A stretch of DNA of 64,000 nucleotides. Source: Corynebacterium mendelii (lineage in GTDB: Bacteria > Actinomycetota > Actinomycetes > Mycobacteriales > Mycobacteriaceae). Positions 1-64,000 of the stretch are shown here, one piece after another. Below the pieces are notes generated by a model. The model made no database searches, was not told the origin of the DNA, and saw only the letters and a program-made list of their open reading frames with translations. The stretch lies in the NCBI RefSeq assembly GCF_017307055.1, contig NZ_JAFLEQ010000003.1:541733-605732 (forward strand), written 5' to 3'. The translations under genes and the position numbers were made by a program. Each line of letters opens with the position of its first letter. Position 1 is the stretch's first letter.

Positions 1-86
1 CCGCCACCGCAACAACAAGCACCACCCCGTGCTTTCCAACCGCTTTTTCCGCACCCGTTCCGCGACAGCTAGGACACACCACAACA

Positions 87-1301
87 ATGACCGTGAAAAC
101 ACTCAAAGACCTGCTCGACGAAGGCGTGACCGGACGCCACGTGCTGGTTCGCTCCGATTTCAACGTTCCGCTCAATGACGCCGGCGAGATCACCGACCCG
201 GGCCGTATCGACGCATCCCTGCCGACGATCAAGGCCCTGGTCGACGGTGGCGCCCGCGTTGTTCTCATGGCCCACCTGGGCCGCCCCAAGGGCGAAGTCA
301 ACCCGAAGTTCTCCCTCGCTCCGGTGGCCGAGGCTCTCTCCGAGCGTCTCGACCAGTATGTGGCTCTGGCCGGCGATGTGGTCGGCGAGGACGCCCATGA
401 GCGTGCCAACGGACTCAACGATGGCGATGTCATGCTCATCGAAAATGTTCGCTTCGATCCGCGTGAAACCTCCAAGGACGAGGAGCAGCGCAAGGAGTTC
501 GCCACCCAGCTGGCCAGTTTGACCGGTGACAACGGCGCTTTCGTTTCTGATGGTTTCGGTGTCGTCCACCGTGCCCAGACATCCGTCTACGATGTCGCCA
601 AGCTGCTGCCGCACTATGCGGGCCAGCTGGTCAACAAGGAAATCTCCACTCTGGCCAAGGTCGCGGAGAATCCGGACAAGCCCTACGTTGTCGTTCTCGG
701 CGGCTCCAAGGTCTCCGACAAGCTCGGCGTGATCAAAGCCCTGGCACCGAAGACCGATGCCCTGATCATCGGCGGCGGCATGTGCTACACCTTCCTCGCC
801 GCCCAGGGCCACAACGTCCAGAAGTCCCTGCTGCAGGAAGACATGATCGACACCTGCAAGCAGCTGATGGAAACCTACGGTGACGCCATCGTGCTGCCGG
901 TCGACCTGATCGCCGCCAGCGAGTTCGACAAGAACGCCGAATCAAAGGTCGTGGACCTGGACGGCATTCCGGAAGGCTGGATGAGCCTGGATATCGGACC
1001 GAAGTCGGTGGAGCTGTTCGAGGAGCGTCTGTCGAGCGCGAAGACCATCTTCTGGAACGGCCCGATGGGTGTGTTCGAGTTCGAGAAATTTGCCGCCGGC
1101 ACCAAGGGTGTTGCGGAGGCGATGATCAAAGCCACTGCCAACGGTGCTTTCTCCGTGGTCGGCGGCGGCGATTCCGCGGCCTCCGTGCGCACCCTCGGCC
1201 TGGACGAGGACGGCTTCTCCCACATCTCCACCGGCGGTGGCGCTTCCCTGGAATTCCTGGAAGGCAAAAAGCTTCCCGGCGTGGCCGTGCTGGAAGCTTA
1301 G
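87..1301 (+). CDS. pgk: Phosphoglycerate kinase
   Basis: Cytoplasmic glycolytic enzyme that transfers phosphate from 1,3-bisphosphoglycerate to ADP, giving 3-phosphoglycerate and ATP. The 404-residue product is the normal bacterial length. Visible motifs are the N-terminal RSDFNVPL substrate-binding stretch, the AHLGRPKG loop, [13 protein letters not shown], and the C-terminal nucleotide-binding segments [12 protein letters not shown] and WNGPMGVFE followed by the GGGDS loop. The ATG at 87 is the first start in frame and matches the family N-terminus. It is followed by tpi in the same direction after 283 bases that hold a strong hairpin. In C. glutamicum gap lies just upstream and would be expected left of the window, but is not visible here. 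Confidence 0.98.
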
Positions 1302-1421
1302 AAAACCCGTCACCGGGTGCGGCGCCCACAACTGTGTGGGGTGAAGGATTTTGCCCGCAAGGAAAAACACTCCGCGCCCGGTTTTACCGGCCGTGCACGC
1401 TACGTTGCCGCGGCCGCAACC

Positions 1422-1457
1422 GTCATCCCGCCGCCCGTGATCGGGCAGCGGGATGAC
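1422..1457 (+). terminator. Hairpin between pgk and tpi
   Basis: Inverted repeat with arms gtcatcccgc and gcgggatgac (10 bp), extended inward by gcccg/cgggc after one mismatch. There is no T-run after it, so it is more likely an mRNA-stability or partial-termination element inside a pgk-tpi transcript than a full intrinsic terminator. Confidence 0.45.
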
Positions 1458-1584
1458 ACCCGCCCCGGGATTCAACTGCCCGGGCGACACCATGGGGCAC
1501 CACGCCCCGCCAGATAGTCACAACACACCGTTCAAACGGAATTGACACAACCGAAGAAAACCTCCGGAAAGGACTTTTCGAACC

Positions 1585-2358
1585 ATGGCACGCACCCCCT
1601 TTATTGCCGGTAACTGGAAGATGAACCTCAACCACCTGGAGGCCATCTCCTGTGTGCAGAAGCTGGCTTTCGCCCTGCCCCAGGACTACTACGACAAGGT
1701 CGATGTGGCCGTGATCGTCCCCTTCACCGACATCCGCTCCGTACAGACCCTGGTCGAGGGTGACAAGCTGAAGGTCACCTACGGCGCCCAGGACATCTCC
1801 CAGCACGAATCCGGTGCCTACACCGGTGAGGTCGCCGGCGGCATGCTCGCCAAGCTCGGCTGCACGTGGGTTGTTGTCGGCCACTCCGAACGCCGTGACT
1901 ACCACAATGAATCCGATGAACTGGTTGCCGCCAAGGCCAAGGCCACGCTGCACAACGGCATGAAACCGATTGTCTGTGTCGGCGAGCCGCTGGAAATCCG
2001 CGAAGCCGGCACCCACGTCGACCATGTCACTGCCCAGGTGAAAGCCTCCCTGGCAGGCCTGGACAACAAGGACCTGGAAAACACCGTCATCGCCTACGAA
2101 CCGATCTGGGCCATCGGTACCGGCAAGGTTGCCTCGGCCGCCGACGCGCAGGAAGTCTGCCACGCCATCCGCGAAACCATCCGTGAAATTGCCGGCGACA
2201 GCATCGCCGACGGCATGCGCATTCTCTACGGCGGCTCGGTCAAGGCCGATTCCGTGGCAGAACTGGTCGGCCAACCCGATGTCGACGGTGGTCTGGTCGG
2301 CGGTGCTTCCCTGGACGGTGAAGCCTTCGCCAAGCTGGTCGCCAACGCGGCCCAGTAA
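1585..2358 (+). CDS. tpiA: Triosephosphate isomerase
   Basis: Interconverts dihydroxyacetone phosphate and glyceraldehyde 3-phosphate in the cytoplasm. The 257-residue TIM barrel shows the N-terminal GNWKMN segment with the catalytic Lys, VVGHSERR with the catalytic His near residue 99, and the signature [10 protein letters not shown] with the catalytic Glu, followed by the C-terminal LYGGSVK phosphate-binding loop. The ATG at 1585 is preceded by the ribosome binding site aaagga. It lies between pgk and ppc, as in C. glutamicum. Confidence 0.98.
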
Positions 2359-2704
2359 CACCACCCATCTTTTTCCGGATATGTGTTCCACCGGCCGGGC
2401 CACCACCGGCCGGTACCGGAGACGATGAACCTGCCCACCAGCGGGAACACACCCGCCCGGCGTGCGAAGGTGCCCCGGGCGGGGTTTGTGCTGTTCGGGG
2501 GCAAGCCCGTCGGTTTCGCCTAGACTTGTGGCGGCACACCCAACTATTCAATATTATTTTCAATAACCCACCGGACCCGCACGATTTCGGGAGCGCGCAT
2601 CGATGTCTTTTCGCACCACAGGCCAATTGCCTCAGCCATTCTCGGTTTCCGGTGCGTTGCGTCAGGTGCTCAGGGAGTCCGGGGAAGGATTACAAGTACC
2701 CACC
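2359..2704 (+). other. tpi-ppc intergenic region
   Basis: About 345 bases. The first part holds the tpi terminator candidate at 2452-2490. Further on, tagact at 2521-2526 resembles a -10 box, and an AT-rich patch (ttcaatattattttcaataa) lies around 2547-2566. No separate gene is seen. An in-frame upstream start for ppc at 2603 exists but is not favoured. Confidence 0.4.
2452..2490 (+). terminator. Candidate terminator after tpi
   Basis: Nine-bp GC stem (cccgcccgg at 2452-2460, ccgggcggg at 2475-2483) followed by gtttgtg. The short, interrupted T-run makes this a moderate intrinsic terminator candidate. Confidence 0.5.
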
Positions 2705-5455
2705 GTGAACGATCAACTCCGTGAAGACATCCGTCATTTGGGCAGGATTTTGGGCAATGTGATCGCCGAACAGGAGGGCGAGGACATCTTTGCCCTCGTC
2801 GAGCAGGCCCGGCGCCGCGCTTTCGGCGTTTCCCTGGGAGGGGAGGATTTGTCGACCCTCAATGAGCTGCTTGCCGGACGGCCCACCGAACAGCTGCTTC
2901 CCGTGGTCCGGGCTTTCTCCCATTTCGCGCTGTTAGTCAACCTGGCCGAGGACCTTTCCGACGAATCTGAACGGCAGAAGGGGCTTGACGCCGGGGAGAT
3001 GCCAAAGGATTCCACACTGGCGGCAACCTGGATCAAACTGAAAAATGCCGATATTTCCGGCGAGGAAGTCACCCGGATGATCGAGGGCGCGGAAATCGCC
3101 CCGGTGCTGACGGCACACCCCACCGAAACCCGGCGACGTACCGTGTTCGACGTGCAAAAAGACATTACCCGGCTGATGATTGAGCGCCACTCGATTCTCA
3201 GTCGGCCGGAAAACGCCCGCACCCGCCCTCGGCTGGAGAAAATCGACAGGGCACTGCGCCGCACCATCACCGTGCTGTGGCAGACGGCCCTGGTCCGTGT
3301 GGCCCGGCCCCGTATCGAAGACGAAGTCGAGGTGGGGTTGCGCTACTACAAACTGTCGCTGTTGCAGACCATTCCCAGGATCAACCAGGATGTGTCCCGC
3401 GAGTTGAGGGACCGTTTCGGCCCGCAGGTACCCAAATCCGCGGTCATCAAACCCGGCTCCTGGATTGGCGGCGACCATGACGGCAACCCTTATGTGACAG
3501 CTGACACCCTGCACTACGCCACCACCAGGGCAGCGCAGACGGTGCTGCGCCATTACATCCGGGAGCTGCATGCCCTGGAACACGAATTGTCCCTCTCGGA
3601 CAGGTTGACCGAGGTCAGCGATGAGCTTGTCGACCTGGCCGCCAAGGGCCGCAACGATGTGCCCTCCCGGGTCGATGAACCCTACCGGCGGGCCGTACAC
3701 GGTATGCGCGGCCGGATGATGAAAACCTGCTGCGAGTTGATCGGAAAAGATTCCGTGGAAGGCAACTGGTACCAGGACCACCAGGCCTACCCGGATGCGG
3801 AGACGTTCACCAGGGATTTGAACGTGCTCGACGCGTCGCTTCGCGCCAGCCACGACGACCTGATCGCCGACGACCGGTTGGCCCGCCTGCGCGCCGCGGT
3901 GTTCTCCTTCGGTTTCCACCTGTACTCGCTGGATATCCGCCAGAACTCGGACTCCTTCGAGGATGTGCTCGACGAGGTGTTTGCCGCCGCCGGGGTGGCC
4001 ACCAGCTACCGGGATCTTGATGAGACGGCCAAACGTGCTCTGCTGCTGGCGGAGATGGCCAGCCCCCGGCCACTGATCCCGGTGGGGGACAACAATTTCT
4101 CCGAGGCGACGGTGCGGGAGCTGAAGCTTATCGAGGCGGCCAAACAAGCCGTCGACCGGTTCGGCCCGCGGATGGTGCCGCACTGCATTATCTCCATGGC
4201 CACCTCGGTCACCGATGTGCTCGAGCCGATGGTGCTGCTCAAAGAGTTCGGCCTCATCCGGCCCAACGGTGACAAACCGACCGGAAGCATCGACATCATT
4301 CCGCTGTTTGAAACCATCGACGACCTCCAGGCGGGCGCCGATATTCTCCAGGACTTGTGGGGTGAGCCGGTCTACCGCAACTATCTGGCGCAGCGCGGCA
4401 ACACCCAGGAAGTGATGCTCGGATACTCCGACTCCAACAAGGACGGCGGATATTTCGCAGCCAACTGGGCGCTCTACGACGCGGAGCTGGCGATTGTCAA
4501 GGCCTCCCAGAAAGCCGGAGTGGGTCTGCGGTTTTTCCATGGCCGCGGCGGTACCGTCGGCCGTGGCGGTGGACCCAGCTACGACGCCATCCTGGCCCAG
4601 CCCAAGGGAGCAGTCACCGGATCTGTGCGGGTGACCGAACAAGGGGAGATCATCTCCGCGAAATACGGCTCTGCCGTATCAGCCAGACGAAACCTCGAAG
4701 CGCTGGTTGCCTCCACCCTGGAAGCATCCCTGCTGGAGGTATCCGACCTGGAACAGCCGGAAGAGGCTTACCAGATCATGCGCCAGATTTCGGCGCTGTC
4801 GCAGAAAAAATACGCCGAACTCGTTCACGACGATCCGGGCTTTATCCCGTACTTCACTTCGTCGACACCCCTGGCCGAGATCGGCAGCCTCAATATCGGC
4901 TCCCGCCCGGCCACCCGCAAACAAACCTCGACTGTCAGTGACCTGCGTGCCATCCCATGGGTTCTGGCCTGGTCCCAGTCCCGTGTCATGTTGCCCGGTT
5001 GGTTCGGTGTGGGCACCGCTTTCAAACAGTGGATCGACGGTGATGAGGACAAGCTGCGCCGACTGCAGGAACTCAATGAACGCTGGCCGTTCTTCCGGTC
5101 GGTGCTGTCGAATATGGCGCAGGTGATGAGTAAAGCCGACATGGCCCTGGCCAAGCTCTACGCCGGCCTGGTCGATGACGACGGGGTCGAGGCAAGGGTG
5201 TTTGAGACCATCCGGGACGAATACGAACTGACCCGGCGGATGTTCTACGAGATCACCGAGTCCTACACGCTGCTCGACGACAACCCGGAGCTGGAACGCT
5301 CGGCGCGCAAACGCTTCCCGTATCTTTTGCCGCTGAACTGCATCCAGGCCGAGATGCTGCGGCGTTACCGCGCCGGTGACGACGGGGAACTGGTCGGGCC
5401 GTGCATCCGGTTGACCATGAACGGTCTGGCTACCGCACTGCGGAACTCCGGTTAA
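2705..5455 (+). CDS. ppc: Phosphoenolpyruvate carboxylase
   Basis: Anaplerotic enzyme that carboxylates phosphoenolpyruvate to oxaloacetate with bicarbonate. The 916-residue product matches the C. glutamicum enzyme (about 919) when translation starts at the GTG at 2705, giving an N-terminus VNDQLREDIRHLG. A longer reading from ATG 2603 would add 34 residues with no family counterpart. Visible active-site motifs are VLTAHPTETRRRT (catalytic His), GSWIGGDHDGNP, EVMLGYSDSNKDGG, the glycine loop FHGRGGTVGRGGG, and the conserved C-terminus LTMNGLATALRNSG. A purine-rich gggaagga lies about 15 bases before the GTG, slightly far for a ribosome binding site. secG follows. Confidence 0.97.
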   Translation: MNDQLREDIRHLGRILGNVIAEQEGEDIFALVEQARRRAFGVSLGGEDLSTLNELLAGRPTEQLLPVVRAFSHFALLVNLAEDLSDESERQKGLDAGEMPKDSTLAATWIKLKNADISGEEVTRMIEGAEIAPVLTAHPTETRRRTVFDVQKDITRLMIERHSILSRPENARTRPRLEKIDRALRRTITVLWQTALVRVARPRIEDEVEVGLRYYKLSLLQTIPRINQDVSRELRDRFGPQVPKSAVIKPGSWIGGDHDGNPYVTADTLHYATTRAAQTVLRHYIRELHALEHELSLSDRLTEVSDELVDLAAKGRNDVPSRVDEPYRRAVHGMRGRMMKTCCELIGKDSVEGNWYQDHQAYPDAETFTRDLNVLDASLRASHDDLIADDRLARLRAAVFSFGFHLYSLDIRQNSDSFEDVLDEVFAAAGVATSYRDLDETAKRALLLAEMASPRPLIPVGDNNFSEATVRELKLIEAAKQAVDRFGPRMVPHCIISMATSVTDVLEPMVLLKEFGLIRPNGDKPTGSIDIIPLFETIDDLQAGADILQDLWGEPVYRNYLAQRGNTQEVMLGYSDSNKDGGYFAANWALYDAELAIVKASQKAGVGLRFFHGRGGTVGRGGGPSYDAILAQPKGAVTGSVRVTEQGEIISAKYGSAVSARRNLEALVASTLEASLLEVSDLEQPEEAYQIMRQISALSQKKYAELVHDDPGFIPYFTSSTPLAEIGSLNIGSRPATRKQTSTVSDLRAIPWVLAWSQSRVMLPGWFGVGTAFKQWIDGDEDKLRRLQELNERWPFFRSVLSNMAQVMSKADMALAKLYAGLVDDDGVEARVFETIRDEYELTRRMFYEITESYTLLDDNPELERSARKRFPYLLPLNCIQAEMLRRYRAGDDGELVGPCIRLTMNGLATALRNSG

Positions 5456-5473
5456 GACACGCCGCGTCCACCC

Positions 5474-5503
5474 ACCCGGCCGGTTATGTATAATTGGCCG
5501 GGT
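5474..5503 (+). promoter_or_regulatory. secG promoter inside an inverted repeat
   Basis: Perfect 8-bp arms acccggcc (5474-5481) and ggccgggt (5496-5503) flank a loop that contains a consensus -10 box, tataat, at 5489-5494. The -35 region is not recognisable. The arrangement suggests a promoter that can also fold as a hairpin at the end of ppc, or a protein-binding palindrome over the -10. Confidence 0.5.
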
Positions 5504-5593
5504 GTCTGTGCCGGGCAGCGTGATATTCCGCTGCGGCCGGTACAGAAAACAACACATACTTTTCGCACGAATAAAAACCAACGAAGGACACCG

Positions 5594-5830
5594 ATGGTTC
5601 TCGCTCTCCAGATCATTTTGGTCATTGCCGCCGTGCTCATGACGATTTTCATCCTGCTCCACAAGGGCAAGGGTGGCGGTCTGTCGAGCCTGTTCGGTGG
5701 TGGCGTCCAGTCGAACCTGTCCGGTTCCACTGTCGTCGAGAAAAACCTCGACCGCGTGACCATTATCTGCTGTCTGATTTGGCTGGCCTGCATTGTGGCA
5801 CTGAATCTGCTGCAGGCCTACGCCACCTAG
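5594..5830 (+). CDS. secG: Preprotein translocase subunit SecG
   Basis: Small accessory membrane subunit of the SecYEG translocon that supports SecA-driven export. The 78-residue product has the expected two membrane segments (about residues 3-20 and 53-74) joined by a Gly/Ser-rich loop containing HKGKGGGLSSLFGGG, the SecG hallmark. The ATG at 5594 has gaagga six bases upstream. An earlier in-frame ATG at 5486 would add 36 polar residues and run through the promoter, so it is rejected. Its place directly after ppc is conserved in corynebacteria. Confidence 0.95.
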   Translation: MVLALQIILVIAAVLMTIFILLHKGKGGGLSSLFGGGVQSNLSGSTVVEKNLDRVTIICCLIWLACIVALNLLQAYAT

Positions 5831-5874
5831 AAATAACCAGCCGGCCCCGCGGCCGCCGGCATCGACCACATCTC

Positions 5875-5918
5875 AACCGGGTACCACCGGGCGTGAGCGC
5901 CTGATGGACCCGGTTTTT
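5875..5918 (+). terminator. Terminator after secG
   Basis: Stem aaccgggt/acccggtt (5875-5882 with 5908-5915) whose right arm runs into ttttt. A good intrinsic terminator closing the rightward secG transcript. Confidence 0.7.
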
Positions 5919-6053
5919 CGTGTCCCAATCTTTTCCCGCCGTATTTTTCACCTGCTCCGCCGCTGGCCGTGACACACCCAGCGGCGCTCCACCAGCAACC
6001 CGCCCCGGTAATTTTGTCTGGTGCCGCGCCGCTTCCCGGAAAAAGCCGCACGG

Positions 6054-6758
6054 CTAGCGCTGTTCCAGCAGCGGTGTGAGAATGGTCTGTTCCACACCGG
6101 CCAAAACCGCATCGATGGTCATTGTGTAGTAGGTGGTGGAAATGTCCTCGGCCGCCTGCTGATCATTGCGGATCAATCCGACGAAGGTGTCCAGGAAACG
6201 GGAAATTGGCCCACTGGTGGCGGCCATGGGTTCCAGTTTCGCGACCAGGGCATCCATGTCCTGGCGGGGGCCGGGATAGTTGGGTGATTTCGCGTCCCGG
6301 ATCACCACCGATGACACGGCGACGTTGAGGATCATGGAGTAGACCATCACCGCCGTATCGCCGAATCCGGCGTCCTCCAGTTTCCTCAGGCCGGTATCGA
6401 GGGTGCTGAAAGCGGAGTCCGGCATGTGGGCGCGCATCATCCTGTCGGCCAGCCCGGGATAGTCCAGCAGTACCGGCCGGAGGTTGTGCGCCAGCTGCCG
6501 GAACCACTGTTTCCACTCCAGAGAATCATCCGGCAGCTGTGCCGAGGCGTAGATACGGTCGGTGACGGCATCGATCAGGTCGGTCTTGGTGGAAAAATAG
6601 TGGTAGATCACGGACGGCACCACGTCGAGTTCCGCGGCAAGTGCCCTGACCGACCAGCCATCGATGCCGTGGATGTGGGCCAAAGAAATGGCGGCATCGA
6701 TGACGGTATCGGGGGAAAGGCCCGCCCGCCTGCTTGTTGGTCCCGGTTGTCCAGCCAT
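6054..6758 (-). CDS. TetR-family transcriptional regulator
   Basis: Predicted one-component repressor of 234 residues with an N-terminal helix-turn-helix (about residues 15-60, with WSVRALAAELDVVPSVIYHYFSTK, the typical TetR recognition helix) and a variable ligand-binding C-terminal half of the type seen in drug-exporter repressors. The chosen start, MAGQPGP at 6758, places the gene clear of the operator palindrome. An in-frame start at 6821 would translate through the operator. It is divergent from an MFS exporter and very probably represses it and itself. The inducer cannot be told from sequence. This pair is not part of the conserved C. glutamicum order I know for this locus, so it looks accessory. 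Confidence 0.88.
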   Translation of the reverse strand: MAGQPGPTSRRAGLSPDTVIDAAISLAHIHGIDGWSVRALAAELDVVPSVIYHYFSTKTDLIDAVTDRIYASAQLPDDSLEWKQWFRQLAHNLRPVLLDYPGLADRMMRAHMPDSAFSTLDTGLRKLEDAGFGDTAVMVYSMILNVAVSSVVIRDAKSPNYPGPRQDMDALVAKLEPMAATSGPISRFLDTFVGLIRNDQQAAEDISTTYYTMTIDAVLAGVEQTILTPLLEQR

Positions 6759-6779
6759 GGTTGCCCATTGTAGTAGCTC

Positions 6780-6808
6780 TTGCCGATGGTAGAACACAGT
6801 TCTAGTAT
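6780..6808 (+). promoter_or_regulatory. MFS promoter with overlapping TetR operator
   Basis: A -35 box ttgccg (6780-6785), 17-base spacer and -10 box tagtat (6803-6808) point right towards the MFS gene. A perfect palindrome, tagaac-aca-gttcta (6790-6804), fills the spacer and overlaps the -10, where a bound repressor would block RNA polymerase. It is the obvious binding site for the divergent TetR protein. Confidence 0.7.
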
Positions 6809-6837
6809 GGAGGATGTCCAAAAGCTAAGGCTGCCCT

Positions 6838-8196
6838 GTGTCGAAAAGAAAGTTGGTAGTGATGGATACGCGGCGTGACAGCGGCAACGACCGGGAGCGC
6901 GACAACGGTTCCGGTATGCCGTCCCGGGTGCAGGCACCCGTGGTGCTGGCAACAGTGTTTCTGGCTTATATGGGGCAGATGCTGCTCAATCCGATCATCG
7001 CCCCCTTGTCCCGCGCGATGGGTCTGAAGGCCTGGCAGATCGGCGCGGTGATCTCTTTGTCGGCGGTGGTGTTGGCGCTTCTGTCACCGAAGTGGGGGAG
7101 AACCAGCCAGCGCATCGGCGTGAAAAAGGTGCTCATGCTTTCGCTGGCAGGGGCGGCTGTGTCGCTGGCGCTGTTTGGGTTGGTGGCCTGGGCCGGTACA
7201 ACAGGGCTTGTCACCGGTGGTGTGCTGTTTGCCGCCATCGCTGTTCTCCGCGGTGTCGCCTACGGTGCGACAATCTCGGCGGTCGCGCCCTCCTCACAGG
7301 CCTATCTGGTCGATAACACCACCACGGAAGCCCAGCGGTTGAAGGCGATGGGGGCGATCGGCGCCGCCCAGGGCCTGTCGGCCATAGTGGGTGGGTTGGT
7401 TGGTGGGGGACTCGGGTATTTTTTCGGGTTGATGGCGCCGCTTGTCGTCATGCCGCTGATCGTGCTGGCCGCCATAGGATACGTGGGCGTGGGCTTTCAC
7501 CCGGTGGCGGCGCGGGGGCGCTACCTGGAGCCGAAAAAAATCGCCTACACCGATCCGCGGGTGATGTGTTACCTGATCAGCGGTTTTCTGTTGTTTCTGG
7601 CTTTTTCTTCCCTGCAGGTGCTGTTCGGGTTCACGATTCAGGACCGGTTCGGTCTGGGGGCGGAACAAACCGCGGGCATGACTGCTGTGTTCATGTCGGT
7701 GATGGCGGTGACGATGGTGCTGACCCAGGGGGTGCTGGTGCCGAAACTGCCCTGGCCCTCGAGGGTTATTCTGCGCCGCGGACTGGTGGTGATGGCTATC
7801 TCGGCGGTCATGGTGTGGCCCACCGGTTCGTATGTGCTGCTGACAGTCGGTGTTGTTTTGTTCGGCCTGGGTTCCGGTGCGGCGATGACCGGCTACACAG
7901 CCGGACCCACCCTGTATCTGAACGGTGACGAGCAGGGATCCCTGGCTGGGATCATCAACTCCAACAACGGTGTCACCTATGCCGTGGCACCGGTGATCTC
8001 GACGGCGCTCTACAGCATCAATCCGCAGGCGGCATTCACCTTTGTCATTGTTCTGGCGGTTGCGGCCGTCGTGTTTGCCTACCTTCATCCGCGGCTGCGG
8101 CCCGACAAGCAGAAAGAAAGGGCGGAAGCAGCGGCGAAGGGGCAGACCCTGGCGCCCATCGCCAACAGTGGTACCGGCGGGCAACCGGCGCAGTGA
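6838..8196 (+). CDS. MFS multidrug-type exporter
   Basis: Membrane transporter of 452 residues with about 12 predicted transmembrane segments starting near residue 35. The loop between segments 2 and 3 carries PKWGRTSQRIGVKK, a version of the MFS motif A. The C-terminal 35 residues are cytoplasmic and charged. The GTG at 6838 has aagg nine bases upstream. The divergent TetR gene and shared operator suggest a substrate-induced efflux pump. Family membership supports proton-coupled drug or metabolite export, but the substrate is unknown. Confidence 0.88.
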   Translation: MSKRKLVVMDTRRDSGNDRERDNGSGMPSRVQAPVVLATVFLAYMGQMLLNPIIAPLSRAMGLKAWQIGAVISLSAVVLALLSPKWGRTSQRIGVKKVLMLSLAGAAVSLALFGLVAWAGTTGLVTGGVLFAAIAVLRGVAYGATISAVAPSSQAYLVDNTTTEAQRLKAMGAIGAAQGLSAIVGGLVGGGLGYFFGLMAPLVVMPLIVLAAIGYVGVGFHPVAARGRYLEPKKIAYTDPRVMCYLISGFLLFLAFSSLQVLFGFTIQDRFGLGAEQTAGMTAVFMSVMAVTMVLTQGVLVPKLPWPSRVILRRGLVVMAISAVMVWPTGSYVLLTVGVVLFGLGSGAAMTGYTAGPTLYLNGDEQGSLAGIINSNNGVTYAVAPVISTALYSINPQAAFTFVIVLAVAAVVFAYLHPRLRPDKQKERAEAAAKGQTLAPIANSGTGGQPAQ

Positions 8197-8221
8197 CACA
8201 CTGCGGTGGGCGATACAGCAG

Positions 8222-8258
8222 TGCCAGGGCACGGTCGCTGTGCGGCAGTGCCCTGGCA
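8222..8258. terminator. Hairpin between convergent MFS and pgl genes
   Basis: An 11-bp perfect stem (tgccagggcac at 8222-8232, gtgccctggca at 8248-8258) lies between two converging genes. It lacks a T-run on either side, so it may end transcription in both directions only weakly. Confidence 0.45.
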
Positions 8259-8279
8259 GTCACGCGGATGGTGTTGGTG

Positions 8280-9008
8280 CTAATCGAGTAGACCGGCTGC
8301 CGCCTGATCAAGATAGATCCTGGTCTGGGTGCGGCCCGTGGCCCCGGCGACCGGAAGATCAAGGGGGTCGGCACCGTCGACAAGCTGTTTGACTGCGTCG
8401 GCTTTGTTTTCCCCGGCGACCAGAAGCCACACCCGTTCCGCGGCGCGTACGGCAGGCAGTGTCAGGGTGCAGCGCTGCGGCGGCGGCTTCGGGGAATCGG
8501 TGACCGCGGCCGTGAACACGGTGGTCTCAGCGGTGGCTGCGGTGTGGGGGAACAGCGAGTTGATATGGCCTTCCCCGCCCATGCCCAGCAGATGAAGGTC
8601 AAAGCCACGCGGTGCGTGTTCGTCAATCAGCCGGGCATAGTCGGCGGCCGCCGCGGCAAGATCATCCCGGGGAAGATTCCAGCTGAAGATATTGTCTTCC
8701 GGTATCCCGGCAGGGTCCAGAAAACACCGGCGGGCGGCACCTTCATTGGATTCCTCGTCGTCGACGCCCACGTTGCGCTCATCACCGAAGAAGAAATCGA
8801 TGGAATCCAGTTCCAGTCCGGAGTCGGCGGCCAACCCAGCCAGCTTTTCAAGGAACATGATCCCGGCGCCGCCGCCGGTGAGCACTACCTTGAGCCGGCC
8901 GTCACCGGTGACACCACCCCGGTTCCGGGCGGCCGCTAAAACGGTGAGAAAATCCGCTGCGGCACGGTCGGTCAGGGCGTTGAGGTCGGCTAGACGAATT
9001 ATGTCCAT
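8280..9008 (-). CDS. pgl: 6-Phosphogluconolactonase
   Basis: Hydrolyses 6-phosphogluconolactone to 6-phosphogluconate, the second oxidative pentose-phosphate step (the devB/pgl family). The 242-residue product shows the family motifs LTGGGAG, the FFFGDERNVG substrate loop, LLGMGGEGHINSLFP with the catalytic His, and a C-terminal TLTLPAVRAAERVWLLVAG. The sequence gaaaga precedes a double ATG (9011 and 9008). The second is better spaced and is used here. The gene is last in the minus-strand cluster tkt-tal-zwf-opcA-pgl and follows opcA after about 106 bases. Confidence 0.93.
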   Translation of the reverse strand: MDIIRLADLNALTDRAAADFLTVLAAARNRGGVTGDGRLKVVLTGGGAGIMFLEKLAGLAADSGLELDSIDFFFGDERNVGVDDEESNEGAARRCFLDPAGIPEDNIFSWNLPRDDLAAAAADYARLIDEHAPRGFDLHLLGMGGEGHINSLFPHTAATAETTVFTAAVTDSPKPPPQRCTLTLPAVRAAERVWLLVAGENKADAVKQLVDGADPLDLPVAGATGRTQTRIYLDQAAAGLLD

Positions 9009-9114
9009 CATGGTCTTTCTGTGACGGGTTGTGTTAGAAAAAGCGGCTGCGGGGGCGAACCCGCCGACTACCTGCGGGCACCGGCAGTAAACAGGCTGCG
9101 GTAGTCCGCGCATT

Positions 9115-10071
9115 TTACTGCTGTGTGACCCGGCCCAGGGCGCGCAGCGCTTTGGCGTAGGCGTTGTCGGGGGCCAGGTGACGCATCTCTTCTGTCAGGC
9201 AGTCAGCCACCGAACGCCGGTTGAGCGGAACCAGGGAACTGCGTCCGGTGGCGTTATTGGTGACCGTCAGTGTCTGGTGGTCGGTGACGACAACAGTGAT
9301 GGCACCACAGTTGCGTTCCAGCACCAGTTTGTGGATCGGGGGCAATTCATTTCCGTCGTCGTCGACAGGTACGGACGGTCCGTCGATATTGTGGCGGGTC
9401 ACCGGTAACCCGAAACGGTCGGCCAGCCAGCCGGCCGCCAGACACACCGACGGGTTACCGGCGGGTCCCCACACTGCGGCGGAGGAGATTTCGTCGTGCG
9501 GGGGCTGGTCGAGGGTGGAGGCGACGACCCCACGCCACGGGGTGATCCGGGACCAGGCCATGTCGGAGTCTCCGGGAGCATAGTTGTCGCGCCGGATTTG
9601 CAGCGGCAATGTGGCGCCGGTGTGCTGGCAGTCGGTGATGCGGCGCTGCGCCAGACGGCCGATGGGATCACTGGCGAGATCCTTCGGTGCGGTTGACGGC
9701 CACCAGGCCACAATCGGGGTGTCGGGAAGAAGAAGCGGAGTCACCACAGCAGCCAGATGGTTGGTCGCGCCACCCCGCACGGTCATCAACACCATTTCCG
9801 TGGCCCCGGCATGCCCGCCAACCCGGATTTCGGCATCCAGGGACGGTTTGTCCGCCTCGTCTGCGACCGGAACCATCACCAGCACACGGGAGGGATGTTC
9901 CCGGGAAGCATCGGCGGTGGCGCCGCTGATGGCTTCGATATCGTCGTTGGGATCAGCCACCACAATGAGGGTGAGCACCCGTCCGGTGGTCGCCTGGCCG
10001 TGGGCCTCGCGGATGGTGACCAGCTTCTTGGCGATCTGCCGGGTGTCTGTGTCGGACAGTGTGAAGATCAT
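9115..10071 (-). CDS. opcA: Glucose-6-phosphate dehydrogenase assembly protein OpcA
   Basis: Partner protein of Zwf. In C. glutamicum OpcA is needed for full activity of the glucose-6-phosphate dehydrogenase complex. The 318-residue product is the normal actinobacterial length and shows the conserved LPDTPIVAWWPSTAPKDLASDPIGRLAQRRITD block and a C-terminal DUF-type domain with SLVPLNRRSVADCLTEEMRHL. It lies between zwf and pgl on the same strand, 107 bases after zwf, and is presumably co-transcribed. Confidence 0.95.
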   Translation of the reverse strand: MIFTLSDTDTRQIAKKLVTIREAHGQATTGRVLTLIVVADPNDDIEAISGATADASREHPSRVLVMVPVADEADKPSLDAEIRVGGHAGATEMVLMTVRGGATNHLAAVVTPLLLPDTPIVAWWPSTAPKDLASDPIGRLAQRRITDCQHTGATLPLQIRRDNYAPGDSDMAWSRITPWRGVVASTLDQPPHDEISSAAVWGPAGNPSVCLAAGWLADRFGLPVTRHNIDGPSVPVDDDGNELPPIHKLVLERNCGAITVVVTDHQTLTVTNNATGRSSLVPLNRRSVADCLTEEMRHLAPDNAYAKALRALGRVTQQ

Positions 10072-10178
10072 GGTGTGTCGTGTTTTTCTGCTGTGTCTGT
10101 TAGGGAGAAAGCGGCTGGATCACCAGTGGTGCGGAGGGCAACATTCCTCCCGGCGGGGTGGTCACAGGCCGCCTTGAT

Positions 10179-11735
10179 CTAGGGTCTGCGCCAGGTCCGG
10201 TGTTCCCGGGAGAGCATTTTTTCGGCCGATTCCGGGCCCCAGGTTCCCGCTTTGTAGGGTTCGGGTTTTCCGTGCGTTGCCCAGTAGTCGAGAATCGGAT
10301 CGAGGATTTTCCACGACAACTCCACTTCCTCGTTGGTGGGAAACAGGCTGGATTCATCCAGCAGAGCATCCAGAATCAGCCGCTCATAGGCCTCCGGCGA
10401 CTGTTCGGTGAAGGCTTCCGAATAGGAGAAATCCATGTTGACGTCGCGCACCTCCATGGTCGATCCGGGAACCTTCGACCCGAAGCGCATGGTCACTCCC
10501 TCATCGGGCTGCACCCTGATGACCATGGCATTTTTTCCCAGCGCGGTGGTCATCACATCACCGAAGGGCTGGTGGGGGGCCTGTTTGAACACCAGGGCGA
10601 TTTCGGTGACCCGGCGGCCCAGGCGTTTGCCGGTGCGCAGATAGAAGGGAACCCCGGCCCACCGCCGGGAGTTGATCTCCAGGGTCAGGGCGGCGAATGT
10701 TTCGGTGGTTGATTGCGGATCGAAGCCGTCTTCCTCGGTCAGACCGCGCACCTGTTCACTGCCCTGCCAACCGGCCGTGTACTGGCCGCGGGCGGTGGTT
10801 TTCGCCAGCGGCAGCACCGGTTTGGTGGCCCGCAGCACCTTGATTTTTTCCGCCTGCAGCTCAGACGGGGTGAATTCGATGGGTTCTTCCATCGCAGTCA
10901 AAGCCAACAGCTGGATCAAGTGGTTCTGGATGACATCGCGTGCCGCCCCGATACCGTCGTAGTAGCCGGCCCGGCCACCCAATCCCATGTCCTCGGCCAT
11001 GGTGATTTGCACATGGTCGACGTAGTGGGAGGTCCACAGCGGATCGAACAGCTGGTTGGCAAAGCGCAGCGCCATAATGTTCTGGACGGTTTCTTTGCCC
11101 AGATAGTGGTCGATGCGGAAAACCGCGTCTTCGGGGAAGACGGCGTTGACGGTTTCGTTGAGTTCTTTCGCCGAGGCCAGATCATGGCCGAAGGGCTTTT
11201 CGATGATCACCCGCCGCCACTGGCCGTCGGCTGCCTCTGCCAGCCCGGAGCGCTGCAGCTGATGGCACACCGGGGAAAACGAGTCCGGTGGAATCGACAG
11301 ATAAAACGCCCAGTTGCCGGCGGTGCCGCGGGTGTTGTCGACTTCGGCGACAGTGGCGTTGAGGGTGTCGAAGGCAGCGTCGTCGTCGAAGGTGCCGCGG
11401 ACAAAGATAATGGCTTCGGCCAGGCGCTGCCACACATTGTCCCGGAACGCGGTGCGGGCGCCGTGTTCCACCGCTTTTTTCACGTAGTCGCAGAAATCGT
11501 CATGGTCCCAGTCGCGGCGGCCGAAACCGATGAGGGTGAAACCGGCCGGCAGCAGACCGCGGTTGGCCAGATCGTAGATAGCGGGCAGAAGTTTTTTGCG
11601 CGCCAAGTCTCCGGTGACACCGAAAATGACCATGCCGCACGGGCCTGCGATACGGGGAAGCCGCTTGTCCTGGGGGTCACGCAGCGGATTGAACCAGGTT
11701 GAACGGTCCATGGCGCCGGTTAGAGTGTTTGTCAC
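10179..11735 (-). CDS. zwf: Glucose-6-phosphate 1-dehydrogenase
   Basis: Oxidises glucose 6-phosphate to 6-phosphogluconolactone and makes NADPH, the entry step of the oxidative pentose-phosphate pathway. With the GTG at 11735 the product has 518 residues (C. glutamicum 514). Visible are the coenzyme-binding VIFGVTGDLARKKLLPA, the active-site RIDHYLGKE with catalytic His, and the C-terminal DALLDESSLFPTNEEVELSW. A TTG at 11795 would add 20 residues, and an ATG at 11711 would remove 8. The GTG best matches the family, though its ribosome binding site is weak. It is preceded by a small secreted-protein gene rather than directly by tal. Confidence 0.96.
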   Translation of the reverse strand: MTNTLTGAMDRSTWFNPLRDPQDKRLPRIAGPCGMVIFGVTGDLARKKLLPAIYDLANRGLLPAGFTLIGFGRRDWDHDDFCDYVKKAVEHGARTAFRDNVWQRLAEAIIFVRGTFDDDAAFDTLNATVAEVDNTRGTAGNWAFYLSIPPDSFSPVCHQLQRSGLAEAADGQWRRVIIEKPFGHDLASAKELNETVNAVFPEDAVFRIDHYLGKETVQNIMALRFANQLFDPLWTSHYVDHVQITMAEDMGLGGRAGYYDGIGAARDVIQNHLIQLLALTAMEEPIEFTPSELQAEKIKVLRATKPVLPLAKTTARGQYTAGWQGSEQVRGLTEEDGFDPQSTTETFAALTLEINSRRWAGVPFYLRTGKRLGRRVTEIALVFKQAPHQPFGDVMTTALGKNAMVIRVQPDEGVTMRFGSKVPGSTMEVRDVNMDFSYSEAFTEQSPEAYERLILDALLDESSLFPTNEEVELSWKILDPILDYWATHGKPEPYKAGTWGPESAEKMLSREHRTWRRP

Positions 11736-11815
11736 GTCGATTACTTGTCTGTGGGAAAAGAAGGGGACAGTGTCGTGGGATGGGGCCGGCTGCAATCCGG
11801 TGGCCCCTGCCGGGG

Positions 11816-12124
11816 TTAGGCGGGCGTGTCGTCGATGAAGGTGTTGGAGCTGAGCGAATCACCGGCTTTGGCCCCGGTGGAACCGAACTGGGGGTCGTTG
11901 ATGATCAGGGTGGCCACCACCGAGGCGAGGATGGTGGCAACGAGCGAGGGCACCACGGCGATTCGTGACAGATCGAAATCCAGCTGCGGCACCGGCATAC
12001 CGGCGGCCGGGACAGCCTGTACCACCGCGGGTTGCTGCGGAGTCTCGGCCACCGCAGGTGCCGCAGCGGTCAGGCCGGTGGCGGTGGCGGTGGCAAGGGC
12101 GACGGCGGCGAGGGACAGGCGCAT
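11816..12124 (-). CDS. Small secreted or membrane-anchored protein, unknown
   Basis: A 102-residue protein with a clear Sec signal peptide (residues 1 to about 26, ending APAVAETP), an Ala/Pro/Val-rich stretch, and a second hydrophobic segment around residues 58-76 (VVPSLVATILASVVATLI), then a polar Gly/Ser-rich tail. The ATG has agaagg nine bases upstream, so translation is well supported. It lies between tal and zwf, 80 bases before the zwf GTG, and may share their transcript. I do not recognise the family. Plausible roles are a small cell-envelope protein or a pore-forming peptide, but nothing in the sequence decides this. Confidence 0.75.
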   Translation of the reverse strand: MRLSLAAVALATATATGLTAAAPAVAETPQQPAVVQAVPAAGMPVPQLDFDLSRIAVVPSLVATILASVVATLIINDPQFGSTGAKAGDSLSSNTFIDDTPA

Positions 12125-12209
12125 GGGGGAGAAACCTTCTTCTGGGTGTCGGGGTGGTGAAATGTCAGCCGCCGTACGGTCTCGGCCGGCGGGGGGACAA
12201 CAAAAACTA

Positions 12210-12225
12210 AAGATGGCACCATCTT
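12210..12225. promoter_or_regulatory. Palindrome upstream of the small protein and zwf
   Basis: Arms aagatgg and ccatctt are separated by two bases, about 85 bases before the small secreted-protein gene. It lies downstream of the tal terminator, where a separate promoter for the small gene and zwf-opcA-pgl would be expected. The binding protein is unknown. Confidence 0.4.
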
Positions 12226-12280
12226 AGCGGCGCCCCGGGGCCGGTTGCAGGGCAGTCCGGTCAATTTTCTGTTGGGCGAC

Positions 12281-12344
12281 AAAAACCCCGCGTGGCGCCC
12301 GGGGTGCGGCGAAGGTGCCTCACCGTCGGGCGGGAACGCGGGGT
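12281..12344 (-). terminator. Terminator after tal
   Basis: Read on the minus strand, a 9-bp stem (acgcggggt pairing with accccgcgt, at 12336-12344 and 12285-12293) is followed by ttttt at 12285-12281. The loop is long (about 42 bases) and itself GC-rich. It should end or reduce the tkt-tal transcript before the small protein gene and zwf. Confidence 0.55.
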
Positions 12345-12383
12345 GGGTGGAAAAACTCCGTCGCCAACGGGGAAAAGACCCCG

Positions 12384-13469
12384 TCAGGCTTTCAGTTGGT
12401 CGGCCATGGAGGACAAAAGCCCGTTCCAGGAGTCGACGAATTTCTCCACGCCCTCCCGCTCCAGGACGGCGAAAACATCGTCGAAGTCGATTCCGACGGC
12501 TTCGAGTTGGCGGAAGATTTCCTCCGCCTGCCGAAGATTCGGCGTCAGGGTGTCACCGGTGATGTTGTCACCTGCGATGGCGGCGTCAATGGTCGGCTCC
12601 GGCATGGTGTTGACGGTGTTGGGGCCGGCCAGTTCCACGACGTACATGTCGGCGGGGTAGGCCGGATCCTTCACCCCGGTTGACGCCCACAGCGGCCGCT
12701 GGATATTGGCCCCGGCGGGAACCTGGTCGTCAACGATGAGCTGTTTGAACGCGGCGTAGGTGCGGCGGGCGTTGGCCAGCCCCGCGGTGCCCTTGAGTTT
12801 TTCCGCCTCCGGGGTGCCGATGGCGTCGAGCCTTTTGTCGACTTCCGTGTCAACCCGGGAGACAAACAGGCTCGCCACCGAGTGGATGGCGGTCAGATCC
12901 AGGCCGTTGGCCTTCGCCTGGCGGATACCCTCGGAAAACGCGGCCCATACTTTGCGGTAGCACTCGACGGAGAAAATCAGGGTGACGTTGACCGAAATTC
13001 CCTCCGCCAGGGCCTGGGTGACCGCCGGGAGTGATCCGGGGGTGGCCGGGATTTTGATCATGGCGTTGGGCCGGTCGACCCGTTTCCACAGATCGCGGGC
13101 CTGGGCGATGGTTTTGTCGGTGTCTTCGGAGATACGGGGATCCACCTCGATGGAGACCCGGCCATCCTTGCCGCCGGAGCTGCGGTAGACCTCCTGGAAG
13201 ATGTCGCAGGCCCGCCGCACATCGTCGATGGCCATGGCGTAGACGGCGTCATCTGCCGCGGCACCCTGTTTTTTCAGCTCATTGATCTGGGCGTCGTAGG
13301 CGCTGCCCTTGCTCATGGCGGAGGCGAAGATCGCCGGGTTGGTGGTGACACCCACGATGGATTTGGTCTCAATCAGTTCGGCGAGATTGCCGGAGGTCAG
13401 ACGGTCGCGGGACAGGTCGTCCAACCAGGTGGAGGTGCCTGCCTTGGCAAGATCATCAATGGCTGTCAT
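12384..13469 (-). CDS. tal: Transaldolase
   Basis: Transfers a three-carbon unit between sedoheptulose 7-phosphate and glyceraldehyde 3-phosphate in the non-oxidative pentose-phosphate branch. The 361-residue product has GVTTNPAIFASAMSKG at the N-terminus and the MIKIPATPGSLPAV segment with the Schiff-base lysine, as in the long actinobacterial transaldolases. aagga sits at good distance before the ATG at 13469. It lies 182 bases downstream of tkt, with a strong terminator in between, so it may have its own promoter. Confidence 0.96.
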   Translation of the reverse strand: MTAIDDLAKAGTSTWLDDLSRDRLTSGNLAELIETKSIVGVTTNPAIFASAMSKGSAYDAQINELKKQGAAADDAVYAMAIDDVRRACDIFQEVYRSSGGKDGRVSIEVDPRISEDTDKTIAQARDLWKRVDRPNAMIKIPATPGSLPAVTQALAEGISVNVTLIFSVECYRKVWAAFSEGIRQAKANGLDLTAIHSVASLFVSRVDTEVDKRLDAIGTPEAEKLKGTAGLANARRTYAAFKQLIVDDQVPAGANIQRPLWASTGVKDPAYPADMYVVELAGPNTVNTMPEPTIDAAIAGDNITGDTLTPNLRQAEEIFRQLEAVGIDFDDVFAVLEREGVEKFVDSWNGLLSSMADQLKA

Positions 13470-13578
13470 GGAAATATCCTTACTGCTGCTGGACGTGTCA
13501 TGGATGGCCGCGGGACGCGGTGCATCCGGTTGGCTCCCACCCTAGTTGTTTCTGCGCCGGCGCGGGCGGGGCGGGAAG

Positions 13579-13619
13579 AAAAAACTCCGCCCCGCCGGCC
13601 TGGGTGCCGACGGGGCGGA
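13579..13619 (-). terminator. Terminator between tkt and tal
   Basis: On the minus strand a 9-bp GC stem (tccgccccg pairing with cggggcgga, 13611-13619 with 13586-13594) is followed by a run of six T. It is a textbook intrinsic terminator inside what is usually described as one operon, so tal expression probably depends on read-through or its own promoter. Confidence 0.75.
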
Positions 13620-13651
13620 TGATGCTGGGGACAAGCACAAAACGGGTGGTG

Positions 13652-15748
13652 CTACTTGGTGGCGGCCAGCGATTCGGTGGCCGCCGCGGCAATGGCGTCC
13701 GCGGTGAAGCCGAATTCCTCGAACAGTTTCTCCGCCGGGGCGGAGGCGCCGAAGTGGTCCAGCGAGACGGCCCGGCCGGCTTCCCCGAGCAACTGGTACC
13801 ACGGCATGGCGATTCCGGCTTCGACGCTGACCCGGGCGCGGATGGCGTGGGGGAGCACCTTTTCCCGGTAGGCCCGGTCCTGGGCGAGGAACAGATCCAG
13901 GCAGGGAACCGACACCACGCGGGCGGCAACGCCGTCGGCGGCCAGCGTGTCAGCGGCTTCCACGGCCAGGTGCACCTCGGAGCCGGTGGCCATGAGGATG
14001 ACATCCGGTGTCCGGTCGGCCGGTTCAACCAGAATGTAGGCACCGCGGGCGACACCTTCCCGGGCTTTCTCCTTGGTTCCTTCGAGTACCGGAAGGTTCT
14101 GCCGTGACAGGGCCAGCGCCTTCGGTGAGGGACCCATCTCCAGGGCGGCGGCCCAGCTGGCGGCCGTTTCGTTGGCGTCGGCAGGCCGGAACACGCTGAC
14201 ATTCGGGATGGCCCGCAGGCTGGCCAGCTGCTCGACGGGCTGGTGGGTGGGGCCGTCTTCGCCCAAACCGATGGAATCGTGGGTCCACACGTAGTAGGCG
14301 TCGGTGCCCATCAGGGCGGCCAGACGCACGGCCGGACGCATGTAGTCGGAGAAAATCAGGAAGGTACCGCCGTAGGGGCGGGTGCCGCCGTGCAGGGAGA
14401 TGCCGTTCATGATCGACCCCATGGCGTGCTCACGGATACCGAAGTGCATGTTGCGCCCGTAGGGGTGGGTCGACCAGGTGCCGGTGGTGATGTCCTCGGG
14501 TCCGAAGGAGTTCTCCCCGTCGATGACGGTGTTGTTCGAGCCGGCCAGGTCGGCTGATCCGCCCCACAGTTCCGGCATCTTCGCCGCCAGGGCGTTGAGG
14601 CACATGCCAGAGGCTTTGCGGGTGGCCACCCCCTTCGGATCCGGATCCCAGGAGGGAAGATCGGCGTCGAAGTCGGCCGGCAGCTCCCGCTTGCTGATCC
14701 GGTCGAGCAGCGCCTTTTTCTCCGGGTTGTTTTCTGCCCACCGGTTGAATGCCTGAAGCCAGGAGGCGTGTGCCGCGGCGCCGCGCTCGGTGAGTGTGCG
14801 GGTGTGGGCCAGCACCTCCTCGTCGATGGGGAAGTGGACCTCGGGATCAAAGCCGAGTTCCTTTTTGGTGGCCGCCACTTCCTCGGCGCCCAAAGCCGCA
14901 CCATGGCAGGCACCGGTGTTCATCATGGTAGGCGCCGGGTAGCCGATGATGGTGCGCACCCGGATGAAGGTCGGTCTGGTGGTGTCGGCTTTGGCCTGGT
15001 CCACCGCATCGACGATGGCGGCAACGTTTTCGCCGCCCTCGACTTCGATGACCTGCCAGCCGTAGGCCCGGTAGCGGGCGCAGACATCCTCGGTGAAGGC
15101 GATCTGGGTGTCATCTTCGATGGATATCCGGTTGTCGTCCCAGAACACGATCAGGTTGCCCAGTTTGTGGGTTCCCGCCAGCGATGAGGCCTCGGAGGTC
15201 ACACCCTCCTGCAGGTCACCGTCGGAGGCGATGCACCAGATGTAGTGGTCGAAGGGGGAGGTGCCGGCCGGTGCCGCGGGATCGAACAGGCCGCGTTCCC
15301 GGCGGGAAGCCATGGCCATGCCGACTGCGGAAGCCAGGCCCTGGCCCAGCGGGCCGGTGGTGATCTCCACGCCCTTGGTGTGGCCGTACTCCGGATGCCC
15401 CGGGGTCAGCGCACCCCAGGTGCGCAGGTCTTTCAGATCCTCCATCTCCAGTCCGAAACCACCGAGAAACAGCTGGATGTACTGGGTCAGCGAGGAATGC
15501 CCGCAGGACAGCACGAAGCGGTCCCGGCCGATCCATTCGGTATCGGCCGGATCGTGGCGCATCACCTTCTGGTAGAGGGTGTAGGCCAGCGGCGCCAGCG
15601 ACATGGCGGTGCCGGGGTGGCCGGAGCCGCACCGCTGCACGGCGTCGGCCGCCAGAATCCGCGCGGTGTCCACCGCCCGGGTGTCCAGGTCGGACCAGTC
15701 GTCGGGGTAGGAGCGTGTGGTCAGGGCGTCGAAGTCCGGGTGAGTCAC
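13652..15748 (-). CDS. tkt: Transketolase
   Basis: Thiamine-diphosphate enzyme that moves two-carbon ketol units between sugar phosphates. The 698-residue product from the GTG at 15748 matches the C. glutamicum length (700). Visible are [20 protein letters not shown], the thiamine motif GDGDLQEG-like [19 protein letters not shown] with downstream [22 protein letters not shown], and [19 protein letters not shown]. The open frame continues upstream for over 400 codons, but the family N-terminus begins at this GTG, which has aaagga about 12 bases before it. It heads the leftward pentose-phosphate cluster and is divergent from ctaB. Confidence 0.97.
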
Positions 15749-16138
15749 GGTGGTTGAGTGTCCTTTTAAGCTGACTGTCGGGATGATTGCTGGTTGTTGA
15801 ACGGCCGCACCGGCATCGCTTCCTCGCAGAAGGGGGTGGTGGGCCACTGTCATTACTCTACCGTGCCAGCCCGGCCGCTGTCTCACCGCGGCCCGGCAGG
15901 TCACCGGTGGCGCAGGGGACGGGCGGCAGGCTGCGGCAGCGCCCGTGGAGTGTCGCTGCGAGCTGCCGGTTGACCCCGTTTCGGGCATGCCGGTATGGGG
16001 TGGTTGGCGTGAAACCGGGACTGCCGGACTATTGTGTTGGGGTACCCGTCCGCGGGTGTCCGGGCCGCAGGTGTGGCGCGGGGGTGTCCACGCCCGCCGC
16101 CGGCCGGTCACGGCCAACGGAAAACCAATGACAGTTGT
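15749..16138. other. tkt-ctaB divergent intergenic region
   Basis: About 390 bases between divergent tkt and ctaB. Reading left, tagagt near 15849-15854 could be a -10 for tkt. Reading right, tattgt at 16030-16035 could serve ctaB. Neither has a convincing -35. No separate gene is seen. The open frames across it are extensions of the flanking genes. Confidence 0.3.
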
Positions 16139-17068
16139 GTGAGGGATTTCTTGGAGACGATCAAGGCCTACTTCGCGTTGACGAAGCCGAGGGTCATCGA
16201 GCTGTTGCTCGTGGCGTCGTTTCCCGCGATGCTGCAGGCCGACCGTGGGGCCAACCACGTCGGTCTCATTTTGCTCACCGTCATCGGCGGGTGGATGGGG
16301 GCGGCGGCGGCCAACACCTTCAACATGATCGCCGACAGCGACATCGACCAGAAGATGAAACGCACCGAACGCCGCCCGCTGGCGGCGCATTCGGTGACCA
16401 ACACGCAGGCCACCGTGTTCGCCTGGACCCTGACAGTGGTCAGTTTCTTCTGGCTGTGGCTGTTGTGCGGATCGCTGCTGGCGGCCGTGTTCGTCATGCT
16501 GACGATTGCTTTCTACATTTTCGTCTACACCAAGTGGCTGAAACGCTCCACGCCGCAAAACGTCGTGTGGGGTGGCGCCGCCGGCTGCATGCCGGTGATG
16601 GTCGGCTGGGCGGTGATCACCGATCATCTCGCTCCCGGGGTGCCGCACCAGTGGTGGCAGGCCATTGTGCTGTTTATGGTGATTTTCTTCTGGACACCGC
16701 CGCACACCTGGGCGCTGGCGATGAAATACAAAGACGACTACGAGGCCGCCGGGGTACCGATGATGCCGGTGGTGCGTCCCCCCGCCGAGGTCACCCGCCA
16801 GATTGTGCTCTACACCTGGGCCACCGTCATCACCACCCTGCTGCTGGTTCCCGCCGCGGGATGGCTGTACGCGGCTGTTGCCGCCGGGGCGGGCATCTGG
16901 TTCATCGTCCGCGCCCACATGCTGCACGCCGGGGTGAAAAAGGGCGAGGAAGTCAAGCCGATGAAGCTGTTTTTGCTCTCCAACAACTACCTGGCAGTCG
17001 TGTTCGTGGCCCTGTCGATCGACGCGTTTCTCAATATGCAGCCGCTGGCGGCGGCAGCCGGTCTTTAA
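16139..17068 (+). CDS. ctaB: Protohaem IX farnesyltransferase (haem O synthase)
   Basis: Integral membrane UbiA-type prenyltransferase that adds a farnesyl group to haem B to make haem O, the precursor of haem A for the aa3 oxidase. The 309-residue product shows [13 protein letters not shown] near the start, the metal-diphosphate motif [38 protein letters not shown] and [17 protein letters not shown], with about eight membrane segments. The start is uncertain. The GTG at 16139 lacks a clear ribosome binding site, while a TTG at 16151 has gaggga just upstream. It works with ctaA two genes downstream on the opposite strand. Confidence 0.95.
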
Positions 17069-17229
17069 AAAAGAACACCCGCACCCCACCCCCCCGCCTG
17101 CGGCGGTGAGAAAGCCCGCGGATTTTTCCTTTCCCGCCCACCCGATCCAACCCCGCGAACTATTCCGCGGCAGCGGGTGGGCGGGTGCCGTCGTCCATGG
17201 GCGGGGTGGTGGTGCTTTTCAGGCGGATG

Positions 17230-18210
17230 TCACCGCTGGTGCAGCGTGCCGGTGACATCCAGCACCACTGAGCCGGTGGTGGCACGTGACTGCAGCGCCC
17301 GGTGGGCGTCGGCGGCCCGCTCGAGCGGGAAGGTCGCGCCGATACGGATATCGATTTCGCCGTCGACAATCGCCCGGGTGACCGCCTGGGCGCGTTTGCC
17401 GAATTCCTCGGCGCTGGCGGTGTAGTCGGCCAGGGTGGGGCGGGTCAAAAACAGCGAGCCGTGGCTGTTGAGCAGCTGCGGGTCAACCGGATCCACCGGC
17501 CCGGAGGCCGCCCCGAACAGGCACAGGGTTCCCCGCGGGGCGACGGTTTCAAGCAGCTGGGAAAACGTGTCTTTGCCCACCCCGTCGTAGGCCACCGTCA
17601 CCCCTTGTCCGTCGGTGGCGTCACGGATCTGTGCGGCCAGATCATCGCCGTAGCGCAGCACCACATCGGCCCCCGCCTGCCGGGAGAGCTGTTCTTTGTC
17701 GTCGCTGGAGACCACGGTGATCACCCGGGCGCCCAGGTTTGTGGCCATGCGGGTGGCAATCAGTCCCACCCCGCCGGCCCCGGCGGTGATCACACAGCTG
17801 TCACCGGGACCCAGCCGGCAGACCCCGTGGGTCAAATAGTGTGCGGTCATGCCTTGGAGCAACATGCTGGCGGCCACCGCCGGGCCAATGCCCTGCGGTA
17901 CGGCGACCAGCCTGTCGGAGGGAACACAGACTTTCTCCGCGTAGGAGCCGAAACCATCGCACCAGGCGACCAGGGTGCCGGGGGCGATGGTGCCGGAGGG
18001 GTCGTCGATGACGGTGCCGGTGCCCTCGAAACCGGGAATCAGCGGCAGCGGCCGCGGATAGATGCCTTCCCGGATATAGGTGTCGATGTAGTTGACGCCG
18101 GCGACATCGACAGCCACCAGCACCTGGCCGTCACCCGGTACAGGATCCTCGATCTCCCGGTAGGACAAAACCCCGGGTCCGCCGTGTGCGTCCACCACTA
18201 TTGCATGCAT
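17230..18210 (-). CDS. qor: NADPH:quinone oxidoreductase (zinc-free MDR family)
   Basis: Cytoplasmic 326-residue medium-chain reductase of the Qor type, expected to reduce quinones with NADPH. It has the N-terminal GroES-like domain (GGPGVLSYREIEDPVPGDGQVLV, NYIDTYIREGIYP) and a Rossmann domain with AGAGGVGLIATRMATNLGA. Catalytic zinc ligands of alcohol dehydrogenases are absent, as usual for Qor. The ATG at 18210 is preceded seven bases upstream by taccat, consistent with a leaderless transcript. It lies between ctaA and ctaB as in C. glutamicum, though its link to haem metabolism is unproven. Confidence 0.9.
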   Translation of the reverse strand: MHAIVVDAHGGPGVLSYREIEDPVPGDGQVLVAVDVAGVNYIDTYIREGIYPRPLPLIPGFEGTGTVIDDPSGTIAPGTLVAWCDGFGSYAEKVCVPSDRLVAVPQGIGPAVAASMLLQGMTAHYLTHGVCRLGPGDSCVITAGAGGVGLIATRMATNLGARVITVVSSDDKEQLSRQAGADVVLRYGDDLAAQIRDATDGQGVTVAYDGVGKDTFSQLLETVAPRGTLCLFGAASGPVDPVDPQLLNSHGSLFLTRPTLADYTASAEEFGKRAQAVTRAIVDGEIDIRIGATFPLERAADAHRALQSRATTGSVVLDVTGTLHQR

Positions 18211-18279
18211 GCTGTCGATGGTAGACCACTGGGGCGGTTGCGCGTGGCTTTATCCGGCTGCCGGTCAGCCACACCGGAA

Positions 18280-18350
18280 CGCCCCCGGGAGTTGACCGGG
18301 GGCGCAGGAGAAGACGGCCGATGGCCAGCCCCCACCGGGTGGTGGGGGCT
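18280..18350 (-). terminator. Two tandem hairpins downstream of ctaA
   Basis: Between ctaA and qor lie two perfect stems: agcccccacc/ggtgggggct (18327-18350, 10 bp) and cgcccccgg/ccgggggcg (18280-18304, 9 bp). No T-run follows either one, so they may act as T-less terminators or RNA-stability elements at the ctaA 3' end. Confidence 0.5.
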
Positions 18351-18372
18351 CCGGGCGGGCGGGGAGGTGACG

Positions 18373-19353
18373 TCAGTGCACTCTGCCTGCGGACAGTCTG
18401 GCGTCACCCGACCGGGAACCGGTGCGCCAGGTGCCGCCACCGGTGGTGGTGTGCGCCATAGCCCACACGATGGCGGTCAGGCCGCACACCACACCGGACA
18501 GTCCCACATGCACCGGAACCGTCCAGCGGGGGATGCCGAAGTTGTACTGGATAATGCCGATGGCGGCCTGCACCACAATCATGGCGATCAGCCACAGCCC
18601 CTGTTTGCGGACCCTGGTGGAGGCGTTGATGGTGTACAGGCCGAACAGCAGACCGATGGTCATGCCCAGGTAGAGGTACATGAAGTGGGCGTGGATTTGG
18701 GCGATGTAGGCCAAATCCAGCTGCAGGCGTCCCTCTTCGGCGGCCACCGCGTCACCGGCGTGCCGGCCGGCCCCGGTGACCATGGTGCCGGTGATCAGCA
18801 CCATCGCCAGGGCGGCCCCGCTGACGGCGGCCAGGACAGCCAGTGTCCGCGGGTAGGCGCGCACCCGTGTGCCGTCATCGGGTTCGCCGATGCGCACCCA
18901 CAGCACGGCGGCCAGCCACACCAGGACCATCGACGGAAGAAAGTGCATGGCCACCGTCCACCAGGCCAGCTGCAGTTTCACTGAAATGGCCCCGAGGATG
19001 GCCTGCACCACAATGCCCAGGCCCTGGATGAGCGCCAGCACAATGATCATGCGGCGGCGTTTGGACCGCAGGACCGAGACGAACAATCCGATCGCAATCC
19101 CGGCCAGCACAAAGGTCAGCAGACGGTTGCCGAACTCGATGGCCTGGTGCACCAGCGGGGCGGCACCGGCCACCGGAACCAGCGACCCGGGATGGCATTC
19201 CGGCCAGGTGATGCAGCCGAGTCCCGATCCGGTGACACGGACAATGGAACCGCTGACCAGGATGCCGGTTTGGGCGATGAGCATGGCCAGCGCCCATTTT
19301 TTCTGCCGGGCGATCGTGGGCGTTTTTTTCAGGGGAGCAAAGACACCATTCAC
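18373..19353 (-). CDS. ctaA: Haem A synthase
   Basis: Membrane oxidase that converts haem O to haem A for cytochrome aa3. The 326-residue product has about eight membrane segments, with the conserved VRVTGSGLGCITWPECHPG pattern near the N-terminus, paired histidines in LVHQAIEFGNR and VAMHFLPSMV, and IAQIHAHFMYLYLG and TVPVHVGLSGV in the second half. Two GTG starts are possible (19359, 19353). The latter is preferred because a -10-like tacact ends 8 bases upstream, giving a leaderless mRNA. Acts after CtaB. Confidence 0.93.
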   Translation of the reverse strand: MNGVFAPLKKTPTIARQKKWALAMLIAQTGILVSGSIVRVTGSGLGCITWPECHPGSLVPVAGAAPLVHQAIEFGNRLLTFVLAGIAIGLFVSVLRSKRRRMIIVLALIQGLGIVVQAILGAISVKLQLAWWTVAMHFLPSMVLVWLAAVLWVRIGEPDDGTRVRAYPRTLAVLAAVSGAALAMVLITGTMVTGAGRHAGDAVAAEEGRLQLDLAYIAQIHAHFMYLYLGMTIGLLFGLYTINASTRVRKQGLWLIAMIVVQAAIGIIQYNFGIPRWTVPVHVGLSGVVCGLTAIVWAMAHTTTGGGTWRTGSRSGDARLSAGRVH

Positions 19354-19579
19354 GCCCACCGAGTGTAGCGGGTTGCAACCCTGCTTCCCGAATTATTTTT
19401 GGCTATGCTAACCGCACCTGTCGCGGATGGGGCGGCTTTTGCGCAGGTCGCGGCGGCGCAACGTGACAGGGTCCACATCTGGGGATTGCGGCGGGGATCC
19501 GCCGCGGCGCGGCGCCCGACAAAAGCAGCCGCGGATGTGCGGCGGCCGGTGCGTCAGAAAGCCGGCCGGAGGACAAGGG

Positions 19580-20386
19580 TTATTTCATGGTGAAGGAGAA
19601 CCATCTGTTGGCCGCCAGTGCCCCGAGGATGGTCCAGATGACCAGGATCGCGGCATCAAGCCAGGGGACTTGCCCGTTCAAGGCGGTGAAGGTCCCTTCG
19701 GCCAGCGCGATGGAGGGCACGATGTGGTACCACACCGCCACCTGACCGCCGGAGGTGATCAGGGCGAAACCGGCCGCCCCGGCCAGCAGGAACCAGATGA
19801 GGTTGGCCAGCGCCAACACGATTTCGCTGGACAGTGTTCCGCCCAGAAGAAGACCGAGGGCCGTGAAACAGGCCACCCCGATGACCAGCACCACCAGTCC
19901 GAGCAGCACGTGCAGTGGGGGTTGCCGCCAGCCGAGGACCAGGGCGGTGGCGCCCAAAATGAGGGTTTGCACCACCGACACCCCCCACACCCCCATGACT
20001 TTGCCGGTGATGATCGCCCAGGCCGGCACCCCGGAGGCGCCGATTCTTTTCAGTGCCCCGTAGCGGCGGTCGAAGGCCACGGCGATGGCCTGGCCGGTAA
20101 AACCCGCCGACATGGCGCTGATCGCCATGGTCAGGGGGAAGACGTAGTCGACCGGATTGTCCAGGTCGACAACCGGCACCACGGTGAGGCTGACCAGCAG
20201 GAGGAAGGGGATGATCAGGCTGAGCAGCTGCTGTTCGCCGTGGCGCAGAAACAGCAGGGATTCAATGCGGGCCTGGTGGGCGATCATCCGCCCGATCGGG
20301 GCGCGGGCCGGATCCGGGGTGAAGGTGTTGGCGGGAAAACGCCCGGTGCCACGGTGCGGCCGGGTGGGTGCTCGGTGATCGGTCAT
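19580..20386 (-). CDS. ABC-2 type transporter permease
   Basis: Membrane subunit of an ABC exporter, 268 residues with about six transmembrane helices after a 45-residue cytoplasmic N-terminus. The topology and the segment FDRRYGALKRIGASGV fit the ABC-2 (drug/antibiotic exporter) family. It starts 12 bases after the ATPase gene ends, so the two form one operon. The pair sits between ctaA and mptB, as in C. glutamicum. The substrate is unknown. An envelope lipid or a drug would be typical. Confidence 0.88.
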   Translation of the reverse strand: MTDHRAPTRPHRGTGRFPANTFTPDPARAPIGRMIAHQARIESLLFLRHGEQQLLSLIIPFLLLVSLTVVPVVDLDNPVDYVFPLTMAISAMSAGFTGQAIAVAFDRRYGALKRIGASGVPAWAIITGKVMGVWGVSVVQTLILGATALVLGWRQPPLHVLLGLVVLVIGVACFTALGLLLGGTLSSEIVLALANLIWFLLAGAAGFALITSGGQVAVWYHIVPSIALAEGTFTALNGQVPWLDAAILVIWTILGALAANRWFSFTMK

Positions 20387-20398
20387 GGTGGAAAAACT

Positions 20399-21400
20399 TC
20401 AGCTCCTCAAGCTGGTGCCGGTGATATCGAGGAACACATCCTCCAGGCTGCGGTGGTCGACGGCCAGATGCCTGACCAGGACGTTTTGTTCCCGGGCTGC
20501 GGCGGCAACCTTTTCGACCAGCTCCGGGGTGGGGGTGCCCGATATCCGGTAGGTTAACGGTTTGACTGCGGTGACCGTCGGCTGCGGCTGGTTGCTGGCT
20601 GTATCGTCGCCGCCGCGCAGAAAAGCGGTGGCGCGCCCGGGATCGAGCGGGGTGGCTGTGTCCAGCCGGATGCGGGCCACGGTGGCTTCCGCCTGTCCGC
20701 TGGTCAGTTCGGCGGGGGTGCCCTCGGCGACGGTGCGCCCGGAGTCGATGATGACGACTTTGTCGGCCAGGGCTTCCGCCTCGTCCATCAGGTGGGTGGT
20801 CAAGACGGTTGTCACGCCGTCGCGGCGCAGTGAATCGATCAAATCCCACACCGCCAGCCGGGACTGGGTGTCCATGCCGGCGGTCGGTTCATCCAGAAAC
20901 ACCAGCTGGGGGCGGCCCACCAGGCACAAAGCAAGCGACAGGCGTTGTTTCTGCCCGCCGGACAGGCGCCGGTAGGAGGATTTTTTCAGCCCCGCCAGGC
21001 CGACGGTGTCCAGCAGCCAGGCGGTGTCCAGCGGATGGGCGCAGTAGCTGGCGGCCAAATCGAGCATTTCACCCACCCGGATTCCCGGGTAGGCGCCGCC
21101 GCCCTGCAGCATGATGCCGATGTTGTTGCGCACCGTCTGCGGATCGGTCACCGGGTTGGCGCCGAGAACCTCCACGGTCCCGGAACTCGGTTGGGTGAAT
21201 CCCTCGCAGATTTCGATGGTGGTGGTTTTCCCCGCCCCGTTGGGTCCCAGCAGAGCGACGACCTGACCGTGGTCGACGCGCAGGCTCAGATGGTCGACCG
21301 CGGTGACGGAGCCATAGTTTTTCACCAGATCGGTGATGCGTACGGCCACATCCGGTTCCGGGGCGCCCGCTAACGGCTGCTGGGGTGTTTTGACAGTCAC
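20399..21400 (-). CDS. ABC transporter ATP-binding protein
   Basis: Cytoplasmic ATPase of 333 residues that drives the adjacent ABC-2 permease. It shows Walker A LLGPNGAGKTTT, signature LSGGQKQRLSLAL, Walker B QLVFLDEPTAGMD and switch THLMDEAEAL, plus a C-terminal domain of about 100 residues ending in RSLEDVFLDITGTSLRS, typical of drug-exporter ATPases. The GTG at 21400 is preceded by tagact with a 7-base gap, fitting a leaderless transcript that starts between mptB and this gene. The open frame continues upstream into mptB but is a shadow there. Confidence 0.92.
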   Translation of the reverse strand: MTVKTPQQPLAGAPEPDVAVRITDLVKNYGSVTAVDHLSLRVDHGQVVALLGPNGAGKTTTIEICEGFTQPSSGTVEVLGANPVTDPQTVRNNIGIMLQGGGAYPGIRVGEMLDLAASYCAHPLDTAWLLDTVGLAGLKKSSYRRLSGGQKQRLSLALCLVGRPQLVFLDEPTAGMDTQSRLAVWDLIDSLRRDGVTTVLTTHLMDEAEALADKVVIIDSGRTVAEGTPAELTSGQAEATVARIRLDTATPLDPGRATAFLRGGDDTASNQPQPTVTAVKPLTYRISGTPTPELVEKVAAAAREQNVLVRHLAVDHRSLEDVFLDITGTSLRS

Positions 21401-21425
21401 GCCGACAAGTCTAGGGCAGACCGGG

Positions 21426-23138
21426 TCAGTTCCTTGACACCAGCCACCGGGCCAGCGGCAGCGTGGCGGCGAACAGCAGCAGTGCGGTGAGGTAGATCCC
21501 GATGATCGTCGACGGGGGAAGACCCAGGCCGCGGGGGAGAACCAGAAAGGACACCACCGCGCTGTAGGCGGCGGCCGCGCCGACGAACGCGGGCCGGTTG
21601 GCCCAGGCCGCCAGCGGAATGATCGCCCACAGCATGTACCAGGGCTGCACCACCGGAAACAGCACCACCAGCACAATCATGGCCACCCCCCAGCCGCCGA
21701 CCGGGTCGATGGCGCCGCGCGCGGTGGCGTAGAGCATGCGCACCGCGAACAGGCAGGCGACAAAGATTCCGGCGCCGCGGGTGAGCACCAGTGCGGCGTC
21801 GGTGAGATCACCGAGTCCGGCGAGCATGCCGAAAAATCCGGCGATCACCCCGGTGGCGGTGGTCAGCGACAGCCACGACCGGACACTCGCCGCCCCGCCC
21901 TGCCCGGTGATCCATCCCAACGGTATTCCCGACACGGCGGTAACCACGGCTGTCACCGCCACCAGCACCGCCAGCTGGAGGAGCGCGCACAGGGCCAGCG
22001 CCGCAATAACGGCCGGGGTGGATGCCTGCGGTGCCTTCCCGGCAGTGCGGGCCGCGGGTTGTGTGCGGCCGCGGGAACGCAGCAGCGCCCGGGCCAGGGC
22101 GGCCCCGGTGAAACCGAGGGCCGCGAAACCGGTGACCTTGACCAGTCCGGCCATGGCGACAAGTACCCCGCCGGAAACAAACAGCAGCCAGCCGGTGGTC
22201 CGGCCTTTTCTGCCCATCACGCCGCTGATCAACGAGCAGCCGCGCAGGGACAACTCCGTCCCGGCCAGCGCCAGGCCCATCAAAATCGCCTCATTGTGGA
22301 TTCCGCCGACCAGATTCAACAGCACCAACGGGTTGGCGATCCCCAGCCACAGGGCGGCGGTGACCTCCACTGCGCAGCGTCGTGCGAGTGCCGCCACCGC
22401 CCAGGCGGCCAGCGCCACCCCGGCCACCGAGATGATCCGGTGGAGCATCACCCCGGCCAGAATCGAATCCCCGGCCACCAGATTGACCAGTGCCGACACA
22501 CTCAACGCCACCGGCCCGTAGGGGCTGGGGGAGTGTGACCAGATGAACGGCACGCTGCGCGCCAGCGGATCGGACACCCCGAGCAGATCCACCGGTCCGG
22601 CGCGGTAGGGATCCAGCCCCCGGGCCACGATTTTGCCCTGCGCCAGATAGGAATAGATGTCCTGGGTGAACATCGGTGCCGAAACCGCCACCGGAATCAT
22701 CCAGGCGATGATGGTGCGCACCAGCATGCCGGTGGGAACCCGGGCCGAGGAAGTCTTTGCCGGGGTGAGCCGGGCGCCGGTGAACGGGCCGATGAGAATC
22801 CAGGCCAGGGTGACCATCCCGATACCGATGAACACCAGCACCGTGGAGGTCTGCAGAAGCCGGAAAAACAGGCTTCCCAGCGGGAAGGAACGGTAGGGAT
22901 TGGTTGTTACCGGCAGTGCCCCGGCGCCCAAACCCCCGGCGCCGATGAGTAACGCGCCGACGGTGCCGATAAGCCGCAGGGCGGCAAACCGGGACATCTC
23001 CCGGGGGGACAGGCCGCGGGTGTTGTGCGCCCCAGAGTCGTGCAGACCGGCCGAGCGGGAGCCGGGGGTGCCCATGCGGGGGAGGGTGTGCGCGACAGCA
23101 CCCACCAACGAGGCGAGTTTTCCGGGGCGTGGGGACAC
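21426..23138 (-). CDS. mptB: Alpha-1,6-mannopyranosyltransferase MptB (GT-C family)
   Basis: Multi-spanning membrane glycosyltransferase of 570 residues. In Corynebacterineae MptB uses polyprenyl-phosphomannose to start the alpha-1,6-mannan core of lipomannan and lipoarabinomannan. It shows about 13 hydrophobic segments and the GT-C type loop APMFTQDIYSYLAQGKIV with an acidic catalytic motif, followed by WSHSPSPYGPVALSVSALV. The GTG at 23138 lies 6 bases after taatct, giving a leaderless start. It is next to the ABC exporter and divergent from sufR. Confidence 0.9.
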   Translation of the reverse strand: MSPRPGKLASLVGAVAHTLPRMGTPGSRSAGLHDSGAHNTRGLSPREMSRFAALRLIGTVGALLIGAGGLGAGALPVTTNPYRSFPLGSLFFRLLQTSTVLVFIGIGMVTLAWILIGPFTGARLTPAKTSSARVPTGMLVRTIIAWMIPVAVSAPMFTQDIYSYLAQGKIVARGLDPYRAGPVDLLGVSDPLARSVPFIWSHSPSPYGPVALSVSALVNLVAGDSILAGVMLHRIISVAGVALAAWAVAALARRCAVEVTAALWLGIANPLVLLNLVGGIHNEAILMGLALAGTELSLRGCSLISGVMGRKGRTTGWLLFVSGGVLVAMAGLVKVTGFAALGFTGAALARALLRSRGRTQPAARTAGKAPQASTPAVIAALALCALLQLAVLVAVTAVVTAVSGIPLGWITGQGGAASVRSWLSLTTATGVIAGFFGMLAGLGDLTDAALVLTRGAGIFVACLFAVRMLYATARGAIDPVGGWGVAMIVLVVLFPVVQPWYMLWAIIPLAAWANRPAFVGAAAAYSAVVSFLVLPRGLGLPPSTIIGIYLTALLLFAATLPLARWLVSRN

Positions 23139-23289
23139 ACCCGAAGATTACCAACCCGACACCGGATTCCGGGTGTGCCACCGCCCCGTGGCGCCCGCAA
23201 CCACTGTCACAGCTGCTGCCGCCGCCGCGCTGGCGGGCGCCACCGGCCACGCGTGCCGGAAAAACCATCCCGGACCTGCCAGCTCACGG

Positions 23290-23308
23290 TTAGGTTCGCC
23301 TTTGTGGA
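23290..23308. promoter_or_regulatory. Partial DtxR-type iron box
   Basis: The sequence ttaggttcgcctttgtgga matches 12 of 19 positions of the DtxR consensus (ttaggttagcctaacctaa), with the left half nearly perfect and the right half degenerate. Iron control of the suf operon would make sense, but the weak right half leaves this uncertain. Confidence 0.3.
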
Positions 23309-23327
23309 CACGGGGCGGTATTTACGC

Positions 23328-23339
23328 AACACTAGTGTT
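23328..23339. promoter_or_regulatory. Candidate SufR operator
   Basis: Perfect palindrome aacactagtgtt, about 200 bases before sufR. It sits between a poor -35-like tttacg (23321) and -10-like taaatg (23343), where binding by the SufR repressor would shut off the sufRBDCSUT transcript. Autoregulation by SufR is known for the family. The assignment of this site is inference. Confidence 0.5.
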
Positions 23340-23536
23340 TTGTAAATGGGGCACGGGCGCTTGCAGCCGGGTGCCGCCGCGGCTTTTCGTCCCCGGCGGT
23401 GTTCTCCTGCTGCGCGCCCCGCCACTGTGTCTGGCGGCCCGGCGCACCGCGCCCCGTTGCACACACGAAAAGCACGTTTTTTGTCACACAACCAGCAACA
23501 GTTTTCCCGGCTTTTTTCCTGAAGGAGGTGACGGGC

Positions 23537-24223
23537 ATGCCCGCCGGCACAACCCACGACGACCACGGCACCCGCCATCTTCTCCTGCAGACCCTGCTGG
23601 CCCATCCGCGCTACACCGCCGCCCAGCTGGCCGACAGCCTGTCACTGACCACCGCCGGTGTCCGGCGGCACTTGTCGGCCCTGTCGGAGGAAGGCCTGGT
23701 GGAGGCGGTCAAAGCCCGCACGAAACCGGGCCGGGGCCGACCGGCCAAAGCGTTTCGCCTCACCGAATCCGGCCGCGCCATCTTCGGCCACGCCTACGAT
23801 CTTCTGGCCACCCAGGCTTTGGCCGCGCTGGAAGAATCCGGTGGACGTGCGGCGGTCAAACGCTTTGCCCGCACGCGTGCCGAACGCATCACCGGGTCGG
23901 TGTCGCCTGCGCAGTGCTCGGGCGATCCGGAGCAAATCGCCCACCTGATTGCCGATGCTTTCACCGACAACGGCTACTCTGTCACGGTGCAGCGGGCCGG
24001 ACACGGGGTGCAGATTTGCCACCACCACTGTCCGATAGCGAAAGTGGCGCACGAGTTCCCGGAACTGTGCGAAGCCGAACACGACGTGATCGGCAACCTG
24101 GTGGGCCACCACATCCAGCCGTTGGCCACCATTCCCGACGGCCACGGGGTGTGCACCACCAATATTCCGCTGCTGGATCCCGACACCCCGACCGATGACC
24201 GGGCCGGGCCACCGACCCGGTGA
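23537..24223 (+). CDS. sufR: SUF operon transcriptional regulator SufR
   Basis: Fe-S-sensing winged-helix repressor of the suf operon, 228 residues. The N-terminal DeoR/ArsR-type helix-turn-helix spans about residues 18-80 (YTAAQLADSLSLTTAGVRRHLSALSEEGLV, then GRGRPAK). The C-terminal half has cysteines at 161, 165, 178 and 206, the C-x3-C-x12-C-x27-C pattern expected of SufR cluster ligands. The ATG at 23537 has gaaggaggtga ideally placed. Longer in-frame starts are out-competed by it. First gene of the operon, 132 bases before sufB. Confidence 0.93.
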   Translation: MPAGTTHDDHGTRHLLLQTLLAHPRYTAAQLADSLSLTTAGVRRHLSALSEEGLVEAVKARTKPGRGRPAKAFRLTESGRAIFGHAYDLLATQALAALEESGGRAAVKRFARTRAERITGSVSPAQCSGDPEQIAHLIADAFTDNGYSVTVQRAGHGVQICHHHCPIAKVAHEFPELCEAEHDVIGNLVGHHIQPLATIPDGHGVCTTNIPLLDPDTPTDDRAGPPTR

Positions 24224-24355
24224 GATCGGTACGGGGGAACCCGCCACCGCGTCGACCACCACAACCACACCAACACCCGGCCGCTGTGCGGCCGCCAGGT
24301 GCCATCACCCACGTTTTTCCAACCAGCGCCCCTCGTGAACGAAAGGAGCGGCTTT

Positions 24356-25804
24356 ATGACCCAGGCCACCGAAAAACCGGCCCCCGGGACACCGCAGACA
24401 GACGACGAAATCATTGAATCCATGTCAGGGGGCTACTCCTACGGCTGGCACGACCCCGACGCCGCCGGGGCCGCCGCCACCCGCGGACTCAGCGAAGCTG
24501 TGGTCCGCGATATCTCGGGACTGAAAGACGAACCCGAATGGATGCTCAACAACCGGCTGAAAGCGCTGAAGGTCTTCGGCAAAAAACCGCTGCCGACCTG
24601 GGGCGCGGATTTGTCGGACATTGATTTCGACAACATCAAATACTTCGTGCGCTCCACCGAGAAGCAGGCCCAGACCTGGGACGATCTTCCCGCCGACATC
24701 AAAAATACCTACGACAAACTGGGAATTCCGGAGGCGGAGAAACAGCGCCTGGTCGCCGGCGTCGCCGCCCAGTACGAGTCCGAGGTCGTCTACCACAAAA
24801 TCCGTGAGGACCTGGAAAAACAGGGTGTTATCTTCCTCGACACCGACACCGCCCTGCGGGAGCACGAGGATATTTTCAAACAGTACTTCGGCACCGTCAT
24901 TCCGGCCGGCGACAACAAGTTCGCCGCGCTGAACACCGCGGTGTGGTCCGGCGGCTCGTTCGTCTACGTGCCCAAAGGCGTGCACGTCGATATTCCGCTG
25001 CAGGCCTACTTCCGCATCAACACCGAAAACATGGGTCAGTTCGAACGCACCCTGATCATTGTTGAGGAAGACGCCTACGTCCACTACGTGGAAGGCTGTA
25101 CCGCGCCGATCTACAAGACCGACTCGCTGCACTCCGCAGTCGTTGAGATCATCGTCAAAAAGGGTGGCCGCTGCCGCTACACCACCATCCAGAACTGGTC
25201 GAACAACGTCTACAACCTGGTCACCAAACGCACCAAGTGCGAAGAAGGCGCCACCATGGAATGGGTCGACGGCAATATCGGCTCGAAAGTGTCGATGAAA
25301 TACCCGGCCGTGTGGATGACCGGCCCCTACGCCAAGGGCGAGGTGCTCTCGATCGCGTTCGCCGGCGAGGGCCAGTTCCAGGACACCGGGGCGAAAATGG
25401 TGCACATGGCGCCGCACACATCGTCGAACATCATCTCGAAATCGGTGGCCCGCTCCGGAGGGCGCGCCGCCTACCGTGGTTTGGTGAAAATCAACAAAGA
25501 CGCCCACCACTGCACCTCGAACGTGGAATGCGACGCGCTTTTGGTGGACAATATTTCCCGCTCGGACACCTACCCCTACAACGACATCCGCAACGACCAT
25601 GTGTCGCTGGGCCATGAGGCGAAAGTCAGCCAGGTCTCCGAAGACCAGCTGTTCTACCTGATGAGCCGCGGGCTGAGCGAGGAAGACGCGATGGCGATGA
25701 TCGTCCGTGGCTTCGTCGAGCCGATTGCCAAGGAATTGCCGATGGAATACGCCCTCGAACTCAACCGCCTGATTGAACTGCAGATGGAAGGGTCGGTGGG
25801 ATAG
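24356..25804 (+). CDS. sufB: Fe-S cluster assembly scaffold SufB
   Basis: Scaffold subunit of the SufBCD complex on which Fe-S clusters are built. The 482-residue product is the plain bacterial length; there is no intein, unlike the mycobacterial gene. It shows [19 protein letters not shown], the beta-helix core with EGCTAPIY, and the C-terminal [23 protein letters not shown] with [17 protein letters not shown]. gaaaggag precedes the ATG at 24356. It is followed by sufD after only three bases. Confidence 0.97.
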
Positions 25805-25807
25805 ACG

Positions 25808-27043
25808 GTGAGTGAATCCGCGAACGGAACAACAACCAAGAAATCCGAGATGCAACAAACTCAAACTACTGACACCTCCGCCCCGGTGAAAAACGCCACC
25901 TACCACAACAACAAAGGTGACATTTTCACCTCCTTCAACGTCGACGACTTTGATGTGCCGCAGGGCCGCGACGAAGTGTGGCGTTTCACCCCGCTGCGGC
26001 GCCTGAAAGGCCTGCACGACGGATCGTTCGTCAACCCGGTGGATGCGGATGTCACCGTCGACGGTGCCGACCAGGATGGCGTGAGCGTTGAAACCGTCGG
26101 CAAAGACGATCCCCGCGTGGGAAACGTGTCCGCCCCCGTCGACCGGGTCGGCGCCCAGGCCTGGACCTCGATGAACACCGTCACCCTGGTGACCTTCGGC
26201 AAAGACGCCCGGCCGGCAGGCCCGGTGACTGTCACCATCAACGGGAAAGGTGATGATGCCACCAGTTTCGGTGCGGTGGTCATCCGCGGCGAGCAGCATT
26301 GCGAGGGCTTTGTCACCATCCGCTACACCGGCTCCGGCACCCACGCCGACAACCATGAATACTGGCTCGACGACGGCGCGAAACTGACTGTCGTGGTGCA
26401 CGAAAACTGGGCCGATGACGCCGTCCACCTGAGCAACCAGCGGGCGTCCCTGGGCCGCGATGCGGTGCTGCGACACAATGTGGCCTGCTTCGGCGGAGAT
26501 GTGGTGCGGCTGATCCCGCAGGTGAAATTCCGTGACCAGGGCGGGGACGCCGAAATGCTCGGTGTCTACTTCGCCGACGACGGACAGTACTTCGAGCAGC
26601 GGCTGCTGGTTGACCACTCGGAGCCGAACTGCCGGTCGAATGTGCTCTACAAAGGTGCGCTGCAGGCCGACAAAGACTCCGGCAAGCCGGAAGCCCGCAC
26701 CGCCTGGGTGGGCGATGTGCTCATCCGCGCGAACGCGCAGGGCACCGACACCTACGAAACCAACCGCAACCTGGTGCTCACCGAAGGTGCCCGGGCCGAT
26801 GCGGTGCCGAACCTGGAGATCGAAACCGGTGAAATCGTCGGTGCCGGACATGCCGCCACCGTGGGCCGTTTCGACGATGAACAGCTGTTCTACCTGATGA
26901 GCCGCGGTATTGCGGAAGCTGACGCCCGCAAACTCATTGTGCGGGGATTCTTCTCCGAGGTCATCGGGCGTATCCCCGTGGAAAACGTCCGCAACCAGCT
27001 GGAAGACCAGATCGCCGAAGAACTGCGCAGCACGGCCCTGTAA
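25808..27043 (+). CDS. sufD: Fe-S cluster assembly protein SufD
   Basis: Beta-helix partner of SufB in the SufBCD complex; the SufB-SufD interface carries the nascent cluster. The product from the GTG at 25808 has 411 residues, with a poorly conserved 30-residue N-terminus; an internal ATG near MQQTQTTDTSA is an alternative start. It shows DEVWRFTPLRRLKGL, the core HVD-like repeat region, and the C-terminal [26 protein letters not shown], homologous to the SufB end. It is packed against sufB. Confidence 0.96.
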   Translation: MSESANGTTTKKSEMQQTQTTDTSAPVKNATYHNNKGDIFTSFNVDDFDVPQGRDEVWRFTPLRRLKGLHDGSFVNPVDADVTVDGADQDGVSVETVGKDDPRVGNVSAPVDRVGAQAWTSMNTVTLVTFGKDARPAGPVTVTINGKGDDATSFGAVVIRGEQHCEGFVTIRYTGSGTHADNHEYWLDDGAKLTVVVHENWADDAVHLSNQRASLGRDAVLRHNVACFGGDVVRLIPQVKFRDQGGDAEMLGVYFADDGQYFEQRLLVDHSEPNCRSNVLYKGALQADKDSGKPEARTAWVGDVLIRANAQGTDTYETNRNLVLTEGARADAVPNLEIETGEIVGAGHAATVGRFDDEQLFYLMSRGIAEADARKLIVRGFFSEVIGRIPVENVRNQLEDQIAEELRSTAL

Positions 27044-27125
27044 CACCACCGGCCACCTGCACCACCAGGCGAGACACAAACCCAAAGCAGAACAAACGAC
27101 AACAGACGGGTCGAAGACAAAACCT

Positions 27126-27884
27126 ATGAGCACTCTGGAAATCAAGAATCTCAGCGCCCAGGTCGCTGCCACTGACGGCAAAACCGAACCGAAGCAGATC
27201 CTCAAAGGCGTGAACCTGACGATCAAGTCCGGTGAAACCCACGCCATCATGGGGCCGAACGGCTCCGGGAAATCCACCCTGTCCTACACCATTGCCGGGC
27301 ACCCGAAGTATGAGGTCACCGGCGGTGAAGTGCTGCTGGACGGGGAGAACCTGCTGGAGATGGAAGTCGATGAGCGCGCCCGCGCGGGCCTGTTTCTGGC
27401 CATGCAGTACCCGGTGGAAATCCCGGGTGTGTCCATGGCCAACTTCCTGCGGTCGGCCGCCACCGCCGTGCGCGGCGACGCCCCGAAACTGCGCGAATGG
27501 GTCAAGGAAGTGCGCCAGGCACAGGAAGAACTCCACATCGACAAAGCGTTTTCCGAGCGCAGCGTCAACGAGGGCTTTTCCGGCGGCGAGAAAAAGCGCC
27601 ACGAAATCCTGCAGCTGGACTTGCTCAAACCCAAGTTCGCCATCCTCGATGAAACCGACTCCGGTCTCGACGTGGACGCGCTGCGCGTGGTCAGCGAAGG
27701 CATCAACAACTACCGGGACCGCAACGACGGTGGTGTGCTGCTGATCACCCACTACAAGCGGATTCTCAACTACGTGCGCCCCGATTTCGTGCACGTGTTC
27801 GCCGACGGCAAAGTCGTCACCTCCGGTGGCCCGGAACTGGCCGACGAGCTCGAAGAGCACGGCTACGACCGTTTCATCAACTAA
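27126..27884 (+). CDS. sufC: Fe-S cluster assembly ATPase SufC
   Basis: ABC-type ATPase that powers conformational change of SufB-SufD during cluster assembly. The 252-residue product has Walker A MGPNGSGKSTLS, signature FSGGEKKRHEILQ, Walker B FAILDETDSGLD and the His-switch LLITHYKRIL, all in the SufC-specific form. Despite the ABC fold it is cytoplasmic. The ATG at 27126 has only a weak upstream purine stretch. It lies 82 bases after sufD in the same transcript. Confidence 0.97.
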   Translation: MSTLEIKNLSAQVAATDGKTEPKQILKGVNLTIKSGETHAIMGPNGSGKSTLSYTIAGHPKYEVTGGEVLLDGENLLEMEVDERARAGLFLAMQYPVEIPGVSMANFLRSAATAVRGDAPKLREWVKEVRQAQEELHIDKAFSERSVNEGFSGGEKKRHEILQLDLLKPKFAILDETDSGLDVDALRVVSEGINNYRDRNDGGVLLITHYKRILNYVRPDFVHVFADGKVVTSGGPELADELEEHGYDRFIN

Positions 27885-29273
<1,389 letters not shown>

Positions 29274-29355
29274 CCTGAGCACGAAGACCACCGCCTTTTT
29301 TAACGGCATACCCCAGCAACCCCAACGTTCCCCAACACAAGCGAAGCGATCCACG

Positions 29356-29811
29356 GTGAAACTTGAACAGATGTACCAGGAAGTGATCCTCGATCACTAC
29401 CGCAATCCGCAGCACAAAGGTCTGCGCGAACCCTTTGACCGGGAAGTCCACCATGTCAACACCTCCTGCGGCGACGAGCTGACGCTGCGGGTGAAGCTGT
29501 CCGAGGACGGCACAGTCGTCGACGATATTTCCTATGACGCCATCGGGTGCTCGATCAGCCAGGCCTCAACCTCTGTGATGGCGGAGGAACTCATCGGCCA
29601 GCCGGTGGACAAAGCCATGGAGAAACTCGGCTCGTTTGAAAAAATGATTCTCTCCCGCGGCAAAGAAGAGGGCGACGAGGATCTCATCGGCGACGGGATC
29701 GCTTTTTCCGGCGTGTCCCAGTACCCGGCCAGGGTCAAATGTGCGCTGTTGGGCTGGAAAGCCTTCCAGGCCGCGGCCGCGGAAACCCTGGAGACCAAAA
29801 ACGCGCAGTAG
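29356..29811 (+). CDS. sufU: SufU-type zinc-dependent sulfurtransferase
   Basis: Accepts persulfide sulfur from SufS and passes it to the SufBCD scaffold. The 151-residue product has the SufU N-terminus MYQEVILDHYRNPQHKG and three conserved cysteines (NTSCGDEL, AIGCSISQAS, RVKCALLGW), which with an Asp form the zinc site. The GTG at 29356 (VKLEQMYQEV) is used; an internal ATG four codons later is also possible. The ribosome binding site is not clear. Confidence 0.95.
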   Translation: MKLEQMYQEVILDHYRNPQHKGLREPFDREVHHVNTSCGDELTLRVKLSEDGTVVDDISYDAIGCSISQASTSVMAEELIGQPVDKAMEKLGSFEKMILSRGKEEGDEDLIGDGIAFSGVSQYPARVKCALLGWKAFQAAAAETLETKNAQ

Positions 29812-29907
29812 CCGCTGTTTCCGGCCGGACCCCGCCAATCCCCCCGCGGACACAAGTTTTTTTCTTTACCACCACACGCCACACCACCGACGCTAAGGAC
29901 ACCTTTC

Positions 29908-30318
29908 GTGAGCGACGACGCATCCATGGACAGCTACGACACCCTTTCCGACAAGGGGGAGAGGGAGGAGAAAATCCGCCCCGACGACCAGTCGATGGAA
30001 CAGCTGGCCAAAGCCGGCGAGGTTGAGGAGTTGATGAGGGATGTCATCGACCCGGAACTGGGCATCAATGTCGTTGACCTGGGTCTGGTCTACGACATCT
30101 GGATTGAAAACGACAACGAGTGCGTGGTCAATATGACCTTGACCTCGCCGGCCTGCCCGCTGACCGACATGCTGGAGGAACAGTCGAAGGCGGCGGTCGT
30201 GGAATCGGGGTGCTGCTCCAAGCTGACCCTGCAGTGGGTGTGGAATCCGCCGTGGGGTCCGCACATGATCACCGAGGACGGCCGCGAACAGCTGCGGGCG
30301 CTCGGTTTTTCCGTATAA
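29908..30318 (+). CDS. sufT: SufT / DUF59 Fe-S cluster carrier-type protein
   Basis: Last gene of the suf operon, encoding a 136-residue MIP18/DUF59 protein thought to help maturation of Fe-S proteins. The N-terminal 30 residues are acidic and disordered. The core shows VIDPELGINVVDLGLVYDI and MTLTSPACPLTDMLEEQ with the conserved cysteine. The GTG at 29908 has aagga well placed. A terminator-like hairpin follows at 30377. Confidence 0.95.
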   Translation: MSDDASMDSYDTLSDKGEREEKIRPDDQSMEQLAKAGEVEELMRDVIDPELGINVVDLGLVYDIWIENDNECVVNMTLTSPACPLTDMLEEQSKAAVVESGCCSKLTLQWVWNPPWGPHMITEDGREQLRALGFSV

Positions 30319-30376
30319 AATCATCGGCGTCATACAGTCCCGGATTTTTACCGGCACAGTGCAACGCCCCTGTGGT

Positions 30377-30431
30377 GCCACCACCGTCACCTGCCGCCCG
30401 CCCGCGGGATAGCGGCGGTGGTGGCGTTTGT
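30377..30431 (+). terminator. Terminator at the end of the suf operon
   Basis: Perfect 10-bp stem gccaccaccg/cggtggtggc (30377-30386 with 30416-30425) followed by gtttgtg. The loop contains further GC pairing. It probably ends the suf transcript. Confidence 0.55.
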
Positions 30432-30496
30432 GCATTGATTCCGCGGCCCCCATTGTTGCCGGGGTCCAGTAAAGCCCACGATCGTGAAAGTTCACC

Positions 30497-30772
30497 ATGG
30501 TTTTTTCCGCCACCACCCGGCGCCGGACCATCGCCGCCGCCACCGCCCTGTCGCTTGTGTTCGCAACCACCACCGTGGTGCCCACCCCGGCCGCACAGGC
30601 GGCCACCCAGCGCCCGTGCCTGCGGGTTCCGGGTCTGCCACCGGCGCTGATGCCGCTGTACATGGGCCTGTTTTATGTGGATCTGCTGCTATCGCTTGTG
30701 GCCACCGCGGTATCCCACAGTACCGGCGGCGCCACCCCGCAGCCGGGGTCGTCCGGCGTTCGCTGCGCGTAA
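30497..30772 (+). CDS. Small exported protein, unknown
   Basis: A 91-residue protein with a typical Sec signal peptide (TTRRRTIAAATALSLVF onward, cleavage likely after PAAQA near residue 35), a short cysteine-containing segment (RPCLRVPG), a hydrophobic helix around residues 50-72 (LMPLYMGLFYVDLLLSLVATAV) and a Gly/Ser/Pro tail ending GVRCA. Start support is moderate (gtgaaag before the ATG). It stands alone between the suf operon and the leftward cyclase-like gene. I do not recognise the family. It resembles the protein at 11816-12124 only in general design. Confidence 0.6.
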   Translation: MVFSATTRRRTIAAATALSLVFATTTVVPTPAAQAATQRPCLRVPGLPPALMPLYMGLFYVDLLLSLVATAVSHSTGGATPQPGSSGVRCA

Positions 30773-30842
30773 CAATTGCCGTCCGGATAAACACCCGGAT
30801 GGTTTTTCTTTCCGCCCGCCGCGGCCACCCGGGGATAACGGG

Positions 30843-31967
30843 TCAACCGCGGGAACGGAAAAATTCCCGCATAATTGTGCGCTTCAAACGGTAGTCAGCG
30901 CCGGAAAACACCCGGATCATCCCGGTGATGGTGCCGACCGGATCGCCGAGAGTGAAAAATCGCTTCTGCGCCCGGCTATCCAGGGTGAAAACCGGTTCCA
31001 GGAAATCGGACAACTCCGCGCCGTTGAAGGCGCAGAGGACATTCAGGGCGTTGTCGGTCAACAACCGGTCGACCCTCCAGGCGGGTTCCTGCCAGGGCAT
31101 CCGGCCGGGGGGTTTGCCCGCGAAGACGGGACGGAGCGCGTCAAGGACCCGGTCGACGTTGTTGAGGGCGGCGGCAAGACTGTAGCCGGTCACCGGGTTG
31201 ACAAGCCCGGCCCTGGCGCCGAAACAGACGGTGGCAGGTGAATCAACATGCCCGGTCAAGGCAATGACCACGTCTTCGGTCGTCTCATCCGTGGGCGTGT
31301 AGCCGAGTCTTTCGGCTAGCCGATCTGCCAGATCCCCCGGCTCCACCGGGTGGCGTGTGGCCAGTACCGTTTCTTCCACCAGGAGTTTCCCGCCAACCTG
31401 CATGGTGTAGCCAAACGACGGCGGGATGGTGGAATCTGCGGCAACTTGTGTGAGATCCATCCACACAGGCTGGGTCCCCGCGGCTGAGGTGAAAGGATCG
31501 CGCTCGGACGGGTCGGTGAACACCCCGCGGGCCACCTGGCGGGCGCAGCCGGGGCTTAACGGCAGCCCCCGGGCATCGGCGATGACGGGTGCGGTGACTG
31601 TGGTGCCGGAGATATCCACACTGTGTTGTCCGGTGACCCTCGCATGCGCGTGGACCACCCTGAACCCGCCCAGTGCCCGCCGCAGCCGCTCATTGTCGAC
31701 AATGCCGTATTTTCTGTCGAGAGGGTGCAGCCAGTTTCTTCCGATGACGATCGCGCGGTTGACCGTGGAAAAAACCGACTCATCCAACCAGTCGGGAAGC
31801 TCATCGGCGAAGATGCCGTAGGTGTTGGTCCACTGTGTGACCGGATCAACCGCCAGAACACGCCAGCCGCGCGCGGCCGCCCGGTGGGCCAGGGTGCGAC
31901 CGGCCGGCCCCGCCCCGAGGACAATCACATCTACTGCCGCGGGCAGGGTGGTGGTGGAATCAGTCAT
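30843..31967 (-). CDS. Lycopene-cyclase-like FAD-dependent enzyme
   Basis: A 374-residue flavoprotein of the CrtL/CrtY lycopene cyclase type. It has an N-terminal dinucleotide-binding motif VIVLGAGPAGRTLAHRAAARG, then NTYGIFADELPDWL (the YGxWxDE-like cyclase motif), the central PVTGYSLAAALNNVDRVLDAL block that matches the family FAD/substrate region, and a C-terminal FFTLGDPVGTITGMIRVFSGADY. In this family it would cyclise the ends of lycopene at the membrane surface. No other carotenoid gene is in the window, and corynebacterial decaprenoxanthin normally uses unrelated small membrane cyclases, so its true substrate is uncertain. It could act on another isoprenoid. Divergent from the ABC-F gene. 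Confidence 0.75.
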   Translation of the reverse strand: MTDSTTTLPAAVDVIVLGAGPAGRTLAHRAAARGWRVLAVDPVTQWTNTYGIFADELPDWLDESVFSTVNRAIVIGRNWLHPLDRKYGIVDNERLRRALGGFRVVHAHARVTGQHSVDISGTTVTAPVIADARGLPLSPGCARQVARGVFTDPSERDPFTSAAGTQPVWMDLTQVAADSTIPPSFGYTMQVGGKLLVEETVLATRHPVEPGDLADRLAERLGYTPTDETTEDVVIALTGHVDSPATVCFGARAGLVNPVTGYSLAAALNNVDRVLDALRPVFAGKPPGRMPWQEPAWRVDRLLTDNALNVLCAFNGAELSDFLEPVFTLDSRAQKRFFTLGDPVGTITGMIRVFSGADYRLKRTIMREFFRSRG

Positions 31968-32128
31968 GGGGGAGGACCTTGGTGCAGGAAACTGCCGGGA
32001 TCCGGTACAGCCCGCCGCAGTGTGCGCAGGCTGCCGGCCAACTACAGACCGCTGACAGCGGCGAACAAGGGTGGGCAGGTTGTGTCGGATAGAGATGGTC
32101 GGATGGGCGGTTGCTACAGTTACGCGTT

Positions 32129-33760
32129 GTGATTGTAGCCAGCGACCTTGAGGTCAGAGTCGGAGCCCGTACCCTAGTCAACGCGCCCGGCGATCATTTG
32201 CGGGTGCAGCCGGGTGACCGTATCGGGCTGGTGGGGCGCAACGGTGCCGGAAAAACCACCACCATGCGGATTTTGTCCGGGGAAAACGAACCCTACGGCG
32301 GGAAAGTCACCCAGTCGGGTCCCGTCGGGTATCTGCCGCAGGACTCCCGGGAAGGACGGATCGATGTCACCGCCCGCGACCGGGTGCTCTCGGCGCGGGG
32401 CCTGGACCGGATTCAGGCGTCGATGGACCGGCAGCAGGAAATCATGGAAACCACCCTCGATGACTCCAAACGGGACGCTGCGGTGCGCAAATACTCCCGG
32501 CTCGAGGAGCGTTACCACACTCTCGGCGGATACGAGGCCGCCAGCGAAGCGGCCCGCATCTGTGACAGCCTGGGGCTTCCGGCCCGGGTGCTCGACCAGC
32601 AGCTGGAGACACTGTCCGGCGGGCAGCGGCGGCGTGTGGAACTGGCGCAGATTCTGTTCGCGGCGACCGAGGGAACCGGTAAATCCGCAACCACCCTGCT
32701 GCTTGACGAACCCACCAACCACCTGGATTCCGACTCGATTGCGTGGCTGAAGGATTTTCTGAAAAAACACGAGGGTGGCCTGGTGGTCATCTCCCACGAC
32801 GTGGATCTTCTCGCGGAAGTGTGCAACAAGGTGTGGTTCCTTGATGCGGTGCGCTCGGAGGTGGATGTCTACAACATGGGGTGGAGCAAATACATCGACG
32901 CCCGCGCCACCGATGAGGCACGCCGCCGCCGGGAGCGGGCCAATGCCGAGAAAAAAGCCTCCGCGTTGAAAAAACAGGCCGCCAAACTGGGGGCGAAAGC
33001 CACCAAAGCCGCCGCCGCGAAGCAGATGCTGGCGCGGGCGGAAAAAATGATTGACAGCACCGACGAAATCAGGCGCGCCGACAAAGTGGCGCACATCAAG
33101 TTCCCCGAACCGGCGCCCTGCGGCAAAACACCGATGATGGCTGAGGGCCTGACCAAGGTCTACGGTTCACTGGAGGTGTTCACCGGGGTTGATCTGGCCA
33201 TTGACAAAGGCTCCCGGGTGGTTGTTCTCGGATTCAACGGTGCCGGAAAAACCACGCTGCTGAAACTGCTCGCCGGAGTGGAACGCACCGACGGTGAAGG
33301 TGGCCTGGTCTACGGTCACGGGTTGAAGATCGGCTACTTCGCCCAGGAACACGACACCATTGACCCGGACAAGACAGTGTGGGAAAACACCATCGCCGCC
33401 TGCCCGGATGCCGGGGAGCAGGACCTGCGCGGGCTGTTGGGTGCTTTCATGTTCTCCGGTGACCAGCTCCAACAACCCGCCGGAACATTGTCCGGTGGTG
33501 AGAAAACCCGCCTGGCGCTGGCCGGTCTGGTCAGCTCCCGGGCCAATGTTTTGCTGCTCGACGAGCCGACCAACAACCTCGATCCCGTCTCGCGGGAACA
33601 GGTTCTTGACGCGTTGCGCACCTACACCGGTGCGGTTGTTCTGGTCACCCACGATGCCGGTGCGGTCAAAGCCCTGGATCCGGAAAGGGTCATCGTACTG
33701 CCCGACGGCACTGAGGATTTGTGGAGCGAGGACTACATGGAGATCGTCGAGCTGGCCTGA
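32129..33760 (+). CDS. ABC-F family ATPase
   Basis: Cytoplasmic protein of 543 residues with two ABC domains and no membrane part. Domain 1 has GRNGAGKTTTMRIL, LSGGQRRRVELAQ and LLLDEPTNHLD. Domain 2 has GFNGAGKTTLLKLL, LSGGEKTRLALAG and LLLDEPTNNLD. A charged linker of about 80 residues lies between (residues 255-330). ABC-F proteins act on the ribosome in translation control or antibiotic protection; which role applies here is not visible. The GTG at 32129 follows a tacagt box by 8 bases, so the mRNA is probably leaderless. The upstream reading from 32111 is not favoured. Confidence 0.93.
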   Translation: MIVASDLEVRVGARTLVNAPGDHLRVQPGDRIGLVGRNGAGKTTTMRILSGENEPYGGKVTQSGPVGYLPQDSREGRIDVTARDRVLSARGLDRIQASMDRQQEIMETTLDDSKRDAAVRKYSRLEERYHTLGGYEAASEAARICDSLGLPARVLDQQLETLSGGQRRRVELAQILFAATEGTGKSATTLLLDEPTNHLDSDSIAWLKDFLKKHEGGLVVISHDVDLLAEVCNKVWFLDAVRSEVDVYNMGWSKYIDARATDEARRRRERANAEKKASALKKQAAKLGAKATKAAAAKQMLARAEKMIDSTDEIRRADKVAHIKFPEPAPCGKTPMMAEGLTKVYGSLEVFTGVDLAIDKGSRVVVLGFNGAGKTTLLKLLAGVERTDGEGGLVYGHGLKIGYFAQEHDTIDPDKTVWENTIAACPDAGEQDLRGLLGAFMFSGDQLQQPAGTLSGGEKTRLALAGLVSSRANVLLLDEPTNNLDPVSREQVLDALRTYTGAVVLVTHDAGAVKALDPERVIVLPDGTEDLWSEDYMEIVELA

Positions 33761-33919
33761 TCCCGCTGATCGGCCCACCCCTGAAAAGGGCGGAGCGGAG
33801 CCTTCTCGGAGTTTTCGTCCCCGCTTATCAGGCCCGGTTAATCCGGCATGGCCCGTCCCTTCGGGCCGGTGTCACGGGCATTTCCTATCCGCGGGGATGT
33901 GTGGCTTAAAATAAGTTTC

Positions 33920-34720
33920 ATGCTCAAGCTGTTCTCCCATTCAGAGGTCCCGGTCGACAGTGCGTTGGCCGTCGCACTGGTCGGCCCCTCCCGTCTGAGG
34001 ATGGGCCAGGCCGCCGCCGGTGAAGTCGGAAACTACATCCGTTTCAATGAAGATGACTTCACCGACGTCGGTTGTGGTGCCGCTTCTGTGAAGAGGACGC
34101 CCGACGGCGGGGTGATTATCCGTTCAGTGCGCGGCGAAGAAATCCTCGACCCGAAATCGGCCGAGAGACTCGCTGAACGCGGTCGCCGCATTGTGCGCGA
34201 ATGGCCCGCCCAGCTGACCTACCCTGTGCAGTATCTGGGGGCGTCGATGTCGATTGCCCAGGGGATGAAACCCCGGAGCGTGCTGGACCGTACCTGGCGG
34301 GTGTTCAACGCCTCCAAGACGGTGCTCATTGACGACCCGACATTTCTTGAAATCGGAAAGAAGCTGCTCAACTGGGAGGTTCATGAGGCCTCCGGGGTGC
34401 ATGTCGAGGCACCGGCCGGTCCGGCGCAGCTGAACCAGCACATCAAATTGAAATACGGCCCGACGATCTCCCCGTGCATCGTGGTTGATGCGACGGTGAC
34501 GGAAGACCAGATTTCGCTGGTGTACGGCACCACGGCAGGGCACATCGAAAACGGGGAAGAGGCGTTCATGCTCACCCGTGACGGCTCCGGCCTGGCGACC
34601 GCCCGGGTGGGTGCTTTCTCCAAACACGCCTGGTTCGCCGCCCGTGTCGCCTCGCCTGTGGCCCACCGCATCCAGGAAATGATCACCCGCCGGTACCTGA
34701 ACAATATGATTCCGAAATAA
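33920..34720 (+). CDS. DUF1990 family protein
   Basis: Protein of 266 residues. The C-terminal 160 residues match the DUF1990 pattern: LLNWEVHEASGVHVEAP, a VVDATVTEDQISLVYGTTAGHIENGEEAF stretch, then AFSKHAWFAARVASPVAHRIQEMITRRYL. The N-terminal 90 residues are corynebacterial in character and unassigned. No catalytic motif is known for the family. The ATG at 33920 follows taaaat with a 7-base gap (leaderless). It lies alone between the ABC-F gene and a strong terminator. Confidence 0.8.
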   Translation: MLKLFSHSEVPVDSALAVALVGPSRLRMGQAAAGEVGNYIRFNEDDFTDVGCGAASVKRTPDGGVIIRSVRGEEILDPKSAERLAERGRRIVREWPAQLTYPVQYLGASMSIAQGMKPRSVLDRTWRVFNASKTVLIDDPTFLEIGKKLLNWEVHEASGVHVEAPAGPAQLNQHIKLKYGPTISPCIVVDATVTEDQISLVYGTTAGHIENGEEAFMLTRDGSGLATARVGAFSKHAWFAARVASPVAHRIQEMITRRYLNNMIPK

Positions 34721-34750
34721 CCGGGAACAACCTCGGTCCCCGCCACCACC

Positions 34751-34801
34751 ACCCGGGGCACGCCCACCCGCATCAAGCGGGGGCCGCGCCCTGGGTTTTT
34801 T
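34751..34801 (+). terminator. Terminator after the DUF1990 gene
   Basis: Stem acccggggc pairing with gccctgggt (34751-34759 with 34788-34796, minor mismatch) runs straight into a six-T tract. A clear intrinsic terminator. Confidence 0.75.
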
Positions 34802-34902
34802 GTTCAGGATGCCGGACATTCCACAGCCCGGTGCCTTTGAACGCCCGCAGCCTGCCGGCCGGATGCCTGATGCGGCCGGCGGGAGGGGAGGACAAGTTTG
34901 GG

Positions 34903-35652
34903 CTAGGCGCCGGTGGCGTAGATGCGGGCGAAGTTTTTCAGCATGGTCGGCGCCACCGACAGGTCATGGCCGTCCAATGTGGCCACCACCCGGTCGTATT
35001 CGTCCGGGCCGTAGTATCCGCCGTGTTTGTAGGCGTTGAGACGGGCAATGAAAGAATCACGTTCCAGCTCCGGGTGGAATTGGGTGACGTAGATGTTGGC
35101 GCCGATACGGAACATCTGGATCGGACAGGCCTCACCTTCGACCAGCAGAACCGAATTTTCCGGCAACCTCGAGCAGGCTTCCTTGTGGCCGACCAGTGCG
35201 GCGAAACGATCCGGCATCCCGGCCAGGATTGGATCCTCCCGGCCCGCGGGAGTTTGGTGGATGGTGATGCATCCGGCCGGTTCCCCGTAGGTCCGGTCGA
35301 CAATGCCACCGGCGATACCGGCGATGGTGCCGACACCGAAGCAGGCACCGAAGACGGGAAAATCAACCTCAAGTGCCTGCCCGACGACGCTGCGCAGACA
35401 GTTTTCCACACGCAGCTGCAAATCCGACTTGTCGGTGTCTGTCGAGTTGAAGGGGCTGCCGCCCAAAAAGATCCCGGCCCACTGCGACAGGTCGACCTCG
35501 CCGAGGGGGGTTTGCTCCACCCGGTGCTGGATGAGGGTGTTCTCGCTCAGCCCCGTCAAACGGATAAACGATTGATGCTCCTGGGCGGCCATGTCATCTT
35601 CGGGACGGGTCGACAACAGCAGGAAAGGTTTGGTCGTGGGCGTGCTCACCAT
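34903..35652 (-). CDS. Class I glutamine amidotransferase-like protein
   Basis: A 249-residue stand-alone glutaminase domain of the GMP-synthase type. It shows GIFLGGSPFNS, the nucleophile elbow VFGACFGVGTIAG with Cys 104, and TQFHPELERDSF with the catalytic His-x-Glu. It would release ammonia from glutamine for an unknown partner, or act on gamma-glutamyl compounds. The ATG at 35652 has cggaag upstream. The open frame continues 65 codons further but without family similarity. It lies downstream of acnR as in C. glutamicum. Confidence 0.85.
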   Translation of the reverse strand: MVSTPTTKPFLLLSTRPEDDMAAQEHQSFIRLTGLSENTLIQHRVEQTPLGEVDLSQWAGIFLGGSPFNSTDTDKSDLQLRVENCLRSVVGQALEVDFPVFGACFGVGTIAGIAGGIVDRTYGEPAGCITIHQTPAGREDPILAGMPDRFAALVGHKEACSRLPENSVLLVEGEACPIQMFRIGANIYVTQFHPELERDSFIARLNAYKHGGYYGPDEYDRVVATLDGHDLSVAPTMLKNFARIYATGA

Positions 35653-35884
35653 GAGGTCACTTCCGTTGGGAGATAATCGGGGCGCGAAAAATGGTCGGGG
35701 TATCCCTGCCGCTGTCGCGGCCGTGCGGCTGACCCGCCGGTCGGCCGGGGCGAAGGTGGGATGGCACCAACTCCGGTGGCTGGTGACCGGACAAGAAGGT
35801 CTAGTGCCGCCGGATAAGTGAAAATGATACAGACGGTGCAGGTGCACCAGCCGCCCTGGGGCGGGTGGTGGAAGGAGTAAGCCG

Positions 35885-36451
35885 CTAGTTTTTGCGGCGT
35901 ACGGAATCCTCGACCATGTCGAGGACCCGGTCCATCACGGCGGTGCCGTCACCTGCGGCCAGTCGGGCGATCATGCCGTCCATGAACACCTCGAGATAGG
36001 TGTGGATGACTTCCACCGGCACATCGGTGCGCATACGGCCTTCGTCGACGCCCTGCTGCAGACGCGCACGCACGGCCCTGTCGAGGATTTCCTGGTGGGA
36101 TTTCCACTGGGCGGCGAAGGCGGGATCCGTTTTGATCAGCCGGGTTATTTCCGTGCGGGTGGAAAACCAGTCGTAGGTGCCGGGATTGTCGAGCATTTCC
36201 CGCATGACTTCGACCAGACCCTCCTCGGCGACGGTCTGCGCCATGCGGGCGGCATCTTGTTTCGCGAGGGCGAAAAACAGTGATTCCTTGTCGGCGAAGT
36301 GGTGGAAGATCGCGCCGCGGGATTTACCGGTTGCTTCTTCCAGCCGCCGGACGGTGGCACCGTCGTAGCCGTATTCGGCGAAACACTTCCTGGCGCCGAC
36401 GAGAATCTCACTGCGCCGACTCGACAGGTCTTTCGGGGTGACTCGAGGCAC
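35885..36451 (-). CDS. acnR: Aconitase repressor AcnR (TetR family)
   Basis: TetR-type repressor of 188 residues, the same length as C. glutamicum AcnR, which represses acn in response to citrate/metal and iron conditions. The N-terminal helix-turn-helix reads GATVRRLEEATGKSRGAIFHHFADKESLF and the C-terminal domain is similar throughout (ARMAQTVAEEGLVEVMREML). The GTG at 36451 has aagga 12 bases upstream; an ATG at 36514 would add 21 unrelated residues. It follows acn on the same strand, and its operator is present in the acn promoter. Confidence 0.95.
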   Translation of the reverse strand: MPRVTPKDLSSRRSEILVGARKCFAEYGYDGATVRRLEEATGKSRGAIFHHFADKESLFFALAKQDAARMAQTVAEEGLVEVMREMLDNPGTYDWFSTRTEITRLIKTDPAFAAQWKSHQEILDRAVRARLQQGVDEGRMRTDVPVEVIHTYLEVFMDGMIARLAAGDGTAVMDRVLDMVEDSVRRKN

Positions 36452-36586
36452 GGTGGCAGGACATCCTTTCCGTGTTTCGTCGGTGATTTGGCGGTAGCAG
36501 CGGGTGTTTTCCACCGCACCACGGATGGCTGTTGCGGGGGCACGGGAAAAGCACGCGGAAGCTTGGGGTAAGGGGGGGCACAGCCG

Positions 36587-36626
36587 CCACCGGCGGGAGA
36601 CGCTTGTCGCATCTCCCGCCGGGTGG
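36587..36626 (-). terminator. Hairpin between acn and acnR
   Basis: Perfect 11-bp stem ccggcgggaga/tctcccgccgg (36590-36600 with 36612-36622), extended with a bulge. There is no T-run on the minus strand, so it may attenuate acn transcripts while allowing some read-through into acnR. Confidence 0.5.
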
Positions 36627-36717
36627 TTGTGCGTTTGTCACGGGTTGTACCGGCCCGTGGGCGGTGCAGCCGGGCGGTGATAACCGTTGCGCTGCACCTT
36701 ATGTTTCCGCTGGCGGA

Positions 36718-39537
<2,820 letters not shown>

Positions 39538-40029
39538 GTAAGCTCCAGTTCCTTGGGTGTTGTATATGAGTCAGATGGGGAGGGGACCTCCCGCGGCCGA
39601 AAGCGGCCGTATACCAATCTCCGAGTATAACAGTACGGGCGTTCTGTTTCGACAACACGCCGAACTCCACCAAACGACTACCCCCGAACCGGTTGCTCCA
39701 CCGGCGTTTATGCCGTTGAGTGCCGTAAATCATGACCCCACCCCGCCCCCGGCCGCTGTCAGGGACGTTGGCCTGAGGTGTCACAGGCTGGGCTGCGCAT
39801 ATATTGCCCCAATGAATAAGGGGCAGTCTTGTTGATTGATTGACACAATCCGGAGTGGTCGGCTGACGACACACCGGACCGCTGGCTGCTGGGTCCCCGG
39901 CGCAAGGGTCAATCCGCGGTAAACTCCATACCGCTGCAACCGGCCGCCACCCTTAAATATTAAACGAGCGCGACCCGGTTGCCGCATGTTCGTTGAGACA
40001 AGTTGTTCGACACAAGGAGACGGCCGACA
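39538..40029. other. acn-Rv1476-type divergent intergenic region
   Basis: About 490 bases. The left third holds the acn leader, its -10 box and the AcnR operator. A small hairpin (gcccc...ggggc, 39807-39825) and a repeated tgattgattga patch follow. The right end supplies the ribosome binding site of the next gene. No further gene is seen. Confidence 0.5.
39624..39646 (-). promoter_or_regulatory. acn: acn promoter with AcnR operator
   Basis: On the minus strand cagaacgcccgtactg (39646-39631) differs from the published C. glutamicum AcnR operator, as I recall it (cagaacgcttgtactg), only at two central bases. The -10 box tatact (39629-39624) begins one base after it, so the operator occupies the promoter spacer, where AcnR would block polymerase. 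Confidence 0.85.
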
Positions 40030-40557
40030 GTGATCCCCGCGGGTACAGACCTGGATGCCATCAATGAAGGCCTGGCAGATGATGGCGTGCACCTGGGCGA
40101 GCTGGGGGAGCAGTACCCGGAGCTGATCGGTGATCTGGCGGGCACGGTCGCCCACGCCAAACAAGAAGGCTTCGGCAACTTGTGTGTTGTCCACCTTGAT
40201 CAGCCGCCGGCCCGGGTTGCCGACCACCGTGATGTCGCCGAACAGATTTTGCGCGATACCGACTGCAACACGGTGATCGTCCGCAGTTCTGTCGGTGGCG
40301 ACATTGTCTCTGACACCTACTCCCGCAAAGCCATCGAGAGCCACCAGTTCCAGATGATTGCCTCACCCGACTACGCCGGCTCGGTCGCCGAGTTTGCCGG
40401 GCAGGTTCGCGCCGATACGACCCCCTGGCAATGGATCAATATTGTTCTCGCCGTGGTTGTCGTGGTCGCCGTCATAGTCTCTGTGGCATCGGCATCGCTG
40501 CGCCGCCTGCGTGATGGTGCCGCCGCCGACGACACTGTCACCACGCCTGCAGTCTGA
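40030..40557 (+). CDS. Rv1476-family membrane protein (DUF6676)
   Basis: A 175-residue protein with a long soluble N-terminal domain and one C-terminal membrane helix (about residues 137-158, INIVLAVVVVVAVIVSVASA), so it is probably tail-anchored with the N-terminal domain on one face of the membrane. Its position between aconitase and a RipA-type hydrolase is the same as Rv1476 in mycobacteria and its corynebacterial equivalents, and the sequence fits that family. Function is unknown; a link to cell-wall hydrolase control is suggested only by neighbourhood. The GTG at 40030 has aaggag upstream. Confidence 0.8.
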   Translation: MIPAGTDLDAINEGLADDGVHLGELGEQYPELIGDLAGTVAHAKQEGFGNLCVVHLDQPPARVADHRDVAEQILRDTDCNTVIVRSSVGGDIVSDTYSRKAIESHQFQMIASPDYAGSVAEFAGQVRADTTPWQWINIVLAVVVVVAVIVSVASASLRRLRDGAAADDTVTTPAV

Positions 40558-40598
40558 CTGTTTTTTCGCCCCGCCTTTTTACGGGAAGTCCCGAATAT

Positions 40599-40646
40599 AA
40601 AAAACCCGCCTATGTCCGTGCACCGCACCGGGGAAGGTGGGTTTTT
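40599..40646 (+). terminator. Terminator after the Rv1476-type gene
   Basis: Stem aaaaacccgcct/aggtgggttttt (40600-40611 with 40635-40646, one G-T pair) ending in five T. A good intrinsic terminator. Confidence 0.7.
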
Positions 40647-40659
40647 CCATCGGCGTGGA

Positions 40660-40900
40660 AAATAGCCGTCATTGTTTCAAAAAAAGATCGACCTTGACTA
40701 ACACGGTAGCGCTGTGAAGAAAATAAAAGTGAATTTCTTCAACATTAGTGTGTCAATTGCGAAAAACAATAAAGGGAATTGAAGAAAAAATATAGTACAT
40801 TCCGGACTATAGCAATTGTCGTGTTTTAAAGTAACGGTAAAAGCATAATTGCAGAATAACTTAAACGAAGCGACATGGCGGGGTTGATTGTTTTTTGATT
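40660..40900. repeat. AT-rich island with nested inverted repeats
   Basis: Roughly 240 bases that are visibly AT-rich against the GC-rich surroundings. It contains gaagaaa/tttcttc, cttcaa/ttgaag, caattgc/gcaattg and tatagt-9-actata (40791-40811). No convincing coding frame; the minus-strand frame across it has a composition-driven hydrophobic tail only. Confidence 0.5.
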
Positions 40901-41471
40901 GTCGTTCAAAGCGATGCTGTTTGCTTTTTTTCGCGTTTTTAACCTGTCCGCATGGCGGCGGATATTCGGCGTGGCCGACACTGTGAAACATTGCCCGTTC
41001 TCGCGTCATTGTGCTGTGCGGCAAACGGTCGCGAAGCCATCACGGGACAGTGACTTCCGGGGGTGGCGCGCCATCGGAAGGCGCGAATTTGTCAGATGTG
41101 AAGCCGCCGAACCGACCGTGATGCAGCACATCTGGGGCATGTGTATTGGGGGGTTGCGGGCACCCCATGGACCATCCGGAGCCGACCCATCCGGACGGTG
41201 TTCCGGGTGGAGTGTGAAGTGGTGTCGACGATGAGGTTGACATCTGTTGACCCCATGGATGGCCGGCGGTGCCGAGTCTGGCAGCAGGATGGTTTTTGCG
41301 TGCCCGGTCCCGGATGGCACAGGGGAGGGGAGGGGTCCTGCGGATGCTCCAGAGGGGTGGAAAACCACAGGTTATTCCGGCAGGGGAGTGGTTTTGCAGC
41401 ATCAGTGCAGCAGTGCTGTTCGGTGGGTGCTCCACCGATACGGACCGTCAAACCGGGTCTCCGAACGCATA

Positions 41472-41510
41472 TCAAGCAATAAGTGAGTATTGTCAAGGAT
41501 TATTGCTTGA
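41472..41510. repeat. 11-bp perfect inverted repeat
   Basis: tcaagcaataa (41472-41482) and ttattgcttga (41500-41510) form a perfect inverted repeat with a 17-base spacer. It is AT-rich and could be an operator for a dimeric regulator or the footprint of a mobile element. Confidence 0.55.
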
Positions 41511-41597
41511 CTAAATCGAGGCAGGAAGGGCCGTCCGCCGGCCGGCTCGGTGGCGGCCCACCCCGGAAGTGGTCAAGTCGGTGTGGTGGACAAACAA

Positions 41598-41613
41598 AGT
41601 GACAAAGGTCACA
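41598..41613. promoter_or_regulatory. GlxR (CRP-type) binding site
   Basis: agtgacaaaggtcaca matches the consensus tgtga-N6-tcaca at nine of ten defined positions. GlxR is the global cAMP-dependent regulator of corynebacteria. The site lies 1.5 kb before the RipA-type gene, so its target may instead be a closer, unannotated transcript. Confidence 0.55.
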
Positions 41614-41703
41614 AGTATTTTCTGCCCTGATATTCCCGCAGGTCCCACGGCCCCCATCGTCCGGTGAAAAGGCTTGACTGGTGGGACGACTGTTACGAAA
41701 GTG

Positions 41704-41908
41704 TTGCGCTGGTGCTGTCGGCCATTAGAGTTTTAGTCGTCAGCCCACATTGTGAGCTGTGAAAATCGAACACCACCCAGTACACCAGTGTCAGGCCATC
41801 ATGCGCCCGAATCCTTCGGCTGCACCGCATAGCCGGTGAACAGTCAAGGACCGAGAGCTGATCCGGACTGACGCTTACCGGGATGAACCCACCGCCATGT
41901 GGGGGCTT
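41704..41908 (+). ncRNA. Possible small RNA transcript
   Basis: ttgcgc (41704-41709), a 16-base spacer and tagagt (41726-41731) could be a promoter. About 160 bases downstream cccac/gtggg (41888-41903) is followed by ggctttt, which could terminate it. No protein frame of quality lies between. This is inference from signals only. Confidence 0.2.
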
Positions 41909-42686
41909 TTCCGGACGGCTGTGCCACCGGCCCACCCCACGCCTTCCATCACCACTGTGTCGAGCATGCGGGGAAGCACGCTTCGGCGCCCACGATGGCG
42001 GCGGTAGACGGTGCGGTCCGGGTACCGGAAACTTCGCGGCGCGACCAAAGCCGGGAACGGGTTTTTTAAAAAGCCTTAATTCCTTTTTGTCGCCACGGGC
42101 GAGTTGTTTCGCCGCGACCGGTATTCCCAGTCTTTTTCAAGGTGTTTGTTTTTCACCGCCCATCCCCGGGCTGAAAGGCGATACAAGGACTTGTCCGCCG
42201 GGGACATTCCAGTCCCGCGTAAGGCCCACGGCCGATGGCAATCGACCGTTGTGGTGTCCTTGTCCCACAGCGCACAGCCGTCTTTTTTTAAAGGAGCCGG
42301 CTCGCTTTTCTTTCGGCCACACAGGCGACCAGACTCCGATCCAGCGACACCCATCGCCGTTGATCGTCGAGCGACACCGCCGGGTGGCTCTCCCGCCACA
42401 ACTGTCCCCGCTGTCCTCATGCCGGGTCACGCTGTCTCATCCCTTCCACGCCACCGGTGTGTCGTTGCTACCGGACAAGGCCAGGGGGCTGACGAACGTC
42501 ACCCGTAGAGGCCTCCGGCGCCACAGACGACTTTTCCGCAACCGGGCCGCCGTGGTGTATCCGCCAACCCTGTTGCAGGATCAGCCGGGACAGCTACGGC
42601 CGCAGCCGGAGCACCGGAGCCGAGAGAAAAAGATTGTGCCGCGCCCGGGAGTTCGCCGCCGCATTCGAGCCCACAGCGAAAGGACC

Positions 42687-42815
42687 ATGAATGTCTCTTT
42701 CGCGCTATCCCAGAAAAATATCAATCGCTGCACACCGCACGCCGATCACACAACCGTCGTCTCTTTCTTCTGTCTGTATCCGGCAAAAGGCACAAACCTT
42801 CCGGGCTTGAAATAG
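42687..42815 (+). CDS. Possible 42-residue leader or small protein
   Basis: ATG preceded at very short distance by gaaagga, followed by 42 codons (MNVSFALSQKNINRC onward). The start lies in the loop of a 7-bp stem (gcgaaag 42676-42682, ctttcgc 42697-42703) that would hide the ribosome binding site. It has no recognised family and may not be expressed. Confidence 0.2.
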   Translation: MNVSFALSQKNINRCTPHADHTTVVSFFCLYPAKGTNLPGLK

Positions 42816-43150
42816 CCGGATGGTTTTCCCGGGTCCCTGTCGTGGTTCCGCCCGGCCTGAATTCGGTACACCAGAGCAACATCGTGACACTTCCTCCGCT
42901 GCTTGACTGAAGCGTTAATGCCGGTCTTTTTTCCACCCCTGTCGCTTGGGGAGGAAATAACCGTCAGCAGTACAGGGAATCACCGGTGGACAACCCCACG
43001 GAATTGCTGATTCAGGGGAGAAAATGACGGATTGTTGTTTGTGGACAAAGGCCTTTTCTTTTTCGGTTTTCACGCCCCGGAAAAGACGGTCGGTTCACCG
43101 GCAACACTGTTGTGGAATTGGTTGTTGCGGCCCAAGGAGAACTGATTCAC

Positions 43151-45112
43151 GTGGCCACCACCAAAGTCCGCCGCATCACGCGGCTGAGCACAAAAGCCAT
43201 TGCCTGCGCAATGGCGTTCGGGCTTGCCGCCCCCACCGTCCACGCCGCCCCCGTTGATCCGGGGGAGCAGGCCATCGTCCGCGCCGACGATCTGGTCGAT
43301 TCCACCGCCCGGGAAGTCGCGGCCCTGGCGAACCGGTTCGCCGATGCCGACGCACGTCTTGCCCAGCTGAACAATCAGCTCGCCGGTTTGCGCCAGGAAG
43401 TCAACAAAGCACTCGTCGACTATTCGGAGGCGGAGAAAGCCGCCGACGATGCGAAGGCCGCGCTGGACAAGGCCAAGGTCGACGTCGAAGAGACCAACGC
43501 GCGGATCAAGGATGCGAAAAAACACGTCCATGAACTCTCCCGCAGCGCCTACCTGAAAGGCGACAACTCGGCCCTGGCCGGGCTGGCCGGCCAGCGCAGC
43601 GCCAAAGCGGCCCTTGATGCCTCGGCGTTTTTGAAAAGCCAGGCCAGCCGCAGCCACCAGACTTTGGGAGAGATGGAAAAGCTGCGGGTCGAGCAGGCCA
43701 ACCGTACCTCCGAACTGGCTGCCGCCCGGGTTGCCGCCGATGAGAAAAAAGACCAGGCCAAAATAGCCGGGGATCTGGCTGAACAGCGCCTGGAGACCAT
43801 TGCCCGGAAAGTCGCTGACGCGGAGGCGGAAAAAGCCGATGTGGAAGGCCAGCGCGCGGCCGCCGAAGTCAGGCTGCAGGCGGCGAAGGCCAATGCCGGG
43901 GCGTTGAAGGATCAGCGGCGCGAATACCGTGAATATGCTGCGGCCCGCGCCGAGCAGAAAGCCGCGGCTGCACAGGCGTCAGCCGCCGCCACCCAGGCCC
44001 GGCAGGCTGCCGATCAGGTTGCTTTTGCCGAAGCTGTGCGGGACGACGCGGTTGCGGCTGCAGCTGCGGCTCACGCTGCCGGTGGTGCGGATGCGCAGGA
44101 GAAACAGCAGCGGGCCGATAAGGCCGTGCGGGCGGTGCGTGTCGCCGAGGACAACAGCCGGGATCTGGCCGTGAAAGCACAGCAGGCCGGGGATCTTTTG
44201 AAAACCGCCGCCACTGCTGTCGGCGTCGCCGCCGCGGCACTGTCCGTCATCAATGACTTCACCGGTGCGGCCGGAAGCTCCGACAGCCGCGGCAGCCGTG
44301 ATGGCGCGGCCGACAACCCGTCGCGGATTGACCGGGCCGCTAGTGCCGTGTCCGCCATCGACCAAGGCGCATCCACGATTGCCACCGCCGTGGAAACAGC
44401 CGGTGCCCCCAATGCTTTCGACCCGGCGCTGATCGGCGCCGCCGACACCGCCCTGACCGCGGTCGCCGGTGACGGCAATGCCAGCCAGCTGGCGGGCATT
44501 GTCGGCGGCGCGGTAATCAGTGAACCCCCGGCGCCGACCGGCACGCAGGCGGAAGCCGTGCAGCGGGCCAACCGGGCCAACCCGGGGGAGAGCTATTCAC
44601 TGCTGCAGCTCTACCGGGGCTTCGACACGGTCACCCCGGCGGATCTGGGGCTGGTCACCAGTGACTCGATCACCAACTTCAACGGCACCTCCAACGAAAA
44701 AGTCGAAGCCGCGATCGCCCGGGCCAAGTCCCAGCTGGGCATGCCCTATGCCTGGGGCGGAGGCAACGCCGCCGGACCAACCCGCGGTATCCGCGACGGT
44801 GGTGTGGCCGACTCCTACGGTGACTTTAACAAGATCGGCTTCGACTGTTCCGGGCTGGTGCTCTACGCCTTCGCCGGTGTCGGCGTGGCGCTGCCGCACT
44901 ACACCGGATACCAGTACCAGAAGGGCACCAAAATCCCGATCAGCCAAATCCGCCGCGGCGACGTGCTGTTTTGGGGACCGAACGCGGAATACCACACCGC
45001 CATCTACCTGGGTAACGGCCAGATGATCGAAGCCCCCCAGTCCGGCGATGTCGTCAAGATCAGCCCGGTGCGCTACTCCGGTATCACCCCCTACGCGGTG
45101 CGCTACGTCTAA
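43151..45112 (+). CDS. RipA-like NlpC/P60 peptidoglycan hydrolase
   Basis: Secreted cell-wall endopeptidase of 653 residues, positional counterpart of mycobacterial RipA. A signal peptide spans residues 1 to about 32 (cleavage near VHAAPVDPG). Residues 35-310 are a long alpha-helical coiled coil rich in Ala, Lys and Glu. Residues 310-490 are a low-complexity Ala/Gly/Ser region. The C-terminal NlpC/P60 domain begins near residue 520, with the catalytic Cys 566 in GFDCSGLVLYAF and His 615 in EYHTAIYLGNG. It should cleave peptide stems at division. The GTG at 43151 has aaggag 11 bases upstream. Confidence 0.92.
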   Translation: MATTKVRRITRLSTKAIACAMAFGLAAPTVHAAPVDPGEQAIVRADDLVDSTAREVAALANRFADADARLAQLNNQLAGLRQEVNKALVDYSEAEKAADDAKAALDKAKVDVEETNARIKDAKKHVHELSRSAYLKGDNSALAGLAGQRSAKAALDASAFLKSQASRSHQTLGEMEKLRVEQANRTSELAAARVAADEKKDQAKIAGDLAEQRLETIARKVADAEAEKADVEGQRAAAEVRLQAAKANAGALKDQRREYREYAAARAEQKAAAAQASAAATQARQAADQVAFAEAVRDDAVAAAAAAHAAGGADAQEKQQRADKAVRAVRVAEDNSRDLAVKAQQAGDLLKTAATAVGVAAAALSVINDFTGAAGSSDSRGSRDGAADNPSRIDRAASAVSAIDQGASTIATAVETAGAPNAFDPALIGAADTALTAVAGDGNASQLAGIVGGAVISEPPAPTGTQAEAVQRANRANPGESYSLLQLYRGFDTVTPADLGLVTSDSITNFNGTSNEKVEAAIARAKSQLGMPYAWGGGNAAGPTRGIRDGGVADSYGDFNKIGFDCSGLVLYAFAGVGVALPHYTGYQYQKGTKIPISQIRRGDVLFWGPNAEYHTAIYLGNGQMIEAPQSGDVVKISPVRYSGITPYAVRYV

Positions 45113-45807
45113 AGAGATTCCGCGGCTGAACCTGCCGGTTGTTGTCCGCCGGCAAACGACGATCACCCCCTCGGCCACAAGCACCCCGCCCGCACCGGGG
45201 AAGCGACACTGTGCGGAAAAATAACCACAACTGAATACCCTCCTCCGCCGCCGTCCGCGCGTGTGGCAGCCTGTGCTGTCCATGTGCCGGCCGGCTTGCC
45301 GGGGACACCCAACCGTGACAGTGGACTCGCTACCGGTGATGGGGAAGGGGAAAGCCATCGGCAGTGGGATGGTTCCAGCCCGCGGTTGCACAATGTCAAC
45401 GGTGCGCCCACCGGCCACGTGACGCACCGCCGCTTGTGTACCGCACCCTGCTGCGCCCTCATCCCACTACGGGGGTGCGGTGCCGGCCCATGATCGCCAT
45501 CCGCCGCACAAACACCCCTCGTCCGGCTTTCCCGCATCAGCGACCGGCTGGCGTGGACACTGGTTGGTCACGGTTGGCCGCGTGCAGCGTGTGTTCCCGG
45601 TGGGGCAGCCGGCCAGCGGGCGGCGGCGGTGGTGTGTACCGGCCGTGGGCCGTGCCCGCCGCGGCGCCGTCCGGAACCACCACTTGTTTCGTCACTTATT
45701 CCGTCACTTATTCCGGGGTGGGGTGCTGTGGTGTCCGGATGGGTGGCAGGCAGCGCTCACGGTCATACTTTTGGTTGATGCCGCGGTGCGGCGATAGGGT
45801 TGTGGGC
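45113..45807. other. Intergenic region before the ferrochelatase gene
   Basis: About 695 bases with no convincing gene. A gccgg/ccggc hairpin follows the RipA-type stop. Two exact tandem copies of cgtcacttattc lie at 45690-45713. At the right end ttggtt (45771) and tagggt (45795-45800) with an 18-base spacer form the likely promoter of the leaderless ferrochelatase gene. Confidence 0.45.
45690..45713. repeat. 12-bp tandem repeat upstream of the ferrochelatase gene
   Basis: Two perfect direct copies of cgtcacttattc in direct contact, with a degraded third copy just upstream (cacttgtttc). They lie about 80 bases before the probable promoter and could bind a regulator of haem synthesis. Confidence 0.5.
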
Positions 45808-46923
45808 ATGTTGGTTTCCGGTATTCCCGCCCCCCAGCACTACGACGCCCTGATGCTGTTGTCCTTCGGTGGACCCGAGGGCCATGACGATGTGCGTCCC
45901 TTCCTGGAAAATGTCACCCGCGGCCGTGGTATCCCCGCCCACCGCCTGGACGAGGTGGAGGAGCACTACCACCATTTCGGCGGCAAATCCCCGCTCAATG
46001 ACCTCAACCGGGAAATCATCGCCAATATCGAAGCCGAGCTGGCCCGCCGCGGGCACGACCTGCCGGTTTATTTCGGCAACCGCAACTGGCATCCGCTGGC
46101 CGGTGACACGGCCTGTGCCATGGCGCGGGACGGGGTCCGCAACGCCGTGGTGTTCGCCACTTCCGCGTGGGCGGGATATTCCGGCTGCCGCCAGTATGAC
46201 GAGGATATTGAGCTGATGGCCCACCAGCTGGCCGAGGAAGGTCTCGGCCCGGTCACCTTCACCAAGCTCCGGCAGTTTTTCGACCATCCGAAGTTCATTG
46301 CCGCCACCGCCGGCGCGGTGCGGGAAGCGTATGCGAAACTGCCCGCCGACAAGCGGGATGGCGCCCGGCTGATGTTTACCGCCCACTCGATTCCGCTGTC
46401 GATGGATGCCGCCGCCGGGGTGGACAAGGAAGGCAGCCTGTATTCCCGGCAAATCCACGAGGCCGCGCGTCTGGTGGCCAAGGCCTGTGGGGTGGCTGAC
46501 TATGACGTGGTGTGGCAGTCGCGGTCCGGCCCGCCGCATATCCCGTGGCTGGAACCCGACATTGTCGACCATGTCACGGCCCTTCACGAGGCCGGTGAGC
46601 TGTCCGCGGCGGTGGTCTGCCCGGTGGGCTTTTTGTCCGACCACATTGAAGTGGTGTGGGATTTGGATTCCGAGCTTGCCGAGGAAGCCGCCGAGTTCGG
46701 GCTGCCGATCCAGCGGGCGGCCACTGTCGGGCACACCGCCCTGTTCGCCTCGCTGATTGTCGATCTGATAGAGGAACTGTCCGCCGGTGCGACACCGCAG
46801 TCACTGGGAGACGTTCCGGTCAAAGGCTGTTCGGTCAACGGAGCCCCCTGCGAGAGCACATGTTGCGTGCCGCCGAAAAAACACGGTCCGACCGGGCCGA
46901 AACGCTCCGGGCACCCGGGGTAA
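45808..46923 (+). CDS. hemH: Ferrochelatase (probably coproporphyrin ferrochelatase)
   Basis: Inserts Fe2+ into the porphyrin ring; in actinobacteria the substrate is coproporphyrin III (the CpfC pathway). The 371-residue product shows [12 protein letters not shown] at the start, [22 protein letters not shown] with the metal-binding His, [15 protein letters not shown], and [20 protein letters not shown]. The C-terminal cysteine cluster [14 protein letters not shown] together with the Cys in [11 protein letters not shown] fits the [2Fe-2S] cluster of actinobacterial ferrochelatases. The ATG at 45808 follows tagggt by seven bases (leaderless). It follows the RipA-type gene as in C. glutamicum. 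Confidence 0.95.
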
Positions 46924-46983
46924 ACCGGCCGGTTTTATTGACCACCGGTTTTCCCGCGGCAGGTGTCGGGCGCACCCCGTCAC

Positions 46984-47823
46984 CTACCCGGTGGGGGTTC
47001 TGGCGAATTCGGCCAGGGCGTAGTTGACCGCGGCCTGCCGGGCCAGGCGGATCGGCCGGGCCAACTGGTAGAGCTCGCCGTCGAAGCTGTGGTCGTTCAA
47101 CGCGATGACCGTGGTGTGGATGATGGCGGTGACCCGGTCGGCGCGGGCCAGCAGCTTCAGGGTGCGGGCCGGGGTGTGCGGGGGAAGACCGGGATAGTCG
47201 TAGTAGTCGCTGAGCCTGCCGACCGTGAGCCGCGGATCCGGGCCGCCCCAGGCCCGGGTGGTGCGCCCACCCGCCTGTGCCACCAGGGCTGCCGCCCGGT
47301 CGGTGGCGGTGGTGAGCAGATGATCGGCATCGCCGGCACCGACTGCCGCCGGTGGGGTGGGGGTGGTCCCGACACGGAAGTGGCGCCAGTTCCATCCGGT
47401 GGCCGGGCCATCGTCCGGATCCCAGGCGGCCAGATCGACCGGGTGCTCGGGAACCGGCACAAACACATGATCAACCGCCGGGTTGGCATCGGCCACCACC
47501 AGTGCGCCGGCACCGGTGGCAGTGACCGTGCGGGCGGCCTCGGTTCCGGCCGCAACCGGCGGGATATCGCCGGGACCGGTCAATACCAGCTGGACCAGCG
47601 GATGTCCCGGCGGCAGTCTGTCGGCCGCACCGGATGAGGCGCGGCGCACAAGCTTGCACATCTCGGCCAGGCCCGGGCCGTCGCCGCCGTTGAAACGGTG
47701 GCTGGTGGCCAGCGTGAACAGCGCATCGTGCATGTCGTCGTAGGCGACACGGTGGTGGATGAACGCACCCAGCCACACGGCGGCATGTTGCACGGGCGTG
47801 AACAACTGGGCGATCGGATCCAT
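46984..47823 (-). CDS. Conserved corynebacterial protein, unknown function
   Basis: A 279-residue soluble protein with no signal peptide or membrane helix. The N-terminal 80 residues are predicted helical (MDPIAQLFTPVQHAAVWLGAFIHH), the middle is rich in Ala/Thr/Pro, and the C-terminal part again helical (RTLKLLARADRVTAIIHTTVIAL). I recognise no catalytic motif. The ATG at 47823 follows tagaat with an 8-base gap on the minus strand, so the transcript is probably leaderless; the open frame upstream to 47961 is a shadow. It shares an 82-base promoter region with the divergent DUF3097 gene. Confidence 0.7.
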   Translation of the reverse strand: MDPIAQLFTPVQHAAVWLGAFIHHRVAYDDMHDALFTLATSHRFNGGDGPGLAEMCKLVRRASSGAADRLPPGHPLVQLVLTGPGDIPPVAAGTEAARTVTATGAGALVVADANPAVDHVFVPVPEHPVDLAAWDPDDGPATGWNWRHFRVGTTPTPPAAVGAGDADHLLTTATDRAAALVAQAGGRTTRAWGGPDPRLTVGRLSDYYDYPGLPPHTPARTLKLLARADRVTAIIHTTVIALNDHSFDGELYQLARPIRLARQAAVNYALAEFARTPTG

Positions 47824-47905
47824 GGCCAGCGATTCTAGACCACGGCACGCCGGGGACACCACGAATAGGGCTTGAGGCTGTGGGGGATGGTTAGTGTGTA
47901 GACCC
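47824..47905. promoter_or_regulatory. Divergent leaderless promoter pair
   Basis: Two -10 boxes point in opposite directions in 82 bases: tagaat on the minus strand (47837-47832) for the unknown gene and tagtgt on the plus strand (47892-47897) for the DUF3097 gene. Each lies eight bases before its ATG. Confidence 0.55.
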
Positions 47906-48748
47906 ATGGGTTTCGATGACAGATATTCGTCAGATATTTTCGCCGGGCACGCCCGCAGCAAAAAACCGGTCTACCGCAAAGTGCCGGCCACGCGGGGTCT
48001 GGTCGCCGAAGTTGTGGCCGACGGCTGGGTGGGGGCGGTCACCGGCTGGGAGAAAACCTACGACGGCGAGTTCGTCCGGCTGGAAGACCGCCGCGGGGTC
48101 GACAAGCTCTACAAACTGCGCGAGGGCGCGTTCATGATCGACGGGGAAAGAGTCACCCTGGTGCGCCACGTGGAAAAACAGGGTCCGCAGCGCTCGGCGT
48201 CGGGTTCCAGGAAAGTGGCCCATGTGGAGGCGAAAGTCGCCGCACCCTCCCGGATTTGGGTGGAAGGCATCCACGATGCGGCGATCGTGGAGAAAGTGTG
48301 GGGCCATGATCTGCGGGTCGAAGGTGTGGTGGTCGAATACCTCGAGGGCCTGGACAATCTTCAGCAGCGCCTGGACGAATTCGGCCCCGGCCCGGGCAGA
48401 CGGGTCGGCGTGCTGGCCGACCATCTGGTCGAAGGGTCGAAAGAAACCCGCCTGACCGCCTCGCTCGGGCCGGACGTGTTTGTCACCGGCCACCCGTTCG
48501 TCGATATCTGGGCGGCGGTCAAACCCGCCAGTGTCGGTATCCCCTCCTGGCCGGATGTGCCGCTGGGTGAAGAGTGGAAAACCGGGGTGTGCCGCCGGCT
48601 GGGCTGGGGGGACCGCCGGGAGGGTTTCAACCGGGTCTACAACGCGGTGAACTCATTCGCCGATCTGGATCCGAGCCTGATTGGCGCGGTGGAAAGACTG
48701 GTCGATTTCACCACGGTGCCCGGGGTGCGCAAAGAAGATCTCAGGTGA
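47906..48748 (+). CDS. DUF3097 family protein
   Basis: A 280-residue cytoplasmic protein of the actinobacterial DUF3097 family. Typical parts are the N-terminal MGFDDRYSSDIFAGHARSK, the VVADGWVGAVTGWEKTYDGEFVRLEDR block, RIWVEGIHDAAIVEKVWG (Toprim-like, with an acidic GIHDA loop), GVLADHLVEGSKE and a C-terminal GHPFVDIWAAVKP. The Toprim-like core suggests a nucleic-acid or nucleotide phosphotransfer role, but the function is unknown. The ATG at 47906 follows tagtgt by eight bases; a GTG at 47894 in frame lies inside the -10 box and is rejected. Confidence 0.85.
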   Translation: MGFDDRYSSDIFAGHARSKKPVYRKVPATRGLVAEVVADGWVGAVTGWEKTYDGEFVRLEDRRGVDKLYKLREGAFMIDGERVTLVRHVEKQGPQRSASGSRKVAHVEAKVAAPSRIWVEGIHDAAIVEKVWGHDLRVEGVVVEYLEGLDNLQQRLDEFGPGPGRRVGVLADHLVEGSKETRLTASLGPDVFVTGHPFVDIWAAVKPASVGIPSWPDVPLGEEWKTGVCRRLGWGDRREGFNRVYNAVNSFADLDPSLIGAVERLVDFTTVPGVRKEDLR

Positions 48749-48802
48749 GCATGCAACGGCGGGCACTGCCCCGCCGTCGCCCGGTGCGTTAGGGTGTAGC
48801 TT

Positions 48803-49231
48803 ATGGGACCTGTTGTGTGGCTGATTGCCGCTGTAGCGCTTGCCGGGCTGGAACTTGCCGCCGGGGATTTCACCCTGCTCATGCTGGCCGGTGGAGCGCT
48901 GGCTGCGGCGGGGATCGGGTTTGCCGGTCTGCCCCTGTGGGCCACCGGCGCCACGTTCTGCATCGTGTCGATTCTGCTGGTGTTTTTCGTCCGGCCGGTG
49001 ATGCGGCGGCAGTTGACGAGCAGGAAAGCTCTGGATACCTCCGCCAAAGCACTGGAAGGCTCCCACGCGCAGGTGCTGGAAACAACCAGCGCCGCCGGCG
49101 GACAAATCAAACTGGGCGGGTCGATATGGTCGGCGAAATCGATGGATCCGAGCCAGGTGTTTGAACCCGACGACATCGTCCAGGTGATCAAGATTGACGG
49201 TGCCACCGCCATCGTGTGGAAAAACACCTGA
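48803..49231 (+). CDS. NfeD-type membrane protein
   Basis: A 142-residue protein with two or three N-terminal membrane segments (residues 3-65) and a C-terminal OB-fold domain (about 80-142, ending DIVQVIKIDGATAIVWKNT), the short NfeD form. NfeD proteins are usually encoded next to SPFH proteins and are thought to assist membrane microdomain organisation. The SPFH gene follows 105 bases downstream. The ATG at 48803 lies seven bases after tagggt (leaderless). Confidence 0.88.
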   Translation: MGPVVWLIAAVALAGLELAAGDFTLLMLAGGALAAAGIGFAGLPLWATGATFCIVSILLVFFVRPVMRRQLTSRKALDTSAKALEGSHAQVLETTSAAGGQIKLGGSIWSAKSMDPSQVFEPDDIVQVIKIDGATAIVWKNT

Positions 49232-49336
49232 ACGGCCCGCAGCGGCTGCCAGCCGATCCCATCCCGTTCCCATCCCGTTGACCGCCCGGTGGACGGGATA
49301 GTTCCAGAAAAAACATGACTCCAGGAAGGCCCCGAA

Positions 49337-50584
49337 ATGGTTGAACTGTTAGGACCGTCATTGGTGTGGATTGTGCTCATTGTCTTCGTGGCCCTGGTGG
49401 TGTCACGGTCGGTGAAACTGATCCACCAGGGGGAAGCGGCCGTCATCGAACGCCTCGGCCGCTACACCCGCACCGTCGAAGGCGGCATCACCCTGATCAT
49501 TCCTTTCATTGACCGGGTGCGGGCCAAAGTCGACACCCGTGAGCGGGTGGTCAGCTTCCCGCCGCAACCGGTGATCACCCAGGAAAACGTCACCGTTGGC
49601 ATCGACGTGGTCGTCACCTTCCAGATCAATGACCCGGCCCGGGCGATCTACGGGGTCGACAACTACATCTACGGTGTTGAACAGATCACTGTCGCAACCC
49701 TGCGTGACGTGGTCGGTGGCATGACCCTGGAAGACACACTGACCTCCCGGGAGATGATCAACCGCAGGCTGCGCGGCGAACTCGATGCCGCCACCACCAA
49801 ATGGGGTCTGCGCATCTCGCGGGTGGAACTGAAAGCCATTGACCCGCCGGCCTCGATCCAGCAGGCGATGGAGATGCAGATGAAGGCCGAACGTGAAAAG
49901 CGGGCGATGATCCTGCAGGCGGAAGGCCAGCGGGAAGCCGACATCAAAACGGCCGAGGGCGACAAACAGGCCCGGGTGCTGTCGGCGGAAGGTGAAAAAT
50001 CGGCCGCTATTTTGGCCGCTGAAGCCGAACGCCAGGGCGAGATTCTGCGCGCCGAAGGTGAACGTGCCGCCAAGTTCCTGCGCGCCCAGGGTGAGGCCCG
50101 CTCAATCCAGAAAGTCAACGCCGCCATCAAAGCCGCCCAGATCACCCCGGAGGTGCTGGCCTACCAGTACCTGGAGAAACTTCCGAAAATGGCCGAAGGC
50201 GACGCCAACAAAACGTGGATCATTCCCAGCCAATTCGGCGATTCGCTGGAGCAGTTCGCCCAGGCGCTGGCCGGCAAAGACGATGACGGGGTGTTCCGCT
50301 ACGAGCCGGCGGCACCCACCGAGGAGGAAATCGAGCTGGCCAAGGAAGAAGACACCTCCGACTGGTTTTCCACCGAGACCGACCCGGAAATCGCCAAAGC
50401 CGTCGCCGCCGCCAACGCCGTGGCCAACAAACCCATCGACGACCCGGAGATTCCGACACCTCGTCCGATGCCCGGTTCCGCTGCGGCAACCACACCCGAG
50501 CTGGATGCCGCACCGCCGGCAACCGACGGTGACATCGACATCCCGGAACATCATCCGGCAACCGGCGGCCATGTCAACCCCTGA
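49337..50584 (+). CDS. SPFH/Band 7 (stomatin-like) membrane protein
   Basis: A 415-residue membrane-anchored scaffold protein. One N-terminal helix (about residues 8-24) is followed by the Band 7 domain (residues 28-190: RSVKLIHQGEAAVIERLGRY, TREMINRRLR-like region, GLRISRVELKAIDPPASIQQAMEMQMKAEREKRA), then a long coiled coil with repeated AEGE/AEGER units to about residue 265, and an acidic Pro-rich disordered tail. It probably forms ring-like oligomers with the NfeD protein upstream. aggaagg precedes the ATG. A strong terminator follows. Confidence 0.93.
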   Translation: MVELLGPSLVWIVLIVFVALVVSRSVKLIHQGEAAVIERLGRYTRTVEGGITLIIPFIDRVRAKVDTRERVVSFPPQPVITQENVTVGIDVVVTFQINDPARAIYGVDNYIYGVEQITVATLRDVVGGMTLEDTLTSREMINRRLRGELDAATTKWGLRISRVELKAIDPPASIQQAMEMQMKAEREKRAMILQAEGQREADIKTAEGDKQARVLSAEGEKSAAILAAEAERQGEILRAEGERAAKFLRAQGEARSIQKVNAAIKAAQITPEVLAYQYLEKLPKMAEGDANKTWIIPSQFGDSLEQFAQALAGKDDDGVFRYEPAAPTEEEIELAKEEDTSDWFSTETDPEIAKAVAAANAVANKPIDDPEIPTPRPMPGSAAATTPELDAAPPATDGDIDIPEHHPATGGHVNP

Positions 50585-50986
50585 ACGCTGACAGCGCTGC
50601 CGGGGCATACCACCCCGTGTTCCATCCCCACCCGCAGGGCCGAAACGGTGCCCTGCGGGTTTTTGCCATCCCTGACTGTCGTGTCCGGCACCAGCCCTGC
50701 CGCACAGCACCAATTCCGGCCGACCTCCGCCGGTTGCCCGGACCGTGTGCCGGCAGCCGCGTCACACCACGGGTGACAGGGCTGGTAAAGAAGGGTGAAC
50801 ACCCCGTCACCCAGCGGGGCAGGCTGTCACCGGCGGTGGAAAAAGACGGGTGTTGTCACCTGCGGGGCCGCCACCGGTCTGCCCCGCCCCACACCCGCGC
50901 GGCCGCACAATCGCGGTAGCCGAGCTGGGTGTGCCGGCCCCGGGGGGGTTTATCCTGGAAATTGCTGATTTGACGATTAATTTTTC
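50585..50986. other. Intergenic region before the broken surface-protein gene
   Basis: About 400 bases. The left end holds the SPFH terminator. The rest is GC-rich with no coding frame of quality. The last 50 bases become AT-rich (tgatttgacgattaattttt), which may be the promoter of the surface-protein gene. Confidence 0.4.
50630..50664 (+). terminator. Terminator after the SPFH gene
   Basis: Perfect 11-bp stem acccgcagggc/gccctgcgggt (50630-50640 with 50650-50660), 9-base loop and five T. One of the best intrinsic terminators in the window. Confidence 0.85.
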
Positions 50987-53900
50987 GTGAATGGAAAAAA
51001 CCCGACAACCGTGAAGACAACAACAGCACACCATCTCCTGGCCTGCACCGTGGTGGCCACGCTCGCCGTCTGCGCAACGGTGGCCGGGTTTATCACCCCG
51101 GTCCGGGCCGCGTCCCCGGCCGACGGCCCGGCGGTGGTCCAGATACTCAACAGCAACCAGTCGTACCGGACCGCTGTCGCTGAAGGACAGACCTTCACGG
51201 TGGCCTCCACCTTGGTTTGGCGCAACAATTCACCCGCTGCGGCCGCACCCGAATCAGTCGGGCAGATCATTACCCCGGTCAACGGGGTGAAGGCTTCCCG
51301 GGTGGTTTTTTCCTCTGACCGGGTCAGCGGCACAAAGCTGATCACCCCGGGATCACATAAGGCAACAAACAACGGCGCGGGGACGCGGTAGACGGTACCT
51401 GCCGGTGTGATCCGTGAAGTTCCCGCGGGGGAAACGGCATCGGCGGTTGTGACCGTGACCTACACGATCACCAAACTTGAGGAAGCCACCAAAGAATTGA
51501 AGCGGTGGTGCGACGGTGACGGCAACGGTGTCAGGGCGCGGGGGTTTGTCGGCGATGACGAAAGCTCCCCGGTGTGCACCAGCATCAGGTTTCCCAAAAT
51601 GACTCTCACCCGCACGGTGGCCGACCTTCGAACCGACGATGAAGTGGTCATTGTCGGCAACGGCCGGAAAACGGTGGATTTTCACCTACACGATTGTCAA
51701 CACCGGGTCCTCGCCGCTGAAGGATTTCACCCTGGTCGACCAAGCGGTGGTGACGGGTGCCGCAGGAATCCCCGAGCGGCGGGCCAAGCTGGATTTAACC
51801 GGCCTGACATGCACGGCAGCATCCCGGGACGGGAAGAAGGGGGACAAGGATCTTCCCGTGACCGTCACCGTTGAAGACGACAACACAACCGCGGCGATCA
51901 CCCTCGACAACAATGACACGCTCGGGCACCGGGGCACAGTAACCTGTGTCCTGAACAATGTTGACCTCAACGAGATGGAATACACGGTCGATTATGCCCG
52001 CCGGCTGTTCGCTGTCACCGCGACAGTGGTGCCCGAGCAAGGGCAGAGGCTGGCGGCCAACCAGGACACCGTATCCAAAAGCGTGTCAACCCTGTTCAAA
52101 AAACAGGACGCCTCCCGCTTTGTCTCCACCCTCACCACGGGACCGGCGCCTGACAATCGGGTGCTGGACGGACGCGAGGGGCAAAAAATCGCGGCCGAAT
52201 TCACCCTGGAGGTGTCCAACACCAGTCCCCGCTACAGCCACACCCCGACAACGGTATCGGTTGATGTATCCGGAATTGCCGACGGTATCGAGGTCACCTC
52301 GGTCACGCTCAGCCCGGTGAACCCCGTGGGCGGCAACCGGCTGGTCGACGACGAGATCCCCCTGAACAAAACACCGGCAGGGATCTGGCAGACAACCAGG
52401 GGACTCAACACCATTGCCGGGAACTCGTCCGGCCGGGCGATAGTTCGTGTGACCGCCCGGGTGGACAAGGTTCCCGGGGCTGATCACCGCCAGTGCAACA
52501 ACAAACCACACAGCGGCTTGTTTGTCTCAGCGGCCACCGATTCCGGCAGCGCGACGAGCGCCTGTCTGGCAATGGCTCTCCAACAAGCCAGTTTCCACCG
52601 GACGATCTCGACAATCGAGGGTCAACCAGGGCGCGCGGCCAACACGCCCGGATCCCCCTTTTCGGTGGCCCCCCACCAACGTGTCTGGTTCGGCTGGACT
52701 GTCCGCAATACCGGTGAAAGCACCCTTGGTGACATGATCGTCCACGATTATGATCTCCAGGTCGTCAACGGGCGCAATGACACAGAGGTGGCCAATCGTA
52801 TCCCGGAGTCGTTGACATGCGATAACGGGGCCACAGCCGAAAAAAGCGTCGACGGCAAGGGTTTTTCCGTCACTTTCGGCTCGACTGGCCTGCTGCCCGG
52901 GCAAGCGGTGACCTGCGCATACGGCAATGGTAGTGAACCTCTGTGGCAGGGCAATCGCTCCCAGACGAAAAGCGCGGCGAGAATCCGCAGCAAGTTTTTC
53001 AAAAGACATGTGGCCGACGAACCGCCGGCCTTGCTTGATGCGGAGTCGACTGTTTACGCCCGCCAGCCCGGTCCATCCGTCTTCGTCTCACAGATCACCA
53101 ATAAGGGTCAAGGTGACAGCCGCCATGCGCCGGTGGTGGTGACAGGGGCCAAAGACCAGAAGATTGCGGTGACATGGTTGGTCAACGTCAGAAACTTTGA
53201 CTACCGGGAGACGTTGCGGCCCGGGGATCTGGGTTTTACCGCAACGACGCTTCCCGGCACTGCCATTACGGCACTGTCGGTTACCCCGCTGGAAAACAAA
53301 GACGACAGCCTGGTCGACGAACCCCGTGTCGTCACCGACCCCGCATCAGGCCTGCTGATAGTCAGGAAGAACGAGATCAACGGCATTGCGCCCAACACCA
53401 CCCGGGCCGCCTACGTGACGGCACTGTACACGGTCACCGATCCGGTGGCACTGATCAGGGACCGGGACACGTTGTCGTGCGGCACCAAGGGCGGCTTCAG
53501 CCTGACCTCCGGTGCAGGCCATGACTGCCGGGATGTGGCTTTCGCTCAGATTGCCGGTGATGTTTCCATCAACGGGTCAAAGAAGTTTCAATTCGACAAC
53601 CCCCGGTCCGCCACTGTCACCTACACGGTGAGAAACACCGGAAATGCCAGCCTGCCGACAATCCAGTTGTATGACGCCGGCTGGATGCCCCGGGAGGACA
53701 CCCCTGATCCCACAGACATTATGGTCGGTCCCACCCGCGTGATGGACCATGTGTCCTGCCAGCCTTCCAGCATCGGTGGGGTGGTGCCGCAGCTTGTGCA
53801 CAGACGACGTCACGACACCGGCGGCGCTGATGTGCACAGTGTGCTGCTGTCGTTTCCCGAGAATAAGCCCTTCCAACCCAACAGCCGCATCGAATGCACC

Positions 53901-54329
53901 CGCACCGTTTCCTACGACGAGATGTTTGGCGGCGGGACAAACCATTACGGAGTGCATTTCTGGGCCGACGGGTATGCCTCATTTCCAGTGATGCAGCAGA
54001 AAAACGGCGGCAGCACACCGGGAGCAGTGTCATCGCAGAATGTGGATGCCCGGGCAGAGGTGGTGACACAGCCGACTGCCGGTGGTGGGGGCCGGGACAC
54101 CAACGACAACCGCCCCGGTCCGAACCGGCAGCCGGGTGGCGGCACCGAAACACCACGGGTTGAACCGGCACCGGACGTATCATCGACGGGAGGCGCCGGG
54201 ATTGCTGCGCTGGTGGTTGTGCCGTTGCTGGCCGTCGTGGCGGCCATCATTTATCTGTTGATGCCGAAGCAGGGGATTGGCGCGACACTGCTGTACTTCC
54301 CGGCGGAAGGCACCTTCCACGTGGTGTAG
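50987..54329 (+). pseudogene. Large surface protein gene, interrupted by a stop codon and a frameshift
   Basis: The parts form one protein of about 1,110 residues. The first part (50987-51388) has a signal peptide (residues 10-42, LLACTVVATLAVCATVAGF) and ends at TAG 51389. The same frame then continues in sense (VTVTYTITKLEEATKEL onward) to about 51670, where an extra base in an AAAA run (51668-51671) moves it into the 896-residue frame that runs to 54329. That frame carries repeated DUF11-like units (WIFTYTIVNTGSSPLKDFTLVDQ, VWFGWTVRNTGESTLGDMIVHD, VTYTVRNTGNASLPTIQLYDAG) and cysteines spaced as in such repeats. The C-terminus has a Pro/Gly linker, a degenerate sorting-like VSSTGG and a membrane helix. 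Probably a decayed or phase-variable cell-surface protein. Confidence 0.75.
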
Positions 54330-54450
54330 ACAAACCCGGCGGTAGGGAACCGCTTCGAATCTGTGGGCGCGGCAGCCGATGCGGAAAAGGGCGCGCCCTC
54401 CCGGTGGAGCGGGCGGCGGGCAGTGAACTGTGTGACCGCAACAGTGGGTT

Positions 54451-55035
54451 CTACCGCGGTGGCGGGGACGCGGTGGCCTCATCGAGGCGCGTGAGAAGGT
54501 TGACGGCCAACTGCCAACCGGCGTTTTCGGCCTGCCATGCCGCAGCCTGCAGCCGCTGGGACATCGCCTGCTTGGAGATACCGAGTTCTTCCGCGGCTTC
54601 GATCTGTGAGTAGCCACGGCGCATGAATGAGGTGGCTTCCCGCCCCTCCGGGGTGCGCCGGGTGAGAATCTGGGCAATCAGCATGAATACGGCCACAATA
54701 TCGGCGGGGCCGACTCCGCCGGCCGCATCCACGGCCGCGGCCACCGTTCCAGGTTTGGCTTTTTTCGTCAGGCAGGAAGTTGCCTTGGCCACGGCCGTTT
54801 CCGCGCTCGCCCCGTGTCCGATTCCGACCGCCCAGTCCCCGTCGCTGAGAAGCACCATCGTTGTGTCGACCACAGCCCGCGGGGTGGCCACCAGGGCACG
54901 GATATTCTCCACATCAAGATGTTCGAAAGAACCGACGCCATCCAGGGTGGACAAAGCCTCCGCCGAGCGGGACACGAATTCCGCGCGGCGGGGGGTGTCA
55001 CCTCTGTAGCGGATGTGGAGAGCGAAAACAGCCAT
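54451..55035 (-). CDS. SatD-like / HTH DNA-binding protein
   Basis: A 194-residue protein. The N-terminal 140 residues resemble the SatD-type domain (MAVFALHIRYRGDTPRRAEFVSRSAEALSTL; VVDTTMVLLSDGDWAVGIGHG). The C-terminal part has a sigma-factor-like helix-turn-helix, RGYSQIEAAEELGISKQAMSQRLQAAAWQAENAG. It is probably a transcription regulator; no partner gene is adjacent. aaagg precedes the ATG at 55035. The open frame upstream to 55107 is not supported. Confidence 0.7.
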   Translation of the reverse strand: MAVFALHIRYRGDTPRRAEFVSRSAEALSTLDGVGSFEHLDVENIRALVATPRAVVDTTMVLLSDGDWAVGIGHGASAETAVAKATSCLTKKAKPGTVAAAVDAAGGVGPADIVAVFMLIAQILTRRTPEGREATSFMRRGYSQIEAAEELGISKQAMSQRLQAAAWQAENAGWQLAVNLLTRLDEATASPPPR

Positions 55036-55396
55036 GAAAACCTTTGCGGACGGGGTGAAAATAACCAGGGAAGACGGTGTGCTGGCTGCGGTGAAGCATC
55101 CAGCCACCGGATAGGCCGTCTAAAGTCTACTCTTAAGGCTTGACTACGGGCGGGTGTGCGGAAAAAGGGGGGATGTATCCGATACGGGTGGAGGATTGTT
55201 GCGCCTGCCCGGTGCCGGGTACGACGGGTTTACCGGGCATGTCACCGCTGCGACCATGCCGGTCACAGACGATGGTTTACCGTGCGCCGCCCCCGGCCCC
55301 CGGCGGATATGCGGTGTACCCACAAATGACAGACGGGCCGGGGCGGGGGTGGTGTGCCCGTACCGGTGGGAGGGCCGGCGGTGGTGCCGGCGCGGG

Positions 55397-56101
55397 CTAG
55401 ACCGGCAGCTTGTTGTCCAGCAGCAGCCCCAGGCTGCCGATGGTGAACAGCACCACCGTTACCAGCAGCACCGCCGGATTCGACCGTCCGGTCAAAGCGT
55501 CACCGAAGATAACGGTGGCAATGGTGCCCGGTGCCGACCCCACCAGGGTGGCGGCGGTGAACATGCCCACCGGGACACTGGTCAGTGCGGCGGTGTAGTT
55601 CAGGATCGAAAACGGCACCGCGGCAATCATCCGCAGGGAGGCAACCGACAGCCAGCCGCGTTTTTTCAACCGGTCGTTGATGGTGGCCACCGCCGGGTGG
55701 GTCAGGTGCGGTTTCATCCATTCACCGAGAACATGGCGTACCAGTGTCAAAGACACGGCCGCCGAAATCGTTGTCGCCGCCAGTGCGATCATGATTCCCG
55801 CCACGGGGCCGAACAGGATGCCGGCCGACAGGGTGAAAATGGTGCGGGGTACCGGCAGTTGGGTCAGGGCGATGTAGGCGAAGAAAAACAGCACCGGAAA
55901 CCAGCTGCCGGTGGCATCCGACCAGTCGCGGATGCGGCCAAGGCCCGGGGTGTCGGTGACGGTAACCGCCACAACGATTCCACCGACAAGCACAATCGTG
56001 GCGGTTTGTTTCAGCCGCGACATGGCGGCAAACGACCGGGCCGCATCGACGGCCATCTGGCGGAAAAAATCCCTCAGGCCGGGACGGGTGTTTTCTGTCA
56101 C
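55397..56101 (-). CDS. TVP38/TMEM64 (DedA-like) family membrane protein
   Basis: A 234-residue membrane protein with about five helices. Diagnostic stretches are LPVPRTIFTLSAGILFGPVAGIMIALAATTISAAVSLTLVRHV, where the FGPxxG re-entrant loop is typical, and VASLRMIAAVPFSILNYTAALTSVPVGMF. The family handles lipid or small-molecule transport across the membrane; the exact role is unknown. The GTG at 56101 follows tacagt by eight bases on the minus strand (leaderless). Upstream reading to 56662 is a shadow. Confidence 0.87.
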   Translation of the reverse strand: MTENTRPGLRDFFRQMAVDAARSFAAMSRLKQTATIVLVGGIVVAVTVTDTPGLGRIRDWSDATGSWFPVLFFFAYIALTQLPVPRTIFTLSAGILFGPVAGIMIALAATTISAAVSLTLVRHVLGEWMKPHLTHPAVATINDRLKKRGWLSVASLRMIAAVPFSILNYTAALTSVPVGMFTAATLVGSAPGTIATVIFGDALTGRSNPAVLLVTVVLFTIGSLGLLLDNKLPV

Positions 56102-56757
56102 GGTTGGACACTGTAGCCCACCCCGGCCGACGACCCTTGCCGCACCGCCGCCGGCCGGATCACCGCAGCCGACCATCGGGTCCCGGGTGATTACGTTACT
56201 GCGAACACGCGGGTGCAGGTCACGGCCGCACGAGATTAGTGCCCGATGTGTCCCCAGCCAAGGCCTGAAGGGGTTTATCATGGAAAGCGTGGTGTGACTA
56301 TCGGCGGGGCGTGGAGGCGTCCCCCGGGTCACAAACGTGGTGTCCGCACGAATGTTCGGGTGTGGCTCCCGCCGGTTTTTCCCTGTGCGGAAAAAATTCC
56401 CGGCCGGGCTGCTGTGGCCCGGGCGATTATGCGGATTGCCCAACTGCACAACAACACGATCAAACGCACCGCCCGGGGTGGACCGGCACTGCTTCTTGGA
56501 TGCTGTGCCGCTACCGTTTCTACCGGCACCGCGGCATCCGGGTTGGCACACCGAAGGACACCTGCCCCGGCAGGTTCCCGTCAGTGTGTCAGGCCCGTGG
56601 GCGCGCAGTCGAGGAGAGCTGCGCGGACCGTACCGATGCCACCGGTTGTCCGTACCGGCCATGGACGGGATCTTGGGATTGCCCCGGATTTCTCCCGGCC
56701 CCGGGTGGGAGCGATTGTCGATGCCAACTGATCCAAGAGGAGAGGAAGAGGACCGCT
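56102..56757. other. Intergenic region before mutA
   Basis: About 655 bases between the leftward TVP38 gene and mutA. It holds the tacagt box of the TVP38 gene (56110-56115) and, at the right end, the agagg/aggaag ribosome binding region of mutA. No coding frame with a recognisable protein and no clear promoter for mutA was found. Confidence 0.35.
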
Positions 56758-58638
56758 ATGACGCAGACCGCTGATGCGCCGGCCGTGGCCCTGCCAGAAG
56801 ATTTCGACGCCAGGTACCAGAACTGGTACAAGGCGGTGGCAGGAGTATTCGCCCGGGTGCGCCGGACAGACGTCGCCGAGATTCCCCTTGATGTGTGGAA
56901 AAAACTCATCAAGACCACCTACGACGGTATTGATGTCCGACCCCTGTACACCCGCGCCGATGATCTGGACGAGCTCGCCGCACCCGGCGTGTTCCCGTTT
57001 GTGCGCGGGCATGAGGTCAAAGACGCCGATGCCGCCGGATGGGGAGTCACCGAGACCTTCGGTGGACTCGGGTGCGACAACGCCACAGAGTCGAACAAGA
57101 ACATGTTGCAGGCGTTGATGAACGGCACCACCTGCGCCGTCATCGACACCACGGGAGTATTGGGTGCCGCCGATATTCCCGCGCTGCTGGACAAGGTGCT
57201 GCTGGAATATGTTCCGGTGCGGCTGAAGGCCGGTCCCGGCCTGGCCGAGTCCGCCGCCAGCCTGCTGTCGGTCATTGACGCGCAGGGCTGCGGTGACAGA
57301 TGCACCGTCGATTTCGGCGCCACTCCGCTGACCTCGCTGGTTGACGGCAGTGCGACTGTCACCACCGACCAGGCCGTGCAGCTGGCCGAGCAGGCCGCCG
57401 CACGTGGGGGTGACATCCGGGCCATCATGGTTGACGGTGCCGCTTTTTCCAACCAGGGCGGGTCCGATTCGCAGGAGATCGCCTACACCCTGGCGGCCGG
57501 GGTCGACTACATCCGGCTTCTCACCGACGCGGGCCTGACGCCGAAACAGGCCATCGACCAGTTGTCGGTGCGGCTGACCGCCTCTGACGACCAGTTCAAC
57601 CAGATCGCGAAATTCCGTGCCTTCCGTGGCCTGTGGGCGCGGATCTGTGAAGTCATCGGCGAGCCTGCAGCTGCGGGAAGCACCCCGCAGCATGCGGTCA
57701 CCGCCCCGGTGATGTTCTCCCAACGCGACCCCTTCGTCAATATGCTGCGCTGCACGGTGGCGGCGTTCGCCGCCGGTGTCGGCGGGGCCACCGATGTGGA
57801 GATTTTGCCCTTCGATACAGCGGTGTGCGGCGGTTTGCCCAATACCTCCCGCTCGTTTGCGCACCGCATCGCCCGCAACACCAACCTTTTGCTGCTCGAG
57901 GAGTCCCATCTCGGCTTTGTGGTTGATCCGGGCGGCGGGTCCTACTACATCGAGGAACTGACCGATGAGCTGGCGAAAGTGTCCTGGAAGATTTTCCAGG
58001 AAGTGGAAGCCGCCGGCGGATACCGGGCGGCTGTCGCATCGGGCATGATCGGCAAGGCCCTGGACGACAACCACGAAAAGGTGCGCGACGATATCGCCCA
58101 CCGCATCAAGAAGGTCACCGGCATCAACGAGTTCCCGAACCTGCTGGAAAAACCGCTGCCGAAAGACAAAAGGCGGGAACCGGAAGGCATCAGGCGTTTC
58201 GCAGCCCAATTCGAGGGCCTGCGCAACCGGTCGGACGATTTCTTTGACGAGCACGGTGAGCGCCCCCAAGCGGTCCTGATTCCGCTGGGACCGCTGGCCA
58301 AACACAATGTGCGCACCGGCTTCGCCACCAACCTGCTCGCCTCCGGCGGTATTGAGGCGATCAACCCCGGGCAGTTGACACCGGGAACAGAAGAATTCGC
58401 CGCCGCCGCGAAAACATCCCCGATCGCGGTGATCTGCGGCGCTGATCCCGAATACGCCAATTCCGGGCAGGATGCCGTCAAAGCCCTGCGCGATGCGGGC
58501 GTGAAAACCGTTCTTGTGGCCGGGGCAAAGAAATCCTTCGCCGACGCCGACGATGACCACAGCCCCGACGACTACCTGAACATGACCATCGATGCGGCCG
58601 CCACACTGGATGAGCTGCTCAGCGAGCTGGGAGCGTGA
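56758..58638 (+). CDS. mutA: Methylmalonyl-CoA mutase small (beta) subunit
   Basis: Non-catalytic partner of the heterodimeric B12 enzyme that interconverts methylmalonyl-CoA and succinyl-CoA. The 626-residue protein follows the MutA pattern: [23 protein letters not shown] (similar to the MutB N-terminus), [36 protein letters not shown] and a degenerate C-terminal B12 domain without the DxHxxG motif. The ATG at 58638's upstream end (56758) has aggaag nearby. mutB starts 10 bases after it, indicating translational coupling. Confidence 0.96.
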
Positions 58639-58648
58639 GGATCAAGCC

Positions 58649-60919
<2,271 letters not shown>

Positions 60920-60947
60920 AAAACACCCGGTAGTATCCCCATTTATT

Positions 60948-60987
60948 ACCCCACCGTCCCGACCGCCGCGCGGCGGGGCGGTGGGGT
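60948..60987 (+). terminator. Strong hairpin between mutB and meaB
   Basis: A nearly perfect GC-rich stem-loop: ccccaccg (60949-60956) pairs with cggtgggg (60979-60986), with inner gccgc/gcggc pairing. There is no T-run. It probably lowers meaB expression relative to mutAB. Confidence 0.5.
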
Positions 60988-61135
60988 GGCGGGGCCGCAC
61001 ACTTTTTGCACACACACCACATCCCTTCTCATCTCCCCAGCGACCTGCCACCACCCGGGCACACCCGGCCCGGGCCTGTCTGACAGGCAGGGCCGTGAAG
61101 GGGAGAGGGAAGTTAAAAAACCGGCAGGAACACCA

Positions 61136-62242
61136 GTGGACATCAACAGCGAGGAATACCTCGAGCAGCACCATCAGGGATCGGCGCTGCTCACCACCGG
61201 AGGAACCGATCTGGGGGATGTGACAGCCATTGCCCCCGAAGTCGTCAAACGCGCCCGCAGACGCATCGACGTCGACGATCTTTTCCACGGTGTGCGGGAA
61301 GGCAACCGGTCGAAGATCGCCCGCTCGATCACGCTGCTCGAATCAACCGCGGCAGCCCACAAAGTCCTGGCCCAGGAGCTGCTGGTGAAACTGCTGCCGC
61401 ATTCCGGCAATGCCCTGCGGGTCGGGATCACCGGGGTGCCCGGGGTGGGTAAATCCACCTTCATCGAAGCCCTCGGCATGAAACTTCTGGCCGAAGGCCA
61501 CAAGGTTGCGGTGCTGGCCATCGACCCGTCGTCGACGAAAACCCGCGGATCGATCCTGGGCGATAAAACCCGCATGGCGAAACTGTCGGTGGAAGACAAC
61601 GCCTACATCCGACCCTCCCCGTCGGCCGGGACACTGGGCGGGGTGGCCAAAGCCACCCGCGAATCGATGGTTGTGTTCGAAGCCGCCGGTTTCGACATCA
61701 TTCTCGTCGAAACCGTCGGTGTCGGGCAGTCGGAGGTCACCGTGTCCAACATGGTTGACTGTTTCACCTTCCTCGCCCTGGCCGGTGCCGGCGACCAGCT
61801 GCAGGGGATCAAAAAAGGTGTCCTGGAGATGGCTGATCTGGTGGCCATCAACAAAGCCGACGGGCCGAATGTCAAACACGCCAAACGCGCCGCCCGGGAT
61901 CTGTCTGCCGCCCTGCGCATGGTGCAGTCCGAGGACGCCCACTGGAAAACCCCGACCATGACCATGTCGGCGGTGGAAGGCAACGGGCTGGACAAATTCT
62001 GGGACACCGTCGAAGAGCACCACAAAGTGATGCTGGAGACCGGGCGTTTCGAGCACACCCGCCGCGAGCAGCAGGTCGGCTGGATGTGGTCGATGGTGCA
62101 TGAAACCCTGCTCGGACGGCTCAACACCAACCCGGATGTGAAAAAGGTGAGAAAACTCGTCGAAGCGCAGCTGCGCCACGGCCAAATCACCCCGACCCTG
62201 GGAGCGGAACGGGTCCTCAACGCCTTCGACGGCACCGTGTGA
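61136..62242 (+). CDS. meaB: MeaB/ArgK GTPase, methylmalonyl-CoA mutase chaperone
   Basis: G-protein of 368 residues that protects and reloads methylmalonyl-CoA mutase with adenosylcobalamin. It shows P-loop GITGVPGVGKSTFIEALG, AIDPSSTKTRGSILGDKTRM, FDIILVETVGVGQSEV (switch II) and base motif INKADG, in the MeaB order. The GTG at 61136 (VDINSEEYLEQ) has aggaa upstream; reading from 60986 adds an unlikely 50 residues. Third gene of the mutAB-meaB cluster. Confidence 0.95.
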   Translation: MDINSEEYLEQHHQGSALLTTGGTDLGDVTAIAPEVVKRARRRIDVDDLFHGVREGNRSKIARSITLLESTAAAHKVLAQELLVKLLPHSGNALRVGITGVPGVGKSTFIEALGMKLLAEGHKVAVLAIDPSSTKTRGSILGDKTRMAKLSVEDNAYIRPSPSAGTLGGVAKATRESMVVFEAAGFDIILVETVGVGQSEVTVSNMVDCFTFLALAGAGDQLQGIKKGVLEMADLVAINKADGPNVKHAKRAARDLSAALRMVQSEDAHWKTPTMTMSAVEGNGLDKFWDTVEEHHKVMLETGRFEHTRREQQVGWMWSMVHETLLGRLNTNPDVKKVRKLVEAQLRHGQITPTLGAERVLNAFDGTV

Positions 62243-62366
62243 GAGTTTTCTCGTCACAGAACGTGTCCCGGATCAATCCGCGCGGGTGACACCACCCCGG
62301 CCCGCCGGGTGCGGGGGGACACGCCTGGCCGCCGGACGGGGTGTTCGCAGGTTGAAAGCCGGTGGC

Positions 62367-63614
62367 CTAATAGGTGTCTGTCGGATACCACACCGACACC
62401 CCTTGCGGGGTGAGAGTGAAGCTGTAGCCATTGTTGGTGCAGGTCATTGTTTCCCCGGTGGCGGTGCACACAAAGGAGTGCCCGTCCAGCAGATGCTCAC
62501 CGGGTTCAAGTACCGCCACCGGGGTCGTCTCATCGACGACCAGGGCCGGCCCGGGCCAGGCGCACGGCAGATTGTTCGAGTCCAGCTTCACCGCCGACGG
62601 CACATCACCGTCACCGGCGGGCATACCGATCTCATCCGCGCTGCAGGCATGCCGCGTGCCCTGCCCCGGGGTAGCCCCGTCGGTGTTGTGCAGCCGGCAC
62701 TCGAGCGGCGATCCGCCCTGTAATGGGCCAGTGGCCGCGTGGCAGAGAATGTTTCCGCTGGACGTGGTGAAAAACAGGCTGGTTGTATCCCCGTTGTTGT
62801 CCGCCTGGGGGAACTTCCACAGCTCGGTGGCCGAAGAGTAGCCCTCAAACGGCACCGGCCCGGTGATGTTCCGGTTGTTGTAGGAGGTCAAATTCTCGGA
62901 CATCTGCTCCGGGAGTTTCTCCGGCGGCAGGGATCCGGGCGGCGTTTCAAGCAGGTTGTTGCTGCAGCCCACATCCGGATCGACGAGTGTGATCGCCGCC
63001 TGCCCTTGTGTCACTGTCGCGCGGAAACGGGCGCCGGCAGCGGTGCCGGCACCGGGGCCTTCCAGGCAGTTGCCGGGGCCGAAGAAGGTGAAGGTGTCAC
63101 CGCCGTGTGACGGGGAGATCGAATAGTTGCCGGCGGGTGGTGTCATACCGGCAAACTGTGCACCGTCGAAAAACAGAATCCGGGTTTCCGCATGCCCGAA
63201 CTGGTTGCCGTCCATGACAAACCTGGTGGGCAGTCGTTGGATGATGGCGTAGCCCGGCCCGCCGCAGGGCGTGATGGTGTCATCGGTGACCCGCCACCCC
63301 CAGTCGGGTTGTTTCCGGTCGGGGATGGTGCGGGCGACCTGTCTGATCAAATCCCCGGAACTTGTGTCGGCGCAGCTTGTCCGGTCACCCGCCGGCTGGT
63401 CTTTGCCGAAGCCGTCACCGGCAGCGGACGCCGTAGCGGTGGTGGCCGGGGCCTGCTGGAGCTTGGTGGTCACTGTGACCGAGACCGGATCGTCGGCGGA
63501 GGTGCCGGTCGTGGTCGAACAGCCTGTGCACAGTGCGGCTGTCAGCGCCGCGGCAACAATGACCGGCGGGACAAATCCCGCGGCGTGCCGGGCGGTGGTG
63601 GTAATGGGTGTCAT
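62367..63614 (-). CDS. LppP/LprE-like secreted lipoprotein
   Basis: A 415-residue exported protein. The N-terminal hydrophobic segment (residues 12-29, AAGFVPPVIVAAALTAAL) ends in LCTGCS, a plausible though non-canonical lipobox with Cys near 32. A Thr/Ala-rich linker follows. Residues 75-220 fit the LppP/LprE domain (DWGWRVTDDTITPCGGPGYAIIQ, ILFFDGAQFAG). The C-terminal half has paired cysteines (ILCHAATGP, LECRLHN, RHACSADE, LPCAWPGP, FVCTATGETMTCTNN). Attached to the outer face of the membrane; function unknown. Convergent with meaB. Confidence 0.78.
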   Translation of the reverse strand: MTPITTTARHAAGFVPPVIVAAALTAALCTGCSTTTGTSADDPVSVTVTTKLQQAPATTATASAAGDGFGKDQPAGDRTSCADTSSGDLIRQVARTIPDRKQPDWGWRVTDDTITPCGGPGYAIIQRLPTRFVMDGNQFGHAETRILFFDGAQFAGMTPPAGNYSISPSHGGDTFTFFGPGNCLEGPGAGTAAGARFRATVTQGQAAITLVDPDVGCSNNLLETPPGSLPPEKLPEQMSENLTSYNNRNITGPVPFEGYSSATELWKFPQADNNGDTTSLFFTTSSGNILCHAATGPLQGGSPLECRLHNTDGATPGQGTRHACSADEIGMPAGDGDVPSAVKLDSNNLPCAWPGPALVVDETTPVAVLEPGEHLLDGHSFVCTATGETMTCTNNGYSFTLTPQGVSVWYPTDTY

Positions 63615-63953
63615 GCTCGCAAGGATTCAGGTCGGCGGGGCAAAGGGGGGCACAGTCCATGTTATTACCCCGGTGGGTATGAAGGGAAGACTTTTTTCGG
63701 CACCGCAGCCGGGATGAACACTCGCCGGAGGGGAAAAGTTTTCCCGTCCCCCAACCATCGTGGTGAGCTGGGGTGTCAGTGCCGTCGCCCGGCGCGCAGG
63801 GCGGGGGTGTCCATTCCGCTACTTGACAGACCGATCGGTCTGCAATAAAACTTTGTGAACAGAGCGGTCTAGTAAGGGTCGCTTGTTTCCAGCGCTGTGC
63901 CGGGCGCATGTTCTCCACCCACCCTGAAAACCAATGTCGGAAGTGAAGGCATC
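63615..63953. other. Intergenic region with regulated promoter
   Basis: About 340 bases separating the leftward lipoprotein gene from the rightward gene at the window edge. It carries the promoter and operator described next and a long 5' leader. No other gene is seen. Confidence 0.5.
63823..63851 (+). promoter_or_regulatory. Consensus promoter with TetR-type operator
   Basis: A consensus -35 ttgaca (63823-63828), 17-base spacer and -10 taaaac (63846-63851). The spacer holds a perfect 16-bp palindrome cagaccgatcggtctg (63827-63842), a form common to TetR/AcrR operators. A degenerate half-site (cggtct) follows at 63865-63870. Expected to give tight repression of the gene that starts at 63954. 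Confidence 0.75.
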
Positions 63954-64000
63954 ATGCCCACCCTGTTTGATTCCACCGTCGCCGGTGTCGGCCGGATCGG
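63954..64000 (+). CDS. Probable NADH:flavin oxidoreductase (old yellow enzyme), 5' end only
   Basis: Only 15 full codons are visible. The N-terminus MPTLFDSTVAGVGRIG fits the start of OYE-type alkene reductases (LFxPxxxGxxxLxNRI). gaagg lies just upstream of the ATG. Such reductases act on electrophilic alkenes or nitro compounds and are often controlled by TetR-type repressors (for example NemR-NemA), in keeping with the palindrome in the promoter. The gene continues beyond the window, and this call rests on few residues. Confidence 0.4.
   Translation, partial: MPTLFDSTVAGVGRI

Follow-up and report, generated by a model that had tools for sequence, protein, structure and literature searches.

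The gene at positions 50987 to 54329 of the window, by which we mean the whole stretch of 64,000 nucleotides of Corynebacterium mendelii DNA that was analysed, is best explained as a pseudogene that lost its function recently and once encoded a cell-surface protein with a signal peptide, three pairs of A and B domains and a hydrophobic anchor at the C-terminus; it is so far known from one genome. We estimate the probability of this reading at roughly 0.78. In the assembly the gene is interrupted twice, by a premature stop codon and by a change of reading frame, and coding sequence is present on either side of both breaks. The features on which the description rests are the following.

50987-51388, + strand: 5' part of the broken gene, comprising a GTG start, a signal-peptide-like segment and the first half of domain A1 (from sequence, codon usage and profile)
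51389-51391, + strand: premature TAG within domain A1, with coding in one frame on either side (from sequence, codon usage and profile)
51392-51670, + strand: remaining half of A1, probably followed by the beginning of B1, in the original frame (from codon usage and profiles)
51661-51684, + strand: interval of the frame change from frame 2 to frame 0, containing one A4 and one T4 run (from codon usage)
51639-54329, + strand: open remainder of 896 codons, comprising B1, A2, B2, A3, B3 and a C-terminal hydrophobic segment without LPxTG
52080-52670, + strand: domain A2, an internal copy that serves as a yardstick for A1
53016-53597, + strand: domain A3, an internal copy that likewise serves as a yardstick for A1
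49337-50584, + strand: upstream neighbour, a stomatin/SPFH (Band 7) protein
54451-55107, - strand: downstream convergent neighbour, with only a sub-threshold HTH match in Pfam

Reading Frame and Coding Signal

The first open reading frame (50987-51391) begins with GTG and encodes 134 amino acids, with an N-terminus that, judged by eye, resembles a signal peptide, while the second (51639-54329) encodes 896 amino acids and retains about 880 intact codons downstream of the frame change. The coding signal was followed with a model of codon usage whose training set was 108 genes from the contig of the window. From 50987 to 51388, frame 2 scores highest, at +0.11 per codon (-0.39 and -0.89 for the other frames), and the same frame is again the best from 51392 to 51670, at +0.256 (-0.85 and -1.01 for the others); from 51680 to 54326, the highest score, +0.173, is that of frame 0. 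The Viterbi path contains a single frame change, at 51669, and the positions with a posterior above 2% span 51661-51684. Since frame 2 is the coding frame on both sides of the TAG and another frame takes over only later, the TAG interrupts the gene as a nonsense codon in frame, and the frame change further on is a distinct second break. Furthermore, the codon usage of the three pieces is atypical to a similar degree (1.9th, 2.8th and 1.9th percentile of the 108 contig genes), which is consistent with their belonging to one gene. The giant surface protein encoded on contig C9 of the same genome lies at the 4.6th percentile.

The initial annotation, made from the letters of the sequence, had described a large surface protein broken by the TAG at 51389-51391 and by a one-base shift in the AAAA run at 51668-51671, with a frame that stays meaningful on both sides. 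Both positions are found as it gave them, and its view of the frame is borne out by the single change in the Viterbi path as well as by the domain homology described below. The attribution of the shift to the AAAA run holds only in part: the run falls inside the interval 51661-51684, but the change is not pinpointed to it, as a T4 run shares the interval and the sequence does not distinguish between its parts. The AAAA run is consequently kept as a candidate site only.

In the proposed course of events, translation would start at GTG 50987 and terminate within the first A domain, at the TAG, and the resulting stub of about 134 residues would be exported. The remainder lies past the second, independent frame change and appears to have no signal peptide of its own, so that no full-length surface protein is expected to be made. 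The locus is a recognisable gene with an interrupted frame, as is typical of a pseudogene, and the last 880 or so codons, which carry no lesion after the two breaks, suggest that the inactivation is recent. Recent decay, the first of the options considered in the initial annotation, is the best supported of them, given these lesion-free codons and the equal codon usage of the three pieces.

Domain Homology across the Breaks

The protein begins with a segment resembling a signal peptide, continues with three pairs of A and B domains and ends in a hydrophobic segment. Two long repeats in the remainder, A2 and A3, are followed by B2 and B3, respectively, and the third pair, A1-B1, spans the breaks. 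For domain A, a four-row profile was built from A2, A3 and two copies from a vWA protein of 1101 amino acids encoded in the Corynebacterium genome G023, with A1 excluded. Read through with X at the stop, A1 scores 26.2 bits on this profile, a value that none of the 946 scored shuffles reaches (1000 were made; the best gave 11.4). When the same profile is searched against 242 genomes of the genus, A1 is recovered at 51179-51598 with one TAG inside and an E-value of 1.8e-5. As A1 is absent from the profile and yet is matched across the TAG, the homology spans the interrupted domain. A two-row profile made of A2 and A3 is too weak: A1 gives 6.2 bits on it, a score matched by 8 of 963 scored shuffles.

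Regarding domain B, a profile of 17 rows was assembled from the stretch that follows domain A in relatives together with B2 and B3; some of these rows align poorly. On this profile, B1 after the shift, in frame 0, reaches 30.9 bits, with none of 187 scored shuffles as good, and the sequence ahead of the shift, read in frame 2 as before, reaches only 4.9 bits, with one of 191 scored shuffles as good.

No family at cut-off was found over the A domains in Pfam (the gene and six relatives) or in NCBIfam (the gene and four), and a sequence search of the PDB returned nothing at E up to 1. A structure model of domain A3, computed from 24 sequences, has a mean pLDDT of 75. With this model, Foldseek gives one match at E < 0.001, with TM-scores of 0.14, and the rows at Z 6 to 7 in VIA-align include the pilus backbone protein RrgB, tied with other beta proteins.

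Genomic Setting

The assembly that contains the window is a draft of 18 contigs totalling 3.09 Mb. The broken gene stands alone in it between the stomatin gene and the convergent gene. Both of these neighbours are present in 13 of the 14 stretches from relatives, the remaining one (L038) being without the right-hand gene. In 12 of these 13 stretches, the two matches either overlap slightly or are separated by no more than about 250 bases. The exception, L049, has between them an unrelated-looking open reading frame of 525 amino acids at 10443-12020 on the - strand, whose N-terminus resembles a signal peptide and whose C-terminus is hydrophobic. The position beside the stomatin gene is used there by a different, secreted-looking product, and it may be a recurrent site for surface genes.

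The presence of a lone gene at the stomatin site can be read as a gain here or as a loss in the others, gain being the simpler reading. No convincing flanking repeat that would mark an insertion was found around the gene. Neither a pilin nor a sortase is found beside it, and the only sortase found on the contig lies approximately 470 kb away. The closest stomatin among the relatives is less than 81% identical; the compared genomes thus include no near sister species, and the restriction of the gene to one genome may partly reflect sampling.

Distribution and Relatives of the A Domain

The 896-residue protein has a strong match in one of the 242 genus genomes, namely its own. Weaker matches occur in 20 of the 242 at E up to 10, with 4.3e-7 as the best value in another genome, and a search of 298 genomes of the order gives matches in 17 at E up to 0.1, its own included, without adding anything strong. 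No strong candidate for an intact orthologue is found in plasmids, in the 242 genus genomes or in the 298 order genomes, nor in a peptide-pattern scan of the genome contig collection, a scan that reached close relatives only and may have passed over records closest to the window. When the collection is scanned with a protein of a relative, the sole return is that protein's own record. Nine loci with weak genus matches to the C-terminal region 816-865 were inspected and display no clear pattern.

The A domain itself is present in 16 of the 242 genus genomes, including that of the window. In the 15 others, the open reading frame that carries it is 412 to 1473 amino acids long. According to simple sequence patterns, another open reading frame of the fetched stretch has an LPxTG-like ending in all 15, a sortase-like frame bearing TLxTC is flagged in 12, and the A-domain protein itself ends in an LPxTG-like signal in 12. 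Furthermore, four of the six proteins scanned with Pfam out of these 15 pilus-cluster proteins contain a vWA domain. Collectively, these data indicate that the A domain comes mainly from pilus-cluster proteins, which are probably tip proteins, as deduced from gene order and vWA. In the window gene, the domain occurs outside any pilus cluster and without either vWA or LPxTG.

Two of the relatives' genes are also broken, both in pilus clusters. One (L144:6491-9148, + strand) is split by a single in-frame TAG, at a position that differs from that in the window gene, and the other (L141:6585-9289, - strand) has its halves in two different frames, the sequence between them containing no N. This amounts to three broken A-domain genes out of 16 when the window gene is counted and to two out of 15 when it is left out, the latter not being clearly above a pseudogene share of about 5% as in C. 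bovis (chance about 0.17 by our own arithmetic). In C. bovis, each genome was counted to have about 110 pseudogenes (PMC6306256), and frameshifts in spaA, a pilus gene, are reported for C. pseudotuberculosis (PMC5406005). Disrupted genes for surface proteins are common among corynebacteria, and the present one is in this respect an ordinary finding.

Further large surface genes were observed in the same genome. On contig C9, an open reading frame of 4394 amino acids (L051:6357-19541, - strand) has an LPxTG-like C-terminus and 21 DUF11-type matches, 16 of them above cut-off. Two sortase-pilus-like clusters, L157 (contig C17:101000-120999) and L158 (contig C12:116000-132000), each contain a large open surface frame, of 2136 and 1623 amino acids, respectively. 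The four-row A profile finds no match in either cluster at E up to 0.001.

Alternative Explanations

An error of sequencing or assembly, by which the real gene would be open and one or both breaks would be artefacts of the draft, is unlikely, although some general features of the data speak for it. The assembly is a draft in 18 contigs, with eight short N runs in 400 kb, and PMC6306256 gives 363 pseudogenes, vs about 110, for the type strain of C. bovis sequenced by the 454 method, an excess that its authors blame partly on the chemistry. The frequency of such errors was estimated by comparing 400 kb of the same contig with 400 kb of genome G023, taking best matches with at least 45% identity over at least 60% of the length. 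Among the 111 conserved genes that passed these limits, four were flagged; on inspection, one of the four contains a gap of 63 N, and the rest reflect gene ends that occur naturally or a gene divided where two domains meet. Frame lesions are thereby found in none of 110 assessable genes (about 129 kb). The corresponding 95% upper bound is approximately 2.3e-5 per base, and at this rate the chance of two errors in the 3.3-kb gene is about 0.003 by our own arithmetic, which assumes independent errors and does not extend to a locally poor stretch. In addition, the window is free of N, a spurious stop and a spurious indel would be errors of different types, and the surface frames of 4394, 2136 and 1623 amino acids elsewhere in the assembly stay open. 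Sequencing error had been offered as an option in the initial annotation; it keeps a place as a less likely explanation, weakened by the absence of frame lesions among the 110 genes, and both breaks are probably carried by the living strain. As a separate observation, the run of 63 N, one of the eight in the 400 kb, lies in a gene on contig C12 at about 536713, just upstream of the window, so that small gaps or masked positions do occur in the contigs. We take this gene to be RapZ, and the frames split at a domain boundary are presumably ThiE/ThiD.

A contingency gene, in which slippage at a short run would toggle the surface protein on and off, is very improbable, even if the protein is of the surface type and the frame change lies near short homopolymers. 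Contingency tracts are usually longer runs. The tracts at the putative switch point are only four bases long and ordinary in their surroundings: the window contains 956 runs of at least four bases, including 119 A4 and 97 T4, and A and T runs of 5-7 bases occur elsewhere. Moreover, a single slippage would not restore the whole frame, as the independent TAG upstream would hold the gene off in either phase and would not be removed by it. No second copy of the gene, from which the defect could be converted, was found in the assembly. Taking into account the ordinary runs, the second block and the lack of such a copy, the suggestion that the tract is phase-variable or the defect reversible is disfavoured. 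A literature search found no report of phase-variable surface genes of Corynebacterium, which is no proof of their absence.

Readthrough of the TAG combined with a ribosomal frame shift, by which the full protein would still be made, is scarcely credible: the coding signal and homology on either side of both breaks are compatible with it, as is the in-frame TAG found elsewhere in the pilus-cluster gene of L144, but two rare recoding events would be required in one gene, TAG is an ordinary stop in this genome (the stop codon of 41 of the 108 contig genes), and among the 24 A-domain matches of the genus search a stop within the domain occurs only in the A1 copy of the window gene.

Comparison with Known Systems

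The nearest known counterparts of the broken gene are the large proteins of corynebacterial sortase-pilus clusters, probably tip pilins of the SpaC/SpaF type, with which it shares domain A as well as domain B downstream of it. The names SpaC and SpaF are used as in PMC3164646 and PMC5406005, and their application to the A-domain proteins is suggested by gene order and vWA. In contrast to SpaC-type tip proteins, the window gene has no vWA domain (three pieces, Pfam, E up to 1) and no LPxTG signal, and its neighbours are a stomatin gene and a convergent gene instead of pilin and sortase genes. It also differs from the SpaC/SpaF-type proteins in its three A-B pairs and its hydrophobic C-terminus. 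A second likeness is to surface proteins with DUF11 or DUF7507 repeats, domain B1 falling just under the cut-offs of TIGR01451 (23.5 of 24 bits) and PF24346 (26.4 of 27 bits). Unlike in those proteins, only one stretch of the window gene resembles the models, and its A domains attain the cut-off of no Pfam or NCBIfam family.

It is conceivable, although we put this forward tentatively and on balance doubt it, that the gene belongs to a hitherto undescribed class of corynebacterial surface proteins that stand on their own. Such a protein would carry A-B modules of pilus clusters outside the sortase-pilus system, three times over and with a hydrophobic anchor, at a stomatin-side site that another genome fills with an unrelated secreted-looking protein; genes with these modules would be lost repeatedly (three of 16 broken), and the present one would be seen just after its loss. 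The novelty is mild and lies in the unmodelled A domain, in its occurrence here away from pilus clusters and in the further broken genes that carry it. A domain of corynebacterial pilus clusters thus occurs also outside pili, in a lone gene of one species, and, as the scans against Pfam and NCBIfam gave no match for it, it could receive a model of its own. The gene provides a small, checkable case of recent loss, of little significance alone, broken surface-protein genes being as frequent in the genus as they are. In this respect, it resembles the spaA pseudogene of C. pseudotuberculosis, as reported in PMC5406005, and the genes of L144 and L141, which are likewise surface genes disabled by a stop or frame lesion; it is distinguished from all three by its position outside a pilus cluster and by its two lesions.
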